From the NCBI GenBank assembly GCA_023205875.1, contig CP060768.1, forward strand, positions 310,001-374,000: DNA of 64,000 nt, read 5' to 3'. The number at the start of each line of letters is the position of its first letter. Position 1 is the first letter of the stretch. This stretch comes from Chloropicon primus. Its lineage: Eukaryota; Chlorophyta; Chloropicophyceae; Chloropicales; Chloropicaceae. Shown here piece after piece: positions 1-64,000 of the stretch. Position numbers and translations under genes: made by a program. The notes under the pieces are model-generated. The model saw only the letters and a program-made list of their open reading frames with translations. It ran no database searches and was not told the origin of the DNA.

Positions 1-1875
1 CACGAGACTCTGACCGTCTTGGACGCTTCTCACAACCACATCACCCACCTGTCGTCCCAAGCGAACCTTCCAAGCCTGAAGGTCCTTTGCCTGGCCTTCA
101 ATGACCTGAAGAAGCTCCCTGGCGACCTGGCTCGGAAAGCTCAGGGGATGGAGGTACTTTACCTGTCAGGGAATGACCTCTCTTCCCTTCCCGAGACCTT
201 TAGCGAGCTGAGGGTGAAGGATCTTTACGTCAGCGAGAACAAGTTCGCGTCGGTGCCAACTCAAATCCTGGACATGACCCAGATCACCAAGCTGTCCCTG
301 TCTTGCAATGCGCTGAGCTTCATACCACCCCAGATGGCGAATCTCGTGAACTTGCAGTTCCTCGACATTAGTTTCAACAACATCAAGGAGCTGCCCAAGC
401 AGTTTGGAGAGCTGCCGAACTTGGAGAGGCTCAACGCGGGCTTCAACCCCCTGGGTCCTGAGCTTCCCGCGTGCCTGTCGACGCTTCCCAAGCTAGCGGA
501 GCTGAACCTGGACTTCTCGGACATTCAGACGATTCCTCTGGAGTTCGGGGAGATGGCCGCGCTGCAGGAGATCCAGCTCGAGGGGAACAACCTCGAGCAT
601 CCATTTGACGTGATTTACAAGAAGTCGCCCCTTCTGCTGGTCAGCCTCTTCGACACGGAGACAGAGAGCTTGGATCTCTCTAACTGCGGCATGGAGGAGA
701 TCCCGAGCGAGATTGGCAGGCTGCAAAGGCTGTACAGCCTCGACCTCAGCGACAACAACATCACAACCGTTCCTTTTGCGATCGGGCAACTGTACAACCT
801 CGTCACGTTTAGCCTGGAGGGCAACCCCCTGAAAGCGCCTTTCAACCAGGTGAGGCGGCAGCCTTATGGGGACTTGGCCATCGTGGCATTCCTGGACACC
901 CAGGCCGTTGAGCTTGATCTCACCGGTTGCTCTTTCATGGAGCTGCCAGAGTCGATGCAGCGGCACTCGAGGGAACTTGAGAGTCTGAACCTGAGTGACA
1001 ACATTCTGCACGAGCTTCCTGACTACTTCACGAGCTTCCAGAACCTCACCAGCCTCGTGCTGGACAACAACAGGTTCCAGGAGTTCCCCGAGGAAGTCTG
1101 CTTGCTCCGGAACCTGGAGGTGCTGAGCATCTCGAAGACTGAGATTTCAGAAATTTCGCCCTCCATCGTGGAGCTGGAGAAGCTCGAGAAGCTGGCCTTG
1201 GACAGCAACGACATTCGCGAGGTTCCAAAGTGCCTCGTTCTGATGAAGACCCTCGAAGTCTTGCAGCTCTCCAACAACAAGATCCAGGAGTTGCCCCTTT
1301 CCATCGGCAACCTCACCAACCTTCACGTGCTGGACGTCTCTTGCAACGACATCCCAACGCTCCCGCCCTCGCTTGGGGACATGTCCAAGCTCGAGGTGCT
1401 TGATGCCAAGATAAACCAGCTCAAGGTCGTGCCGGAGGAGATCGGGGAGTGCGACAATTTGAAGCACCTGAACCTGTCGAACAACGTCCTCGTCGCCCTT
1501 CCCCAGAGGCTTGGGAGGCTCAAGGACCTGGTGGCCCTGAAGCTGGCGGCGAACCAGCTCCGAAAGCTGCCTTACGAGATGTTGGACCTCGAGTTCCTGG
1601 AGGAGGTGCAGCTGTACGGCAACCCGCTTCCCAACGTGCCGTCGGCGCTCAACGTGAAGGGCACGGAGAACAGCCGTTTCCTTATGCAGAGTCTGCAGAA
1701 AATTCTCTACCCCAGCGGAGACCCGGACGCGGTGGCCGCGGGAGGCTCGAACGCGTCCAAGATGCTTCAGAACGTCGGCAACCTCACCGGGACCCTCAAC
1801 GGCTCCCCAAAAGCCAGGCGGACTCTCGACATGGACGCCGCGATGGAGGGATCGCCCGCTGCGACGCCATCCTAA
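1..1875 (+). CDS. Leucine-rich repeat protein (5' partial)
   Basis: The reading frame is open from the first base of the window, so the true start lies upstream; 624 residues are visible. Almost the whole length is made of roughly 23-residue leucine-rich repeats of the plant/Shoc2-like type (L..L.L..N.L..LP...G.L..L), for example LEVLQLSNNKIQELP and LKHLNLSNNVLVALP. Two islands, LLVSLFDTETESLDLSNCGM and AIVAFLDTQAVELDLTGC, interrupt the array and look like an internal duplication. The array ends near residue 555 and a Gly/Ala/Ser/Asn-rich tail follows. No signal peptide or membrane span is visible. Such arrays bind protein partners, often small GTPases or kinases. The layout resembles LRRC40-like proteins, but no catalytic domain is seen and the partner is unknown. 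A canonical AATAAA lies about 30 nt after the stop. Confidence 0.85.
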   Translation, partial: HETLTVLDASHNHITHLSSQANLPSLKVLCLAFNDLKKLPGDLARKAQGMEVLYLSGNDLSSLPETFSELRVKDLYVSENKFASVPTQILDMTQITKLSLSCNALSFIPPQMANLVNLQFLDISFNNIKELPKQFGELPNLERLNAGFNPLGPELPACLSTLPKLAELNLDFSDIQTIPLEFGEMAALQEIQLEGNNLEHPFDVIYKKSPLLLVSLFDTETESLDLSNCGMEEIPSEIGRLQRLYSLDLSDNNITTVPFAIGQLYNLVTFSLEGNPLKAPFNQVRRQPYGDLAIVAFLDTQAVELDLTGCSFMELPESMQRHSRELESLNLSDNILHELPDYFTSFQNLTSLVLDNNRFQEFPEEVCLLRNLEVLSISKTEISEISPSIVELEKLEKLALDSNDIREVPKCLVLMKTLEVLQLSNNKIQELPLSIGNLTNLHVLDVSCNDIPTLPPSLGDMSKLEVLDAKINQLKVVPEEIGECDNLKHLNLSNNVLVALPQRLGRLKDLVALKLAANQLRKLPYEMLDLEFLEEVQLYGNPLPNVPSALNVKGTENSRFLMQSLQKILYPSGDPDAVAAGGSNASKMLQNVGNLTGTLNGSPKARRTLDMDAAMEGSPAATPS

Positions 1876-2678
1876 CAGCAGAAGAGCCCAATCCCATTGA
1901 TCCAATAAAATCGTTACTACTAGACTGTCACATTATGATGGGGAGAGCCCTGGGATGCGCTGGAGTGCCCGGGTCCATGAACTGGGAATATTCCCAGAAG
2001 AATACACAAGAAGAGACTCGAGACTCGAGACTCGAGCCCCTTCCACAAACCTTACCGCCTATGTTCCTTAACCAAAGACGAGAAGACTTGGATTTTTTTT
2101 AGGGACTCTCGAGGGACTCTCCTATCCTTCCCCCTAGATCGATGAAATCAACTTGATCAACTTCCCGTCTTGTTCTTGTCAACCACGTGATTGCAACAAT
2201 TGTACGTAGTACTTTACAACGTAGTAATCCACGGAAGAAAGAACTCGTGACTCGATCGATGGAATGAGTTCGAGTTGATTGTGTCTGTCTGGAGATCGGA
2301 GACCTCGACCGAAACCACCGAAATGAATTTTGGACGGTTTGCCTTTGGACTGTTGGGCGGAAACATCCTGGCCCATGTCGATGGTAGGTGTGTCTCCCCG
2401 TCGATGGAGCTTGTGCCTCCTCCAAAGATAACTTTCAACCGAGTGGGCTCCCTCTTGAATCCAAGGTCACACCAAGGGGCACAAGATGTGGACGACGTCT
2501 TTGAACCTGAGAGTGAGACATCCGGTTCCTCAGGGGATCCCCGGCAGCAGGACCTCAAGGTGAGAGACACACCAAGGGGAGAAACGCACCAAGCCGGCTG
2601 CGGAGAACTAGAACACCTCAGCCAGAGTGCTTAGATTACATCATCATCATTCTCTCAGGCGCGCGGAAGTGAACCAGG
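1876..2678. other. Intergenic region with possible 5'UTR intron
   Basis: No convincing gene. AATAAA near 1903 fits the 3' end of the upstream LRR gene. A GTGAGAG donor-like site at 2560 and a TTCTCTCAG acceptor-like site ending at 2658 could bound an intron in the 5'UTR of the downstream HMG gene. An open frame at 2275-2634 has no family likeness and is not called. Confidence 0.4.
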
Positions 2679-3752
2679 ATGAGTGACCAGTACCCCCAGA
2701 ATCAACAGATGCCTGGAAGCTCTTATGGATTCCCGCAGTATCCTGGTGGGATCTACGCCGCGAATCAGATGGGCAATCCACTGGGCTACCAGACGCACCA
2801 GGCGGTTATCGGCGGGACAGAGATGATGCAGGCCATGGGATTCCAGCCCATGCCGGGCCTGATGCCACCCCCCCTTCATGGGGTGAGAAGGGGGCTGGAT
2901 CCTATCAACCAGGACGTCCAGACTGGTGCTAGGATGGGGAAGACTGGGAAGACTTCAGCTGGGGACACAAGGGGGGCGAAGAAGAAGACGCCCAAGAAGA
3001 AACCCAAGAAGAAGGTGAGTACGAGAGATTTCCAGCAGATGAGATTGATTGCCTGAGGCCACAAGTTTGTCTGACACTCTGCCAACCTGCTTGTGGCCCA
3101 CAAGCCAAAGAAAAAGCCCAAGAAGAAACCCAAGAAGAAGGATGTGCAAAAGAAGAAGAAGAAGGAGGAGGAGGTGAAGCCCAAGGCCAAGATCACGAAG
3201 AGTGGCAGGAAGAAGCGAGAGAGGGACCCACTCGCGCCAAAGAGAGCCAGGACCGCCTTCAATTTCTTTATGGATGACTTCCGAGTCCAGTTCAAGCTCG
3301 AGAACCCAGAGACGAAGGGGATCGTGGAGACGACCAAGGCAGGATCAGCGGCCTGGAAAGCTCTTGGGGGGGAGAAGAGGAAGGCGTACGAGAACAGGGC
3401 CGACGTATCGCAGAGGGAATATGCCGAGGCGAAGAAGTTATACGTGGAGAGCGGCGGGCCGACCAAATTCAAGTACATCAAGGGTCCTCACAGGCCACTC
3501 ACCGCCTACTTCATCTTTCTGCACAATTTTAGGAAGGAGTACATCCGGACTCACCCTGAGAGGAAGGACGTTTCCGAGCTCAGCAAAGACGCGGGGGAGA
3601 AGTGGAGAAACCTGTCACCGGGAGAGAGGCTAATCTTTGAGGAGAAGGGCAAGGCGGTCAAGGAGGAGTATTACAAGATCAAGGGCATGACTACCGAGGA
3701 GAGGGTCGCTTACTTGGAGGTCGACAACGATCCCTACAACAAATTTTTTTAA
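2679..3752 (+). CDS. Two-HMG-box chromatin protein (copy 1)
   Basis: Two exons, 2679-3014 and 3105-3752, give 327 residues; the 90-nt phase-0 intron starts GTGAGT, ends CACAAG and contains an in-frame stop. The N-terminal 90 residues are rich in Met, Gln, Gly and Pro. A lysine hinge (AKKKTPKKKPKKK) follows, then two HMG-box DNA-binding domains. Box 1 begins DPLAPKRARTAFNFF and box 2 begins GPHRPLTAYFIF. HMGB proteins bend DNA and bind nucleosomes in the nucleus. Both boxes keep the hydrophobic wedge and the aromatic core (F, W, Y). A close paralogue lies at 9239-10295 on the other strand with its intron in the same lysine hinge. The acidic tail of vertebrate HMGB1 is absent. TGTAA at 3896-3900 is a candidate poly(A) signal. 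Confidence 0.88.
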
Positions 3753-3951
3753 TCTTTTTTCTTTTTCTTTGTCGGCCTTTTGGGAGGTCAAACTTCCAAC
3801 TTACGCTTGAATGAACGGCGGGAGGAGAGCGCGGACACCGACGACGGCGGGAGCGGCCATCGTCTGCAAGAAAACTTTTTGCTCATGAAATTTTCTGTAA
3901 TATAAGTTATAGTACAGCAAAGGAAGAATGAATCGCGGGATGACGATTCAT

Positions 3952-5533
3952 TCACGCGCTCTTCTTCTTTTTCGAGGGCGGGCTGATCACCCCTGCCTTT
4001 TTATCCACCTCCCAGCCTTCCTTGATCAGCTTGTGGTAGGTTCCCTTTCCGATCTTTATCAACCGGCTCGTTTCCTCGTTCAGGAGCAGGCCCTGGCTCA
4101 CGCAGTGGGCAACCTGGGAAGTGTCGCTGCTCGACGAAGAAGGACTCGCCTTCGGCTTGATCGGCGTCATCACCTCTGACAGCCGCTTGTTTCTCTTCTC
4201 CGGGGAGAGGGTGGCCTTGAAAGGAGAAAAGGCCTTTCTGCCCTCCTTCCCCCTCTGCGACGACGGAGGTGTTCTCACCTTTCTCGCTTGCCTGCTAACG
4301 CCTGCCTTGTCCACAGGCCTTTCGCCCCTTGCCCCGAATAAGGTCATGGCGACCACGTCGATGCTCAAGATCTGCAGCGAGAACGCAACGAGTATCGTGA
4401 CCCCCGTCATCACGAGGGATTGCGAATGGGAATAGATCAGCAGCGTGCCCACGCCCTGGAAGCTCGTGGAAATAATTGACGTGGCTTTGCTCGAAGAGAA
4501 CGAGGAGTCAAAGTAGTAAGACACCGCGGCCCCCCCGCACGCAGAAACGAGGCAGTAGACTACCGCAGCCTGCTGCATCCTCTCGGCATTCAGAAACGAC
4601 CTCCACCAGCTCTGATTCATTGCCGCGAGTGCCAGGAACACGGAGGACCCCAGCGTGACCCGTGGCCTCTTGGTGCAGTAATAAATAGCAAGGACCAGGG
4701 CGAACACCATGGCGAAGATCGCACCCAGGCCGATCCTGAAGGGGAGGGATCTGCTCAACATCGGCGCCAGCGTGATCAGAGCAAACCCAAACAAGCAAGC
4801 CGAGACCCGAAAGATAGAAAGGTTCTCTTCCACCGTCACTACGCACTGGGCCTGCGCCCTTCCAGAGACCGCGACTGTGGAGTTGTACCCCCTGTAGGGT
4901 GAAATTGGTATGAAGCAGCTGAGCTCTTGAGGCTTCTCTTGGTCCGAAGGACCCTTCCCTTGAGAACCGAAAGCCAAAAGCTTCAAGGTGTCGAGAAGAG
5001 GCGAGCGGTTACACAGCTCCGTGCCCTTGAGGGCCACCACGAGCCTCCTCGAGGAGAAGAAAGATCGAGCATGCTTCGTCCGGCAGTCTCCGGACTCCGC
5101 TGCCTTCAATGCAGAAGAAAGGGAAGAGAGGATCGGTCAGGTCAGCACAACGGAGCAGTGTCCATCACAGCACAAAATGGCTGGGAGGAGGAGGGAAAAG
5201 CAAAAAGGAAGGAAGCCGACGGCACGGCACTTCACTTACGTCAACCCCGCTGCTGACACAAAAGTTGAAGGAGCTTCCCTCGTCTGACCGGCACGTCGCG
5301 ACCGCGTACACGTCCGACAAGGAGAGCGTGACCCAATACAGCTTCGCCAACAATGGTGGAGTATACTCCGCTCGGGAGACGTGAGAGTGAAGCGTGGGCA
5401 GAGGCTCCACGAGAGGCTGCCGTGAGGTCACCTGGACACTGTCTTCCTCCCGTAACGCATGCTGACCCGCCTCGACGCCGTGAAGCCACGCGGAGGACGC
5501 AAGAAGGGCAACGAGCACCGCAGTGGCCGCCAT
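3952..5533 (-). CDS. NEMP/TMEM194-like nuclear envelope membrane protein
   Basis: Exon 1 is 5240-5533 and exon 2 is 3952-5103, giving 481 residues with a 136-nt phase-0 intron (GTAAGT...TTGAAG). The ATG at 5533 is the first in frame and opens a signal peptide (MAATAVLVALLASSAWLHG). A Cys-containing lumenal region follows, then five to six hydrophobic helices around residues 210-350. The helix pattern (ENLSIFRVSACLFGFALI, LLIYSHSQS) aligns by eye with human NEMP1, which stiffens the inner nuclear membrane. The last 130 residues are basic and Ser/Pro-rich and end in LLNEETSRLIKIGKGTYHK followed by a short basic tail. That motif resembles the N-P-x-T-G-R-x-I-K-x-G-G-x-T-Y-x-K-L motif frequent in giant-virus proteins. 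The 3' end converges on the HMG gene. Confidence 0.72.
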
Positions 5534-5865
5534 GGCGATCAGCTGCTGCTGGTTTCTTTCAAAAACCTCCGGAAAAATCCGAGGGGAAAATCTTGAGGGG
5601 GTGAGCCCTGGAGAGACGGTGGATGCCACATAAGGAGACGATGGATGCCATCCGTTTCCGGAAGTGGCAAGTGTGTCATCGTCCACATTGTTGTCCCCTC
5701 GGCCTCCCTTGGGCACAACACCACTCTGATCCGGTCATGGATTCGTTGTGTGGAGGTAGAGAGAGAGAGAGAAGCTTGTCTTGTGATGGATGGATTACAA
5801 ATAGTTTACTATACGAGAAATGGCGGGTTGAGTTAGTGCTACACGCGGCCAGCCGCCGCCATGCC
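5534..5865. other. Intergenic region
   Basis: Lies between the start of the NEMP-like gene and the stop of the p52 gene, both on the minus strand. It holds a short GA run (5758-5772). TTACA at 5795-5799 reads as TGTAA on the minus strand and is a candidate poly(A) signal for p52. No gene seen. Confidence 0.5.
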
Positions 5866-7524
5866 CTAAGCGTTCCTCGATTTCGCTTCCTTGATGAAAG
5901 TTCTCATGTCGTTGTAGTGGTCCAGCTTCACGGCGAGTCTCATGTTCTCGTCGTTGGACCAAAGCAACTTCCCCCTCTCCTTGGCGTGCCCCAGCGATTC
6001 CAAGTAGAGCTCCTTTGACTCGAACTTGTCGTAAAAAGCGCAAGGAGTCATGGCCAACCTCTTTGTCTCGGCCTCCCACAGCCTGACGCTGTCGGCGATT
6101 GTCTCTGGCACGACAGGAGTTTTAGCTCGTATCCGGTACGTCTGCGGGTGAGCGTTCCTTCTCAAGTAGTCCACGATCAGCTCAGCGCCGATCCCGGCCT
6201 CGAAGGCGGCGTTGCAGCTCTCCCTGCTGAGCCTGCCCACGTAGAGGTTCGGAAGAACGTACTCTTCGAGGCAAAAGAGCTCAAGAATTGCTCGCTTTAG
6301 TGGGGAGGTGGTGTAAGCGTACACTCGGTAATTCGTCTCTACGATGATGCCCTCCTCCCCTCCCGAGCTGCTCGCCGGGCCGCCACCGCCGCCGAGAGCC
6401 TCCCCGCCGAACACGTCCTCCTCCTGCTTCTGGCAAAGCAGCTTGGAGAGGTGGGTGGGCAGGACCCACAAGTCGCCAGCTTTCGACTCTGGATTTTTGA
6501 AGAGATACAGAAGACCCAGCTTGGCCAACGCAAAAGCGACCTCCGACGTCATCGCGTCGCCCTTCGCGGACTCGCCGGACAGCGAAGAGAGCTCGCAGGT
6601 CTTTCCCTCCTCGCAGAACCCCAACTGCAGCAGAAAACTCACCGCGGCTGCACCTTTCTCCCCATTCAAGTCGTATTGCATCTGCAGAAACTCGTCCACG
6701 ATGGTCCAAATCTGCTCAGCTGGAGGCCTAAGGAGGAACTGAAAGCCCTCCCTGGTCGTGCTCCGCCCCTGTACCTTGCCGTCCCCCACCATTTCGACGT
6801 CCCCGTCCTCGTTGCTGCCCTTTCCCCGCGCCCCGCGTTCCAGCAACTTCAATCGGGTCAGCACCATCTCCAGGTCCAGGGCCTTGTCCCCGCCCTCCGC
6901 ATCGATTTCCATCGCCAGCATCCCCGAACTTCTCCTGTTGCTGCTGTAATTCTCGAGGTCCTCCCCTTCTCCCCCAGCAAGAAACAGCAGCAGGGAGTCC
7001 CAACACGCTTGCGAGTGCGCGTGCAGCTCCTCCCTGGTGGGCAAGATGGATCTCATGGCTTGGGTAGGTTCCGTCCACACGCTCCTTATCCCTTGCTGGA
7101 GAATCACTTGAACCTTAGCCATAAAGGATTCGTTCATCTTGTACGTGGCCTGGCGCACCGCATTGCTCTTCGCCGTGGTCTTCCTAAACTTGTTGCTTTG
7201 GGTGTGCTGGTGTGGTGGCTCCTCATCAACCTTCTTCCAAATGCCAAGGGCAAGAAGAGTTTCCACCGCAACCTTGTGCCTCTTCAGTCCGTCCTTGCTC
7301 TCTGGAGCGATCCACCCGTCCAACATCGCCTCGCTCGCCTCGCCCGAGAAGCATATTCTCAAACAATACTGCTTAGCCAAGGGAGGCAGGGTTTGCAGAA
7401 TCACTTGACAGGAACCTTCCGAGTCGAGGACGCGGTCCCTTGTGACCGCCGGAAGCTTCAGCAAGTGGGACGAGATGAAGCTGCTCGACGAGGACAAGGA
7501 CGACGACGACGGATCCAAAGTCAT
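5866..7524 (-). CDS. GTF2H4: TFIIH subunit p52 (Tfb2)
   Basis: Single exon, 552 residues from the ATG at 7524; the frame is open further upstream but holds no earlier ATG. p52 anchors and stimulates the XPB helicase within TFIIH in transcription initiation and nucleotide excision repair. Family landmarks are visible in order. The N-terminal winged-helix region reads LLKLPAVTRDRVLDSE. The middle segment reads FLLRPPAEQIWTIVDEFL. The C-terminal XPB-binding part includes VETNYRVYAYTTSPLKRAI and a terminal acidic/basic helix (LPNLYVGRLSRES). The protein is about 90 residues longer than human p52 because of low-complexity insertions: a Ser run at the start, an acidic stretch near residue 250 and a Gly-rich loop near residue 380. 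A poly-Ser leader could be extra N-terminal sequence rather than a targeting peptide. Confidence 0.88.
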   Translation of the reverse strand: MTLDPSSSSLSSSSSFISSHLLKLPAVTRDRVLDSEGSCQVILQTLPPLAKQYCLRICFSGEASEAMLDGWIAPESKDGLKRHKVAVETLLALGIWKKVDEEPPHQHTQSNKFRKTTAKSNAVRQATYKMNESFMAKVQVILQQGIRSVWTEPTQAMRSILPTREELHAHSQACWDSLLLFLAGGEGEDLENYSSNRRSSGMLAMEIDAEGGDKALDLEMVLTRLKLLERGARGKGSNEDGDVEMVGDGKVQGRSTTREGFQFLLRPPAEQIWTIVDEFLQMQYDLNGEKGAAAVSFLLQLGFCEEGKTCELSSLSGESAKGDAMTSEVAFALAKLGLLYLFKNPESKAGDLWVLPTHLSKLLCQKQEEDVFGGEALGGGGGPASSSGGEEGIIVETNYRVYAYTTSPLKRAILELFCLEEYVLPNLYVGRLSRESCNAAFEAGIGAELIVDYLRRNAHPQTYRIRAKTPVVPETIADSVRLWEAETKRLAMTPCAFYDKFESKELYLESLGHAKERGKLLWSNDENMRLAVKLDHYNDMRTFIKEAKSRNA

Positions 7525-7951
7525 GCCTCTCCCGCGTCGCCGAGTCAAGGTCAAGGTCAAGGTCCTGTCCTCCTCTCTCCGACGCCTTCCTGCTCTTCTC
7601 CTCTGCAGAAGCAGAAAAGAAAACTCCAGAATCGAGGAGGGAGAGAGAGAGGTGATGATGATTTGATGGCAGGGATCCTCGTGGGGGCGAAGGATGTTCC
7701 TGGGATGTCCTCCTCGTTCCACCCTGTCTCTCTCTGTGTCTCTCTATCTATCTATCTCTCTGGGCCTTTCCATCCTTGGAAGAGGACACGCCGAACAAGG
7801 AATAGAGATACACTTTGTTGATGGCCAACGTTGGCGTGCTTAAGTGACTGGCTGGAAGTCTGCAATTAATTTAATTGTTGTTTTGTTCAACCCCTTTGGC
7901 GCACCGCTGCTTCGGAAGGAGAAGGGAAGAGTGGCTCTGCGTGTTACTCGA
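7525..7951. other. Intergenic region
   Basis: Between the p52 start and the CSL4 stop on the minus strand. Contains CT-rich runs near 7725-7760 that would be GA-rich in the p52 leader. No gene recognised. Confidence 0.45.
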
Positions 7952-8674
7952 CTACTGTGCGATCTTCCTCTCTTCCCTTGCTTTTGTGACCGGACATAAC
8001 ATTTCTGTCGGACTGACTTGCACCATGGTCTCGCCCTGCTCAGACTTCGCGTGCAAGACTCCCAGGTGGTCCTTTGCAGTCGACAGCAGCAAGGATTGTG
8101 ACTCTCCCAATGAAATGACCTCGGCTCGAACGATGTCCCCTGGACGAAAAGAGGAAAGTATGGAAACCTGCCGAGCACGAGCAGCACCAGGAGCAACGCG
8201 GCGGGTCAGTTTAACACAGAATCCACGAATCGATCGATCGAGGCGAGAGCCTGCGCGGCGGAAGCGAAAGCCGAGCGACCAGCACCTTCACTTACCTTGT
8301 CGATCTCCGTTGCCCTTACGTCTTGCACTCTGATAATACCCAAAAACTCCTTGATGAGGGGACTGTTGCCCTTGCAACTGATATCGCAAGAAGCGTACCG
8401 AGGATTCAACCGCTTGACGCGGCAAAGGACCTCGTCCCCGATCGACAAGGCGCCCACGCTCTCCTCCCCTTGCCCTGGTTTGGAACCCTCGGCACGAATA
8501 CTCACAACAGGAAGCCTTTTCCCGCTACCCCAAAACCACAAGCAATCGCAAACGCAAAGGTTTCAGTCCTCGTCCTTGTTCGACACCTCGATCACTCAAA
8601 CCGAAAGGGCTATCCTTCCATCTGCCAACACCACTGGCTGCATCTCCGCACCTCAACTTACCTGGCTTCACCCA

Positions 8675-8706
<32 letters not shown>

Positions 8707-8882
8707 CCAGGATCGAGACCAAAGTCCAGTTTCGAAGGTTGTTCACAAACGAGCTTACCGAGCGTCGACGCTATGACGTAACCCTTGTACACGTGAGTGT
8801 TCGCGCCCGATACGCAGTCCTCGTTGTCCCGCCCGAGCTTGTCGCCAGGGCAGACCACCTCGGACTCCGCCACGAGAACCAT
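7952..8882 (-). CDS. EXOSC1: Exosome subunit CSL4
   Basis: Three exons, 8662-8882, 8296-8524 and 7952-8167, join in phases 2 and 0 to give 221 residues (human EXOSC1 has 195). CSL4 is a cap protein of the nuclear and cytoplasmic RNA exosome. The N-terminal domain reads VVCPGDKL...YKGYVIASTLGK. The central S1 fold carries LPVVSIRA and GIIRVQDVRATEIDK. The C-terminal part reads SSFRPGDIVRAEVISLG and SPTEMLCPVTKAREERKIA. These match the family in order. Between the first two domains sits a run of nine threonines encoded by an ACG repeat. The alternative donor at 8758 (GTAAGC) gives the wrong phase for the next exon unless a 4-nt microexon is invoked, so the longer first exon is preferred. Confidence 0.88.
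8675..8704 (-). repeat. Coding trinucleotide repeat (poly-Thr in CSL4)
   Basis: About ten CGT/TCG units on the plus strand read as ACG threonine codons on the minus strand, inside exon 1 of the CSL4 gene near its 3' end. Confidence 0.85.
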
Positions 8883-9238
8883 CTTGCTTGGGCGACTACT
8901 CGGTCGCCGGTTCGTAGAGCAAGAGGGTCTGTCGAAAGCTGGAGGGATGAAGAACAGAGATGGACGCACGCTTCGTGTGATGTGAGTTCCTCGACCCCCT
9001 TTGGCTTGTCCTCCTCCTCGCCGTCGTTCACTCTCCCTGGCAACACGTTCCCTCCTCTCGATCGAGGACGCCTGGCGCTGGAGCTGGAGTGCTTTGCTTT
9101 GCTGAGAGGAGGGGAGGGAGGGAGGGCGTGGGGAAGGCGAGGAGGGAGGGAGGACGGAGAGAGAGAATTGCTACAAAACAATTGAATTACAATAGTTTAG
9201 TTGAATAACAGAAATAGATCTATGCCCCAGGGCATGGA
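8883..9238. other. Intergenic region
   Basis: Between the CSL4 start and the stop of the second HMG gene. A GA/GGGA-rich purine tract covers about 9105-9165. TTACA at 9187-9191 (TGTAA on the minus strand) is a candidate poly(A) signal for the HMG gene. No gene recognised. Confidence 0.5.
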
Positions 9239-10295
9239 TTAAAGGAACTGCGCGTATGGGTTCTTGACGCCAACTGCAGCAACACGTTCCTCCGCTGAGA
9301 GCTCCTTCAGCTTGAGGTACTCGGCCTTGGCGAGCGCGGCTTTCTGCTCATAAGGTACCTTGTCCTGTGGGTCCAGCTCTCTCCACTTCTGCCCCGCGAG
9401 CTTGCTGATGTCCTTGATCGAGGTCGGCTCGGCTCCGGACGCCGCTCTGTCTTTCCTGAAGTTGGCCAAAAACACAAAGTAAGCGGTCGGTGGCCTTGGC
9501 GGCCCCTTGGCGAGCTTGAACTTCTGTGGACCACCGCTGGAGATGTAAGCCTCCTTAGCCTTGAGGTAAGCCTCCCTTGCGGCCGCGGCCTTCTCCTCGT
9601 ACGGCGTTCTCTCCGCGGGTAGGAGGGTCTTCCACTTTTCTGAACCGGCCTTTGTGCAGTGCACCACGCCCTTGACGTCGGGGTGAGTGATCTTGTATTC
9701 CTCCCTGAAAGCATCGAGGAAGAAGTTGAAGGCGGTCCTGGCTCTCTTTGGCGCGAGTGGGTCCCTCTCCTTCTTCTTCTTGCCGCTCTTCGTGAGCTTT
9801 GGCTTTGGCACCTTCTTCACGGGCTTCTTCTTCGCCGGCTTCTTCTTCTTCACCGGCTTCTTCTTCGCTGGCTTCTTCTTCGCTGCTTTCTTCTTTGCCG
9901 TTTCGGGGTCGCGTTGCGTCGGCGAAAAGGGGAAGCAAGCGCAGGAACGCGCAGGAGGAGGAAAGTGGGACGTGGGGGGCAACAAGTGGAACGTCGCGTC
10001 AGTGACCGGCACACAACACAACGCAACGCACTCGATCACACTCTCTCGATCAAGCTGGTCGGCGGAAAGAAGCTGATCAAAGCCTTACCTTCTTGGGACC
10101 CGTGCTCTTGGCTCCCTTCTTCGTCGACTTGGTCGCCTTCGTCACGGGCGCCGCCTGCGTGAACGCTGGCGTCGGCATCACCGGGTTCATCGGCATGGTC
10201 GTCTGGGTCTGTGGCATGTACATACCCGTCTGCCCAGGCATCCCGAACCCGTACGGTGGGAACGCGCTGTAGCCCATGGGAAAGTGTTCCGCCAT
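9239..10295 (-). CDS. Two-HMG-box chromatin protein (copy 2)
   Basis: Exon 1 is 10089-10295 and exon 2 is 9239-9892, giving 286 residues. The 196-nt intron starts GTAAGG and is proposed to end GGCAAAG, phase 0. The N-terminus is again rich in Met, Pro, Gln and Thr. A long lysine/alanine/proline tract (KKKAAKKKPAKKKPVKKKK) precedes two HMG boxes: DPLAPKRARTAFNFFLDA at the start of box 1 and GPPRPPTAYFVFLANF at the start of box 2. Shared motifs and an intron in the same lysine-rich hinge show it is a paralogue of the gene at 2679-3752, now in inverted orientation about 6 kb away. It is expected to be a nuclear DNA-bending protein. The exact acceptor is uncertain because the lysine tract gives no alignment anchor. 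Confidence 0.85.
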
Positions 10296-10962
10296 CTTCT
10301 TGCTGCTCTGCTTTGCTGCTGCTGAACCCCTCCTCCTCTCGTCGAGCGCCTTCGACCCAAGCACCGCCAACCGAAACGCCAGAGCAAGAAGGAAGAGCAA
10401 CGAGACAAACGAGGGCAAGATCCATCACGACACACACAAACACACACACACAGAGGGAGAGAGAGAAAGCAGCATCACGACACACACAGAGAGAGAGAGA
10501 GAGAGTTTTGTCAGCTTCCTGGGCATCCCATGGCGAGGAGGGAGTGAAACAACGGAGGGCGAGGTTGAATCCTTTTCGTTCGACCGAGGGGTCAAACGAA
10601 AGAGGGAGAGAGGAGGAATCCCGTGGCCTTCATCCTCGCCATCCCTTCGACGTCGTCCTCCGAAGGCTTCGAACCGCGCGCTTACCCTGTTCTCTTTCGA
10701 CCACCGACCCTCGGTGTTCTGATCGTCGATCGACCCCTTCAAACTCGAGAAAGGAGGGAAAGGGCGTGAACTTTTCCGTAATCAATATTTAAAATTATAT
10801 TCTCTATAAGATGTCAATGTAAGGTTGTAGTTACACTTTATAAATATTTCTTGAAACGAATATATGTATTTCATATTTGAAATAAGGACAACATTTCCCG
10901 TGTAGTAAATGCGTCATTTTGGGGGGAGGACGAATTCAAAAAAAACGCCAAGGCTTTGGAGG
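10296..10962. other. Intergenic region with CA/GA microsatellites
   Basis: Upstream of the minus-strand HMG gene. Holds CACACA and GAGAGA runs around 10430-10505 and an AT-rich stretch around 10785-10910, the most AT-rich part of the window's first 15 kb. Open frames here have low-complexity translations and are not called. Confidence 0.45.
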
Positions 10963-11470
10963 TTTGTTGCTGATTGGCGTTCGATGGAAGGCTCGGTTCC
11001 CTTAGAAGGGATTAAGGATGGTCCGTCCCCTCCTTGACTTGTTCGAACGAAGACACGGAGCTGAAGGACAATTAACCTCTCTCTAAACCACACAAGATCC
11101 TTTCGCTCTCGCTCTCGCTCTCGTTCTCTCTCTTTGTTGCTGATTGGCGTTCGATGGAAGGCTCGGTTCCCTTGGAAGGGATTAAGGATGGTCCGTCCCC
11201 TCCTTGACTTGTTCGAACGAAGACACGGAGCTGAAGGACAATTAACCTCTCTCTAAACCACACAAGATCCTTTCGCTCTCGCTCTCGCTCTCGTTCTCTC
11301 TCTTTGTTGCTGATTGGCGTTCGATGGAAGGCTCGGTTCCCTTGGAAGGGATTAAGGATGGTCCGTCCCCTCCTTGACTTGTTCGAACGAAGACACGGAG
11401 CTGAAGGACAATTAACCTCTCTCTAAACCACACAAGATCACGCGTGATCCTTTCGCTCGCTCTCCCTCTC
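10963..11470. repeat. Three-copy 170-bp tandem repeat
   Basis: Copies begin at 10963, 11133 and 11303, each with TTTGTTGCTGATTGGCGTTC; the period is exactly 170 bp. The first two full copies differ at only one position noticed (CTTAGAAGG versus CTTGGAAGG). The third copy diverges at about 11440, where it continues into a palindrome and a similar GATCCTTTCGCTC pyrimidine tract. Each unit holds a perfect short hairpin (TCCCTTGGAAGGGA) and the palindrome GTTCGAAC. 170 is not a multiple of 3 and the 63-residue minus-strand frames inside are not conserved domains. It could be a promoter-associated or structural repeat for the gene at 11646. Confidence 0.9.
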
Positions 11471-11645
11471 TCGCTCTTGGAGAAGACTACACTAACACTA
11501 ACAAGCTTTCAGTCCATGCCAAGATGGGCAATCTTGAAGCATCCACTTTCCCGTTAAAGGAAACTAAACTCGATCGATCATCCTTGTCCTGCTGTGATCC
11601 TTTCGCTCCCTGCAGACTTTTTGTTTCGGGAAAGCCTAGCCACCA

Positions 11646-12331
11646 TGGTGGAAGCGAGCACAGTCTTCCTTCAGGGGATGGTCTACGTAAGTGACTGGGG
11701 ACCTCCCTGTTTCGCTCCAGTCACACACGAGCTCTGACAAGAAACCTTTTCTTTTGTTTCACACACCTTGATGATGATGATGATGATGATGTCCCTTTCT
11801 CCAACTTCTCTCTCTCACACACATGCACGCACAGGTGGACGCGAAAGGGAACCTGCTCGAGAAGAGGACGAAGCAGGCAGAGGCGGCGAGGCAGAGGGAG
11901 CCAACGCCTCGGTCGGAAAACGCCGGTGACGAGAAGAACGACGACATCACCCCTGCAGAGCTCCAAACGTCGACCTTGTGGAAGAGGATCAACCCCGGTT
12001 GGTGAGTGTCCAAGGCCGAAAAATTCCGTGGTCTCTTGCCTTTGCTGACATCTCCTTCACTCCTTCTGCCCTCGAAAGCATGACGGGCTACATGGACCTG
12101 CCGAGTTCGCACTACTCGAGGAACTACCAGTAAGTGAGAGAGACGCACTTGTGTTTTGAGAGACCCGACGACGACCTGACCGAGAGTTTTCTGCCTGCCA
12201 CCACCAGGTTTGACGACAAGAACAAGGACTACATCGAGCAAGAGAAGGACTGGGAGTTCCACTTCCTAAAGACCGAGATCACAGAGTACACCGAAGCGGC
12301 CGTCAGGCACAAGATGACGCTGGAGAACTAA
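11646..12331 (+). CDS. Small conserved-looking protein of unknown function, four exons
   Basis: Exons 11646-11687, 11835-12001, 12079-12129 and 12208-12331 join in phases 0, 2 and 2 to encode 127 residues. The ATG sits in a strong context (CCACCATGG) and all donors are GTAAGT or GTGAGT. I do not recognise the family. The protein is highly charged: residues 15-55 are Lys/Glu/Arg-rich and then acidic. A short aromatic motif follows (INPGCMTGYMDLPSSHYSRN), and the C-terminal helix is Lys/Glu-rich (DKNKDYIEQEKDWEFHFLK). There is no signal peptide or membrane span. The compact size and Tyr/Pro motif recall small axonemal microtubule inner proteins, which is speculation. It is the first gene after the 170-bp repeat array and points towards the LRRC72-like gene. 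Confidence 0.68.
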
Positions 12332-12462
12332 CCTAACCTAGGGGCAATAGAACGAAACCCAAACCCTTCATACAAGTTACAATCCACCTTTTTGTATATT
12401 TTTACAACACTTTTGTTTCGGGAAAGCGTCCACACGCGAGCCCGCCTCGTGAGCTCCAAGGC

Positions 12463-13824
12463 TCAGATGTCGATGACTTCGATTCCCAGGGCCGCGGTAG
12501 CGACCTTCTCGACGGTCTTGCTGCCTGGCTTGCGCAGCCCTTTCTTCAACTCGTTCTCGTCCATATCCAGCTTCCACGAGTAGAGTCTGAACACATCTTT
12601 TGACTTGTAGTTCCCTTCTAGGAGATCCGAGCTGTAGTTGACCCTGCTGCGGCCGTACTGGGACGACGTCTTGAGCTTTGACGAGAGTGAAGAAGGACCT
12701 CCCCTTCCGGAGTCTTGCTTCTCCTTTCGGATGTCCTCCACAGTCTTCCTCAGCGTTCGCTCCAGCTGGCTTACTTCCGGAACTTTCTTGCTCCACTCGC
12801 CCGTCCTCGTGATCGCCGCCTTACCGAACGCCAAGTTCTCCGTCGAGAGGCCTATCCCAACAAAGTTCTGGACCTGCAGCATCTCCTCGTCCGTGACAAC
12901 GTGGTAGTCGAGCACGTGCAGAGACGGCACCCTGTGTATCGTGTGGAGCCTGTAGTTCGACTCGAGGCAGCACGGGTTGCCCTTCAAGGCTAACGTGTGC
13001 AAAAACTGAAAGGAATGAAACGTCTCCAACACTTTGTGCAGGTCCGACAAGCAGTTGTTCTCTAGGTTGAGGATCTGCAGGAAGTGGAACTTCCTGATGC
13101 TTCCTTGAAGCGAAGTGATCATGTTGCTCTGCAGAACACCAAGGTGGTTCAGAATACCAGAAAGTTAGTCTGCTTGCTCCTCTTTCTCGACACCACCACC
13201 AGCACAGGAGAAAGACTTGAACTTGAGGACTGACTATTGACTTACGTGCAAGTAAAGCTCCTTGATCCTGAAGTTCGCGTCCAGGTTGGTCACACTGACG
13301 AGCTTGTTGTTGTTCAACCACAACACTTCCAAGTTCGACTGGGGGGGGGAGGGAAGCAGCACACGCGGAGTCAGTTGAGTCTGGCCAGACTTCCACATTC
13401 ACTTTTGTGCAACACGTACCAGTCTCTCGAAGCCGTGAATTTCTTCGATGCCTGTGCCACCCCGACGGGAGGACAAGAGCAAGCAAGGAACAAAGGAAAA
13501 ATCTTTAGTATTTGTCCACTTAAAGCACACGCCAACAGAGAGATGGAGAGAGATGGAGAGAGAAGGAGCCCCCCCACACCCAATATATATACAACTCCTA
13601 TACATATAGAACCTATCCTCTATTGTCTGACCCGCTCACTCACCTTGGTTGGCCAAGTGCAACTCGGTGCACTCTCTGACATATTTCTCGTTCCTTCCCT
13701 CTCCCACAAGCTGCTTGAGGGGTTCACTCAGCACCTTGGGCCGCTTCATGGCGACACCCTTCGCCAAGTCTGACCACCTTGGGTTCTCTCTCTCTCTCTC
13801 TCTCTCTAATTCGACGATTTCCAT
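12463..13824 (-). CDS. LRRC72-like leucine-rich repeat protein
   Basis: Exons 13644-13824, 13420-13451, 13246-13338 and 12463-13128 join in phases 1, 0 and 0 to give 323 residues. A stop lies just upstream in frame of the ATG at 13824. About five leucine-rich repeats cover residues 50-180 (for example SNLEVLWLNNNKLVSV and FLQILNLENNCLSDL). They end in an LRR cap, NYRLHTIHRVPSLHVLDYHV, which matches the LRRC72/LRRC23 group. Small LRR proteins of this kind are mostly cilium-associated. The C-terminal third is basic and unassigned. A GA microsatellite is translated as RERERERE near residue 8. The 3' end converges on the 127-residue gene with about 130 nt between stops. Confidence 0.78.
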
Positions 13825-14192
13825 TTTGAGTCAAAATACGTGAGGGTCTGAGACACGGGGCCAGGGGGCCGAGACCGCACAACACCGTGAGGGGGAGGCA
13901 CCAGTAGCAGTAGCCCCCACCTTGGCGCTCGCCTGTGATGCGCGCGTGACGAGTGTGACAAGCCGTGGTTGTGACCTGATGCCTTGCAGGCCTCTCTTGC
14001 CTACACAATGATGCGAAAAGTGGTGGTGGGTCCGAGACGGCCCGTCTCAGGCGACGGTCAGGTGACGGACAGGCAGACCCTGGTGGCAGGAGAAAGGATG
14101 TGCACAGAAGATTCTTTTTTACAAGTTCAGTTCTTTTCTTTTGTTTATATACGTACGTTTTGGAGTGGTTTTCCGCTCTCGTCCAGCGAACA
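13825..14192. other. Intergenic region
   Basis: Between the LRRC72-like start and the TXNDC9 stop. TTACA at 14119-14123 (TGTAA on the minus strand) is a candidate poly(A) signal for TXNDC9. Nothing else is seen. Confidence 0.5.
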
Positions 14193-15058
14193 TCAGTCCG
14201 AGTCACTGAAGTCACTATCCTCGTCCTTGAGGTATTGCCTCTCTCCAGCGTACACCGACCTCCCAACCCCGTTCCTGTTCCAGTCCTCGTCGTCGTTCTC
14301 GTCGTCGCTCTCGGTCTTCTGCTTCTTTTTGAGTGCCCTGGCCTGTTTCAGCCTTCGCTCGAAGACCTTGGTCGAGAAGTCGTCGGAGCTTCCAAGCTCT
14401 TCGAAGCCCGTGATCCTATCGTAAGTCACGCCATCCCTGAAGATGATGATGCACGGCAAGACTCGAACCTGGAGCTTCTCGACGAAGAAGGGAGAGTCGG
14501 GGGCAGACAACTTGACGAACTTCGTGTCGAAGTATTTTCCTGCCAAAATCTTGAGGTGCTTGTCCACGATCTTGCACCTCTCGAACTCCTTGTGAAAAAA
14601 GTGGACGACCACGACCTCTGTCTTAGTCACAACCTCCAGGAACTTCCCTTCCTCGATCTCTTCGTAAGTTCCGTGGCCCTTGGTCTTCATCTCTGCCCTC
14701 TTCTCGGCTTCCTTCTGCAACTGGGCTATTCTCTCCTCGTGGATCTTTTGAAGGTCTGGGTCGTCCAGCAGGTCGTCCATGTCGATGTAAGCCTGGTTCC
14801 TCTCCCTAGCGGAGGCCTCCGCGTCCAGCATCTCCTGCTCGTCGTCGTTGCCCAAGGAAAGACAAACGCAAAGGAAGGAGGATGGCAACGGACCAAAACT
14901 CTTCGTGTCAACCCATGTACAACACGCAAACGCAACGCAACCTCTTCCCGAAAGAAAGAAAGAAAGAAGGAGACTTGCACAGAAAGAGAACCTTTTTGCG
15001 ACCGAGTCGTGCACGCTCCTTCGCTTACCTTCTGGATGTTCTTCGCCGCTGCAGCCAT
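14193..15058 (-). CDS. TXNDC9: TXNDC9 / phosducin-like thioredoxin-fold protein
   Basis: Exon 1 is 15029-15058 and exon 2 starts at 14834 and runs to 14193, giving 223 residues (human 226). The 194-nt intron starts GTAAGC. Its acceptor GAGCAG could lie 3 nt further upstream. TXNDC9 works with the CCT chaperonin in folding of actin and tubulin. An N-terminal helical segment (RNQAYIDMDDLLDDPDLQKI) leads into a thioredoxin-like domain with the family signature HFFHKEFERCKIVDKHLKIL, where a single Cys replaces the redox CxxC. The tail ends in an acidic EDSDFSDSD. An earlier in-frame ATG at 15139 would add 27 residues. The shorter start is chosen because it reproduces the family length. Confidence 0.88.
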
Positions 15059-15998
15059 GACTTCTCCATAAGCTATGCTGTTGAGAGTTCCGCGGAACTT
15101 CTCTCCCTCTCGGGTACTTTCCTGTCCCCCGAAGTTCATGACGGCTTCCCTTCAGTTGTTGGTATCAAGCTCGAGCTTGTCTCCCCGTCGCGCTCCTCGT
15201 CGCGCTCCTCGGTGTCCACGTCAATCGATTGATCGATCGTATCGTCGTAAGCTCGACAGCTTCAAGCCGCTTGAGCGAGCGAGTTTGAACTTTTCTTTCT
15301 TCTTTGCAGGAAACAAGGGAGAGAAGGGAGAGAGAGGGAGAGGGAGAGGGAGAGGGAGAGAGAGAGAGAGGGACGTTCTCCTTGCTGCTTTCTTTCCTTA
15401 ATGAAAGGAATGAATTCCTCGATGCATCAGGCTTTCGTTGCGTGAAGTTGGAAGTTCCCACCCAACCCAGAGAGAGCGAGAGCGAGCGAGAGAGAGAGGA
15501 GAGATATTTCTGCTCATTGGTTGAGAGAAGTATGAAGAAGAGCCGCCACTTCAAGTCAACAACACTGGGTGTGCCGCACACTGCCAACTGTTGGGCCCGC
15601 GTCCCTCCGACTTTTCCAATTCCAATGAAACCAAACTTTGTGCTCACTAAAACCATCTAAACTCCAAAGGACGCAAGGAGTTTCCTCATCGGCTTGGCGT
15701 GGAGTTCGTCTCCCCCCCAAACCCACGGCCCCCAAACAGACAAAGGATTACTGCTCCCTGCTCTCCCTCTCTCTTCTTCACTCGAAGGGAAGGAAGGAGG
15801 CGAACCATGTGTTCTCCCATAGAGATTCCATGTAAAGTAGATCTCTCATTTAAAGTTCAATCCCTCTCATAGAACAGTTTGTCCATGGACAAGTTCTCCA
15901 ACGTTTGGAGCCAAGGCCAAGATTGAAGTTGGATCCTCTGAGCTTGTGACTTGCTTGACTTGAACGGCACTTGCTTGACGGAACTACCTGACACCACC
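15059..15998. other. Intergenic region
   Basis: Divergent promoter space between TXNDC9 (minus) and the PLAC8 gene (plus). Contains a GGGAGA/GAGAGA purine tract around 15325-15372 and a GA-rich stretch at 15471-15502. The frame at 15165-15656 on the minus strand is not accepted as a gene. Confidence 0.45.
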
Positions 15999-16602
15999 AT
16001 GGCGACCGTAACAACCGTTGGCGGCAACAACAACAACCAGATGGACTTGTGGCAGGCCACTCTTTGTGGTTGCTTTGACGACTGCAGCAGTTGCTGCCTT
16101 ACCACCTTCTGTGCTTGCTGCCAGTACGGAAGGAATGTGGAGGCTACCACTGGAAACGGGTGCTTTGTGCCTTGTCTCACGTACTTCTGCCTCTTGTTGT
16201 GGTTCCCTCCAGCGATCCCATGCGTCTTGTCTTCCAACAGGACGACCATGCGTCAGTCCTTCAACCTTCCAGCACAGGTACGTCAACCCAACACCTGTCG
16301 TGAGAGGAAAACCCTCCTCCTCCAAAACGGTTTTGTTTCCGGCGACTGACCCACGTCACTCTATTCCTCCTCAGCCTTGCGATGACTGCTGCACCTACTG
16401 CTTCTGCGGATCCTGCGCCCTCTGCCAGGAGGCCCGCGAGCTCAAGTTGAGGGGCGCTAACGCTTCCAACCCAGCCATTCAGAAGTTGAGACAGGCTAAC
16501 CAGACCCAGATGGTTGTTGTCACTCAGGCTCCACAGGTTGTCGCTGCCCCACAGGCCTCTGCCCCTGTTCAGGGAGAGCCAGCCCCAGTTTTCAAGGTCT
16601 AA
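15999..16602 (+). CDS. PLAC8/Cys-rich domain membrane protein
   Basis: Exons 15999-16277 and 16375-16602 with a 97-nt phase-0 intron (GTACGT...CTCAG) give 168 residues. The N-terminal half carries a Cys-rich segment (LCGCFDDCSSCCLTTFCACC) followed by a hydrophobic helix (PCLTYFCLLLWFPPAIPCVL). The second half has PCDDCCTYCFCGSCALCQEA and RELKLRG, the classic ending of the PLAC8 domain. PLAC8 proteins are small membrane proteins implicated in size control and metal (Cd, Zn) handling in plants and fungi. The Gln/Ala/Pro-rich tail is unassigned. The ATG context ACCACCATGG is strong. Confidence 0.88.
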
Positions 16603-17126
16603 GCGCTGCGAGGAGGAGCCTCAGCCGCCAAGGAGCACATGCGGGGGCACACACTCTGAGAGAAGCCAAGCGGTCCGGCGCCGTGACAGAAGGACGAGCG
16701 AAAGAGGAATCGAGGCGGCATGCTTTGCCTCGCATTCACTGGCTTGATGATTCTGAAGCAGGTGAGACCGCCTTGCTCTCTCGAGGAGTTTGCCCCCCGT
16801 GGTGTGGGCCTTCGGAGACGGTTTGTGGTTACGACGTTTGCCTGCGACGAAGAAGTAAGGGATAGGAAACGAAGCGACCAGATTAAATTTTGATTCAAAA
16901 GACTTGAACTTTTTCCTTCCAAGAACACAAGAGATGCATGCCACCCCAAAGCTCCTCGCGCTTCCACCCAACGAATTGTTCGTGTCCACGAGCTCTTCCT
17001 TTGTCGCAACGACTTGCGGGGCTTGCGTTTCAGGTGGAACACTACGGTTGATGTGAGGTCTTCGGGCTTTCTTCCTTTGTTGGACGGATTGTCGATTCAA
17101 GCGGGGCACTCCCTTTGATTGCCCAG
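16603..17126. other. Intergenic region
   Basis: Downstream of the PLAC8 gene. A short ATG frame (16934-17053, beginning MHATPKLLALPPNELFVSTS) might be a first exon of the doubtful gene that follows, but no donor and acceptor pair fits convincingly. The long minus-strand frame over 16621-17217 has no ATG and no family likeness. Confidence 0.3.
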
Positions 17127-17819
17127 AGTCACGCGCAACCTTTCGTTGCCTTTGGTTCTCCTCCTCTCGCTCCCGGTGGTCCTCGAACAAGAAGTAGTTA
17201 AGGAAAAAGTTTTGCAAGATTTGAACGAATACGGCAGCCAGAGGTCAGACAGAGGTAAGAGACACCTTGGCATCATGCCCACGGTGCCATGCTTCTCGCC
17301 ACCTTCTCCGCCACCCCACAACCCTGGGCTTCCTCTGTCCTGTTCCACTGCCATCGCACGTGATGAAGGTCTTTTTGCGGATCAAATGCAATCCCAAACC
17401 CAGGAGAACAACAAGTGAAGGCAAGGGATCCCATCCAAGTCGTACGTCTGTGCTCCCCCTCGTCCAGCGATCTCCTCGAACCATCCATTGACCCACCATG
17501 CCCTCTCCATGATGTCCTCTCCTGCTGATGTCTCCTCCTCTTGGTTTTTTACGAATCGAATCGAAAATTAGTCAAAGAGCAAGCAAATCAGTTCAGTTTG
17601 AAAGAGCCCTGGTGGACCGAGTGGAAGGCCAAAGACAAGGACAAGAGCGAGGGATGGCCACCCCAAGGTCCAAACAAGTCAAGAACACTGGCATTGTCAT
17701 GGGACACCTTCACTGAGTCGAGGGGTGCCACCACAATTGTTGCGAACTTTTGCCAAGAGACAAAGGTGTATCCACTGTGGGTGTGGGTGTGGGTGTGTAT
17801 TGAAGGTGTAGAGGACTGA
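17127..17819 (+). CDS. Doubtful small multi-exon gene, fragmentary
   Basis: Two exon-like blocks share compatible phases. 17127-17254 follows GCCCAG and ends before GTAAGAG. 17572-17819 follows AAAATTAG and runs to a TGA. Joined, they read VLQDLNEYGSQRSDRVKEQA and then QFSLKEPWWTEWKAKDKDK, a charged, tryptophan-containing sequence with normal-looking codon use. No start codon was found for the first block, so an upstream exon would be required. The stop lies only 23 nt before the next gene's ATG, which is unusually close for this window. I do not recognise a family. It may instead be leader sequence of the CFAP74-like gene or chance. Confidence 0.22.
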
Positions 17820-17842
17820 AGCTTGGTTCGAGGGGTGGCAGT

Positions 17843-20800
17843 ATGGTGGAGGACACGAGCAAGCGAACGTATGTGGAGACGAAGCGGGCCATTCAGAGGC
17901 TGAAAGCTCAGCAACTCTCCGTGAAGAAGATTCAAGCGGAGATAGAACAAAACTATGAGAACGTGTACAAGGAGAAGCGAGAGGGTCTGCTGAGCTTGAA
18001 GCACAACATAAGGCAAGCTCTCCTTCGGAACTTGAATCCGCAGAAGAAGAGCTCGACGGCAGGATCCGCGTATTCGACGAGGAGCAGGCAGAGGCAGATG
18101 TACCTCGAGTCGGCTATGGCAACGGAAGTGTCCCACGAGCAGGTCATGAAGTACTTGGTTCAATACAGAGAGGCCTTGAAGGAGCGGGAGACCAAGTCCA
18201 ACAAAGCGGCACAGTACATGCGGCTGGCAAAGAGGCACACGAGCAGCACGCTGAGCCTTCAGCACCACAAGGGATCGAGCAACAGTGGGATGATGAAGAA
18301 GCAGAGGGAGGGTGGCTTTCCACTTTCCAAGAGAATCAAAAAGTTGGGGGGAGACACGGACGTAAGGATGCACGAGCCCAATCCCTTGCTCCTGCCAAGA
18401 AAGTACGCTCAAGCCAGCGAGGACGTGTACGGCAAGAGTAGCGAGGAGACGACGACGAGCACGACGGAGCCTGCCAAAGACTTGGCAAAACTGGACTCGA
18501 AGAGAATGAAAGCTATGGACATCTTGAAGAAGACCTCGAGGGTGACGCCGTGGGCGGTTGATCCAAGCAGCTTCACGCAGCCGCAAATCGTTTGCGGCAA
18601 GAAGTACATGGGCGAGACCACTTTTCTGTCTCGACCTCGGGGCATCAGTTTCAGAGACTTCGAGCTCGGCCAGACGTACGAGAAGAAGGTGGAGCTCACC
18701 AACGTGTCTTGGACGATCAACAGGTTCAAGCGGGTGGTGGTCGACGAGGCACTGGACGACATTGTGAACGTGACATGCGATTTTCCTGGGCTCATGTCCG
18801 CTGGGATGATGTGCAACATGGTGGTGACCTTTCAGCCAAAAGTGTTGCAGGACCTGACGGGCTTCATCACGATATTGGCTGAGACAGGGCCTGTGGCCAT
18901 ACCCTTCGAATGCACGACCAAGAAAGCTGAGACTTCTGTGTCGTGCGAGAGCATAACTCTGACCCCCGTGATGATTGGCGAGCAGTCGACTTCTCAGATG
19001 GAGATCACAAACCTCGGCGCCATTCCAGTGACTTGGGACCTCACGGTTCTAGACATCCTTTCCGTAGATGAGAACACGGGGGAGACTGCCGGTGTTCTGT
19101 ACTCCGCAGGGAAGGAGGGAGGTGGCGGGGCAGACGAAGCGGAGGACATTCTCTCGGATTTGGGGCTGAGCTTCACGAACATCGGCAAGATACCGGAGTA
19201 CAGCCGATGCAAGAACAAGTTCGTGTTCTCGCCCGTCAAGGACATCAAGATCGTTGTCAAGGCCAATTACGTCTTCAAGACGAAGACGGGGGAGTACCTC
19301 CCCCCGATCCCACTGGAGATCACGGCCCAAGCGCAGAGGCTGCCACTCGCCGCTGTCGACAAGGTGGTGGACTTCAAGTGCTGCAAGTACAAGTCCATCT
19401 ACCAGAACACGATGAAGGTGCAGAATTCTGGGAAGACTGCCCTCAAGTGCTGCATCGTGCAGAGGCCGGAGCTCAAACCATACATTGAGTTCCTGCCAGA
19501 CATTGGGTACTGCCAGGCGGGCCGGGCCTTCACCTTCACGATAAGCTTCAACCCCACGCAAGAGATCGAGAAGGACTGCGAGAGGTGGATAGACAAGGAG
19601 ACTGGGATTCTGCAGGTGCCTTTCAAGATCCATGCTCCTGCGCAGCCCACCCCCGTGGGGTTCACGTTCAGGGCGAGGCTGACGTCCTCTGACTTGGTCT
19701 TTGAGCCCGAGATTCTTGATTTCGGCAAGTGCGTCGCGGACATGCCCACGGGTCTGAAGCTGCGGGTGACGAACAAGGGCATGCTTCCTGCAAGGCTTGC
19801 GATGAGAGCGTCGAAATTCGGGAAGGAGGGAAGCTTCCTGGCTTCGACGAACAGGGGCCAGAAGAGCAAAGGTCCAGAGCAAGCTGTGGTGTCTTTCGAG
19901 CCAAACGATGGCTTCAACGCGATTTTGCCAAACGGCACGATAGAACTGACCGTCTGCTTCTGCGGCAGCACAGAAGCGACGCATGCTTTCCAAGTGTATT
20001 GCTTCGCCCTTGGAGAGACGGGACAGCCTTGCAAATTCAGCATACCTTGCAAGGCAGAGGTGGTGCACATCCCTCTCAAGTTTTCCACGTTCCACTTGTC
20101 GCTTCCGCCGACAGCCTTCAAGCCGGGAAGCATAAGCCAAGCAAGCGTGGTCCTCCGGAATTCTTCTGGCCTGTCGAGCTGCGACTACCAATTCAAGTCG
20201 CCGTCCTCGGATTTGACCTTCAGTCCGCTGGTGGGATCCATTCCGCCCAAAGGTACATGCAGGGTAGTCGTAAAGTTTGAGCCTTGCCAAGTCGAGCAAA
20301 GCAGCGCACCAAAGGAGGGCGAAGAACCTGAGGAGGGGAAAGAGGCACAGGAGAAGGAGAGCGCCAAGTCTCCGAACCCTCCACCAGAGGACATGATAAA
20401 CAAGCTGAGGTCGCTTTGGTCCCCGTGCGTTGTCAAGTACGAAGGGGACCTGTCACTGGTCCACTTGAACGTCCAGACTTACGTGGTGAAGCCGAACCTG
20501 ACTTTGTTTGCCCCTGGCATGAAGGTCAGGGAAAGCGGAATCTGCGAGCTTGGCTTTGGCACCGTCGCTATCGGTGAGCGGCATATCTTGACCCTGCGCC
20601 TGTCAGCAGAAGAAGTGGAGGAGGTCCTCCCGGTCTCTTACAGCATGCTTGATCACAAAGGGGACTTTCAGATACTGAACGCGGTCAGGCCGATCAAGAA
20701 GAACAAGGACTGCGTTCTGCAGCTCTGCTTTGCGCCTCGAGAGACGCGGGAATACTTCGAGAAGCTGACGCTGTCGACGAAGTTTGAGAGCATTAGGATC

Positions 20801-21667
20801 AACCTCCTTGGCGAGGGCGTTCTGCCCTCGATGTCCCTCGTGGACGATCAGTCCCCCATCGACATGGGCTTCACCGTCCCCAAGGACATCAAGGAGAGCG
20901 CCTTCGCCCTGAAGTATGTCTCAAAGTGCCCCGTGAGGTACCAACTCTGCGTGGAGGAGGAGAACTTCAACAGCAACTTTGGACCGAGTGTTTTCTCGTG
21001 CCACCCGAGCAGTGGAGTCGTCGAATTGGAGGGAGAGCTGGAAGTGAACGTCCGCTTTAAGCCACAGTTCAAGCAAGAGTCTTTCATGAAGGCCAGGGTT
21101 GTCGTCAAGTGCCAGGAGGACGAGCTTGGCTCGGTCAACGTCGAGGGGCGGTGCCTTGCTGCTGGAATCCATATCCAGTACCCCCAAGGAAAGCTTCTCT
21201 CGAACACGGACGCTTTCACCAGTTCCTTGAAGTCCTGCATCGCAGCAGCGGAGGACGGGGACACGGAGGCGGAGAAGGAGGAGGCGGAGCCTTTCTACCT
21301 CAGGTTTGACGAATCGATCATGCTGGGGCAAAAGAGGGAGGAGTTCTTTGAAATCGTGAACACGGGGAAAACTAGTGGAGAGTTCTCTTTCGATGCGCAA
21401 TCGGACGACGACATCGTGCAGGAGAGGTGGCAGGTCACCCCAGCCAAGGGCCAGGTGGCCGCTGGGAGCAGTGTGAAGATCTCCGTGTCTCTTGAGATGC
21501 CCGTGGACATATCTCCCGAGTTTGTAGTCTACTTTGGACTGGAGAGTTGGATTGAGGGGCAGTGGAACTGCACGATATCGACTGGCAACAGCACAACCAA
21601 GGTGCCGTTCATGTCTGCCTGCCTGGTGAAACCTATGAAGATGCCAGAGGAGGCGGAGGAAGCGTAA
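17843..21667 (+). CDS. CFAP74-like ciliary protein with ASH/MSP-type repeats
   Basis: One uninterrupted exon encodes 1274 residues from the ATG at 17843. The first 130 residues are a basic coiled coil (TKRAIQRLKAQQLSVKKIQA). From about residue 260 a series of immunoglobulin-like ASH/MSP-type beta domains begins, with characteristic starts such as PRGISFRDFELGQTYEKKV and DLVFEPEILDFGKCV. The order and sequence resemble CFAP74/FAP74, a component of the central-apparatus C1a projection of motile cilia. Human CFAP74 is about 1580 residues, so this copy is somewhat shorter. A Glu/Lys-rich insertion lies near residue 830. TGTAA at 21675-21679 is a candidate poly(A) signal, and the 3' end faces the ABC transporter gene at only 94 nt. 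Other ASH proteins (HYDIN, CFAP47) remain possible. Confidence 0.7.
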   Translation: MVEDTSKRTYVETKRAIQRLKAQQLSVKKIQAEIEQNYENVYKEKREGLLSLKHNIRQALLRNLNPQKKSSTAGSAYSTRSRQRQMYLESAMATEVSHEQVMKYLVQYREALKERETKSNKAAQYMRLAKRHTSSTLSLQHHKGSSNSGMMKKQREGGFPLSKRIKKLGGDTDVRMHEPNPLLLPRKYAQASEDVYGKSSEETTTSTTEPAKDLAKLDSKRMKAMDILKKTSRVTPWAVDPSSFTQPQIVCGKKYMGETTFLSRPRGISFRDFELGQTYEKKVELTNVSWTINRFKRVVVDEALDDIVNVTCDFPGLMSAGMMCNMVVTFQPKVLQDLTGFITILAETGPVAIPFECTTKKAETSVSCESITLTPVMIGEQSTSQMEITNLGAIPVTWDLTVLDILSVDENTGETAGVLYSAGKEGGGGADEAEDILSDLGLSFTNIGKIPEYSRCKNKFVFSPVKDIKIVVKANYVFKTKTGEYLPPIPLEITAQAQRLPLAAVDKVVDFKCCKYKSIYQNTMKVQNSGKTALKCCIVQRPELKPYIEFLPDIGYCQAGRAFTFTISFNPTQEIEKDCERWIDKETGILQVPFKIHAPAQPTPVGFTFRARLTSSDLVFEPEILDFGKCVADMPTGLKLRVTNKGMLPARLAMRASKFGKEGSFLASTNRGQKSKGPEQAVVSFEPNDGFNAILPNGTIELTVCFCGSTEATHAFQVYCFALGETGQPCKFSIPCKAEVVHIPLKFSTFHLSLPPTAFKPGSISQASVVLRNSSGLSSCDYQFKSPSSDLTFSPLVGSIPPKGTCRVVVKFEPCQVEQSSAPKEGEEPEEGKEAQEKESAKSPNPPPEDMINKLRSLWSPCVVKYEGDLSLVHLNVQTYVVKPNLTLFAPGMKVRESGICELGFGTVAIGERHILTLRLSAEEVEEVLPVSYSMLDHKGDFQILNAVRPIKKNKDCVLQLCFAPRETREYFEKLTLSTKFESIRINLLGEGVLPSMSLVDDQSPIDMGFTVPKDIKESAFALKYVSKCPVRYQLCVEEENFNSNFGPSVFSCHPSSGVVELEGELEVNVRFKPQFKQESFMKARVVVKCQEDELGSVNVEGRCLAAGIHIQYPQGKLLSNTDAFTSSLKSCIAAAEDGDTEAEKEEAEPFYLRFDESIMLGQKREEFFEIVNTGKTSGEFSFDAQSDDDIVQERWQVTPAKGQVAAGSSVKISVSLEMPVDISPEFVVYFGLESWIEGQWNCTISTGNSTTKVPFMSACLVKPMKMPEEAEEA

Positions 21668-21761
21668 GAAAATTTGTAATATAGTTTGAAGCAACTTGAA
21701 GCAAGCAAATTAAGCAGGGTTTGTTTTTCTCTTCGCTAAAACCAGTGTGGAATTCCATTTC

Positions 21762-24700
21762 TCATTCCGTCTTCTTCTTCCAGATCATGCTCTTCCAGGT
21801 TCCGTCGAAGAGGTAAATCTTCATCGCGATGTAACCAATCACAAGCCACATGAACCACAGGGCAGTTAGGGCCCCGATGTACTCCGTGATGTTTGGTGCT
21901 ATCGCAAACTTGATCTGATCCAAAACGTCTGTTCCGGTGAACTTCACCGTGATCCCGCTGATCGTCGTGGAAAAGGTGACGCCCCTGATCTCGTTCGAAA
22001 CCAGCGCTCCCATGACGTGGTAGAAGAGAGACAGGTACTGGATCCAAGATATCCAGCTAGGAATGGAGTCCCTGGCGCTCAAGAAACCTCCGAACATCAT
22101 GGAGAAAAGCAGGAGGAGGATGATCCCCAAGCTCGCAACTCCTCCGGTCTTGGATCCCATCGTGACCGCAACGCTCAGTGCGCCACACCCCAAGCTGAAG
22201 AGCACGGTCGCAATGAGGTAGATAAAAAAGTGATCAGCGCCGGGCCTGAGCCCCACGGTCCAATACGTCATCACGTCGTAGATGACCATTGGTATAACCC
22301 TGAGCATCAGCCCGTCTACGATGACCTTGGACAGGTAGTAAGCCCAAGGCGTGTAGAACTTTCCTTGAATCTCTCTGACGAACACAGAGCGCTCCTCGAG
22401 AATCAGGTCCAAGGAGCTGATGCCTGCAAAGGCGAAGAAAGCGAGCTGGAAGAACAAGAAGCCGATCCTGTTCTGGACCCCAGCGATCGTGCGGCTCATA
22501 TCGCTGAACATGGCCATGCTGAGCAAAGCGGCGATGATTGCGAGAGCGACCTGCAGCCTGAACAACAATGGCCGCCTCCAAATTTGCTTGAAGCTTCGCG
22601 TCAAGCAGACCCTCAGCTCAGTGGTAAAGGGCTTGTACATCTCAACCCTCCAAAGGTTGTCCAAGCTCCTGTTTCTCGTCCCGCGACTTTTGGCAAAGGA
22701 CTCGTCTGAAGGCTTCAGGGTTTCGCCAGATGTCAAAGCGGGTGCGTAGAGACCCGCTTGATCCTGATCATCTGAGCCCGAGCCTGAGCTCGATATGGCA
22801 AGAGCATCGAGCTCCTGCTGCACGTTGATAAGCTCTCTCAGGCAGCTCAAGTCACTGACAACATGCAAAATGTAGTCTGCAATGTTCAGCCCCTTTGGGC
22901 AGGGGAACCCGCACCTGTTGAATTTATCCTGGACTCTCTCCGCAGGACCAAAATATATTTGGCGACCCTTGGCGAGCAACAAGAGCAAGTCTAGCTCCTG
23001 GAACGTCTCGGCACTTGGTTGATGCAAGCTTGCAATGACAATTCTGCCATCTCCTTTCTGAGCAAGTTCCTTCAGCGTGGTGATGATTTGGGCCGCCGCC
23101 GCAGAATCCAAACCTGACGTGGGCTCATCAAGGATCATGATTTTGGGGTCTGCTATCAATCCCATTCCGACGCTCACACGCCTGCGCTCTCCTCCACTGA
23201 TTCCTCTGATGCCGCACGACCCTCCGACCTGCTGCTGAGCGATGTGGTCGATCTTCAGCGTCTCGAGAACCTCGTAAACTTTGTGGATCCTCCTCCCTTT
23301 TGAGTAGTACCAAGGGAGCTGCAACTCGCCACTGTACATGATGGATTCCTTCACGGTCATGATAGGAATGAGTTCATCTGACTGAGGTATGTAGGTTGTG
23401 ATGTGCCTGTACCACCTTCTCCTCTTCTGACCGTCTATCTCGACGGAGCCCCGCACTTTCGCCCCGTACATGTTCCCATCAGCAAGAATGTTGAGGAGGG
23501 TGCTCTTCCCACATCCGGATGGACCCATGATGGCGAGCATGTTCCCTCTTTGGACGGAACCACTAACACCGTGGAGAATCCTCCTTTTGGTTTTCTTGAA
23601 GGTGTCCTTAACTGCTTCCCTCACCTTGGACGCCGTTCGCTGCATGTGCCTTGCGGTCTGAGCGACAGTGGAGTAGAACGTGCTCCTTCCATAAGAATCC
23701 GCTCCCAGGGATCCCAGGGATGATCCCCACCGCTTGTGTCCCTTGCCACCAGAATCGGGGTTGGAGCCCCCCTCGGAAGGAATCTGACCTCGCGAAGGCG
23801 ACTCCGCCGCCACGCCTGGCGTGCTCACAGGCGTGTAGATTTCCTCCAGATCGCTGACGACGTCATCGTCCCTGAACTCGGGAAGGGAATTGGTTTCTCT
23901 CTTGGCGTCCTCTTGGTCTTTTTGCTGCATCTCCAACTCCACTGACTTGGACTTGTCAGAGAGGACCTCGGAAAGCGACTTCTTTTTGGTGAGCAAGCTG
24001 TTCATGTCTCTCAAGCTGGAATCCACTTTCATCTTGATGTTCTCCCCAAAGTTTCCCAACTTTTGCTTGAAGTTCCCGAGCTTGGCGTGCACGGACGTTC
24101 CGTCTTTCATCCAGTTCTCATCGTCAGGGTTTGCGACAACATCGTAAAAGATGTTCTTGAAAGACAGCTCAGACACGAGGTTCATGTTGAGATCCGTGTA
24201 CTTGTCGCTCTTCGCGTTCTCCGGGTAATACTTCACGGAGGCCCTCAGGGCAGGAGACATGTCACTCGAGGAGGACATTCGAGAAAGCATGGACTTCTTG
24301 GCCCCCGTCAGTTTCATCATCTCTTTCGAGAAGAGGCTTCTGTAGTACTGCTTCTTCATCTGCGTGTACAGGACCATGCCAACGGCAAGGAATATGAGAA
24401 CCAGCAGGAGAATAGGCAAAAAGATCATTTCCAAGGGCAGTTCGGACTCGTTCTTCGAGCCGCTGATCACGGGCACGTCGTTCTGAATCAGCTCTGTTTG
24501 GGAGGTGCCCGCACTGCTCTCCTTCTGGTAGCAGTCCCCAAACTTGCACTTGATGTCGATCGGCAACGGGATCAAAGCCACTTGAACTGTGCACACGCCT
24601 CCTTCGGTCCCACCTTTGCAGGATATGGTGATGGAAGTGTTTTGGGATGACAGGGGGCCTCGGATGAAGGTCGGAAGTGACGCGGGCCATCCAAACTTTT

Positions 24701-26180
24701 CGGATTGCTTGCACTGCGCCATCTGGCACACGAAGTCCGTTTGCAACTTGTTGTCGTCGCCGCCCCCCACAATGGGCTTGCTCCCGAAGTCACACTCGCT
24801 GGCCAGGCACTGCACGTGGGGTTGGGTCGTGTTTTTGCCACCGAAATCCACGGAACACGTCTTGTTTTTGAGGTCGCACTGCCCCCAAAAGTTCGGGACG
24901 CCGCCGAGAAAAGTCAAAAGAGGGCTTGTTGCGTCGAGCTCGCAAGAGTAGCTCTTGCGATCGATTGCATCGACGAGTGCAACCGACTCCACACAAGTGT
25001 CCCCGCCTTTCACTTCACAGGCCTCATTGAACGTGCACACCTGGCACTGGGGTCCGATCCAACCCTTCTCGCACGTGCAGGTTCCGGCATTTTTGTCAAA
25101 GGCGACTTGCTCGATGCCGTTCTCCTTCTCGAAACTGCACGTCTCGTCAGCAGCGCTGGCTTCCGCCACTTGAGCTGGCTGCGAGAGAAGGGCGCTGCCA
25201 TCGGTCGCGCTCGACGCTCTTTCCGAGGCTGGAGCATCCTCGGCGGTCGAGGTCGAGCTCACGGGCGCCTTCTTGTCGTCCAACCCGCTATCTAGCACGG
25301 TATTGCTCCCGGTGCCAACCTCCTCGGCGGCGCTGGTGGTGTTCCGGAAGCCCGCTCCCGGCACGTCGTAAGAAGAGAACCTCGAGGGCTCCGTGACGCA
25401 ATCGCCAAACGAGCAAGTGAGCTCGATGGGGATGGGAACTTGGCCAGAAAGATCGACTGTGCACCTGGGGGAGGCCGCGGAGCCGACCGTGGCGCAACTG
25501 ATCTTGAAGGCGCTGGCGTCCTGCCCCCCCTCGAACTTCTTCTCCAGCGTGTTGCGAAGGAACTCGGGGATGGACGTCGGCCAACCCAGCTGCCCGGCAG
25601 GTCCGCACTGAATGCTCTGGCAATTGATGCTGGTCTCCCCGGGCTCCGTGCCGGGCTCCGCCTTGCACCCGGACCCCCCGCACGCCACGTGGGCTCGCAA
25701 AACGCTCCCTCCCCCGAAGTTCACCTCGCAGGTCTCGCTCTCGAGGTCGCACTGCCCCCACACGTCGCCGCTCCCCAAGAACGACTTGATTGGGCTGGTG
25801 GCGTCCAGCTGGCAGTAGAACGTCTTGGCCCCGAGCTCCGCGCCTCCGGGGGACGCGAGGGCCGTGGTCCGGACGCAGGTCGTCGAGTTCCTCGTGCTCG
25901 ACGGCGTGCCGCAAGCCTGGTTGCTCGTGCACACGTCGCACGCCGGCCCGATCCAGCCGTCCTTGCAAACGCACAAGTCCCGCGAGAGCGTCGCATCGTA
26001 CCTCACGTTCTTCATCCCCGCCTCCACCTCCTCGGCGCACTGGCCCTCATCCGCCTGCCCCCAAACCCCGGTCGCCGCGCTCGCGACGAGCCAAGAGACC
26101 ACGAGGACGGCCACCGCCCCACGGGAGGAAGACGCAGCCGTCCCCTTCCTCCCGCAACAACCCGAACGCAACGAGGCCAT
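21762..26180 (-). CDS. ABCG-type half transporter with large Cys-rich ectodomain
   Basis: Single exon, 1472 residues from the ATG at 26180; the frame upstream holds no earlier ATG. A signal peptide or signal anchor opens the protein. Two homologous Cys-rich modules follow, each with an EGF-like motif (CVCKDGWIGPACDVC and CTCEKGWIGPQCQVC), then a transmembrane helix near residue 590 (IFLPILLLVLIFLAVGMVLY). A phospho-rich cytosolic linker leads to the ATPase domain. Walker A (GPSGCGKST) is near residue 883, the signature (ISGGERRR) near 995, Walker B (IMILDEPTSGLDS) near 1013 and an H-loop (ASLHQPS). Six membrane helices fill residues 1195-1472. This layout is that of plant ABCG24/28-like members with an N-terminal Cys-rich domain. 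Half transporters dimerise to export lipids or hydrophobic compounds. The substrate cannot be read from sequence. Confidence 0.88.
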   Translation of the reverse strand: MASLRSGCCGRKGTAASSSRGAVAVLVVSWLVASAATGVWGQADEGQCAEEVEAGMKNVRYDATLSRDLCVCKDGWIGPACDVCTSNQACGTPSSTRNSTTCVRTTALASPGGAELGAKTFYCQLDATSPIKSFLGSGDVWGQCDLESETCEVNFGGGSVLRAHVACGGSGCKAEPGTEPGETSINCQSIQCGPAGQLGWPTSIPEFLRNTLEKKFEGGQDASAFKISCATVGSAASPRCTVDLSGQVPIPIELTCSFGDCVTEPSRFSSYDVPGAGFRNTTSAAEEVGTGSNTVLDSGLDDKKAPVSSTSTAEDAPASERASSATDGSALLSQPAQVAEASAADETCSFEKENGIEQVAFDKNAGTCTCEKGWIGPQCQVCTFNEACEVKGGDTCVESVALVDAIDRKSYSCELDATSPLLTFLGGVPNFWGQCDLKNKTCSVDFGGKNTTQPHVQCLASECDFGSKPIVGGGDDNKLQTDFVCQMAQCKQSEKFGWPASLPTFIRGPLSSQNTSITISCKGGTEGGVCTVQVALIPLPIDIKCKFGDCYQKESSAGTSQTELIQNDVPVISGSKNESELPLEMIFLPILLLVLIFLAVGMVLYTQMKKQYYRSLFSKEMMKLTGAKKSMLSRMSSSSDMSPALRASVKYYPENAKSDKYTDLNMNLVSELSFKNIFYDVVANPDDENWMKDGTSVHAKLGNFKQKLGNFGENIKMKVDSSLRDMNSLLTKKKSLSEVLSDKSKSVELEMQQKDQEDAKRETNSLPEFRDDDVVSDLEEIYTPVSTPGVAAESPSRGQIPSEGGSNPDSGGKGHKRWGSSLGSLGADSYGRSTFYSTVAQTARHMQRTASKVREAVKDTFKKTKRRILHGVSGSVQRGNMLAIMGPSGCGKSTLLNILADGNMYGAKVRGSVEIDGQKRRRWYRHITTYIPQSDELIPIMTVKESIMYSGELQLPWYYSKGRRIHKVYEVLETLKIDHIAQQQVGGSCGIRGISGGERRRVSVGMGLIADPKIMILDEPTSGLDSAAAAQIITTLKELAQKGDGRIVIASLHQPSAETFQELDLLLLLAKGRQIYFGPAERVQDKFNRCGFPCPKGLNIADYILHVVSDLSCLRELINVQQELDALAISSSGSGSDDQDQAGLYAPALTSGETLKPSDESFAKSRGTRNRSLDNLWRVEMYKPFTTELRVCLTRSFKQIWRRPLLFRLQVALAIIAALLSMAMFSDMSRTIAGVQNRIGFLFFQLAFFAFAGISSLDLILEERSVFVREIQGKFYTPWAYYLSKVIVDGLMLRVIPMVIYDVMTYWTVGLRPGADHFFIYLIATVLFSLGCGALSVAVTMGSKTGGVASLGIILLLLFSMMFGGFLSARDSIPSWISWIQYLSLFYHVMGALVSNEIRGVTFSTTISGITVKFTGTDVLDQIKFAIAPNITEYIGALTALWFMWLVIGYIAMKIYLFDGTWKSMIWKKKTE

Positions 26181-27256
26181 CCTTCGCACAAAGCAAGGCA
26201 AGCGAAAAAAACCAACCCCAAACCCACGCCTCAGTCACTCGTTTGTTTCCCCCCTCTCCTCTCCTCTCCTCTCCTCTCCGCCCCTTGCACGAGAGAGAAC
26301 CTCCTCCGATCGCGCGTCCAAACCTCAAAGCCCTCGACCGATCGATCGGCGCCACGTACGTAGACAACCAAAGGCCTCCCGTCCTCCTCCTCCGCGAGCG
26401 TTACGAGCGTTACGAACCCCTCCCCCCCTCGCCGCGTTGACCGGCCGTCTCTCTTGGCGTTTCAGTTTCAATTCATTTCCATTCCCAACTCTCGAGATGA
26501 TTTGGGTCTTTGGGAAAAGTTAGGGACGGATGGAGGGAGGGAGGGCGGGCGGGCGGGAGGGCGGGATGGGTTTGATCCCCAGGAGCGAGGCTTGATGGGT
26601 TCCTTCCCTCCTTCCCTCCTTCCCATCCCAGCCTCTCGTTCCGGCCTCCATCGATCGATTTTGCTTGGTTGGTGTTGTGAGGTACACAAGGGGAGAGAGA
26701 AAGATTGGAGGAGGAGGAGGACGGATGAAGAGAATTTGAAAGCAGATCAATGCTAAGAAACGGTTTCGATTTTACTCGATCTCCACCTCCACCCTGTTGC
26801 TTCCTTCGTCCTCCGTCCACAGCAACAAGAGTAACTGGAGGGATCCACCCTCCTCTCTGCAGCAGGGTTCCCCGCGTTGTGGTCTGCCTGGATTGCAACC
26901 GCCGAGAAGACAGACGGGTTTGTGGAGGAGGAGAGGGAGAGAGAGAGACATCCATCCATCCATCTCCCACTCCTTCCCCCCTCAAGGCTCCCCTCTCCTC
27001 TCGTCTTGGCCTGATGCCTCCGGACAATTGAAGTTTTTTGAAATGTGGAGACTTGAAGCTTGTCGTCTTGGGGGCAAGGGGACCGAGAGGGGTGACCGAG
27101 ACGAGGCCGGGATCATCTGCGGACGATAGGTTCCTCCGCTCCTTCCCCCTCCCCGGCAGCGAGAACGAAAAGCAAACCCAACCGTCGTCCAGGCTTCGCG
27201 CGCGCGCGCGCGCGAGAGAGAGAGAATTGATCGAGAAGGAACACCGTGCCAGCAGG
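26181..27256. other. Divergent promoter region
   Basis: About 1.08 kb between the ABC transporter (minus) and PRA1 (plus) starts. Notable are CTCTC repeats near 26257-26280, GGGC-rich repeats near 26530-26570, and an alternating CG run of about 18 bp at 27197-27214 followed by GA repeats just before the PRA1 start. No gene seen. Confidence 0.5.
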
Positions 27257-28022
27257 ATGGACTGGAACAACGTGACGACGGATGAGCTCGTGGACGCGTT
27301 GAGGCAGGTGGACTGGAAGGCGAGGCCTCGGCCGCTTGTGGAGATGTTTCGCAACTTGACGTACCCGAGGACTGGAAAGCGGTGGCGAGGGAGGTTGAAG
27401 TGCAACTTGTACTACTACAGGACCAACTACTTTGGGATTGTGTTGCTGTCGTACGTGCACCGGTTCTACCTCAATCCGGGGTCCCTCGTGGCGCTGGTTC
27501 TGTTCTTGGCGGCCGTCATGTGCTTGAACGACAACTTCGCAAACCTTGCGAACGACAAGCTCATGAGAGTGGTGAGTGGCTTGGCTTGGAGGAGAGCGAG
27601 CGTCGTTCAGAGGGAGAGGGACACGAGCTCTTCTCTCAGTCGCGTGCGTGCGTGTTTTGTTTTCCGCTGACTCGTCCATCTTTCTTCGCAAGCTTCGAAA
27701 AGTTTCTCCCCCCCTGGCGGTGAAGCTCCGGGGCATGGCCAGGCCGTCCCACTCTCCACTGGGCGGAACAAGGGTCATGGACAGGAAGCTTTACATCTGT
27801 GGCTTGCAAAGGAACCGCGTCGTTTTCGCCCTTGTTTTCGCGGCCTGCTTCGTCACTTACCTCTCCTCCGCAGTCTCCGCTCTGGTTTGGGCCACGATCT
27901 GGGGGGTCGCCATCGTCTTCGCTCACGCGTCCCTCCGGACCCACAACCTCAAGGCACGGATGACGAGCGCGAGGGAGGAGTTCAGAGCCGTCTGGAGATC
28001 CACGACCGACTACACGCTGTAA
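27257..28022 (+). CDS. PRA1 family protein (prenylated Rab acceptor)
   Basis: Exons 27257-27571 and 27693-28022 with a 121-nt phase-0 intron (GTGAGT...CGCAAG) give 214 residues. PRA1/PRAF proteins are endomembrane proteins that bind prenylated Rab GTPases and act in ER-Golgi traffic. The N-terminal region carries the PRA1 hallmark RPLVEMFRNLTYPRTGKRWR and NLYYYRTNYFGIVLL. Two hydrophobic hairpins follow (YLNPGSLVALVLFLAAVMC, then VVFALVFAACFVTYLSSA and LVWATIWGVAIVFAHASLR). The ending HASLRTHNLKAR matches the family. The protein's last codons lie 15 nt from the stop of the convergent oxidoreductase gene. Confidence 0.88.
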
Positions 28023-28036
28023 TGCATTCGACAACA

Positions 28037-29619
28037 TTATTCTCGCCCGCCCGTCTCGCCTTCCCGCGTCAATCGAGTGACTTCCTGCGGCAGCTTCGAC
28101 TCGTCTTCAACGAGGATCGCGTCCACCAGCCGTTTTGAGAGGTAGGCGTGGTAGAGCAGCCCCCTGGCGCCCAACCCAAGCAAGTACCAAGTCTTGTCAT
28201 TGATTTTGCCGCACACTGGCAGCCTTCCCTCTTCGCTCTTGGGTGGCAGGGCTCGGACGCCGCAGTGCACGGACGACAGCTCGTACCCTTGGAGCAGGCC
28301 GGGGAAAATGGTGTCGCTCTTCTCCAGGAGGCGGCTGGCCATCGCCATCATCTTCTCTCGGTTCACCACTTGGGCGCGATCATCGAGGCCGTCGGCGATG
28401 TGACAATATCGGCTCCCCAGGGCGTCTTCGGGATCCACCTGCTCCTCCGAATGGACGGCGCCCAGCACTGCCTTGTCTTCCGGCTGCTTTACCACGTACG
28501 TTTGGCCCAGCAGCGAAGGATCGCAGTCGATGGACGCGAGCAAGCCTCGATCTTCGGGGGAAGCCACTGCCTTGGTCGACAGCGCAGTTTCCAGCTCGAC
28601 GCCAAAAGTCTCGCTGAGCCTCAGAGGGAACTTGCCTCGAAGCTCCTTGATGGTGCCCACGGCGGCACCGGCGCAGATTATGATCTGAAAGGCAGGCCGC
28701 GCGAGTCAGCAAGCAAAACGAGCAAGGAAACCGACGGACGGGCCCGGACTTACCGTGGTGTACCCCTGTCCCTCTAACATCTCTAGAGATGGAACCAATG
28801 TCTTGCAGAGTCTCAGGCTCACATCCCGTCCTTCCCCGGCCATCGAGTGGCAGACTCCTTCAAGAAGCTCGAGATATTTTGGTGAGTTCACCGCGTAAGC
28901 ATGAGGAGTGTACATATATCCCGGTGCCTTGCCCCTGCAGTCGTCACCTCTTCCCGTTGCCGCCTCCGCCCCCCTCACCACATGCAGCTCAATCTCCCCT
29001 CTCCTCTCTGCCTTGATCCTGCCGCAAACGCGTTTCACGTCAGCACGATCATCCGTCGTCGTCGAGGCCCCTCGTTGGATCCCCCACACACAAACAAACA
29101 AGTCACTCACCGTTCGAAACGTTCCAAATCCTTTTCGCTTTTCGCAACCTTGAGGACTCCAGTCTGCCTCAAGATCGCCTCGTTGCCATCGTTCGGCAGC
29201 TTCTCTTGCCGCCACCTATCGATCTGCTTCATCAGGGCGAGGGTCTCGTTCATGGCCTCCACGCCTCTCCACGTCACGTTGCCTCGGGTGTTGAGCGGGT
29301 GGAGGATGCCTGCAGCAACGGCGGAGGCCCCTGAACCAACGCCATGCGCATCGTAAACATCGATTTCGATCTTGCCTCCTCGATGACGTAGCCCCTGCTC
29401 CTCCTTTAGTTGTCTCAGCAAGTTCCAACAGACGCCCAGGCCTGCGAAGCCCGCCCCCACGATCGCAAAACGGGTTTTGGATGTCTCGCCCAAACCCCCT
29501 TCCGAGGACTGCCTTCCCGCGAGACACACAACCGGAAGGAAACCACGCAGCTGCGACCTGGACTTGAGGCTGGCGCCATATCTTGACCCCACCCTCGCAC
29601 CCTCCAACCGCGACAGCAT
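28037..29619 (-). CDS. FAD-dependent oxidoreductase (DAO family)
   Basis: Exons 29111-29619, 28754-29018 and 28037-28684 join in phases 2 and 0 to give 473 residues. The Rossmann FAD motif IVGAGFAGLG (Gly55, Gly57, Gly60) follows an Arg/Ser-rich N-terminus with few acids. That N-terminus looks like a mitochondrial or plastid targeting peptide. The second FAD-contact segment reads YDAHGVGSGASAVAAGILHP. The third exon begins IIICAGAAVGTIKEL, and the C-terminal FAD-binding motif is LGLGARGLLYHAYLSKRLV. This is the D-amino-acid-oxidase/MnmC-like fold, which oxidises amines or amino acids. The substrate is unknown. The start shares a divergent promoter with ARP4. Confidence 0.85.
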
Positions 29620-30132
29620 CCTCCCACCTCAAGCTACCATCTCTGCGATCCATCCGAACAGCGTGCGACCTCATCGTTAGTCTCGACATCCCCTCAACAT
29701 CCGCACCACATCATCCTAACTCACCTCCTCCCTTCGAGTCGTCCACTCGGCCATTCCCTCGAAGCGACCCCTCGTTCGAAAGATCGAGACGTGATCCTCG
29801 AGCTCCTCCACCCCAACCCCTCCCTCCCGTCCCGACGCGGCCTCTCGTCGCCCTCGTCGCTCTCTCCCTCCTCACCTCCTTCTCTCTTCACGGGAACTTT
29901 CTCTTCCGCGTCCTCCAATCCTCACCACGCCACCATTCCCTTCAAGCGACGGCTTGTTCGAAAGATCGAGACGCGTACCTTGCGTCTATCCCGTTCCCCC
30001 TCCGTTACCGTCCCCTCCCTCGTCACCAAGGCCATCGATCGCGCGATCGCTCGCTCGATCCTTCTCCCCCTGACTGATCGACTGATCGGCGCGAAACAGA
30101 AAAACGATCGGCGATCGGCGGAGGAGGTGAGG

Positions 30133-30177
<45 letters not shown>

Positions 30178-30641
30178 GAGGATCGATCGATCGATCACTC
30201 TTCTTCTCGCCCACGCCTCGCGTTGCTGCTCTTGAAGCGGAAGACGTTTCGTTTCGTTTCGTTTTGTTTTGTTTTGTTGTGTTTTGTCCCAAGCTCTTGG
30301 GAAGGAAGGAAGGATCCCATGAGCCTGAGCTTGGGCGACGCGTTTGGATTCCCAAGGACGGACAGCTGGAAGAATGAGAGGATCGGGACCAAGTGTTCCT
30401 GCGTCCAGGACTCGAATTGGGAACGAAAACGTGGTCGCTCGGGTTTCTGCCTTTTTTTTCGGCGGGGCGTGATCCCTCCGTCGTCGTCGTGTTGACCCTC
30501 GAGTCGGGTGTTCTGAAGCTAACGACGCGTTTTCTTGTTTCTGCCGTCAACCTCTTTGTCCAAGCAGTTTGCCTTGCGTCCGCGCTCTCTTTTGACTGGA
30601 GACGAAGAGCTGCTAGCCCGAGCCCAGAGTCACCACCCACC
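29620..30641. other. Divergent promoter region
   Basis: About 1 kb between the FAD oxidoreductase (minus) and ARP4 (plus). Pyrimidine-rich with repeated CGATCGATCG strings, a long GA run and a GTTTC/GTTTT run (30248-30285). No gene recognised; frames here translate to Ser/Pro/Arg low complexity. Confidence 0.5.
30136..30174 (+). repeat. (GA)n microsatellite
   Basis: About 39 bp of uninterrupted GA dinucleotides in the divergent promoter upstream of ARP4. Confidence 0.9.
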
Positions 30642-32165
30642 ATGTATGGAGGAGGTAAGAGATCGAGGGACCGTGTGTGTTTGTGTTTGTGTTTGTGAGA
30701 GAGGGAGGGAGGGAGGAAGAGGCGTTTGCCCGACGAATGGGACTAACTTTGTTCCGCACCGTGTTCAGACGAGGTCAATGCTATTGTGATAGATGTGGGA
30801 ACTCACGCCGTGAAGGCCGGTTATGCGGGTGAGGAGTCTCCCAAGGTTTACTACCCTTCGTGTGTGGGCGCGTTGACGAGGGACAAGACCGAGACGCGGG
30901 ACACCAATGGAAAGTCAGGTCAGAATGGCGCCCAGGCGGGCGGCAGGGATGTTGAGATGGCGGAGGCCGGCGCGGACGCCTCGACTACGCCGAAAAAGGA
31001 GGGAGAGGCCTCGAAGGCGGGGAACAAATCGGATAGAGACCTTTTCGTTGGTCACTTTGCTTTGAACTACAGAAGAGACGGCATGGAAGTCCTCAGCCCC
31101 TTTGAGCAGAAGACAGGCCTGCTAAACGACTGGGAGATAGTGGAAAACATTTGGAACTACACCTTGAAGGACAGGCTTCAGATCGATCCCAAGGAGCATC
31201 CCGTGTTGTTGGCGGAGCCAAACTTCAACACGAACGAGTGCAGGGAGAAGTCCTTGGAGATCCTGTTCGAGACCTTCCAGCCTCCAGCAGTTTTCCTGTC
31301 GAAAAATGCGTGCTTGAGCTCCTACTCTGCGGGAAGGCCCACGAGTCTTGTGATCGACATGGGACATCAGTCCAGTGTCGCGGCGGCTGTCCACGACGGC
31401 TACCTCCTTCAGAAGTCCGTTTCGAGGTCAAGAATCGGTGGAGACCTTCTCACCGAGTGCATGCACAGGAGCGTGCAATCAAAGGACATCAAAGTGAGAC
31501 CAAGGTACGCTTTCGAGAGGACCGAGTCCAAGCAGAACAAAGGGACTTTTGACGTGAAGGAGTTGGACGACTACAAGGGGAGCACGACGGAGACCTACCA
31601 CAAGTGGAGCGTGGAGCAGATCCTCTCGGATCTCAAGGAGACCGTGTGCAGAGTAAGCGAGAGCGTTTTCAACGAGGAGGAGCATGCCAACATCCCGACC
31701 GTGACGTACGAGCTCCCCGATGGGACTGAAGTCCAGATCGGCAGCGACAGGTTCAAGGTGCCCGAGGTGCTCTTCAACCCTGGGCTGGTTCAGACGTTCC
31801 AGGACGCCCAGACCATCGAGAACATGGGCGTGCTGCCCCTGCAAAGCATGACGTCTCTGGTGATGGAGAGCATAACGAAGGTCGACGTGGACGTGAGGAA
31901 AGAGCTTTACAATGGCATCATTCTGGCTGGCGGAAGTTCCATGCTGCCCAACGTGCGAGAGAGGCTGGAAAGGGAGATTCTCGAGCAAGCCCCAGGGCAA
32001 GCGAGGGTGAAGGTCATCGCGTCTCAAAATGTGATGGAAAGGAAGTTTGGGGTCTGGATTGGCGGCAGCATCCTCGCCTCTCTCGGAAGCTTCCAGCAGT
32101 GCTGGATGAGCAAGCAGGAATACGAGGAGAAGGGCGCTTCCCTGATTCATTTGAAGGCTCCATAG
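30642..32165 (+). CDS. ARP4: Actin-related protein 4 (BAF53/ACTL6)
   Basis: A 13-nt first exon (30642-30654) and exon 2 (30769-32165) join in phase 1 to give 469 residues (human ACTL6A 429). The start MYGGDEVNAIVIDVGTHAVK is the family signature. ARP4 is a nuclear actin-like subunit of SWI/SNF, INO80 and NuA4/TIP60-type complexes. The actin fold is visible throughout (TGLLNDWEIVENIWNYTL, LLAEPNFNTNECREK, LVIDMGHQSS, NGIILAGGSSMLPNVRERLE). Residues 45-95 hold an extra low-complexity, acidic and Gly/Ala-rich insertion absent from actin; ARP4 proteins normally carry an insertion in this area. The mini-exon coding four residues plus one base is conspicuous but fits both splice sites (GTAAGA, TTCAG). 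Confidence 0.92.
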
Positions 32166-32374
32166 CTGTCAGGGCGAGTATGAAAGCGCTTGCTGGACAC
32201 ACGAACGAGAGTGGTGGGAGGAAAACCTTACTTTTCCCTAAACATAGAAATCCCAACTCCTATTAACAAACGAGTTACTGAAATAAAAAAAGGGGTCCCC
32301 AGGTGTTCATTGCCACAAAAACGCATGTCACCGCGCTGCACGCTCGGCCCGCCCCCCCTTCTCTTTCCGCGGGC

Positions 32375-33173
32375 TCACTTCCCCCCCACTCTGTCTCTTG
32401 GGATCAGTCGGAGCTCCGACCCGTGCTTCAGGAACACGTTGCCCGCGCTCTGCTGTGGGTTGATTCCGACGCCATCGTTCGTGATGATCGCACTGGTCTG
32501 GGCTGGGACTTTGAACTGAGCCAAGCAGCCGGCGAGGGAAAGAGAAAAAGACGAAGTGTCAGAGTCTCCGCCTGCCAAAGAAAAGAAAACTTGGCTTGCT
32601 GATCACCTGAATTGCCCCCCAGCTCGTGGAGAAGCGCTCTCACCTCCTCGGCCGCGTACTTGAGCACGGCGGTAAATGGCGCCTCCTCCGGGACGCTCAG
32701 CACCCTGTAAGGAAGCTTCGGGTCCGAAGTCAGCGTGATCTTGAACGTTACTTTCGACCTGCAGGGCAAGTTCAGGAAATGCAAACGGAGGGCAAAAGCA
32801 AAAAGCTGTCAGCAACACTGGGTCCTTCCCTTGCTCTCCAAAAGAGCCTGCGCAATGGCTGCGAAGCGGTTTCCTCGTTCTATGCGGAAGGAGGACCACA
32901 CCACCGCCAGGAAGGGTCCTCGGTTCCAGGCGGACCTCTCACGAAAGGAATGGAGCCCACTGGCTCAAGAGGCTTCCCACCATGGTTTGGCACTCCTCGA
33001 AGACCACTCCAACATCATGGATGGAGGTCGTTCCCCTCCTTCCTGCAGTCAAAATGCTCCACCAAGGTATCAAACGAAAGATCACAAAACCTATTTTCGC
33101 TTGATTCCTCTCAAAAAACCTCCTACTCGGTCCATAACTTGGTCAAAAACAAAACAAACACACAAACTTACAT
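32375..33173 (-). CDS. UFM1: Ubiquitin-fold modifier 1, start codon split by an intron
   Basis: Exons: 33172-33173 (the coding AT), 32644-32758 and 32375-32515, giving 85 residues, exactly the human length. UFM1 is a ubiquitin-like protein attached by UBA5, UFC1 and UFL1, mainly at the ER and on ribosomes. The mature sequence is near-canonical: [55 protein letters not shown] and [18 protein letters not shown]. The precursor ends GGK after Val82, so a protease would expose the conserved glycine. Upstream of Ser2 the frame has no ATG before the acceptor CCCTGCAG. The only fitting donor is GCAAT|GTAAGT, so the 413-nt intron falls between AT and G of the initiator. The gene converges on ARP4. Confidence 0.88.
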
Positions 33174-34008
33174 TGCTCCGGCCTCTGTCCTCTTCTCTCT
33201 CTCTCTCTCTCTCTCTGCTGGTGGTGTTTAAATTTGCGACTAGTACCACCAAATTTCAAAAGTCAAAGAAGCGGCGGAAAAAATACAGAAAAGCGGCGAA
33301 AACGGAGAGAAGCGAAGCGAGAGGTCGGTGCGCGTCGTGTTTGTTTGTTTGTTGTCTCGAGAGTGTGAGTGAGTGAGAGGGAAGGGAAAAACGAAGGTCA
33401 CGACGATCGTTACAACTCTCCCTCCCTCGTAACCGCTCCCTTCGTCAGGACTCCGTGAAAAAACTGAACTCTGTTCTCTCTGTCTCTGTCTCTCTGTCTC
33501 TCTGTCTGTCCGCTGCTTGGGTCGGTCGTTGTTCTTCTTCATCCCCATGGCATAGGTTGAGGAAGGGAGGAGCGTTACGGAAAGCGTGCGGCGTTTACAT
33601 GATACACGAAACGTCCAAGAGAAGTTTATTCCTATCAAGAGTTCTTGAGAAAGACAAGCCGCCTCGACCCTGCTGACCAAAGGAGAGGAGCAAACGTCGT
33701 CGTGATATCACATCACATCACTTTGCTGGGTTTGAGTTTTGTTGCAGGGGTTTGTGGGATTCTTTTTTGGGGGGGAGAGAGAGGGCGAGCTTGAGGGAGA
33801 CGGCTCGGTGTTCGTTGCGGATAAAGACCAGTGAGTTGAGATCTTTGCTGAGGTGCACACAGACCACACTGCCGTGTTATATGCTCGGGGGATTCAAAGA
33901 AGGTCGAAGAACGAGTGGTGGCCGTGCTCCGGTATAGCAGAAGGGGTTTGGCGCTCGCATTGCTGTGAAGTTATAGACGGAGGGGAAGGGACTTGACTTT
34001 TGGTGACC
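33174..34008. other. Divergent promoter region
   Basis: Between UFM1 (minus) and eIF5 (plus). CT-rich runs at 33197-33220 and a TCTGTCTC-type run at 33475-33510 are the only structures noticed. Open frames here are low complexity and were rejected. Confidence 0.45.
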
Positions 34009-35193
34009 ATGTCGACTATCAATATCGGCGCAAACAACGCCGACGATGCCTTTTACAGGTATAAGATGCCCAAGCTCCAGTCTCGTGTCGAGGGCAGGGG
34101 TAACGGCGTGAAGACGAACGTGGTGAACATGGTGGAGATAGCCAAGGCGTTGGGGAGACCACCGAGCTATACCACCAAGTACTTTGGTTGCGAGCTCGGG
34201 GCCCAGTCCAAGTTCAGCAAGGACAGTGGGCAGTCCATCGTGAACGGTGCGCACGACTCCCGCACCCTCTCTGAAGTCTTGGAGGGTTTCATCAAGAAGT
34301 TCGTGCAATGCTATTCTTGCGGCAACCCCGAGACCGTGATTGAGGTGGACAAGAAGGATTTCATCACCCTGACTTGCAAGGCTTGCGGCCACGTGTCTGA
34401 AGTCGACCCTCGCCACAAGCTGAACACGTTCATCATCAAGAACCCTCCGAAGAACAAGTCGACAAAAAAGAAGGCGGTCGACAAGATGAGGAGGCAGGAC
34501 AGGGAGAGGGAGGAGCTCGGAGAGCAGCTTGATGCGGAGACGGCCAAGAAGGACAAGAGCAAGAAGAAGAAGGAAAAGTCCGAGAGGAAGGAAAAGAGGG
34601 AAAAGAGGAAGAAGGACAAGGAGAGCGTCGACTCCCCAAAGAAGGCGGCTGCCGAGGACACCGAGGAAGTCACCGAGAAGCTCTCGGACATGTGCTTCAC
34701 TCCAGAGCAGAAGATGATCATCTCGCTGAGGGAAATGCTTGACGAGAAAGCTTCCAGCAAGGACATTGCCAAATACGCCCTCAACAGCGAAGCGATCGAA
34801 GGACTCGAGATCAGGATGAAGCTCTTGGTCGAGGCCGTTTTCGGCAACTGCTCCAAGTCCCTCGCCGAGTACACCGTGAAGAAGTGCAAGTACTTCAAGG
34901 CAGCCGCGAAGGACGAGGCGAAGCAGCTTGCCTTGCTCGCCGGCATCGAGCACTTTGTTGGCACCAGAAAGGAGTACACAAAGGAAACTCCTTTGGTGCT
35001 CAAGGCTTTGTACGACGCTGATGCTGCGGAGGAGGAAGCCGTGCTCAAGTGGTTCAACAACAAGGCCCATGCCTCAAGCTTGGGGGTGGACGAGTCCGTT
35101 GCCACGGCCGTGAGAAAGCACGCCAGCCCCTTCATCAACTGGTTGGAGACGGCAGAGAGTGACGAGGAGAGCTCGGAAGAGGAGAGTGATTAA
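34009..35193 (+). CDS. EIF5: Translation initiation factor eIF5
   Basis: Single exon, 394 residues from the ATG at 34009. eIF5 is the GTPase-activating protein for eIF2 in the 43S pre-initiation complex. The N-terminal GAP domain reads MSTINIGANNADDAFYRYKM with the conserved Arg-rich segment, followed by a C2-C2 zinc ribbon (CYSCGNP and CKACGHVS). A Lys/Glu-rich linker occupies about residues 155-215. The C-terminal W2/HEAT domain, which binds eIF2-beta and eIF3, ends with a Glu/Asp-rich AA-box (ESDEESSEEESD). Length and order match the family. TGTAA at 35281-35285 is a candidate poly(A) signal. Confidence 0.93.
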   Translation: MSTINIGANNADDAFYRYKMPKLQSRVEGRGNGVKTNVVNMVEIAKALGRPPSYTTKYFGCELGAQSKFSKDSGQSIVNGAHDSRTLSEVLEGFIKKFVQCYSCGNPETVIEVDKKDFITLTCKACGHVSEVDPRHKLNTFIIKNPPKNKSTKKKAVDKMRRQDREREELGEQLDAETAKKDKSKKKKEKSERKEKREKRKKDKESVDSPKKAAAEDTEEVTEKLSDMCFTPEQKMIISLREMLDEKASSKDIAKYALNSEAIEGLEIRMKLLVEAVFGNCSKSLAEYTVKKCKYFKAAAKDEAKQLALLAGIEHFVGTRKEYTKETPLVLKALYDADAAEEEAVLKWFNNKAHASSLGVDESVATAVRKHASPFINWLETAESDEESSEEESD

Positions 35194-35324
35194 AACGGAG
35201 CGGAACCGATTGATCAGATTGGTGGCAGCATGGTGGAGAGGCGGTCGCGTATTTTTTGCGGTATGCGCAGCTATGTAGCGTGTAAACAAAAGGAGAAAAT
35301 AGATTTACAATACACAAAAGCTTT

Positions 35325-36074
35325 TTATGAGACCACGTAGAGCGAGTTCATCAACTTGTCTTCGACGTCTTGCGTATCCACTCCTCTCTTTTCCTCTGCC
35401 GCCGTCGCTTCTCCGCCTTCCAAGGCCAAGTAAGCGAGGTGGCTTGGCGACAATTGTATTGTCGTGGTGGGGGTCGAATCAAGCTGAGGCGTGGGGGGGG
35501 AGCCCATGCTAAGGCAGTCGAGCGAGTCCAGCGACTTTCTCTCCGACCTGACCTTCATTCCAGCGGGGGTTAAGGTTGGAAACTCTGGAGTAAGACACGG
35601 ATCAGCGCCACCACCAAGCCCGCTGGCCTCTCGGTTTCTGCTCGACTTCTTGCGCCCCAAGACGTCGCAAGTCGATGGCGTCGCCACCATCTTGGGCGTT
35701 GGGGGGAAGGACGAGTCGCTGCTACTCTCCTGGACCGGCGTCGTCGCCAGAGGTGGGGATGCCTGTGCCCTCCCTCGCACCGGTGGGGATGCCTGGTCGC
35801 TCTGAGGGGAGCCCACAGGCGACAAAATAGGGATGGACTCCACGCTTCGATCCTTCTCCGACTGCATTCGGATCAAGTGAGGCGACGTCGGAGAGTTTCT
35901 CTCCAGCTTGGTGTACCACTCTTGTATCTGTGACCGAAACTTCATGACCTCTTCTGATATGCCCTTCACTTTCGAGGTCTTCAGGGAGCACAACTTCTGA
36001 ACATCTCTCAGGTTGGCGTCCACCTCGCGGAGAGCGCTTCGTATGCCTTCGCTGTTGGGCGACAAGGGTTCCAT
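35325..36074 (-). CDS. Ser/Thr-Pro-rich protein of unknown function
   Basis: Single exon, 249 residues from the ATG at 36074; the frame upstream has no other ATG. I do not recognise a family. The first 75 residues form a probable coiled coil (IRSALREVDANLRDVQKL and VMKFRSQIQEWYTKLER). The rest is predicted disordered and dense in SP and TP dipeptides (NSPTSP, ILSPVGSPQSD, FPPTPK, TPEFPTLTP). This pattern is typical of substrates of proline-directed kinases such as CDKs or MAP kinases. The coiled-coil plus phospho-tail layout is seen in spindle or kinetochore subunits, but there is no specific match. TTACA at 35305-35309 (TGTAA on the minus strand) is a candidate poly(A) signal. Confidence 0.6.
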   Translation of the reverse strand: MEPLSPNSEGIRSALREVDANLRDVQKLCSLKTSKVKGISEEVMKFRSQIQEWYTKLERNSPTSPHLIRMQSEKDRSVESIPILSPVGSPQSDQASPPVRGRAQASPPLATTPVQESSSDSSFPPTPKMVATPSTCDVLGRKKSSRNREASGLGGGADPCLTPEFPTLTPAGMKVRSERKSLDSLDCLSMGSPPTPQLDSTPTTTIQLSPSHLAYLALEGGEATAAEEKRGVDTQDVEDKLMNSLYVVS

Positions 36075-36604
36075 GGTTCCACTCTTCACTCCTCGACTCG
36101 ACGACGACAGGAAGAATCAGAATCAGAATCAGAATCCTTGACAGAACTTTTTTCTTTTTTCGGCGGAGCGGGGGAGAACAAAAACACCACGGCACGGCGT
36201 GAGGTAGCGGCACCTTCCGAGACCCTCGCCACCTTTCGTCTTGCCCTCCTCGTCCCCTGGAACCGGCTCGAGTTCGAGTTCGAGTTCGAGTTGCTTCCAG
36301 CTCTTATCTGTCAAAGCCAAAAACCAAAAAAAAATAAAATGCCGTTGGACGAGGAGGCAAAGGGGAATGATGGATGGGAGGGGGAGGGGAACAGGAGTGA
36401 TGGATGGATGGCATTGGATGCATTGGATGCATTGGATGTATTGGATGCATTGGATGTATTGGATGCATTGGATGCATTGTCTCTTCCTCTTTCCAATGAC
36501 CATTCACTTGCGGAGGAAAGGGAAGAGGAAAGGGATGGACAGGAAGCTCATCTTCCAGGGAGTCTGCATGCTCTGTTTGTAGTAGTAGATGTACAATTTT
36601 CATT
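36075..36604. other. Intergenic region
   Basis: Between the start of the SP-rich gene and the stop of RPF1, both minus. Holds short AATCAG (36116-36134) and GAGTTC (36270-36290) repeats and the 9-bp minisatellite listed separately. The frame reading DAL repeats over the minisatellite is not regarded as a gene. Confidence 0.45.
36411..36479 (+). repeat. 9-bp minisatellite
   Basis: About eight imperfect copies of GCATTGGAT, two of them with GTATTGGAT, in the intergenic space downstream of RPF1. Confidence 0.85.
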
Positions 36605-38014
36605 TCACAGGACATAAGTTCTTCGGTTGTATCCTGCCGAGTCTTTATTATCTTGTGTGTTGCACCACTCGAAGTCCCCATACTTCCAATTCAATATACC
36701 CTTTTGTATGGTTTGAAGCTTGAGCGTGAACCGCGGACCGAGTTCTTGAAGCCGGGTCTGGATCTTCGTCTGCGTTTTGGCGCCACCCTCGTCGCCTCCC
36801 GTCTTGACCTTTTCCTTCCTTTTCTCGAAGATGTACCGATGGTGCCTGGCGGAACAGAATGGGAATGAGGCGTCAGTTCCCACGCCGCACGTCACGTCCA
36901 CGTCCCCTCGCGCGAGGGGGGGAGAGGTTGGCGGCAAGGAGTCTTAGTCGCTGCCCCACCCCACTTACCTGAAGAAGAGAAAGTCTCTCTGATTGTGAAA
37001 AGTCGCCACCTGCCTGTTGTGGCACATCGGCTTGGTGTGAAACAGAGATTGGAGGCTTCTGCTTATCCTCCGGCCCAGACGTGTCCTGAAGTTATTCATG
37101 ACAAGTTCAGGAAAGTTATCCCGCAAAGCTTTCCCGTGGCCAAATATTTGTTGGGACAGCCTCAGCGAAGACACCTTGAACGAAAGCGTCGGGCCGTGGG
37201 GCAAATGGATCAAGGTCAAAGCGTTGACCTGGTTCAAGCGTCGCGGAAAAAGTCAGTACCCACAAACGAGGGAGAAGACGAACGAGCACCGTTGGACTCC
37301 ACGGTCGACTTACCTGCTTGACGTCCTCGTTCACAATCATGACAGCCGTGTGCCCCTGCTGCTTGGCGTATTCCACCACTTGAGTCACCAGCGTTGTCTC
37401 CTTCCTCTTCTTGTACGTCGAAAAGGGGAAGACGCACTCAAGCTCCTTGACAAAATCGTGCGTTGCTTTTGATGGCTTGGGACACGTCGTCATCAGCAGG
37501 CTCGGGGGGTCGCTTCCCCCCAGGAGCTCCGCAAACTCATCCGTCCTCTCATCCTCAAGGACCTCAGGGTCATTGTCCGCCACAAAGGTCTCGTCGTGAG
37601 TCCTCTGACTGTCAATGGTCTGGGGCTTGGGAAGCGGAAGGCCTTGCTCCTTGAGCAGCTTCTGCCTCTTCTCCTTCTCCACCTTCTTCGCCGCCCTCCT
37701 CTTCTTCTTGATCTTCTTCACCAGCTCATTCCGCTTGTGCTTGTCTAGTAGTTCACACAACCAAACGAAGACCGAGCGAACCCAAGGCACAGACCACGAG
37801 TGAGTGAATGGGATGCCAAGGAAAGGGAAAACAGTCCGTCAGTGCGTCGCCAAGACCAAGCCGAAGGAGAACGAAACGAACGCGAAGAGAGAGAGAGAGA
37901 GACGAGAGAGACGAGTGGGTTGCGAAGACCATGAAAACCTTCGACCCATCACGCTGACTTACTCTTGACCGCGTTAACGTCATGCAAGGCATCCTCGTTC
38001 TCCACCAGAGCCAT
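36605..38014 (-). CDS. RPF1: Ribosome production factor 1 (Brix domain)
   Basis: Exons 37963-38014, 37314-37744, 36969-37228 and 36605-36845 join in phases 1, 0 and 2 to give 327 residues (human 349). RPF1 is a nucleolar factor of 60S subunit assembly. A basic N-terminal region (NELVKKIKKKRRAAKK, TIDSQRTHDETFV) precedes the Brix domain. The Brix landmarks are in order: LLMTTCPKPS, VMIVNEDVKQVNALTLIHLP, HLPHGPTLSFKV, NNFRTRLGRRI, RQVATFHNQRDFLFFR, and the C-terminal sigma-like motif ELGPRFTLKLQTIQKG. The alternation of exons with phase-consistent GTAAGT sites supports the model. The ATG at 38014 gives a short acidic leader; this start is plausible but not aligned to the family. Confidence 0.9.
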
Positions 38015-38250
38015 GATGACACGAAACACGAACTTCCTCTGCTCTGCAGCTTCCGTCCAAAGAGGTGAAGGCAGGAACACAAAAACTTTCCGAAATTCCA
38101 AAGAGCGAGTGCGCGTAACCAATCGATGACCTCGTTCACGGCGTGAAGCGGCGGGTCGTCCCTCTCCTCGACCCCGTACTGCAGTCAGCCCAGCGCCCGC
38201 CACCGATCTCGTCTTCCTCTCCCATCAAAATCCAGCAGCCAGCCCAGCAT

Positions 38251-38311
38251 CAGGGACTTGAGTTGAGGTGATGGAAAGGGAAAGGGAAAGAGGTCCTGGT
38301 GAATCGTGCAG
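38251..38311 (+). repeat. 61-bp direct repeat, copy 1
   Basis: Begins CAGGGACTTGAGTTGAGGTG and ends GTGAATCGTGCAG; an apparently identical copy lies at 38439-38499, 188 bp downstream. Confidence 0.9.
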
Positions 38312-38438
38312 AGGAGAGTGGAACCCTGTGCCGTTGTCATCCTCCCTCTCTCCTCTCTCTGCATCTCTCTCTCTCTCTCTGCGGCTCTCTCTGCCTCTCA
38401 GGAAGCATCCGCTTTCCACACCAAAGTGAAAGTGGAGG

Positions 38439-38499
38439 CAGGGACTTGAGTTGAGGTGATGGAAAGGGAAAGGGAAAGAGGTCCTGGTGAATCGTGCAG
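38439..38499 (+). repeat. 61-bp direct repeat, copy 2
   Basis: Second copy of the 61-bp repeat that starts at 38251. The spacer holds a pyrimidine-rich CTCTCT stretch. Confidence 0.9.
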
Positions 38500-38983
38500 G
38501 CGATCTGGCTCAGTTTTTCCATCGTCCTCTCCTGTCTCTCTGCTTCATCCTAATTGCACAGATCAGCCAACACCTCGCAAACCTCTCCCACCCCCAGAGA
38601 CCAAAGCTTTGTTAGTTCTCGTTTTGAGTTTTGCATTAGGTCATCCGAGCTTGTTACTCTACTATTTAGATTGACTGAGAGGCCGCCCACCAAACCAGAA
38701 AGCATCGTCCCGCTCATCAACGCGACCTTGATCAAACCTAACAGACGGAACTTGAAGCAGCACCGGTGACCAAAGCCTGTCAAGGTTGGGTGAGAGGATA
38801 CCCTGACGCCGTACTACGACTCACGGGCTTGGTGTTGATACCTCGGTCGACCCCAGAGGGTCAGGGAATAGGGAATTAGCTTTTTAGGAAGACTTTTGTT
38901 GGACCAAGGGGTGTGAGGTCTTGCGCCTTGGGTTGTGTTTGCTTGCCGCTTCCTTGCCGTGCGTTGATACAAGAGAGTCCAAG

Positions 38984-40540
38984 ATGTCCGGCCCACTGCC
39001 AGAGGGATGGGAGGAGTACACAACAGACGAGGGGGAAGTGTATTACTTCCACGTGGATAGTGGCACGACGACCTGGGACCGGCCCGGCGAAGAGGGAGGA
39101 GACGAGGCTCAAGAGGAGGTGGAGTATGAGGAGGAGGAGGCAGAAGACGAAGAAGGAGACGAGGGGGATGGCGGCGAAGTCAACGAATTCTTGACGTCCT
39201 CTGCGAATCAGGAGGCCGCGGTGGGTCGAAAAGCGCAGCAAGACGGTGCCCCAAGCCAACCTGGCAGCGCAACGACCTCGTACAACTTCGCCAGCGTACC
39301 AAGGTACATGGCGCCAAAGGGCCCAGCAGTGATGGGGAAGAAGCAGGCTGCGAAGATGGAAGGCAAGTCACAGTTTGCAGAGAGCATGCGCAAGCTCAGG
39401 GAGGGTGGCATATTCACCGAGTACCAGGACAAGCAAGAGGAGGAAGTGCAGGAGGAGACCAAGGTCGTCCAGCGGAGAGGCCGAGGCGATTCGCAGTTCC
39501 GGTCGAGCCTTAGCGCGTTGTACAATCACTGGGAGAAGCAGAAGCAGGACGTCGAAGGCCTGGCGTACAACCCAGATGACGAGAATGTGAGGAGGGGTCA
39601 AAGAATGCACGACACGGTTCCTGAGGAGGACGAGGAAGATGACGGAGACCTCGCGGACTTCCTTCACGCTGAGGAGGAAGAGCAGTCCGGAGACGAGGGA
39701 GGCGCTGAAGCCAGCCCAGGGGGTGTCATCGATGTCAACTCTGAGGAGATGCAAAACATGATGGCCGCAAACTCCATTGTGCCTGCGGACAAGATACCAT
39801 TCGTGTCCCCGCACTGGAGCGCAGTTACCTTTAACTTGGTGGTGTTCATTTGCTACGAGGAGGAGCAAAACACGGTGGAGCTTCCTCTCTTCGAGCAGGG
39901 TCAGAATTTGCAGATCGGAAAGGCAGTCTTGAGCTGGGACGGGCTCTTCTTGCAGCATCCCAAGGAGAACTTGGCGCTGCAGATCTCTTACGACAAGATC
40001 ATCTTTTGGACCATCAGCACAAACGTGCAGACGCAAGAGTTTTTCGTGGATTTGACGATGGAGGGAGATTTCACTTCAGTGAATGGCATCCCGACTGTGA
40101 AATGGTGGACAGGGAACGTCCTGGAGATGAGGTGCTGCTGCGCCAACTCCCTGGACGCGGAGAACTTTGCAAAATCACTTCGGTCGGTCTGCGAGCTCAT
40201 CGGCAGGCACAGGAAGGAAGAGCTTGAACTCGACAAGATGCGCACAAGCAAGATCGCACAAGCGTCCAGGTCAATCGTCCAGCAGTCTCAGCAGTTTGTG
40301 GACCCTAAGAATAGGAGGAGAACACTGACGAAGGCTGATTCCCAGACCCAGGAGGCTTTGAAGCTTGCTTTGGACGACGCGGGAGGCGCGGCTGGGGAGG
40401 ATGAGATGGTCATGAGCGACGAGCTCATGAACATGCTCTCGGTGTCAGGAAACGATGGCCAAGAGCAAGGAGCTACTCCAGATTCGACCAAAAAGTCGAA
40501 AAAGGGAAAGCTGAGCTTCTTCAGAAAGAAGAAGAAGTGA
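38984..40540 (+). CDS. WW-domain protein of unknown function
   Basis: Single exon, 518 residues from the ATG at 38984. Residues 3-33 are a WW domain with both tryptophans (LPEGWEEYTTDEGEVYYFHV and TTTWDRP), which binds Pro-rich ligands. An acidic Glu-rich run follows. Around residues 145-165 lies a basic segment next to GGIFTEYQDK. From about residue 265 to 420 there is a beta-rich region (VTFNLVVFICYEEEQNTVEL, VKWWTGNVLEMRC) that could be a PH-like or other globular domain, but I do not recognise it. The C-terminus is helical, ending with a Lys-rich tail. No signal peptide or membrane helix. Splicing or cytoskeletal adaptor roles are possible. Its 3' end converges on the armadillo gene at 92 nt. 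Confidence 0.78.
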   Translation: MSGPLPEGWEEYTTDEGEVYYFHVDSGTTTWDRPGEEGGDEAQEEVEYEEEEAEDEEGDEGDGGEVNEFLTSSANQEAAVGRKAQQDGAPSQPGSATTSYNFASVPRYMAPKGPAVMGKKQAAKMEGKSQFAESMRKLREGGIFTEYQDKQEEEVQEETKVVQRRGRGDSQFRSSLSALYNHWEKQKQDVEGLAYNPDDENVRRGQRMHDTVPEEDEEDDGDLADFLHAEEEEQSGDEGGAEASPGGVIDVNSEEMQNMMAANSIVPADKIPFVSPHWSAVTFNLVVFICYEEEQNTVELPLFEQGQNLQIGKAVLSWDGLFLQHPKENLALQISYDKIIFWTISTNVQTQEFFVDLTMEGDFTSVNGIPTVKWWTGNVLEMRCCCANSLDAENFAKSLRSVCELIGRHRKEELELDKMRTSKIAQASRSIVQQSQQFVDPKNRRRTLTKADSQTQEALKLALDDAGGAAGEDEMVMSDELMNMLSVSGNDGQEQGATPDSTKKSKKGKLSFFRKKKK

Positions 40541-40632
40541 GGCTGAGGGGCAAATAACAGTATATACAAAACGCTTTGTCATTGAAAGCTTATAAAGTTA
40601 CCACTGGTTTTACAGAAGGAGAGGGCCACCGC

Positions 40633-42282
40633 TCATTTATAGTATCTCGAGGACACGGGTGCCGTTTGTGGCCGATCCAATTGCGCCCTTGACTTGGACA
40701 GACCCACCATGTGCTTTGGGGCACCAAATTGCATCATTCTGATTTCGCTTGAGGGCGTTGTGGCGAGGTTCAGCAAGATCGCCCTGGCGTGCCACCTCAC
40801 CTTGGGGAGCTTCGAGTTCAGCAACGGAATGACGTACCTCTCCCCGTCGAGCTCTGCGATGTTGATCTTGAAGTTCTCGTAGTGAGAGATGTGTCGGAGG
40901 CAACCCGCTCCATAGAAATTTGCGTCGTTCATTCCCGCCGGGGGCTTGACCTTCTTCCCCTTCTTCCCCTTTTTCTTTTTCTTTTTCTTCCCTTTCTTTG
41001 CCTTTGTCTCTGGCGCTGGGGCGGACTGGGCCCGGTCCACTGCCTTTGGAGGACCCGACGGCCCGCAGCACAAGTGCAGCAAGGGCAGGATGAGCTCCGC
41101 CTTCACGAGCTTCTCCACGGTGTGCTGCCTCGCCTGCTTCTGCTCCCCGGAGAAGACGATCTCCTCAAACTGGCTCACCTCCTCCCTCAAGTTCCCGGGA
41201 AGCAGGTGGCCCGGCGGAGGAAGCGACCGCACCGAGGTGTTGAAGGACTCGTTGAACATCAAAGAGTTGTTCGTGCTCAAGTTTGCTTCCCCGGTCCTTA
41301 GATCCGCCATGCTTTCGCTCAGTGGGATGATGCCCAGCGCTTCGCCCTGCCCAAGCGAAGCCGCCCCCAGCTTCAAATCAGGAGTAAGCAAGTTGTAAAG
41401 AGCCCCAGCCGCGTGCGCTTTCCCAATAAGTGCGCAGTAAGGATCCACGAGAACGCAGGCCAACGCTTCGATCCCCTTCATCTGCTCCAGCGTTTTCTTC
41501 ATCTCCAAGTCGTTTTGGGTCATGTAAAACAAGCAAGTCGCCGCTTTCTCTTTGGCGAGCGCGTGCAGGGACGATAGGCCTGCCTCCTGACACAGCCTCG
41601 AAAGCAGGGTGAGGAGGCGCTTCTTTTGCAGGCTGTTGTACAGGCTCGGGCTGAACGCCGGGTTTTTGCTCAGCCGGGCCTTCAAGCAGGTGGCAAGGCA
41701 TGAAGCAGCCTCAACCCTCGCGGCCAGGGAGTTGTCCTCGTCAAGGCACTTCGCTATTGGGTCGAGAGAAGTCGCAGCTTTGAGGAAGGAGTCCGTCTCT
41801 TCCTTTGCTAGCACGGCGAGCGCCCGGGCTGCCGAGGCTATCGTGCAGGGCGTGCAGTAAGACAAGTTTCCCATGAGCTGGTTCACCACAGCTGCGTTCT
41901 TGACCCCCATGACCGTCACCCTCGCCGCGTCGTCCACGCACAGGGAAGATATCAGCCCTATGGTCGGAGCCCTGACCTGCGTATCCTCATCCTTCGGCGA
42001 CAGCTCTATCGCGCTCAGAGCCGAGGTCAGGACGCCGCCTTGGACCAATTCCCCTCTCTTCTTCTTCCCCTTCAAGGCCAGCTGCCACAAGTAAAACGCG
42101 GCCTTGCTCCGGCTCAAGTGTACCGAGCTCGTTTGGCTTGGCTTATCCTGGAAGTTGAGCAGGAGGTCTGGTATGTTGTTGCAGTGCTTCCAGAGCTCCT
42201 CGCTCATATGCGCTGGGCGCGCATTCTTCTTCCCCTTCTTCCCCTTCTTTCCACCCTTCTTCCCCTTCTTTCCCTTCGGCAT
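40633..42282 (-). CDS. Armadillo-repeat protein, probably flagellar
   Basis: Single exon, 549 residues from the ATG at 42282. The N-terminus is a Lys/Gly tract (MPKGKKGKKGGKKGKKGKK), followed by alpha-helical armadillo/HEAT-like repeats through most of the length. Examples are APTIGLISSLCVDDAARVTV, ASAARALAVLAKEETDSFLK and HAAGALYNLLTPDLKLG. A second Lys-rich tract (KKGKKKKKKKGKKGKK) sits near residue 430. The C-terminus reads KSRAQLDRPQTAPVSSRY. The RPQTAP element and Lys/Gly tracts are common in axonemal proteins of protists, which, with CFAP74 and LRRC72 in the window, suggests a flagellar role. The specific family is not established. Confidence 0.75.
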   Translation of the reverse strand: MPKGKKGKKGGKKGKKGKKNARPAHMSEELWKHCNNIPDLLLNFQDKPSQTSSVHLSRSKAAFYLWQLALKGKKKRGELVQGGVLTSALSAIELSPKDEDTQVRAPTIGLISSLCVDDAARVTVMGVKNAAVVNQLMGNLSYCTPCTIASAARALAVLAKEETDSFLKAATSLDPIAKCLDEDNSLAARVEAASCLATCLKARLSKNPAFSPSLYNSLQKKRLLTLLSRLCQEAGLSSLHALAKEKAATCLFYMTQNDLEMKKTLEQMKGIEALACVLVDPYCALIGKAHAAGALYNLLTPDLKLGAASLGQGEALGIIPLSESMADLRTGEANLSTNNSLMFNESFNTSVRSLPPPGHLLPGNLREEVSQFEEIVFSGEQKQARQHTVEKLVKAELILPLLHLCCGPSGPPKAVDRAQSAPAPETKAKKGKKKKKKKGKKGKKVKPPAGMNDANFYGAGCLRHISHYENFKINIAELDGERYVIPLLNSKLPKVRWHARAILLNLATTPSSEIRMMQFGAPKHMVGLSKSRAQLDRPQTAPVSSRYYK

Positions 42283-42333
42283 GGTGCCACGCACTGCACG
42301 ACGCCCTTGTCAGACCACTTCGCTTCTGTCGGT

Positions 42334-42380
<47 letters not shown>

Positions 42381-42887
42381 GCAAACACACACGCAAACCG
42401 CGCAGTAGTGGTGTTGGCGTCAAGCCACTTGCTCAAAGTTGGTATCTTTGAAACCCCTGGGCAATTCTCCTGCACCTCCAGGTTCCCGCACCTCTCTTCT
42501 CGTCCCGCAACACCTTCCAAGGCGCGACCTTTGACACCCTTTCCCTCCCTCCTCTCCTCTCCCAACGCCAACGGGTCAAATTATATTTCGATTCTAATTT
42601 CAAATTCCAACTTCTTGCCCGGGAGGCCGAGATCCAGAGTAACGGACGCGAAGCGTAACGCTTTGCCCTAGACCTCGATCGAGGACGGAGAGGCGGTGAG
42701 AGTTTGCTTGCGGGTCGACGCGTTGTCGTCGTGTGGTGGCTTCGTTCGAACGTTGTTTAGTTTCGGAGCAACGACGCTTCTCTCTTTTTCTTTTTTGGGG
42801 GAGGGGCGTACGTTCGCCGCGGGGTTTAGTTTGGGCCCCAAACTTTGGGGTTGCTTTGCTGATATACGTTTCGGGTTTAGGGGAGCG
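42283..42887. other. Divergent promoter region
   Basis: Between the armadillo gene (minus) and TM9SF (plus). Contains the CA microsatellite listed separately and a GGGGGAGGGGCG-like G-rich stretch near 42795-42810. No gene seen. Confidence 0.5.
42336..42379 (+). repeat. (CA)n microsatellite
   Basis: 22 uninterrupted CA units about 50 bp upstream of the armadillo gene start. Confidence 0.92.
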
Positions 42888-45042
42888 ATGTCGGGCGGGC
42901 GCGCGATGTCGGGCGGGCGCGTGGCGGTGCGCGATGCTTCCTTGTGTCTCGCCGTCGCCGTCACGGTGGTGGCAGCGTTGGCGCCGGCTTGCGAGGGCTT
43001 CTACCTTCCCGGCGTTGCCCCACAGGACTTTTCGAGAGGAGATGAAGTTCAGCCCCGAGTCGGACGAGTGAGCTCGGCGAAGACGCATATTCCATTCGGT
43101 ACGTCTGGCGAAGAGCTGGTGGGCACGTGCCCTCCTCTTCTTATCCCCCCGCCCTCCTCGGCCTTCCTCTGACACGCGCGCGAAACTCTTTCTTCTCTTT
43201 CTGTTGTCTTCTTTCCACGCCAAACACCAAACCCACTCCACCGAACGAACGGAAGACTACTACGAGCTGCCGTTGTGCGATCCCGCGGGGAAGCCGAAGG
43301 ATGCCCCGGCAAACTTGGGAGAGATCTTGTCCGCGGACCGATACCACTCTGCTCCTTTCCAGCTCGCGGCCTTGGTCAACGAGACTTGCAGGACGATGTG
43401 CGACTTTCCCCACACCCAGAAGGCTGTGAGACTTCGAAGCGCTCTCATCATGGACGCCTACGACGTGAGAATCAGGATCGACAACATGCCCGCAATGTAC
43501 CTGGAGGCAAAGCCGACCAGGAACGAGGTCACGCTGGAGACCGAAATACGTCTGGAGGCGCCCAAGGAGATTGGTTACCCGCTGGGCAGCATTCGCATCA
43601 TCGAAGGGAAGAGGACTATGGTGGTGCACAACCACATCACCCTTTGGATCCAGTACCACATGGTCGACTCGCCGCAGGCCCGTGGGAAGAAGGCGAGGAT
43701 CATCTCCGTGTACGTGACGACCACCACGTACGATTCCAGCGATCCAAGCACGTGGCAAGAGAACTGCAAGCAGGCCTCCTCGAGCCCCTTTCAGAACGTG
43801 GTGGCCCCCCAACTTGCAAGCAAGCCCACACGAATGAGCTACAGCGTGAGGTGGGTCGAGACGAGCAACAGGTGGGCCACGAGGTGGGACAGTATATTGC
43901 AGATGGACTCGTACGAGCACGAGACCAATTGGAGTTCCCTTATCAACACCATCCTCTTGCTGCTTTTGCTGGGATTCCTCGTCGCGGTCATCATCTTGAG
44001 GGCCGTGAAGAATGACTTCGCGGCCCTCAGAGAGTTCGAAGGCGACGACATGGGCGCGGAAGACGCAAGCAATGTCGTCTGGAAGAAGCTGGCCCGTGAT
44101 GTCTTCCGCCAGCCGCGCAGACTTTTCTTGCTGTCCGTGCTGTACGGGAACGGTGCCCAGCTGCTCGCGATGCTCGGGATGCAAATGTTCTTTGCCTTGT
44201 TGGGATTCTACTCCCCGTCGAACAGGGGCTCGTTCCTCACTTACTCCCTCATCGGCTACGCCTTCCTTGCCGTTGTGGGCGGCCGGGCAGCCAGCAGACT
44301 CTACGGGTGCTTTCCTGACGAGATGAACAGAAGGAAGCTTGTGGTGGCCACCGCAACCTTGATCCCAGGCACGGTCTTCGGCGCCTTCTTCCTGATCGAC
44401 CTGGTCCTTTGGGCCAAGGGATCTTCTGGGGCGACGCCGTTCCTCACCCTGCTCTTCATCATGTTCCTTTGGTTTGGTGTCACCCTGCCGCTCACGTTTT
44501 TGGGATCGTACCTTGGCTTTAAGAAGCCTTACGAGTTCCCCATCAAGCCGGCGAGGATACCAAGATTGGTCCCCCAGAAGACGTGCTTCATGAGTCTGCC
44601 CGTGTTGGCAACCTTTGCTGGGCTGACCTTGTACTCGATGATGTTCATTCAGGTGTTCCAAGTCGTCCAAAAAGTGTGGCTTCACCAGTTCGTATACATG
44701 TTTGGGTTCCTCTTCCTCTCCGGCACGTTTTTCCTCGTCGGCTGCATTGAGATCACAATCATTGCCGTGTACCTCACCCTGAGCTACGAGGACTACCACT
44801 GGTGGTGGAGGGCCTTCTTGGTTCCTTTCTCTTCTGGAATTTTCATGTTCCTGGGAACGAGCATCTACCAAGCCATGCTGACGAACGAGCTGTTCGACAA
44901 CGTGCAGTTCGTCACCGTGTGGATGATGTCCTCCTACTTGGGAATGAGCTGCCTTGCCGTCAGTCTCATCGCGGGAGCGGTTGGACTTTGGAGCAGCATC
45001 TGGTTCACGACAGTCATCTACTCCCGATGCAAGCCTGACTAA
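42888..45042 (+). CDS. TM9SF nonaspanin
   Basis: Exons 42888-43098 and 43256-45042 with a 157-nt phase-1 intron (GTACGT...CGGAAG) give 665 residues. Nonaspanins are nine-span proteins of the endosome/Golgi involved in sorting of membrane proteins. A signal peptide (VAVTVVAALAPACEGFYLPG) leads into the conserved lumenal start FYLPGVAPQDF and DYYELPLCDPAGKP. A lumenal beta domain contains CRTMCDF, then nine hydrophobic helices from residue 350 on. The loop NRGSFLTYSLIGYAFLAVVG and the motif FKKPYEFPIKPARIPR, next to PLTFLGSYLG, are nonaspanin hallmarks. The C-terminal RCKPD resembles the COPI/KxD-type sorting ending. Length and topology fit TM9SF2/4. Confidence 0.92.
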
Positions 45043-45177
45043 AAAAGAAACTATCCTAAACCATCCTTCCAGCTTGTTGTTAAACTTCTCGCATCACCGC
45101 CCTCCCCCTCAAAGCCGAGCTGGCTAGCTCGCTAGAAAACAATTTCCAGAGAGAGAGAGAGAGAGAGAAAGGTCACG

Positions 45178-46506
45178 ATGGTGGCGACCGCTGTCTTGAC
45201 TTTGTCTTCGCCGTGGGACAGCTACCACAGGCTGTGGCTCGACCTCCTCCAGGCCGACAACGCTTCCCCTTGCGTCATCTACAATGCCTACGCCGGTGAC
45301 GTCCCTAGCTTGAGGGAGCTGAAAGAGAAGGAGGTGGAGACGCTGTGCGTCGTCGGGGTGGACTGTGGGTCGAACAACTGGAGCGCCCTTCGGGAGAACG
45401 AATGGGCGTCAAAGGTCGTGCGAGCGATCACGGAGTTCCTTAGCGCGGAGGAGGACGAGAGCAAACGGTTGTTCTGCTGCGGTTTGGGCAGCCACGCCGT
45501 TGCTGAAGCGCTTGGGTGTACGGTGTCGAGGAACCCGAGCACCTCCAACGTTGGGGAGGGAGGCGGCGAGGAGGGTGAGCGCTTCATTGTGGAGCCAACG
45601 GCGGTCCACGCCTGTCCGGCCCTTGTGGATACGATTGGCAGCTGGTTGAGGGAGACTAGGACGAACTCTCTGTCGCCTACGCCAAGATTGATGGCGAACG
45701 GCGACAGTAAGGTTGATCTGGGGAGCACCTTGTTTTTGCTGGAAAGCCACAGTGAGCAAGTGTCAGAACTGCCGCCCAGCTGCCAAATTCTCGCGAGCTC
45801 GAAGAAGACTCAAGCGGAGATCTGGACGATGGGCAAGAAGGTCTTGGCCTACCAGTGCCACCCGGAGCTCACGCCGGCTCTCTTCCGCGGCATGGTCCTG
45901 CCCAAGGTCGCGGAGTCGAAGCTGAGCTCCTCACAGGCAACAGAAGAGGCGAACTCCAAGCTGGATGACTTTGTCCTGGACTCTGAAGTCCTCGCGGCAA
46001 TGGCGAGGCACTTTATCAATGGGAACTGGATTGAATTGTCGCCGCAGAGGGACGCGAAGAAAGGCAGCGAGTCTGCGATCAAGTCCATGCCTGGTGGTGG
46101 TGGAGCCTCGGGGCTGTCTCCGTTACTCCAAGATGGAAGGATGCAGCAGGGGGGAGATTCGGTGTCGGCAGTGCAGCTTGACGGAGTCCTTGAAACGGCA
46201 AAGAAGATGTTCAACTCTGTTGCGCAAGCGATTCGCGGGGAGTTCAAAATACCGCAGATGGAATACGAGCTGCTGGGGAAGATGAACAAAGTGGCGAGCG
46301 AGAAGTATAATCACATGGCGGACTTCACCGCAGGACTTTCGGTGTTCGTGGAGTCCCTGAGAGAAAAGGAGGAATCGCTGCAACCCCTGGCTTCACAAAT
46401 AGATGGCTTGGAGAATCAACTGAACGAGCTTGAGAGTCTGGTGCTTCAGCTTGACGAGTACAGCAAAAGGCTTGAGAACAGAGTGAAGAAATACGTCTTT
46501 TCCTAA
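45178..46506 (+). CDS. Glutamine-amidotransferase-like / BLOC1S2 fusion
   Basis: Single exon, 442 residues. Residues 1-245 look like a class I glutamine amidotransferase: the nucleophile-elbow region LFCCGLGSHAVAEALGC (Cys100, Cys101), the segment LESHSEQVSELPPSCQILAS, and the closing dyad CHPE (His228, Glu230). The canonical nucleophile position relative to the GxH step is Gly102, with Cys one or two residues early, so activity is doubtful. Residues 345-442 match BLOC-1 subunit 2: MFNSVAQAIRGEFKIPQMEY, LLGKMNKVASEKY, LQPLASQIDGLENQLNELES, LDEYSKRLENRVKKY. BLOC1S2 is a helical subunit of BLOC-1/BORC in lysosome-related organelle traffic. The frame runs through both without a stop. Its stop lies 45 nt from that of the convergent MCM9 gene. 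Confidence 0.82.
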   Translation: MVATAVLTLSSPWDSYHRLWLDLLQADNASPCVIYNAYAGDVPSLRELKEKEVETLCVVGVDCGSNNWSALRENEWASKVVRAITEFLSAEEDESKRLFCCGLGSHAVAEALGCTVSRNPSTSNVGEGGGEEGERFIVEPTAVHACPALVDTIGSWLRETRTNSLSPTPRLMANGDSKVDLGSTLFLLESHSEQVSELPPSCQILASSKKTQAEIWTMGKKVLAYQCHPELTPALFRGMVLPKVAESKLSSSQATEEANSKLDDFVLDSEVLAAMARHFINGNWIELSPQRDAKKGSESAIKSMPGGGGASGLSPLLQDGRMQQGGDSVSAVQLDGVLETAKKMFNSVAQAIRGEFKIPQMEYELLGKMNKVASEKYNHMADFTAGLSVFVESLREKEESLQPLASQIDGLENQLNELESLVLQLDEYSKRLENRVKKYVFS

Positions 46507-46551
46507 CCACGGAAACGAGAACAGAATTTTTCAAGTTGTGTACAGTGTAGA

Positions 46552-49203
46552 TTACCTTCGGTTGTTCTCCTTGCTCCAAACATCGTAGCGATCTCCCCAG
46601 AGTTCTTTCTTCTTCTTCTCGCGGCGAAACTCGTCGTCCTCCTCCTCCTCTCCGCCAAAGTCTTCCTGAGACAAGTTGGCGTCACCCAAGGGCGCAGCGG
46701 TGAGGTACTTCCTTTTGCCGGGCCCCCCGTTGCAGTCGTCAAGAATCCCAAGTGAGGCCAGGAGCATTTGCTCCATTTTTCTGGACTCCTCGTCGGGATC
46801 GCGGGGTGCGAGCGACTGAGTCACGTTTTGCACGCCAAGGATCAAAGAATTTTTCATGGAAGCCTCCATCAGGCAGATGGCTGCAACGGCATCTTGCAGC
46901 CTGACCTGCTCCCTGGCCATCAATCGCGCGTGAGCCTGAGATAGCCTCACCAAGGACTCCAACATTCGTATCGTTGTTCTAGCCGATGGCCTGTTGTTTG
47001 ACTCCGATGCAGACAACTGCCGTTGTCTCTGGTAGTAGAGCTTCAGCACGTTCTCTGCATCCTTTGTCATGACCGGATTCAGTTTCCTCACGTAAGCTAC
47101 GTAGCTCTTCATTTTTTCTTGCGACCAGTATTCGTTCCCTGCGGCATCCTGGGACCCACAAGAGTTGTCACTGTGCTGATGCAGGACATGATCTGCGATC
47201 AAAGAGTCCCACTCTTTCAAGGAGAGGTCCCTCACCGTCAACACGAGGTCGAACCTGCTCAAGAGCGGCGCCGAAATGTTTACCATGTTTTCATCAAAAC
47301 CGGTCGTGAAGGGGTCGTAGCTTTGCTTCCTACCTGACTTGGGCTTCTTGATATTCGTGGAAGCAATGATTGCTGTCTGGGACCTTAGCTTGGTCACAAG
47401 CCCGGCCTTTGCTATGCTTAGAGTCTGTTGCTCCATCGCCTCGTGGATTGCGGCCCTGTCAGATTCCCTCATGGTCTCGAATTCATCGATGCAGCACAAA
47501 CCCCCGTCCGCCAGGACGAGGGCCCCAGCCTCGAGCGTCCATTCACTCCTTTTCCCCAGCTTCCCCCTGGCACCACCACCTGTCGTAGACCTGTCTCCCC
47601 TCGAGACAACGGCAGTCGCAGTGAGCCCCGCATTGGTCGAGCCCCTTCCGTTTGTCACCACACTTCTCGCACTGAGCCTTGCGGCGCATCTCATCAGCTG
47701 GGATTTACCGGTACCAGGATCACCAGCGAGCAGCAGGTGGCACTCCCCTCTGACAGAATGATTCCTGTCCTTCTGGTCCTGCACCGCTGCTGCAGACTTG
47801 GCCTTGAGGGATGCTTCGTTTTCAGCGACAGCCTTGCCGCTCGCCCCTCGCAATGGGACGCCTCCGCACAGCACGAGCATCACGGCAAGCTTGGCAATGT
47901 ACAGACCGTGGACCTGGGGCGACAGAGAGCCCACAATGAGGTCCCTGCCCGCCAGCGGCTTTGACGCGTACGTGCTCCAATGCCGGGCAACCCAAGCGCT
48001 CGAGTCGTCTGCTGGCGTGGCGGTCAGGCTGACAAGGTCTCCGCCTGCCGATGGGGAGCGTCCAGGAAGCCTGCCTTGAAGCTCGGCGGAATTTCCTGCC
48101 CCTGTAGGTCTGCCCGAGGCCAAAGATGGCTTGCTGGGTGCCTCCACAGCAGCGAGTCTCTTCTTGTTCAAATGCACCACATGAACTGCGTTGATCAAGA
48201 GCTCCACCTCACACTGCATCTCTATTTTCCCAATTTTCTTCCAGTGCTGGATCAGGATCCCCGTGACCTGAACTTCGTCCCCTGGCCTGAACTTATCCAC
48301 GAGGTCGTCTTCCAATCTCACCGTGATTGACTTTGGCGTCTTGTTTCCTCCGGCGCTCTCCCTCCCGGTACTAGAGCCCCGCGAGCCCCCGAGCTGCCTG
48401 TTCCACTCCTGCAGTCTTAATTCTTGGCAATCCTTGTGGTACTGATTCTCTTCACACCTCGTGAAGTTCGTTCCTTGGCAGCCGCTCTGGGGCTGCTCTT
48501 GGGATCCCCTCGACGAAGAGCCCTGGGACCCTTGGAACTCCCGTCCCAGCCTCTTCTTCCTCCGGCGACCCTTTGCGTCGTTTGGGCAAACTTCTGGAAG
48601 CTGGACGTGCCCGCCGGCGTGGATATCGACGTCCACTTCAAACCTCGAGTGGCACCGGTTGCACTCGTACTGTTGCTTGTACTCCACGAGGTGCGGGGAC
48701 CCCAGCTTCGTGATGGTGCCGCTCACACAGACAAGGCGACTGGCCATGCAGGCCCGCAGCTCGCCCACCGAAGGGCTGACGAGAGACCTCCCGGGCATGG
48801 CATCCCAAGAATTGTTCAAGCGAGCGCCAGGGATGCCGTACACCCTTGCCTTTGCGTTCGGCTTGACCGTCATGTCCTCCCCTCTCGGGTGCTTCGACTT
48901 CATGTAGTGCTGGGCGGCTACAAGCGCTCTGTCAAAGTGCTTCAGGAGGAGCAGGGGGTCCCTCACGACTTGCTCGACCAAGAACGGCTGCGCCTGGGCG
49001 AGCTCCACCAGGCAAACCTCCACCACCAGCTTGGCGTCCTCCTCTCCCGCCCCCGTTGCGTTGCTTCCAAGCCATCCCGCTTCGTGTTCGCCATCTTCCT
49101 TGGCGAGGAGAACCCTTTCGATCTGCCCAGAGCACGTTATCGAGAGCAAATAGTGCCCGGCCAGAGCATCTATCACCTCCCCGGCCTTCGGATGCCCTGC
49201 CAT
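46552..49203 (-). CDS. MCM9: MCM9 helicase
   Basis: Single exon, 883 residues from the ATG at 49203. MCM9 forms a complex with MCM8 in homologous recombination and break repair. The N-terminal OB domain carries a zinc site (CNRCHSRF). Between C-x2-C and the second half sits a basic, low-complexity insertion (KGRRRKKRLGREFQGSQGSS), then YHKDCQELRLQEW. The AAA+ core includes Walker A (GDPGTGKSQ, near residue 491), Walker B (GLCCIDEFE, near 571), sensor ASTN and the arginine finger in PLLSRFDLVL (near 649). The lid ends with LVRLSQAHARL. The zinc-region spacing and QELRLQEW resemble MCM9 and MCM8 more than MCM2-7. MCM9 is favoured by the motif VRLEDDLVDKFRPGDEV. MCM8 is the main alternative. Confidence 0.82.
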   Translation of the reverse strand: MAGHPKAGEVIDALAGHYLLSITCSGQIERVLLAKEDGEHEAGWLGSNATGAGEEDAKLVVEVCLVELAQAQPFLVEQVVRDPLLLLKHFDRALVAAQHYMKSKHPRGEDMTVKPNAKARVYGIPGARLNNSWDAMPGRSLVSPSVGELRACMASRLVCVSGTITKLGSPHLVEYKQQYECNRCHSRFEVDVDIHAGGHVQLPEVCPNDAKGRRRKKRLGREFQGSQGSSSRGSQEQPQSGCQGTNFTRCEENQYHKDCQELRLQEWNRQLGGSRGSSTGRESAGGNKTPKSITVRLEDDLVDKFRPGDEVQVTGILIQHWKKIGKIEMQCEVELLINAVHVVHLNKKRLAAVEAPSKPSLASGRPTGAGNSAELQGRLPGRSPSAGGDLVSLTATPADDSSAWVARHWSTYASKPLAGRDLIVGSLSPQVHGLYIAKLAVMLVLCGGVPLRGASGKAVAENEASLKAKSAAAVQDQKDRNHSVRGECHLLLAGDPGTGKSQLMRCAARLSARSVVTNGRGSTNAGLTATAVVSRGDRSTTGGGARGKLGKRSEWTLEAGALVLADGGLCCIDEFETMRESDRAAIHEAMEQQTLSIAKAGLVTKLRSQTAIIASTNIKKPKSGRKQSYDPFTTGFDENMVNISAPLLSRFDLVLTVRDLSLKEWDSLIADHVLHQHSDNSCGSQDAAGNEYWSQEKMKSYVAYVRKLNPVMTKDAENVLKLYYQRQRQLSASESNNRPSARTTIRMLESLVRLSQAHARLMAREQVRLQDAVAAICLMEASMKNSLILGVQNVTQSLAPRDPDEESRKMEQMLLASLGILDDCNGGPGKRKYLTAAPLGDANLSQEDFGGEEEEDDEFRREKKKKELWGDRYDVWSKENNRR

Positions 49204-50100
49204 GCCGAATTATTACCAGTGCTGCTGCTGCTGCTCACCTTCTCTTCATCCTCTCCCGTTCGCTATTTTTTCCAAGCGAGGCCTCTTTCAAAAGTGAGAG
49301 AGAGATAGAGAGAGAGGACCGCGGCGCAATAATCTCCCGACCAAGCCTCGCCTCTCCTCCCCTCTGCCTCTCCGTGGCCTCCCCCTCTCACCGTCCTTCA
49401 CCCAACTCACTCCAAAGTCCCCACGTACTTGGTCGACCACGTGGTCGTTTCTTTCGAGCGAGGGCTCTTTGGAAAGAGCAAGAGATGAGGAATCGTCCAA
49501 GCAACCTCCTCGCCGCAACCCTTCCCTTCCCCCCCCGCCTTCCCGCGTCCCGATCACAAAGCCTACCACCAATCCCAGATCGATCGCGATCTGTCATCTC
49601 CAAAGTGCTTCCCGCGTTCCGCGGGAAAACCAAAAAATGGTTCGGACAGAAGAGACGCGAGTCCCGGCGTCCAAGAGGGAAGGAAGGTGTTGTTTGTCGA
49701 GGACTTTGTGCACGGACGGTGACGTCAAAGGGGAGGAGGTGTTAAAAAAACGGAAGGACGTCTCAAAGACTTTCGATTGATACCTCGGCTGAAGGTTTTG
49801 ACGCACGGAGTGGTCTCCCTTTGAGACGACAGGCGTTAGAGAAGGCTGCCCAAGACCGAGACCAAGACCGAGGACCAAGGAGGGAAGGAGGGAAGGCAAG
49901 ATTGATTGAGGTGCGAATTTGTTTCGGACCACCAACGCAAGCAAGTGTCTCGTGTCCAAAAACAAAACAAAAACATCCTTCACCGAGGTATCTGTCTGTT
50001 CTGCCCAACGAGACGTGCGTGCCTACTTTTTGTGTCCAAGCCCAAGGAAGGAAGTGTCGATTGATTGATTGATTGATTGAGTCTGAAGTTCGAGGAAAGT
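49204..50100. other. Divergent promoter region
   Basis: Between MCM9 (minus) and the coiled-coil gene (plus). Contains a CTG-rich run near 49220-49236, a GAGAGA stretch near 49291-49316 and a TTGATTGA tetranucleotide run (50057-50080) shortly before the start. No gene recognised. Confidence 0.45.
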
Positions 50101-51199
50101 ATGGTGACCGCAAAGGTGGAGAAGGTCACGGTGGTGCCAGGGATGAGCCCCTTCCTGCAGAGGACGAAGAGCTCGAACAATGGTGGCCTCCTCGAGGACG
50201 GCGAGAGTGACGCGGGGTCGGACGGGAGCGGCAAGTTCAACAAAGTCATCAGGGATGCCGAGACAAACGTCGCGAGGCTGGCGGGAGTGATGCAGAACGC
50301 GGAGGCGGAGCTCGAGAAGGCGTTTAACCGGACTGGAGCCTTGCAGAAAGACTACACAAACAAGTTGGAGCAGCAACTCGAGGAGCTCAAGGGCATCCTG
50401 GGGAGCAAGCAGGCGCAGGTGACGTACCTCGAGGACAAGGTGGGCAACCTGAAAGAGAATTACGGGGAGAAGCTGTCTCAGGCCCAAGCCAAGATCGCTG
50501 CCTTGGAACAGGAGCAGAGAAGGTACAAGCACTCGCACACGCAGGAGCGAGCGAGACTGTCGGAGAACCTTCAGAGAGACCTTTCTGCTTTGAACGTTCA
50601 AGTGCGACAACTGAATCAGAGCAAAACGGAACTGGAGAAGCAAGTGGAGCGGCTCAGCATCGAGAACAGCGTCCTGAAGAGGAAGGAGAAAGTGTCCCCG
50701 GCTTCAGTCTTCGAGTTCGACGTCAATCGCGTCTCCAAGTTAGAGAAAGAGATGCAAGAGTGCAAGCAGCAGCTTGGCTTGGAGAAGGCGAGGAACGCGA
50801 AGCTGCAGAAGAAGATACAAAAGCTCGAGGAGGAGAGCCGCAAGGTGAGCCCATCACCCGACGTGGGAACCCGGGTGCGAGGGTTTTGGACGACCTGCAG
50901 ACACTGACAAAGCCGGTTTGGTTTCTTTCCTCCTCCCTTCGGTTCGATCGATGCAGGCGGACTTGGTGATGAGCGAGAAGTACAGGAATTTCGCGGACAT
51001 GAAGGTCCCCTACAAGGAGCAACTGAGGAGGGAGAACGAAGAGCTGAGGAGCAGCCTCTTGGCGAGCACCTTGGCGACCGACCCCGCGGCGAAGCAAAAG
51101 GAGCTCGACGACATCCACCTCAACTGGGTGAACAGAGTCTTGAACTCCGGGCACTTTGAAGGATCCGTTTGTGGAAACAGCTGGTGGTCCTCCTATTGA
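50101..51199 (+). CDS. Coiled-coil protein of unknown function (copy 1)
   Basis: Exons 50101-50844 and 50957-51199 with a 112-nt phase-0 intron (GTGAGC...ATGCAG) give 328 residues. From residue 45 to 250 the sequence is a near-continuous coiled coil (LEKAFNRTGALQKDYTNKLE, QLEELKGILGSKQAQVTYLE, LNVQVRQLNQSKTELEKQVE). A short globular-looking tail follows (DLVMSEKYRNFADMKVPYKE, NWVNRVLNSGHFEG). There is no membrane span or enzymatic motif. The function is not recognised; scaffold, flagellar or cytoskeletal roles are possible. The 3' part of this gene, from 50309 on, is repeated at 59747 together with the cyclase. TGTAA at 51232-51236 is a candidate poly(A) signal. Confidence 0.75.
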
Positions 51200-54100
51200 A
51201 GGCTCGAGAGCGAGGAGCAAAGTAAACAAAATGTAAACAAAAGAACTTTTCAAGAACAACAACGCAGTGCGACATCCTCTCTCCCTCTTCTCGTCTCTTC
51301 TGATCATCCAATCGTAACGCTTCTTCGCCATTTTGCTTTGGCCTTCTTCCTCTTCAGAGATCGAGATGGGGACGGGAGGACCACGGCGCTTCTGTCTACG
51401 AGAGCGGGCGCGCTGTTCCCTTTGAGCGCAGCATGGACGGAAGCGAAGAGGAGGAGGAACTCGGCGACAGAGTGCTGGACCACCTGACCGCGCGTTACTT
51501 GCGACATGAGAGTGAAAGCGGGGGGGCGGCTGGTCGGGAAGGGTTTGACTCGCACACCGTGTTCTTCGGGCTCTTCCTGCGGACCGTGCGGATGGAGAGG
51601 GTTTTCCTCGACGGCTTCGCGAGGCTCCACCAAAGGAACGTGTACTTGGGCCTCGTCGTCCTCCTCGTTGTTCTCATCGTGTACCAGCTGTACACGTTCC
51701 CAGCTGCCTCGCAGCAAGACCGCTGGTGCAGCGAAAACAATCTCGAAAACAGCTTATGCACCTCGGTGGCGATTTTGGAACCCGGGCAGAGCGAAGCGTC
51801 CTACCTAAGTGAACAGCTCGCATATGTGTGGCGGGTCTCTTATTCTGTGCTGGTCGGAATGTCGGTCGTTGGCGCGGCCGTGAACTGGTTCGTGCATCGA
51901 TCCAGCAGAGTGAAGGAGAAGTCTTGGGCGATGCTCATTCTCTTTTTGACTCCATATATAGGGTAGGTCTTTCTACGCACCGCAGTAGGACTTTCGTTGC
52001 TCTTCCTTACTGACTCTTATCTTCCTGGAAAGATACTCCGTTTATGCCTTGGTCCTCGTGTACGATAACCCCGATAACTGGCTGACGACCCCTACCGATG
52101 CCAAGGCCTATGTCATCCTCGTGGTTGGGCTGTTCACCTTCATCTCAGGCGCAAGCCTGTTCGCTTTCGTTGCCTTGTTCATGGCTGTTGCTGTCATCTG
52201 TTCGTCGGCCCTATTCGTGGTCCAAATGCAATACCTGGATTATCCACGAAATAGGAGAATTTTGAGAGCATCCTTTGCCGAGTCCATGTTCCAGATACTC
52301 GTCTTCTTCTCAATCTCCCTCGCAGGTAAGCCCCAGCCGCGCCTTCTCCCTGCCTTTCTTCGACTGACTTGATTTGTGTCCCCAGGCTCGTTCTGGAGAG
52401 AGGTCATCAACAAGAGGCAGTTTCTCTTGCGTATTCTGATGGCGGACCAGCAGGAGGAGATTATCCGCAGTAAGACGCAAAACACAACGCTGCAAAAGCG
52501 TCTGCTGAACAGCATGCTGCCTGATGCCATTGTAGATCGACTCCAGGAGCTTGACTTCCAAGTTCAAACGTGGGATCAGCTCAGAGGCATGTCAAGGCGC
52601 CACTCTGGAGTCTGCATCGCGTTTGCTGAGCTGGACGGCTTCACAGAGTTCTCTGCCCAGGTGTCTCCCCCGCGGGTGATGGAGTACCTCTGCGACCTCT
52701 TTCTGACCTTCGATGGATTGTGCGATGACTATGACGTGTACAAGGTGGAGACTGTGGGAGACCAGTATGTGGCCGCCGTCGGTGTTGTCACGGGAAAAAT
52801 GCACAACGAAGAAGTGCGCGAAGATGAGGATGGGGAAGGCTTCGGTGCGCTGAGAAGGTCTGTGAACGTCTCTGTCAAGGACGCTTCCAAATTCAACACC
52901 GAGCAGATTCTTGGATTCTCAAAGGCCATTATCGACGGGTCACGACTAGTCAATGTTCCCGAGGGAGCAGACACACACCCTCGTTTGCGCGTAAGTACCA
53001 ACCTCTGAGGCGACGACCTGAGGCAACCTTGCGCTGACTCCTGTTTGCTTCATTTCCTTCAGGTTGGCATCCACGTAGGCCCTTGCATGAGCGGGATCGT
53101 CGGCCAACGGAACTTTCGGTTCTGCCTGTTCGGCGACACAATGAACACAGCAGCGAGGATGGAGCAGAAAGGCGAGCCTGATTGCATCCACGCGACGCAG
53201 GATGTAGTCGATCTCGTTCCTCACGCTTCTTGGGAGAAGCTACAAAGGATGGAAGTCAAGGGCAAGGGCGTCATGCAAACGTATTTGCTTCGGTCGAACA
53301 AGGAAATCCTCACGGATAGCAGACCTCTTACGGCGCAAGATGCTTTCCTTGCAAGCCCCTTGATTCACAGGATTGCCTCGTTTGGAACAGGGACGAGTGC
53401 TTGGACCTCGACCAATACTGCCGAATCCTTTCGAGTTGGGTCTTACCAAGACATTCAGCCCGTGACCAGCGAAGTGTATAGCGAGCACACCTTTTGCTTT
53501 GGTCTGTTCTTCCGTAAGGCTAGGGTAGAGAAATGCTTTTTGGACGCCCTTGCCAGATCGGATAAGAACATGGTTTACGCCGGCTACCTCTTGTATGTTG
53601 TGGTGCTTCTGTCCAACTATATTTACGGGTATTTCCGTTTTTATGTGGTGTGCGATGACATAGGGACGCTGGATTCTATGGAATCTTTCAACGAAGGCTT
53701 GGATAGCTTGGCGTGCTTGTATTACTTGGGTAGTGACCCCTTCTTGTCCCAGAACAATAGTGCCAGCACGATGACATCGTATAAGAACATCGTGCGAGCC
53801 TCAGCATTCAATCTGACTCCAGGGAGCGCGGCTCTTCTCCTTGGACTCGTTGTGTTGGGCTGCGCATCTCACTTTTACATCCACAAATCGCGTAGGTTCG
53901 TTCACAAGTATTGGGCACTTCTCAACGTATGGGTGTTCTACCTGATGTTGTATGGGAGCATGCTGGGCACAACAATCCTTACCAAGAGGAAAGATTCGTC
54001 CACCTCCCAGTGGACAGAGGCTCTCTGGTTCATATCCGTGACAATGGATACTCTGCAAACTGTGTTCGCTCGATCTGGCTTCCCCATGCATTTCATTTTC

Positions 54101-54562
54101 CTCATGATTGGGAGCGGCATAACTCTGGGCTGGGGGATGACGGAGCTTGCGAAGGTGAAAGAGGCTAGTTTCAGCGACAAAAATGGCGATAATCAGTGGA
54201 TTGGGAGCCTCGACATTCAGGCTGGGCTTGCTCCAACAAGGAGTACCTCCAGCGTCATTCAACTTGCTTTCTTTCTTTTGTGCTTCAATGTCATTTTGGT
54301 CATTGGAGCTTACCAGGAGGACATCTCGAACAGAAAAAGGTTTTTGCAGAGCATGCTCTTACTCAGGCAGCAGGACGAGATTATCGCTCAGAAGAGGAAG
54401 ACGGAGAAGCTGCAGAAGAGCTTCCTGGAAAGCATCCTTCCTTCAAATCTTGTGGAGCAGCTGCAAGAGGAAGACAGGTCTGCCCTCTCCTTGTCCCAAA
54501 GGCACATAGGCGTCAGCATCCTTTACGCTGACCTCGTTGGGTTCACCGCATTCTGCAAGCAG
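50309..54562 (+). repeat. Segmental duplication, copy 1
   Basis: This segment and 59747-64000 read the same at every point compared, with a constant 9438-bp offset; open frames on both strands and in introns and intergenic sequence give identical translations. Copy 1 begins inside exon 1 of the coiled-coil gene (AGCTCGAGAAGGCGTTTAAC) and covers most of the cyclase gene. The right end is set only by the window edge. Confidence 0.93.
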
Positions 54563-55183
54563 GTCGACCCTTTTGAGGTTATGGTCTTCCTCAATAGCTT
54601 GTTCCGCGTCTTTGATGACTTCTGCGACCTCTTTGGTGTGTACAAGGTCGAGACTGTGGGCGACTGTTACGTTGCAAGCGTTGGAGTCGCCACCGGAAGA
54701 ATGATTTCCCAGAGGGTGGATGCCACAGACTCCACGCGAGAGTACTCCATCGATTTCGTGGACAGTTACTCCAGAAGTTTCAGCACCAGCGCCAGCATCT
54801 CACTTGTCAAGGACGCGGCCCGCAGTAACACCAGGAGCCTCGTTGGCTTCGCCAAGGCCATGCTGCTGGGATCGAGGAAGGTCATGAAGCCTGTGGTGGG
54901 TCAGCCGGCCACTTTGAGAATCGGCTTGCACTCTGGCTCCTGCATCAGTGGGGTGGTGGGCAGTCGAAACATCAAGTACTGCCTCCTTGGGACGGATGTC
55001 GTGACCGCGGCCATGATGGAGCACGAGGGAGCTCCCGATCGTATCCACGCCTCTCAGGCCGTCGTTGACGACGTTCCGGAGGAAGAGTGGGAAATCTTCA
55101 AGCTCGTCGAGGACAGGGACGGAAATAAACTCCAGACTTACTTCCTCAAATCAATCCAGCCTGTGAGAGAAGACACTTGTTGA
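51433..55183 (+). CDS. Two-half membrane guanylyl-type cyclase (copy 1)
   Basis: Exons 51433-51962, 52033-52325, 52386-52990 and 53063-55183 join in phases 2, 1 and 0 to give 1182 residues. Each half has a multi-span membrane block (about five to six helices) and a class III nucleotide cyclase domain, near residues 350-560 and 958-1160. The halves share a start motif (FFGLFLRTVRMERVFLD and CFGLFFRKARVEKCFLD), so the gene arose by internal duplication. Both domains carry the guanine-type pair Glu (396, 1006) and Cys (497, 1116). Domain 1 keeps the transition-state Asn504 and Arg508, but its first metal ligand is Glu356. Domain 2 keeps Asp966 and Asp1010 but has Val1123 and Met1127 instead of Asn and Arg. 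One composite active site making cGMP is inferred. No receptor domain is recognised. Confidence 0.88.
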
Positions 55184-55606
55184 ACAACGAATGATAGGCT
55201 TTATCATCAGAAACTATTTAATCAAGCTAAATCAAGCGAATAAAATAAAAGCACTTTTCCTCACTCACCGCTGAAGTTGCTGCCCCCACCTCCAAACTCA
55301 AACAAGTGGAACTCGCGTGGGGAACTCTCGTGCACCTCTCTTCTCATCTTCTCATCTCTCTCAGGACGTTGTGTTTGGTTTGCTGAAGCCAATGCCAATC
55401 CTCCTCCTTGGCCGTGGCAGATTTTGCTGATGAGGGAGGGGTGACTCGTAACTCGGAGGATGGGCATGACCGAGGGCGAGTCATGCATGCATTGGCAGCG
55501 TGACATAGGGGATCCATCCGGCTGCCAGAATCGAGACGACGCTGGCGACGACCGCTGCCCCAAACCACTAAGCAGTACCACACGAGCCCAAACGTTTTAG
55601 ACAAGA
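55184..55606. promoter_or_regulatory. Upstream block of beta-lactamase-like gene 1
   Basis: After an AATAAAATAAAA stretch (55240-55250, probable cyclase 3' signal), the block from 55252 is repeated at 57182 and, more diverged, at 59185. It contains spaced copies of GGAACTCKCGTG and CTCGTG (reverse complement CACGAG). It is read here as shared promoter sequence. On the minus strand it also leaves an open frame ending PREFHLFEFGGGGSNFSG. Confidence 0.55.
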
Positions 55607-57109
55607 ATGAAGTCGAGCGCTGCGAAGCACATGTCGCTCCTGGTCCTGGCCCTGGCCCTGTCGTTGTCGTGCCTTGGCTCGTCGGCTTTGGCCGCCAATG
55701 AGACCGACCCTTCATCCGCCGCGCTGCCTCCTGCGAGCGGGACCATGTCCCAGGAGGAACAGCTGGCGCAGCTCAGCTCGGTGTTTGCGTCTCTCGTCCA
55801 GCAAGGATCCGATGTTGTGATGGGAAGGAAGGCGAAAGTCGGCCAGGCGTGCACCGCGGAGTACCCCCCGAGCTCCTTCCCCGCCACTGAGGACGGCCTC
55901 GTGGAGATGGTGGAGAACTACACGAGGTGCTTCTCTGATAAGCTCGGGTTCCCTATTGCCACCGGGTACCGAGGACCCCTCGCCGAGGAGGAGGCCATCT
56001 TCACCACCCACAAGCCCGCGTCCAACTGGACCGGGATCAGCGAGGGTCAGCTCGTGCCCTCCGGCTCCGTGATGAAGAGCTTCTTGGGCGTGGCGGCCTT
56101 CAACGTTCTCAACAGCACCGAGGGCGCCGTGACTTGGGACACCCCAATGTACCCCTTCGTGAATCGCGTGCTCTCCCGGGACTTCAACACGAGCTTGGAC
56201 GAGCTCTTTGATGACAAGCGCATCAAGGACGTGACCATTCAGCAGCTCCTGTCGATGACCTCCGGCCTCAAAGACTACAGCGAAGACATGGCGCCAGAGT
56301 TCATCGGTTATGGCCCGGGGAACACCCAGGAAGCAAGCTTCACTCCCATTGAGTACATTGACAACATGATCCAGACCTGGGGGAACAAGCTGAGCTGCGA
56401 TCCGGGAACCTGTTACTACTATTCAAGCAACGGTTTTGCGTTTGCAGGCATGATGCTGGTCGACATCTTGGGTTTGGACTCGTGGAAGGATTTGGACATT
56501 CTGGAGCTCGCGTTTCAATCAAACCCGGGGCTCAAGTCGGAGTTCAACAACACGGTTGCTTCAACCCCCAACAAGTTGTGCTCCGAGTACGGGCAGCTCC
56601 CCGATGGCAGCAACAGGGTTGTCAACCAGTGGAGTGAAAATGGCACAAATTTGTATGACTATGACTGCTTGGATGGGTGGGCGTTCGGAAACCTCATGAT
56701 CGACGCCCCAGACACCGCGAGCTGGTTCTGGCACCTCTACGGGTTGAGAGATATCCTGGGCACGGAGGACGTGGACATGATGCTCACCCCGACCAACACG
56801 TCTTCCACTTACGGTCTTGCTTCCGAAATCAATGCAATGCAGGGGCAGGGAAAATTGAACAACCGGTACTCGTGGGCTGGACACCAGGGGACGGACTGGG
56901 GCTCCTCCAACAGTGGAGCTGGTCTCTTCATGCCGAATGCGAAGGACAACGGCAAAGAGAGGGCGTTTGCCCTGTCCTTGACGCAGAACGACCTTTCCAT
57001 CCACGGACAAGACGATTTTGCTCAGACAACTTCGCTGACGAGGGCCTCCACCGTCTACTTGGCGAACGCGATCATACAGCTCCTGGAGAAGAACTTTGAG
57101 GACAGCTAA
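55607..57109 (+). CDS. Secreted beta-lactamase-fold serine hydrolase, gene 1
   Basis: Single exon, 500 residues. A clear signal peptide (LLVLALALSLSCLGSSALAA) is followed by about ten N-x-S/T glycosylation sites, so it is probably secreted or lysosomal. It belongs to the beta-lactamase-related (class C/LACTB/esterase) family. The catalytic Ser154-x-x-Lys157 is in VPSGSVMKSFLG, the helper motif QQLLSMTSGLKDY follows, the tyrosine motif is YYYSSNGFAFAG and the third motif HxG is in WAGHQGTDWG. These enzymes act on esters, amides or peptides; the substrate is unknown. A paralogue lies directly downstream. The two differ most over residues 47-85, just after the signal peptide. Confidence 0.87.
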   Translation: MKSSAAKHMSLLVLALALSLSCLGSSALAANETDPSSAALPPASGTMSQEEQLAQLSSVFASLVQQGSDVVMGRKAKVGQACTAEYPPSSFPATEDGLVEMVENYTRCFSDKLGFPIATGYRGPLAEEEAIFTTHKPASNWTGISEGQLVPSGSVMKSFLGVAAFNVLNSTEGAVTWDTPMYPFVNRVLSRDFNTSLDELFDDKRIKDVTIQQLLSMTSGLKDYSEDMAPEFIGYGPGNTQEASFTPIEYIDNMIQTWGNKLSCDPGTCYYYSSNGFAFAGMMLVDILGLDSWKDLDILELAFQSNPGLKSEFNNTVASTPNKLCSEYGQLPDGSNRVVNQWSENGTNLYDYDCLDGWAFGNLMIDAPDTASWFWHLYGLRDILGTEDVDMMLTPTNTSSTYGLASEINAMQGQGKLNNRYSWAGHQGTDWGSSNSGAGLFMPNAKDNGKERAFALSLTQNDLSIHGQDDFAQTTSLTRASTVYLANAIIQLLEKNFEDS

Positions 57110-57181
57110 TCGGAACTCCTGAGAGCAACGAGTGATTCCAATCATTATTGAGAACAATATTTACTGAGATTAATTAGAAAA

Positions 57182-57563
57182 CACTTTTCCTCACTCACCG
57201 CTGAAGTTGCTGCCCCCACCTCCAAACTCAAACAAGTGGAACTCGCGTGGGGAACTCTCGTGCACCTCTCTTCTCATCTTCTCATCTCTCTCAGGACGTT
57301 GTGTTTGGTTTGCTGAAGCCAATGCCAATCCTCCTCCTCCTATGGGCATGACCGAGGGCGAGTCATGCATGCATTGGCAGCGTGACATCGACGGAGACCG
57401 GAGACCGATGGGGGACGAGCCCATCATGGGCATGGGGAGACATGTGCCCATGGTATGCGGAATAGGGGATCCATCCGGCTGCCAGAATCGAGACGACGCT
57501 GGCGACGACCGCTGCCCCAAACCACTAAGCAGTACCACACGAGCCCAAACGTTTTAGACAAGA
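57182..57563 (+). repeat. Upstream block of beta-lactamase-like gene 2
   Basis: Copy of the 55252 block, nearly identical at first, then with one internal replacement: a segment around 57389-57465 (rich in GGAGACCG and ATGGGCATG) is present here, while a TGGCCGTGGCAGATTTTGCT segment of copy 1 is absent. The last 100 bp before the ATG are identical again. Confidence 0.88.
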
Positions 57564-59066
57564 ATGAAGTCGAGCGCTGCGAAGCACATGTCGCTCCTGG
57601 TCCTGGCCCTGGCCCTGTCGTTGTCGTGCCTTGGCTCGTCGGCTTTGGCCGCCAATGAGACCGACCCTTCATCCGCCGCGCTGCCTCCTGCGAGCGGGAC
57701 CATGTCCGAGGAGGAAGAGTTGGCGGAGCTCAGCTCGGTGTTTATGCCTATTGTAAAGGAAGGATCCAATGCTTTCAAGGCAATGAAGGATGAGGTCGGT
57801 AAGAAGTGCACCGCGGAGTACCCCCCGAGCTCCTTCCCCGCCACTGAGGACGGCCTCGTGGAGATGGTGGAGAACTACACGAGGTGCTTCTCTGATAAGC
57901 TCGGGTTCCCTATTGCCACCGGGTACCGAGGACCCCTCGCCGAGGAGGAGGCCATCTTCACCACCCGCAAGCCCGCGTCCAACTGGACCGGGATCAGCGA
58001 GGGTCAGCTCGTGCCCTCCGGCTCCGTGATGAAGAGCTTCTTGGGCGTGGCGGCCTTCAACGTTCTCAACAGCACCGAGGGCGCCGTGACTTGGGACACC
58101 CCAATGTACCCCTTCGTGAATCGCGTGCTCTCCCGGGACTTCAACACGAGCTTGGACGAGCTCTTTGATGACAAGCGCATCAAGGACGTGACCATTCAGC
58201 AGCTCCTGTCGATGACCTCCGGCCTCCAGGACTACGGCGAAGACATGGCGCCAGAGTTCATCGGTTATGGCCCGGGGAACACCCAGGAAGCAAGCTTCAC
58301 TCCCATTGAGTACATTGACAACATGATCCAGACCTGGGGGAACAAGCTGAAATGTGATCCGGGAACCTGCCACTACTATTCAAGCAACGGTTTTGCGTTT
58401 GCAGGCATGATGCTGGTCGACATCTTGGGTTTGGACTCGTGGAAGGATTTGGACATTCTGGAGCTCGCGTTTCAATCAAACCCGGGGCTCAAGTCGGAGT
58501 TCAACAACACGGTTGCTTCAACCCCCAACAAGTTGTGCTCCGAGTACGGGCAGCTCCCCGATGGCAGCAACAGGGTTGTCAGCCAGTGGAGTGAAAATGG
58601 CACAAATTTGTATGACTATGACTGTTTCGATGGGTGGGCGTTCGGAAACCTCATGATCGACGCCCCAGACACCGCGAGCTGGTTCTGGCACCTCTACGGG
58701 TTGAGAGATATCCTGGGCACGGAGGACGTGGACCTGATGCTCACCCCGACCAACACGTCTTCCACTTACGGTCTTGCTTCCGAAATCAATTCAATGCAGT
58801 GGCAGGGAAATTTGAACAACCGGTACTCGTGGGCTGGACACATGGGGACGGACTGGGGCTCCTCCAACAATGGAGCTGGTCTCTTCATGCCGAATGCGAA
58901 GGACAACGGCAAAGAGAGGGCGTTTGCCCTGTCCTTGACGCAGAACGACCTTTCCATCCACGGAGAAGACGATTTTGCTCAGACAACTTCGCTGACGAGG
59001 GCCTCCACCGTCTACTTGGCGAACGCGATCATACAGCTCCTGGAGAAGAACTTTGAGGACAGCTAA
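57564..59066 (+). CDS. Secreted beta-lactamase-fold serine hydrolase, gene 2
   Basis: Tandem duplicate of the preceding gene, 500 residues, offset 1957 bp. Signal peptide and all three active-site motifs are kept (GSVMKSFLG, YYSSNGFAFAG, WAGHMGTDWG). Outside residues 47-85 I count only about fifteen substitutions. Inside that segment about half of the residues differ, for example SSVFMPIVKEGSNAFKAMKD instead of SSVFASLVQQGSDVVMGRKA. An enzyme of the same class with a changed N-terminal surface is the simplest reading. Confidence 0.87.
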   Translation: MKSSAAKHMSLLVLALALSLSCLGSSALAANETDPSSAALPPASGTMSEEEELAELSSVFMPIVKEGSNAFKAMKDEVGKKCTAEYPPSSFPATEDGLVEMVENYTRCFSDKLGFPIATGYRGPLAEEEAIFTTRKPASNWTGISEGQLVPSGSVMKSFLGVAAFNVLNSTEGAVTWDTPMYPFVNRVLSRDFNTSLDELFDDKRIKDVTIQQLLSMTSGLQDYGEDMAPEFIGYGPGNTQEASFTPIEYIDNMIQTWGNKLKCDPGTCHYYSSNGFAFAGMMLVDILGLDSWKDLDILELAFQSNPGLKSEFNNTVASTPNKLCSEYGQLPDGSNRVVSQWSENGTNLYDYDCFDGWAFGNLMIDAPDTASWFWHLYGLRDILGTEDVDLMLTPTNTSSTYGLASEINSMQWQGNLNNRYSWAGHMGTDWGSSNNGAGLFMPNAKDNGKERAFALSLTQNDLSIHGEDDFAQTTSLTRASTVYLANAIIQLLEKNFEDS

Positions 59067-59184
59067 TCGGAACAACCCTTACCCAGGGCCCTCCCTGGCT
59101 GGGCAACGAATGGTGCCTATCATTATTGAACATAAGAACATATTTAATGAACCCCTATTTAATCAAGCTAGCTAATCAAGAAAA

Positions 59185-59320
59185 CACTTCTCCTCACCGA
59201 GTGTTATAACCTCCATCTCCAAACTCCAACTCGTGGAACTCTCGTGGACAATCTCGTGCACCTCTCTTGTCCTCTTCTCCTCGCTCGTGAGGTTTGCTTA
59301 AGCCAATCCTCTCGTCGTCC
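59185..59320 (+). repeat. Third, diverged copy of the upstream block
   Basis: Similar to 55252 and 57182 in order and wording: CACTTCTCCTCAC at the start, then CTCGTGGAACTCTCGTGGAC, CTCGTGCACCTCTCTT and AAGCCAATCCTC. No beta-lactamase gene follows; instead the truncated coiled-coil gene begins. The flank before it (TATTTAATCAAGCTA) matches the 3' flank of the first cyclase at about 55214. Confidence 0.78.
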
Positions 59321-59397
59321 TCCCTTTCTTGGTCTTCTGACTTCATAAGACAGAACACTCCGATCCAATCCACCCCAGCACTGTGGTTTCCACTCCA

Positions 59398-60637
59398 ATG
59401 GTCTCTTGTCAAGTTTTCCAACCCTTCCCCAAGGGAATCGAACAACCCACCTCGTTGTCCTTCTCCTTCTCCTTCTCCTTCTCCTTCTCCTTCGTCTTAT
59501 CCTTTCCCTTTGCCTTTGCCTTTCCCTTTTCAGTCGGCTGGACACGTCTCAAGCAGCTGGGAGTTCTCGAGGGCTCAGAACTCAAACCTGCAGGACATCT
59601 GGTGGGCGAACAACCGAGCCGAGGAGGTGAGTGGAGTCTGTCGTGCAGAGGGAAGAGAAGGGGCGAGGGTGAGGAAGCGGTCTGGGCTCGTCCACTCGTG
59701 CTCTTTTCGTTTGACCCTCACCCCACCCCACCTCCCTCTGTCGCCAAGCTCGAGAAGGCGTTTAACCGGACTGGAGCCTTGCAGAAAGACTACACAAACA
59801 AGTTGGAGCAGCAACTCGAGGAGCTCAAGGGCATCCTGGGGAGCAAGCAGGCGCAGGTGACGTACCTCGAGGACAAGGTGGGCAACCTGAAAGAGAATTA
59901 CGGGGAGAAGCTGTCTCAGGCCCAAGCCAAGATCGCTGCCTTGGAACAGGAGCAGAGAAGGTACAAGCACTCGCACACGCAGGAGCGAGCGAGACTGTCG
60001 GAGAACCTTCAGAGAGACCTTTCTGCTTTGAACGTTCAAGTGCGACAACTGAATCAGAGCAAAACGGAACTGGAGAAGCAAGTGGAGCGGCTCAGCATCG
60101 AGAACAGCGTCCTGAAGAGGAAGGAGAAAGTGTCCCCGGCTTCAGTCTTCGAGTTCGACGTCAATCGCGTCTCCAAGTTAGAGAAAGAGATGCAAGAGTG
60201 CAAGCAGCAGCTTGGCTTGGAGAAGGCGAGGAACGCGAAGCTGCAGAAGAAGATACAAAAGCTCGAGGAGGAGAGCCGCAAGGTGAGCCCATCACCCGAC
60301 GTGGGAACCCGGGTGCGAGGGTTTTGGACGACCTGCAGACACTGACAAAGCCGGTTTGGTTTCTTTCCTCCTCCCTTCGGTTCGATCGATGCAGGCGGAC
60401 TTGGTGATGAGCGAGAAGTACAGGAATTTCGCGGACATGAAGGTCCCCTACAAGGAGCAACTGAGGAGGGAGAACGAAGAGCTGAGGAGCAGCCTCTTGG
60501 CGAGCACCTTGGCGACCGACCCCGCGGCGAAGCAAAAGGAGCTCGACGACATCCACCTCAACTGGGTGAACAGAGTCTTGAACTCCGGGCACTTTGAAGG
60601 ATCCGTTTGTGGAAACAGCTGGTGGTCCTCCTATTGA
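59398..60637 (+). CDS. Coiled-coil gene copy 2 with a different 5' end
   Basis: From 59747 on this equals the gene at 50101-51199, including the intron 60283-60394 and the last exon 60395-60637. The first 70 codons of the parent are missing. Two alternative 5' structures are open. One is an unspliced frame from the ATG at 59398, giving 375 residues with a Ser/Phe repeat at the N-terminus. The other is spliced: exon 59534-59626 (reads WEFSRAQNSNLQDIWWANNR, ending AEE before GTGAGT) joined at CCAAG to 59749 in phase 0. The splice fits well, with a long pyrimidine tract, but its own upstream start was not found. It may be a chimeric gene or a 5'-truncated copy. Confidence 0.5.
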
Positions 60638-63600
60638 AGGCTCGAGAGCGAGGAGCAAAGTAAACAAAATGTAAACAAAAGAACTTTTCAAGAACAACAA
60701 CGCAGTGCGACATCCTCTCTCCCTCTTCTCGTCTCTTCTGATCATCCAATCGTAACGCTTCTTCGCCATTTTGCTTTGGCCTTCTTCCTCTTCAGAGATC
60801 GAGATGGGGACGGGAGGACCACGGCGCTTCTGTCTACGAGAGCGGGCGCGCTGTTCCCTTTGAGCGCAGCATGGACGGAAGCGAAGAGGAGGAGGAACTC
60901 GGCGACAGAGTGCTGGACCACCTGACCGCGCGTTACTTGCGACATGAGAGTGAAAGCGGGGGGGCGGCTGGTCGGGAAGGGTTTGACTCGCACACCGTGT
61001 TCTTCGGGCTCTTCCTGCGGACCGTGCGGATGGAGAGGGTTTTCCTCGACGGCTTCGCGAGGCTCCACCAAAGGAACGTGTACTTGGGCCTCGTCGTCCT
61101 CCTCGTTGTTCTCATCGTGTACCAGCTGTACACGTTCCCAGCTGCCTCGCAGCAAGACCGCTGGTGCAGCGAAAACAATCTCGAAAACAGCTTATGCACC
61201 TCGGTGGCGATTTTGGAACCCGGGCAGAGCGAAGCGTCCTACCTAAGTGAACAGCTCGCATATGTGTGGCGGGTCTCTTATTCTGTGCTGGTCGGAATGT
61301 CGGTCGTTGGCGCGGCCGTGAACTGGTTCGTGCATCGATCCAGCAGAGTGAAGGAGAAGTCTTGGGCGATGCTCATTCTCTTTTTGACTCCATATATAGG
61401 GTAGGTCTTTCTACGCACCGCAGTAGGACTTTCGTTGCTCTTCCTTACTGACTCTTATCTTCCTGGAAAGATACTCCGTTTATGCCTTGGTCCTCGTGTA
61501 CGATAACCCCGATAACTGGCTGACGACCCCTACCGATGCCAAGGCCTATGTCATCCTCGTGGTTGGGCTGTTCACCTTCATCTCAGGCGCAAGCCTGTTC
61601 GCTTTCGTTGCCTTGTTCATGGCTGTTGCTGTCATCTGTTCGTCGGCCCTATTCGTGGTCCAAATGCAATACCTGGATTATCCACGAAATAGGAGAATTT
61701 TGAGAGCATCCTTTGCCGAGTCCATGTTCCAGATACTCGTCTTCTTCTCAATCTCCCTCGCAGGTAAGCCCCAGCCGCGCCTTCTCCCTGCCTTTCTTCG
61801 ACTGACTTGATTTGTGTCCCCAGGCTCGTTCTGGAGAGAGGTCATCAACAAGAGGCAGTTTCTCTTGCGTATTCTGATGGCGGACCAGCAGGAGGAGATT
61901 ATCCGCAGTAAGACGCAAAACACAACGCTGCAAAAGCGTCTGCTGAACAGCATGCTGCCTGATGCCATTGTAGATCGACTCCAGGAGCTTGACTTCCAAG
62001 TTCAAACGTGGGATCAGCTCAGAGGCATGTCAAGGCGCCACTCTGGAGTCTGCATCGCGTTTGCTGAGCTGGACGGCTTCACAGAGTTCTCTGCCCAGGT
62101 GTCTCCCCCGCGGGTGATGGAGTACCTCTGCGACCTCTTTCTGACCTTCGATGGATTGTGCGATGACTATGACGTGTACAAGGTGGAGACTGTGGGAGAC
62201 CAGTATGTGGCCGCCGTCGGTGTTGTCACGGGAAAAATGCACAACGAAGAAGTGCGCGAAGATGAGGATGGGGAAGGCTTCGGTGCGCTGAGAAGGTCTG
62301 TGAACGTCTCTGTCAAGGACGCTTCCAAATTCAACACCGAGCAGATTCTTGGATTCTCAAAGGCCATTATCGACGGGTCACGACTAGTCAATGTTCCCGA
62401 GGGAGCAGACACACACCCTCGTTTGCGCGTAAGTACCAACCTCTGAGGCGACGACCTGAGGCAACCTTGCGCTGACTCCTGTTTGCTTCATTTCCTTCAG
62501 GTTGGCATCCACGTAGGCCCTTGCATGAGCGGGATCGTCGGCCAACGGAACTTTCGGTTCTGCCTGTTCGGCGACACAATGAACACAGCAGCGAGGATGG
62601 AGCAGAAAGGCGAGCCTGATTGCATCCACGCGACGCAGGATGTAGTCGATCTCGTTCCTCACGCTTCTTGGGAGAAGCTACAAAGGATGGAAGTCAAGGG
62701 CAAGGGCGTCATGCAAACGTATTTGCTTCGGTCGAACAAGGAAATCCTCACGGATAGCAGACCTCTTACGGCGCAAGATGCTTTCCTTGCAAGCCCCTTG
62801 ATTCACAGGATTGCCTCGTTTGGAACAGGGACGAGTGCTTGGACCTCGACCAATACTGCCGAATCCTTTCGAGTTGGGTCTTACCAAGACATTCAGCCCG
62901 TGACCAGCGAAGTGTATAGCGAGCACACCTTTTGCTTTGGTCTGTTCTTCCGTAAGGCTAGGGTAGAGAAATGCTTTTTGGACGCCCTTGCCAGATCGGA
63001 TAAGAACATGGTTTACGCCGGCTACCTCTTGTATGTTGTGGTGCTTCTGTCCAACTATATTTACGGGTATTTCCGTTTTTATGTGGTGTGCGATGACATA
63101 GGGACGCTGGATTCTATGGAATCTTTCAACGAAGGCTTGGATAGCTTGGCGTGCTTGTATTACTTGGGTAGTGACCCCTTCTTGTCCCAGAACAATAGTG
63201 CCAGCACGATGACATCGTATAAGAACATCGTGCGAGCCTCAGCATTCAATCTGACTCCAGGGAGCGCGGCTCTTCTCCTTGGACTCGTTGTGTTGGGCTG
63301 CGCATCTCACTTTTACATCCACAAATCGCGTAGGTTCGTTCACAAGTATTGGGCACTTCTCAACGTATGGGTGTTCTACCTGATGTTGTATGGGAGCATG
63401 CTGGGCACAACAATCCTTACCAAGAGGAAAGATTCGTCCACCTCCCAGTGGACAGAGGCTCTCTGGTTCATATCCGTGACAATGGATACTCTGCAAACTG
63501 TGTTCGCTCGATCTGGCTTCCCCATGCATTTCATTTTCCTCATGATTGGGAGCGGCATAACTCTGGGCTGGGGGATGACGGAGCTTGCGAAGGTGAAAGA

Positions 63601-64000
63601 GGCTAGTTTCAGCGACAAAAATGGCGATAATCAGTGGATTGGGAGCCTCGACATTCAGGCTGGGCTTGCTCCAACAAGGAGTACCTCCAGCGTCATTCAA
63701 CTTGCTTTCTTTCTTTTGTGCTTCAATGTCATTTTGGTCATTGGAGCTTACCAGGAGGACATCTCGAACAGAAAAAGGTTTTTGCAGAGCATGCTCTTAC
63801 TCAGGCAGCAGGACGAGATTATCGCTCAGAAGAGGAAGACGGAGAAGCTGCAGAAGAGCTTCCTGGAAAGCATCCTTCCTTCAAATCTTGTGGAGCAGCT
63901 GCAAGAGGAAGACAGGTCTGCCCTCTCCTTGTCCCAAAGGCACATAGGCGTCAGCATCCTTTACGCTGACCTCGTTGGGTTCACCGCATTCTGCAAGCAG
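59747..64000 (+). repeat. Segmental duplication, copy 2
   Basis: Second copy of 50309-54562, apparently identical over all 4254 bp visible and continuing past the window. With the region between, this gives a tandem period of 9438 bp containing the coiled-coil gene, the cyclase and two beta-lactamase-like genes. Confidence 0.93.
60871..64000 (+). CDS. Two-half membrane guanylyl-type cyclase (copy 2, 3' cut by window)
   Basis: Exons 60871-61400, 61471-61763, 61824-62428 and 62501 to beyond the window end. The visible part encodes the first half completely (membrane block and catalytic domain with Glu356, Asn504, Arg508) and the second membrane block. It is cut soon after ADLVGFTAF of the second catalytic domain. 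No difference from copy 1 was noticed in exons or introns, so if the copy is real it should make the same protein. It is preceded by copy 2 of the coiled-coil gene at the same spacing. Confidence 0.88.

Follow-up and report, generated by a model that had tools for sequence, protein, structure and literature searches.

Results

Gene structure and genomic setting

The window analysed here, a stretch of 64,000 nucleotides from Chloropicon primus (contig CP060768.1, positions 310,001 to 374,000, forward strand), contains an uninterrupted frame at 45178..46506 (+) that runs from ATG to TAA and encodes a protein of 442 residues. It joins a domain of the class I glutamine amidotransferase or gamma-glutamyl-peptidase (GGP)-like type (residues 1-283; 45178..46026, +) through a linker (residues about 284-335; 46027..46182, +) to a BLOC1S2 coiled-coil domain (residues 343-437; 46204..46488, +), and the same arrangement is found in the related proteins P0002, P0003 and P0004. 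Upstream lies a gene for a TM9/EMP70 protein (43204-45042; PF02990, 1.3e-139), and downstream a convergent MCM helicase gene occupies the minus strand (46552-49203; PF00493, 7e-58). An intronless gene of 1329 bp is unremarkable in this strain, because the genome paper on C. primus RCC138 reports a mean exon length of 975 bp and 0.54 introns for each gene (PMC12301720). According to that paper, RNA-seq of CCMP1205 served in the annotation of RCC138. A scan of the region about 45900-46250 for the pattern GT[AG]AG, which is not an intron test as such, returned no match.

Elsewhere in the window, a unit of about 9.44 kb (50309-59746) is repeated in tandem, with the second copy starting at 59747 and its 4254 bases up to the window end 100% identical; in the chromosome (G000:C15, L046) the match extends to about 378510, over 8765 columns at 99.6%. 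This repeat reflects either the recent duplication of a segment in tandem or an artefact of the assembly. Inside the unit, two tandem stretches (55247-59073; DNA 94.5% identical) each carry a 500-aa ORF of the beta-lactamase family PF00144 (55607-57109, 1.2e-12; 57564-59066, 1.7e-12), preceded by a nucleotide cyclase (53045-55183; PF00211, 1e-57). A direct repeat of 307 bases at 10963-11439 (99.7% identity, offset 170 bases) forms a short tandem array.

Both halves of the protein are conserved domains

An earlier sequence-only reading had proposed that one frame joins an amidotransferase fold to a full BLOC1S2 domain, and had suggested profile searches of both halves. The BLOC1S2 assignment held: PF10046 matches residues 343-437 (1.8e-28) with 99.2 bits against a curated cut-off of 33.4, over positions 2-96 of the 96 in the profile, and phmmer against the PDB retrieved chain 9tqb_H, named BLOC1S2, over residues 337-436 (1e-6). 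For the first half the fold was borne out, but the PF00117 score of 18.7 bits lies under the curated cut-off of 22.8, as do those of four relatives (15.6-21.5 bits), which places all five first-half sequences below it. The closest fold match and the C-terminal helix identify the first half as GGP1-like, and the nearest solved structures are, by their titles, GGP1 with Glu bound and GGP1 with a gamma-Glu intermediate; identity to GGP1 is 16-19% in the VIA rows. The VIA and Foldseek lists are filled by the amidotransferase domain, and the absence of the BLOC1S2 half from them is uninformative. Taken together, both domains are real and their fusion is common to relatives.

Mean confidence is low in both structure models (pLDDT 60.7 and 58.7). 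In the C-terminal half two long helices are modelled; confidence is low for the first (329-355) and for part of the second (360-441), and pLDDT is below 50 at residues 289-338, in the region of the linker. The elbow region of the amidotransferase fold is modelled better, with block means of 78-89 at residues 91-120.

Conservation follows the same partition. Residues 1-283 are 57-61% identical between the window protein and four relatives (P0005 being partly aligned), with 88 of 283 positions identical across all five sequences; linker residues 284-334 are 18-27% identical to three relatives, and residues 335-442 are 78-81% identical to the same number. These values suggest that selection maintains both halves and leaves the tether free to diverge. 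Within the first half, the conserved stretches of the pocket region's C-terminal half read LLESH.EQV...P, LASS..T.AEIW and LA.QCHPELTPAL. A further stretch, WLRxTRxxSLSPxPR (residues 156-170; 45643..45687, +), has its specified letters invariant in all five sequences.

The nucleophile of the amidotransferase fold is lost

A free-standing GGP-like amidotransferase of 296 aa is encoded in the same genome (G000:C12; locus L002, 949-1839). It is related to the first half of the fusion (hhalign probability 85, E 6.2e-6) and shows no BLOC1S2 part in the alignment. The free paralogue keeps LGICFGHQ and GHPE and is for that reason presumably active, probably as the active counterpart of the domain in the fusion. 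Most or all of WLRxTRxxSLSPxPR appears to be an insertion relative to this paralogue: hhalign places residues 156-170 wholly opposite a gap, and MAFFT aligns residues 157-158 and begins the gap after 158. Residues 161-170 have pLDDT values under 50.

The elbow of the fusion reads RLFCCGLGSH (residues 97-106; 45466..45495, +). Both hhalign and MAFFT set it on RVLGICFGHQ of the free paralogue, and since the hhalign placement is gapless, Gly102 (45481-45483, +) occupies the position of the nucleophilic Cys, as the sequence-only reading had assigned it. The G-x-C-x-G signature thus lacks its Cys in each of the five sequences, all of which have Gly102 there, whereas the catalytic His228 and Glu230 (QCHPE; 45859..45867, +) are retained throughout, again in line with that reading. 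Positions invariant in all five comprise G102, L103, G104, S105, H106, H191, C227, H228 and E230. By contrast, positions 100 and 101 vary across the five proteins, the former being C, S, C, G and C and the latter C, S, C, C and C; P0002 has Ser-Ser at this pair and P0004 has Gly at 100. Structure prediction, which had been proposed as a check on the elbow, gave nucleophile-elbow geometry: in both models a strand (97-102) runs straight into a helix (103-111), which puts the turn at 102.

As a control, PF00117 was searched against the genome (17,584,162 bases in 20 contigs). At E <= 0.01 it matched 11 places, one of which is the fusion and three of which (C1:208208-209004) we take to be fragments of a single gene; this leaves eight other genes, all of which keep G-x-C-x-G. 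The first domain looks like a conserved pseudoenzyme, and gamma-glutamyl peptidase activity would not be expected of it, because the nucleophile is missing.

Relatives carry the same fusion

Protein searches for the same fusion elsewhere, another check that had been suggested, found three further full-length proteins in one frame with PF10046: P0002 (433 aa, 59% identical), P0003 (483 aa, 55%; longest contig 119,422 bases) and P0004 (458 aa, 53%; labelled 'GMP synthase-like glutamine amidotransferase' by a source). Two shorter proteins complete the set. P0005 (323 aa) covers the first half; P0006 (187 aa), the sole addition of a profile search, begins within the amidotransferase tail and continues through BLOC1S2. 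In P0006 the amidotransferase C-terminal helix (LDSEVLMAMARHF) shares an ORF with BLOC1S2, so the split between P0005 and P0006 lies off the domain boundary. The two probably derive from a single gene that an intron or a frameshift interrupts, because the longest contig of both is the same (3498), and it is from this value that a shared contig would follow. P0002 to P0006 likely belong to Chloropicophyceae. The two full-length protein searches scored 7993 and 7992 candidates, so more distant fusions may have been missed.

Eight proteins, one of them P0006, were listed when the BLOC1S2 piece served as query. P0007, P0008 and P0010 (79-85% identical; 137, 82 and 80 aa) have BLOC1S2 without the first half, but they are short, their longest contigs measure 553, 1097 and 20,689 bases, and a first half may lie upstream. 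Lower identity (33-56%) sets apart P0009, P0011, P0012 and P0013, whose ORFs of 112-172 aa look, judged by their N-termini, like free-standing BLOC1S2, with P0009, P0011 and P0012 on contigs of just 737, 1260 and 587 bases. A viral contig search (query A1) gave 33 pattern matches and a genome contig search with the free paralogue gave 21, with no relatives in either.

We rejected an internal start in the linker because it would not be conserved: from residue 276 to residue 352, P0002 lacks any Met. Met275, inside the amidotransferase C-terminal helix, is kept in all five proteins covering that position, and a shorter BLOC1S2 form could begin there.

The sequence-only reading knew of no described fusion of this kind. 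In agreement, open-licence PMC full texts contain no paper that mentions BLOC1S2 together with an amidotransferase and none that mentions Chloropicon together with BLOC1S2, and the main texts of the two Chloropicon genome papers do not mention an amidotransferase (PMC12301720, PMC6731263).

BLOC1S2 supply and partner subunits

PF10046 matched 14 places in the genome, and the fusion alone exceeds the cut-off of 33.4 (102.9 bits; next 25.4). The fusion is therefore presumably the source of BLOC1S2, although a second, intron-split gene could have been missed, because the genome was searched exon by exon. Partner subunits are encoded as well. BLOC1S1, two Snapin/Pallidin places, KXD1 and BORCS8 lie above their own cut-offs, and KXD1 (50.1 bits) and BORCS8 (61.7 bits) are specific to BORC, the subunit list of which we took from PMC6771566. 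The set found leans towards BORC. Dysbindin and Muted, which are specific to BLOC-1, gave no match in the genome, the control genomes being equally silent for them. Among the remaining BORC-specific subunits, BORCS5 had no match in the genome profile search, which short, intron-split genes can escape, and with the same proviso BORCS6 (23.5 bits against 35) and BORCS7 (17.0 against 27.3) were found below threshold. In the alternative nomenclature, MEF2BNB is BORCS8, Myrlysin BORCS5, Lyspersin BORCS6 and Diaskedin BORCS7. None of 14 control genomes scored above cut-off for BLOC1S1, Snapin/Pallidin, KXD1, BORCS8 or PF10046. Sub-threshold coiled-coil matches are common: among the prokaryote controls they occurred in 9 of 14 for PF10046 and for PF14712, in 2 of 14 for PF06320 and in 0 of 14 for PF10241 and PF10167.

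Discussion

What might a gamma-glutamyl peptidase fold contribute to a trafficking subunit? We consider it probable, though by no means assured, that the protein is a BORC/BLOC-1-type subunit with a tethered, non-catalytic GGP-like docking module. We envision that the gene encodes the cell's BLOC1S2, permanently fused at its N terminus to a class I amidotransferase fold of the GGP type, in which the cysteine chemistry of the family would no longer be possible. The C-terminal coiled coil would most likely assemble with BLOC1S1, the Snapin/Pallidin-like subunits, KXD1 and BORCS8, and the resulting BORC/BLOC-1-type complex might reside on vacuolar or late endosomal membranes. The flexible linker of about 50 residues would let the folded pseudoenzyme hang off the complex, and the pseudoenzyme may act as a docking or regulatory module, probably via a conserved surface that includes WLRxTRxxSLSPxPR. 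This invariant and probably exposed loop is a candidate binding or phosphorylation site, as it contains RxxS and SP patterns, which we take to resemble phosphorylation sites. A corollary is that no such complex would lack the extra domain, because the genome has no other BLOC1S2 above the cut-off. If so, the conserved fusion would link the core of a membrane-trafficking complex, in a marine picoalga, to a metabolic fold that has lost its catalytic function, and might offer a natural handle both on the roles of non-catalytic amidotransferase folds and on regulatory input into BORC-type complexes outside animals.

Alternatively, the pseudoenzyme might be a ligand sensor, in whose old pocket glutamine, glutamate, glutathione or a gamma-glutamyl compound would be bound without being cleaved, so that BORC-driven organelle positioning would respond to nutrient or redox state. 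Few parts of the domain are as conserved as the C-terminal half of the pocket region, and the nearest solved structures hold Glu or a gamma-Glu intermediate, if their titles are followed. Conservation is strong on the His/Glu side of the pocket and extends to the elbow side, there in a changed, non-catalytic form. In active class I enzymes, the HQ of GHQ belongs to the substrate site; the elbow of the fusion, however, has lost these residues along with the Cys and now reads GSH, and we regard a sensor as rather unlikely. In mammals, amino-acid supply is reported to steer lysosome positioning via Ragulator, with Lyspersin providing the link to BORC (PMC6771566); in C. primus Lyspersin is only a sub-threshold match. 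It is conceivable that in this marine picoalgal lineage the dead gamma-glutamyl peptidase on BLOC1S2 senses glutamine, glutamate or glutathione status and acts as a direct gate on BORC, replacing the Ragulator-Lyspersin link of animals. Such an arrangement, although unlikely, would amount to a metabolite sensor built into the complex that positions lysosomes or vacuoles. It might also be supposed that the coiled coil was borrowed solely as an oligomerisation or targeting tag and has no role in a BORC-type complex, given that the fused form is unusual and that BORCS5, BORCS6 and BORCS7 were not found above cut-off. This is decidedly unlikely, since the fusion is the sole above-cut-off BLOC1S2, the BLOC1S2 half is the better conserved one and the partner families are present.

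Two further readings concern the gene and its chemistry. An artificial join of two genes, by an assembly error, a missed stop or a missed intron, could be suspected from the one relative in which the halves sit in two ORFs (P0005 and P0006). Yet three relatives read through in one frame, P0003 on the long contigs noted above, and P0005/P0006 break not at the linker but within the amidotransferase tail, the pattern expected of an intron or frameshift; on these grounds we reject two separate genes and hold an artificial join to be very improbable. As to chemistry, the sequence-only reading had left a choice between a pseudo-enzyme and a shifted Cys. The former is favoured. Cys100 and Cys101 do adjoin the elbow, but the pair reads CC, SS, CC, GC and CC in the five proteins, in which G102 and GLGSH never change, and the modelled turn falls at 102, which makes an enzyme using a neighbouring Cys untenable for the family as a whole. 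Cys227 is invariant, but it adjoins the catalytic His and is an ordinary residue of the fold, because the solved structure 3l7n of the same fold likewise reads QCH. We thus reject the shifted-cysteine enzyme, and deem activity through Cys100, Cys101 or Cys227 extremely improbable.

How does the proposed BORC/BLOC-1-type subunit with a docking module compare with known systems? In its profile match, its long modelled helices and its similarity to 9tqb_H, the C-terminal half resembles BLOC1S2 (BLOS2, PF10046), a subunit shared by BLOC-1 and BORC. BLOC1S2 is usually a small free protein, as the ORFs of P0009, P0011, P0012 and P0013 illustrate, whereas here it is joined to a domain of 283 residues. 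In Arabidopsis, BLOS2 is a separate gene, At5g49550, and its product is reported to have BLOS1 and SNX1 as interaction partners (PMC5035748). Compared with Arabidopsis GGP1, which has the class I fold, the first half has Gly for the nucleophilic Cys, GSH for GHQ, and WLRxTRxxSLSPxPR as an addition. A plant parallel for a metabolic pseudoenzyme is PDX1.2, which belongs to a different pathway and is not known to be fused to a trafficking subunit. Like the role that we envision for the first half of the fusion, that of PDX1.2 is described as the role of a non-catalytic regulator (PMC6829848).
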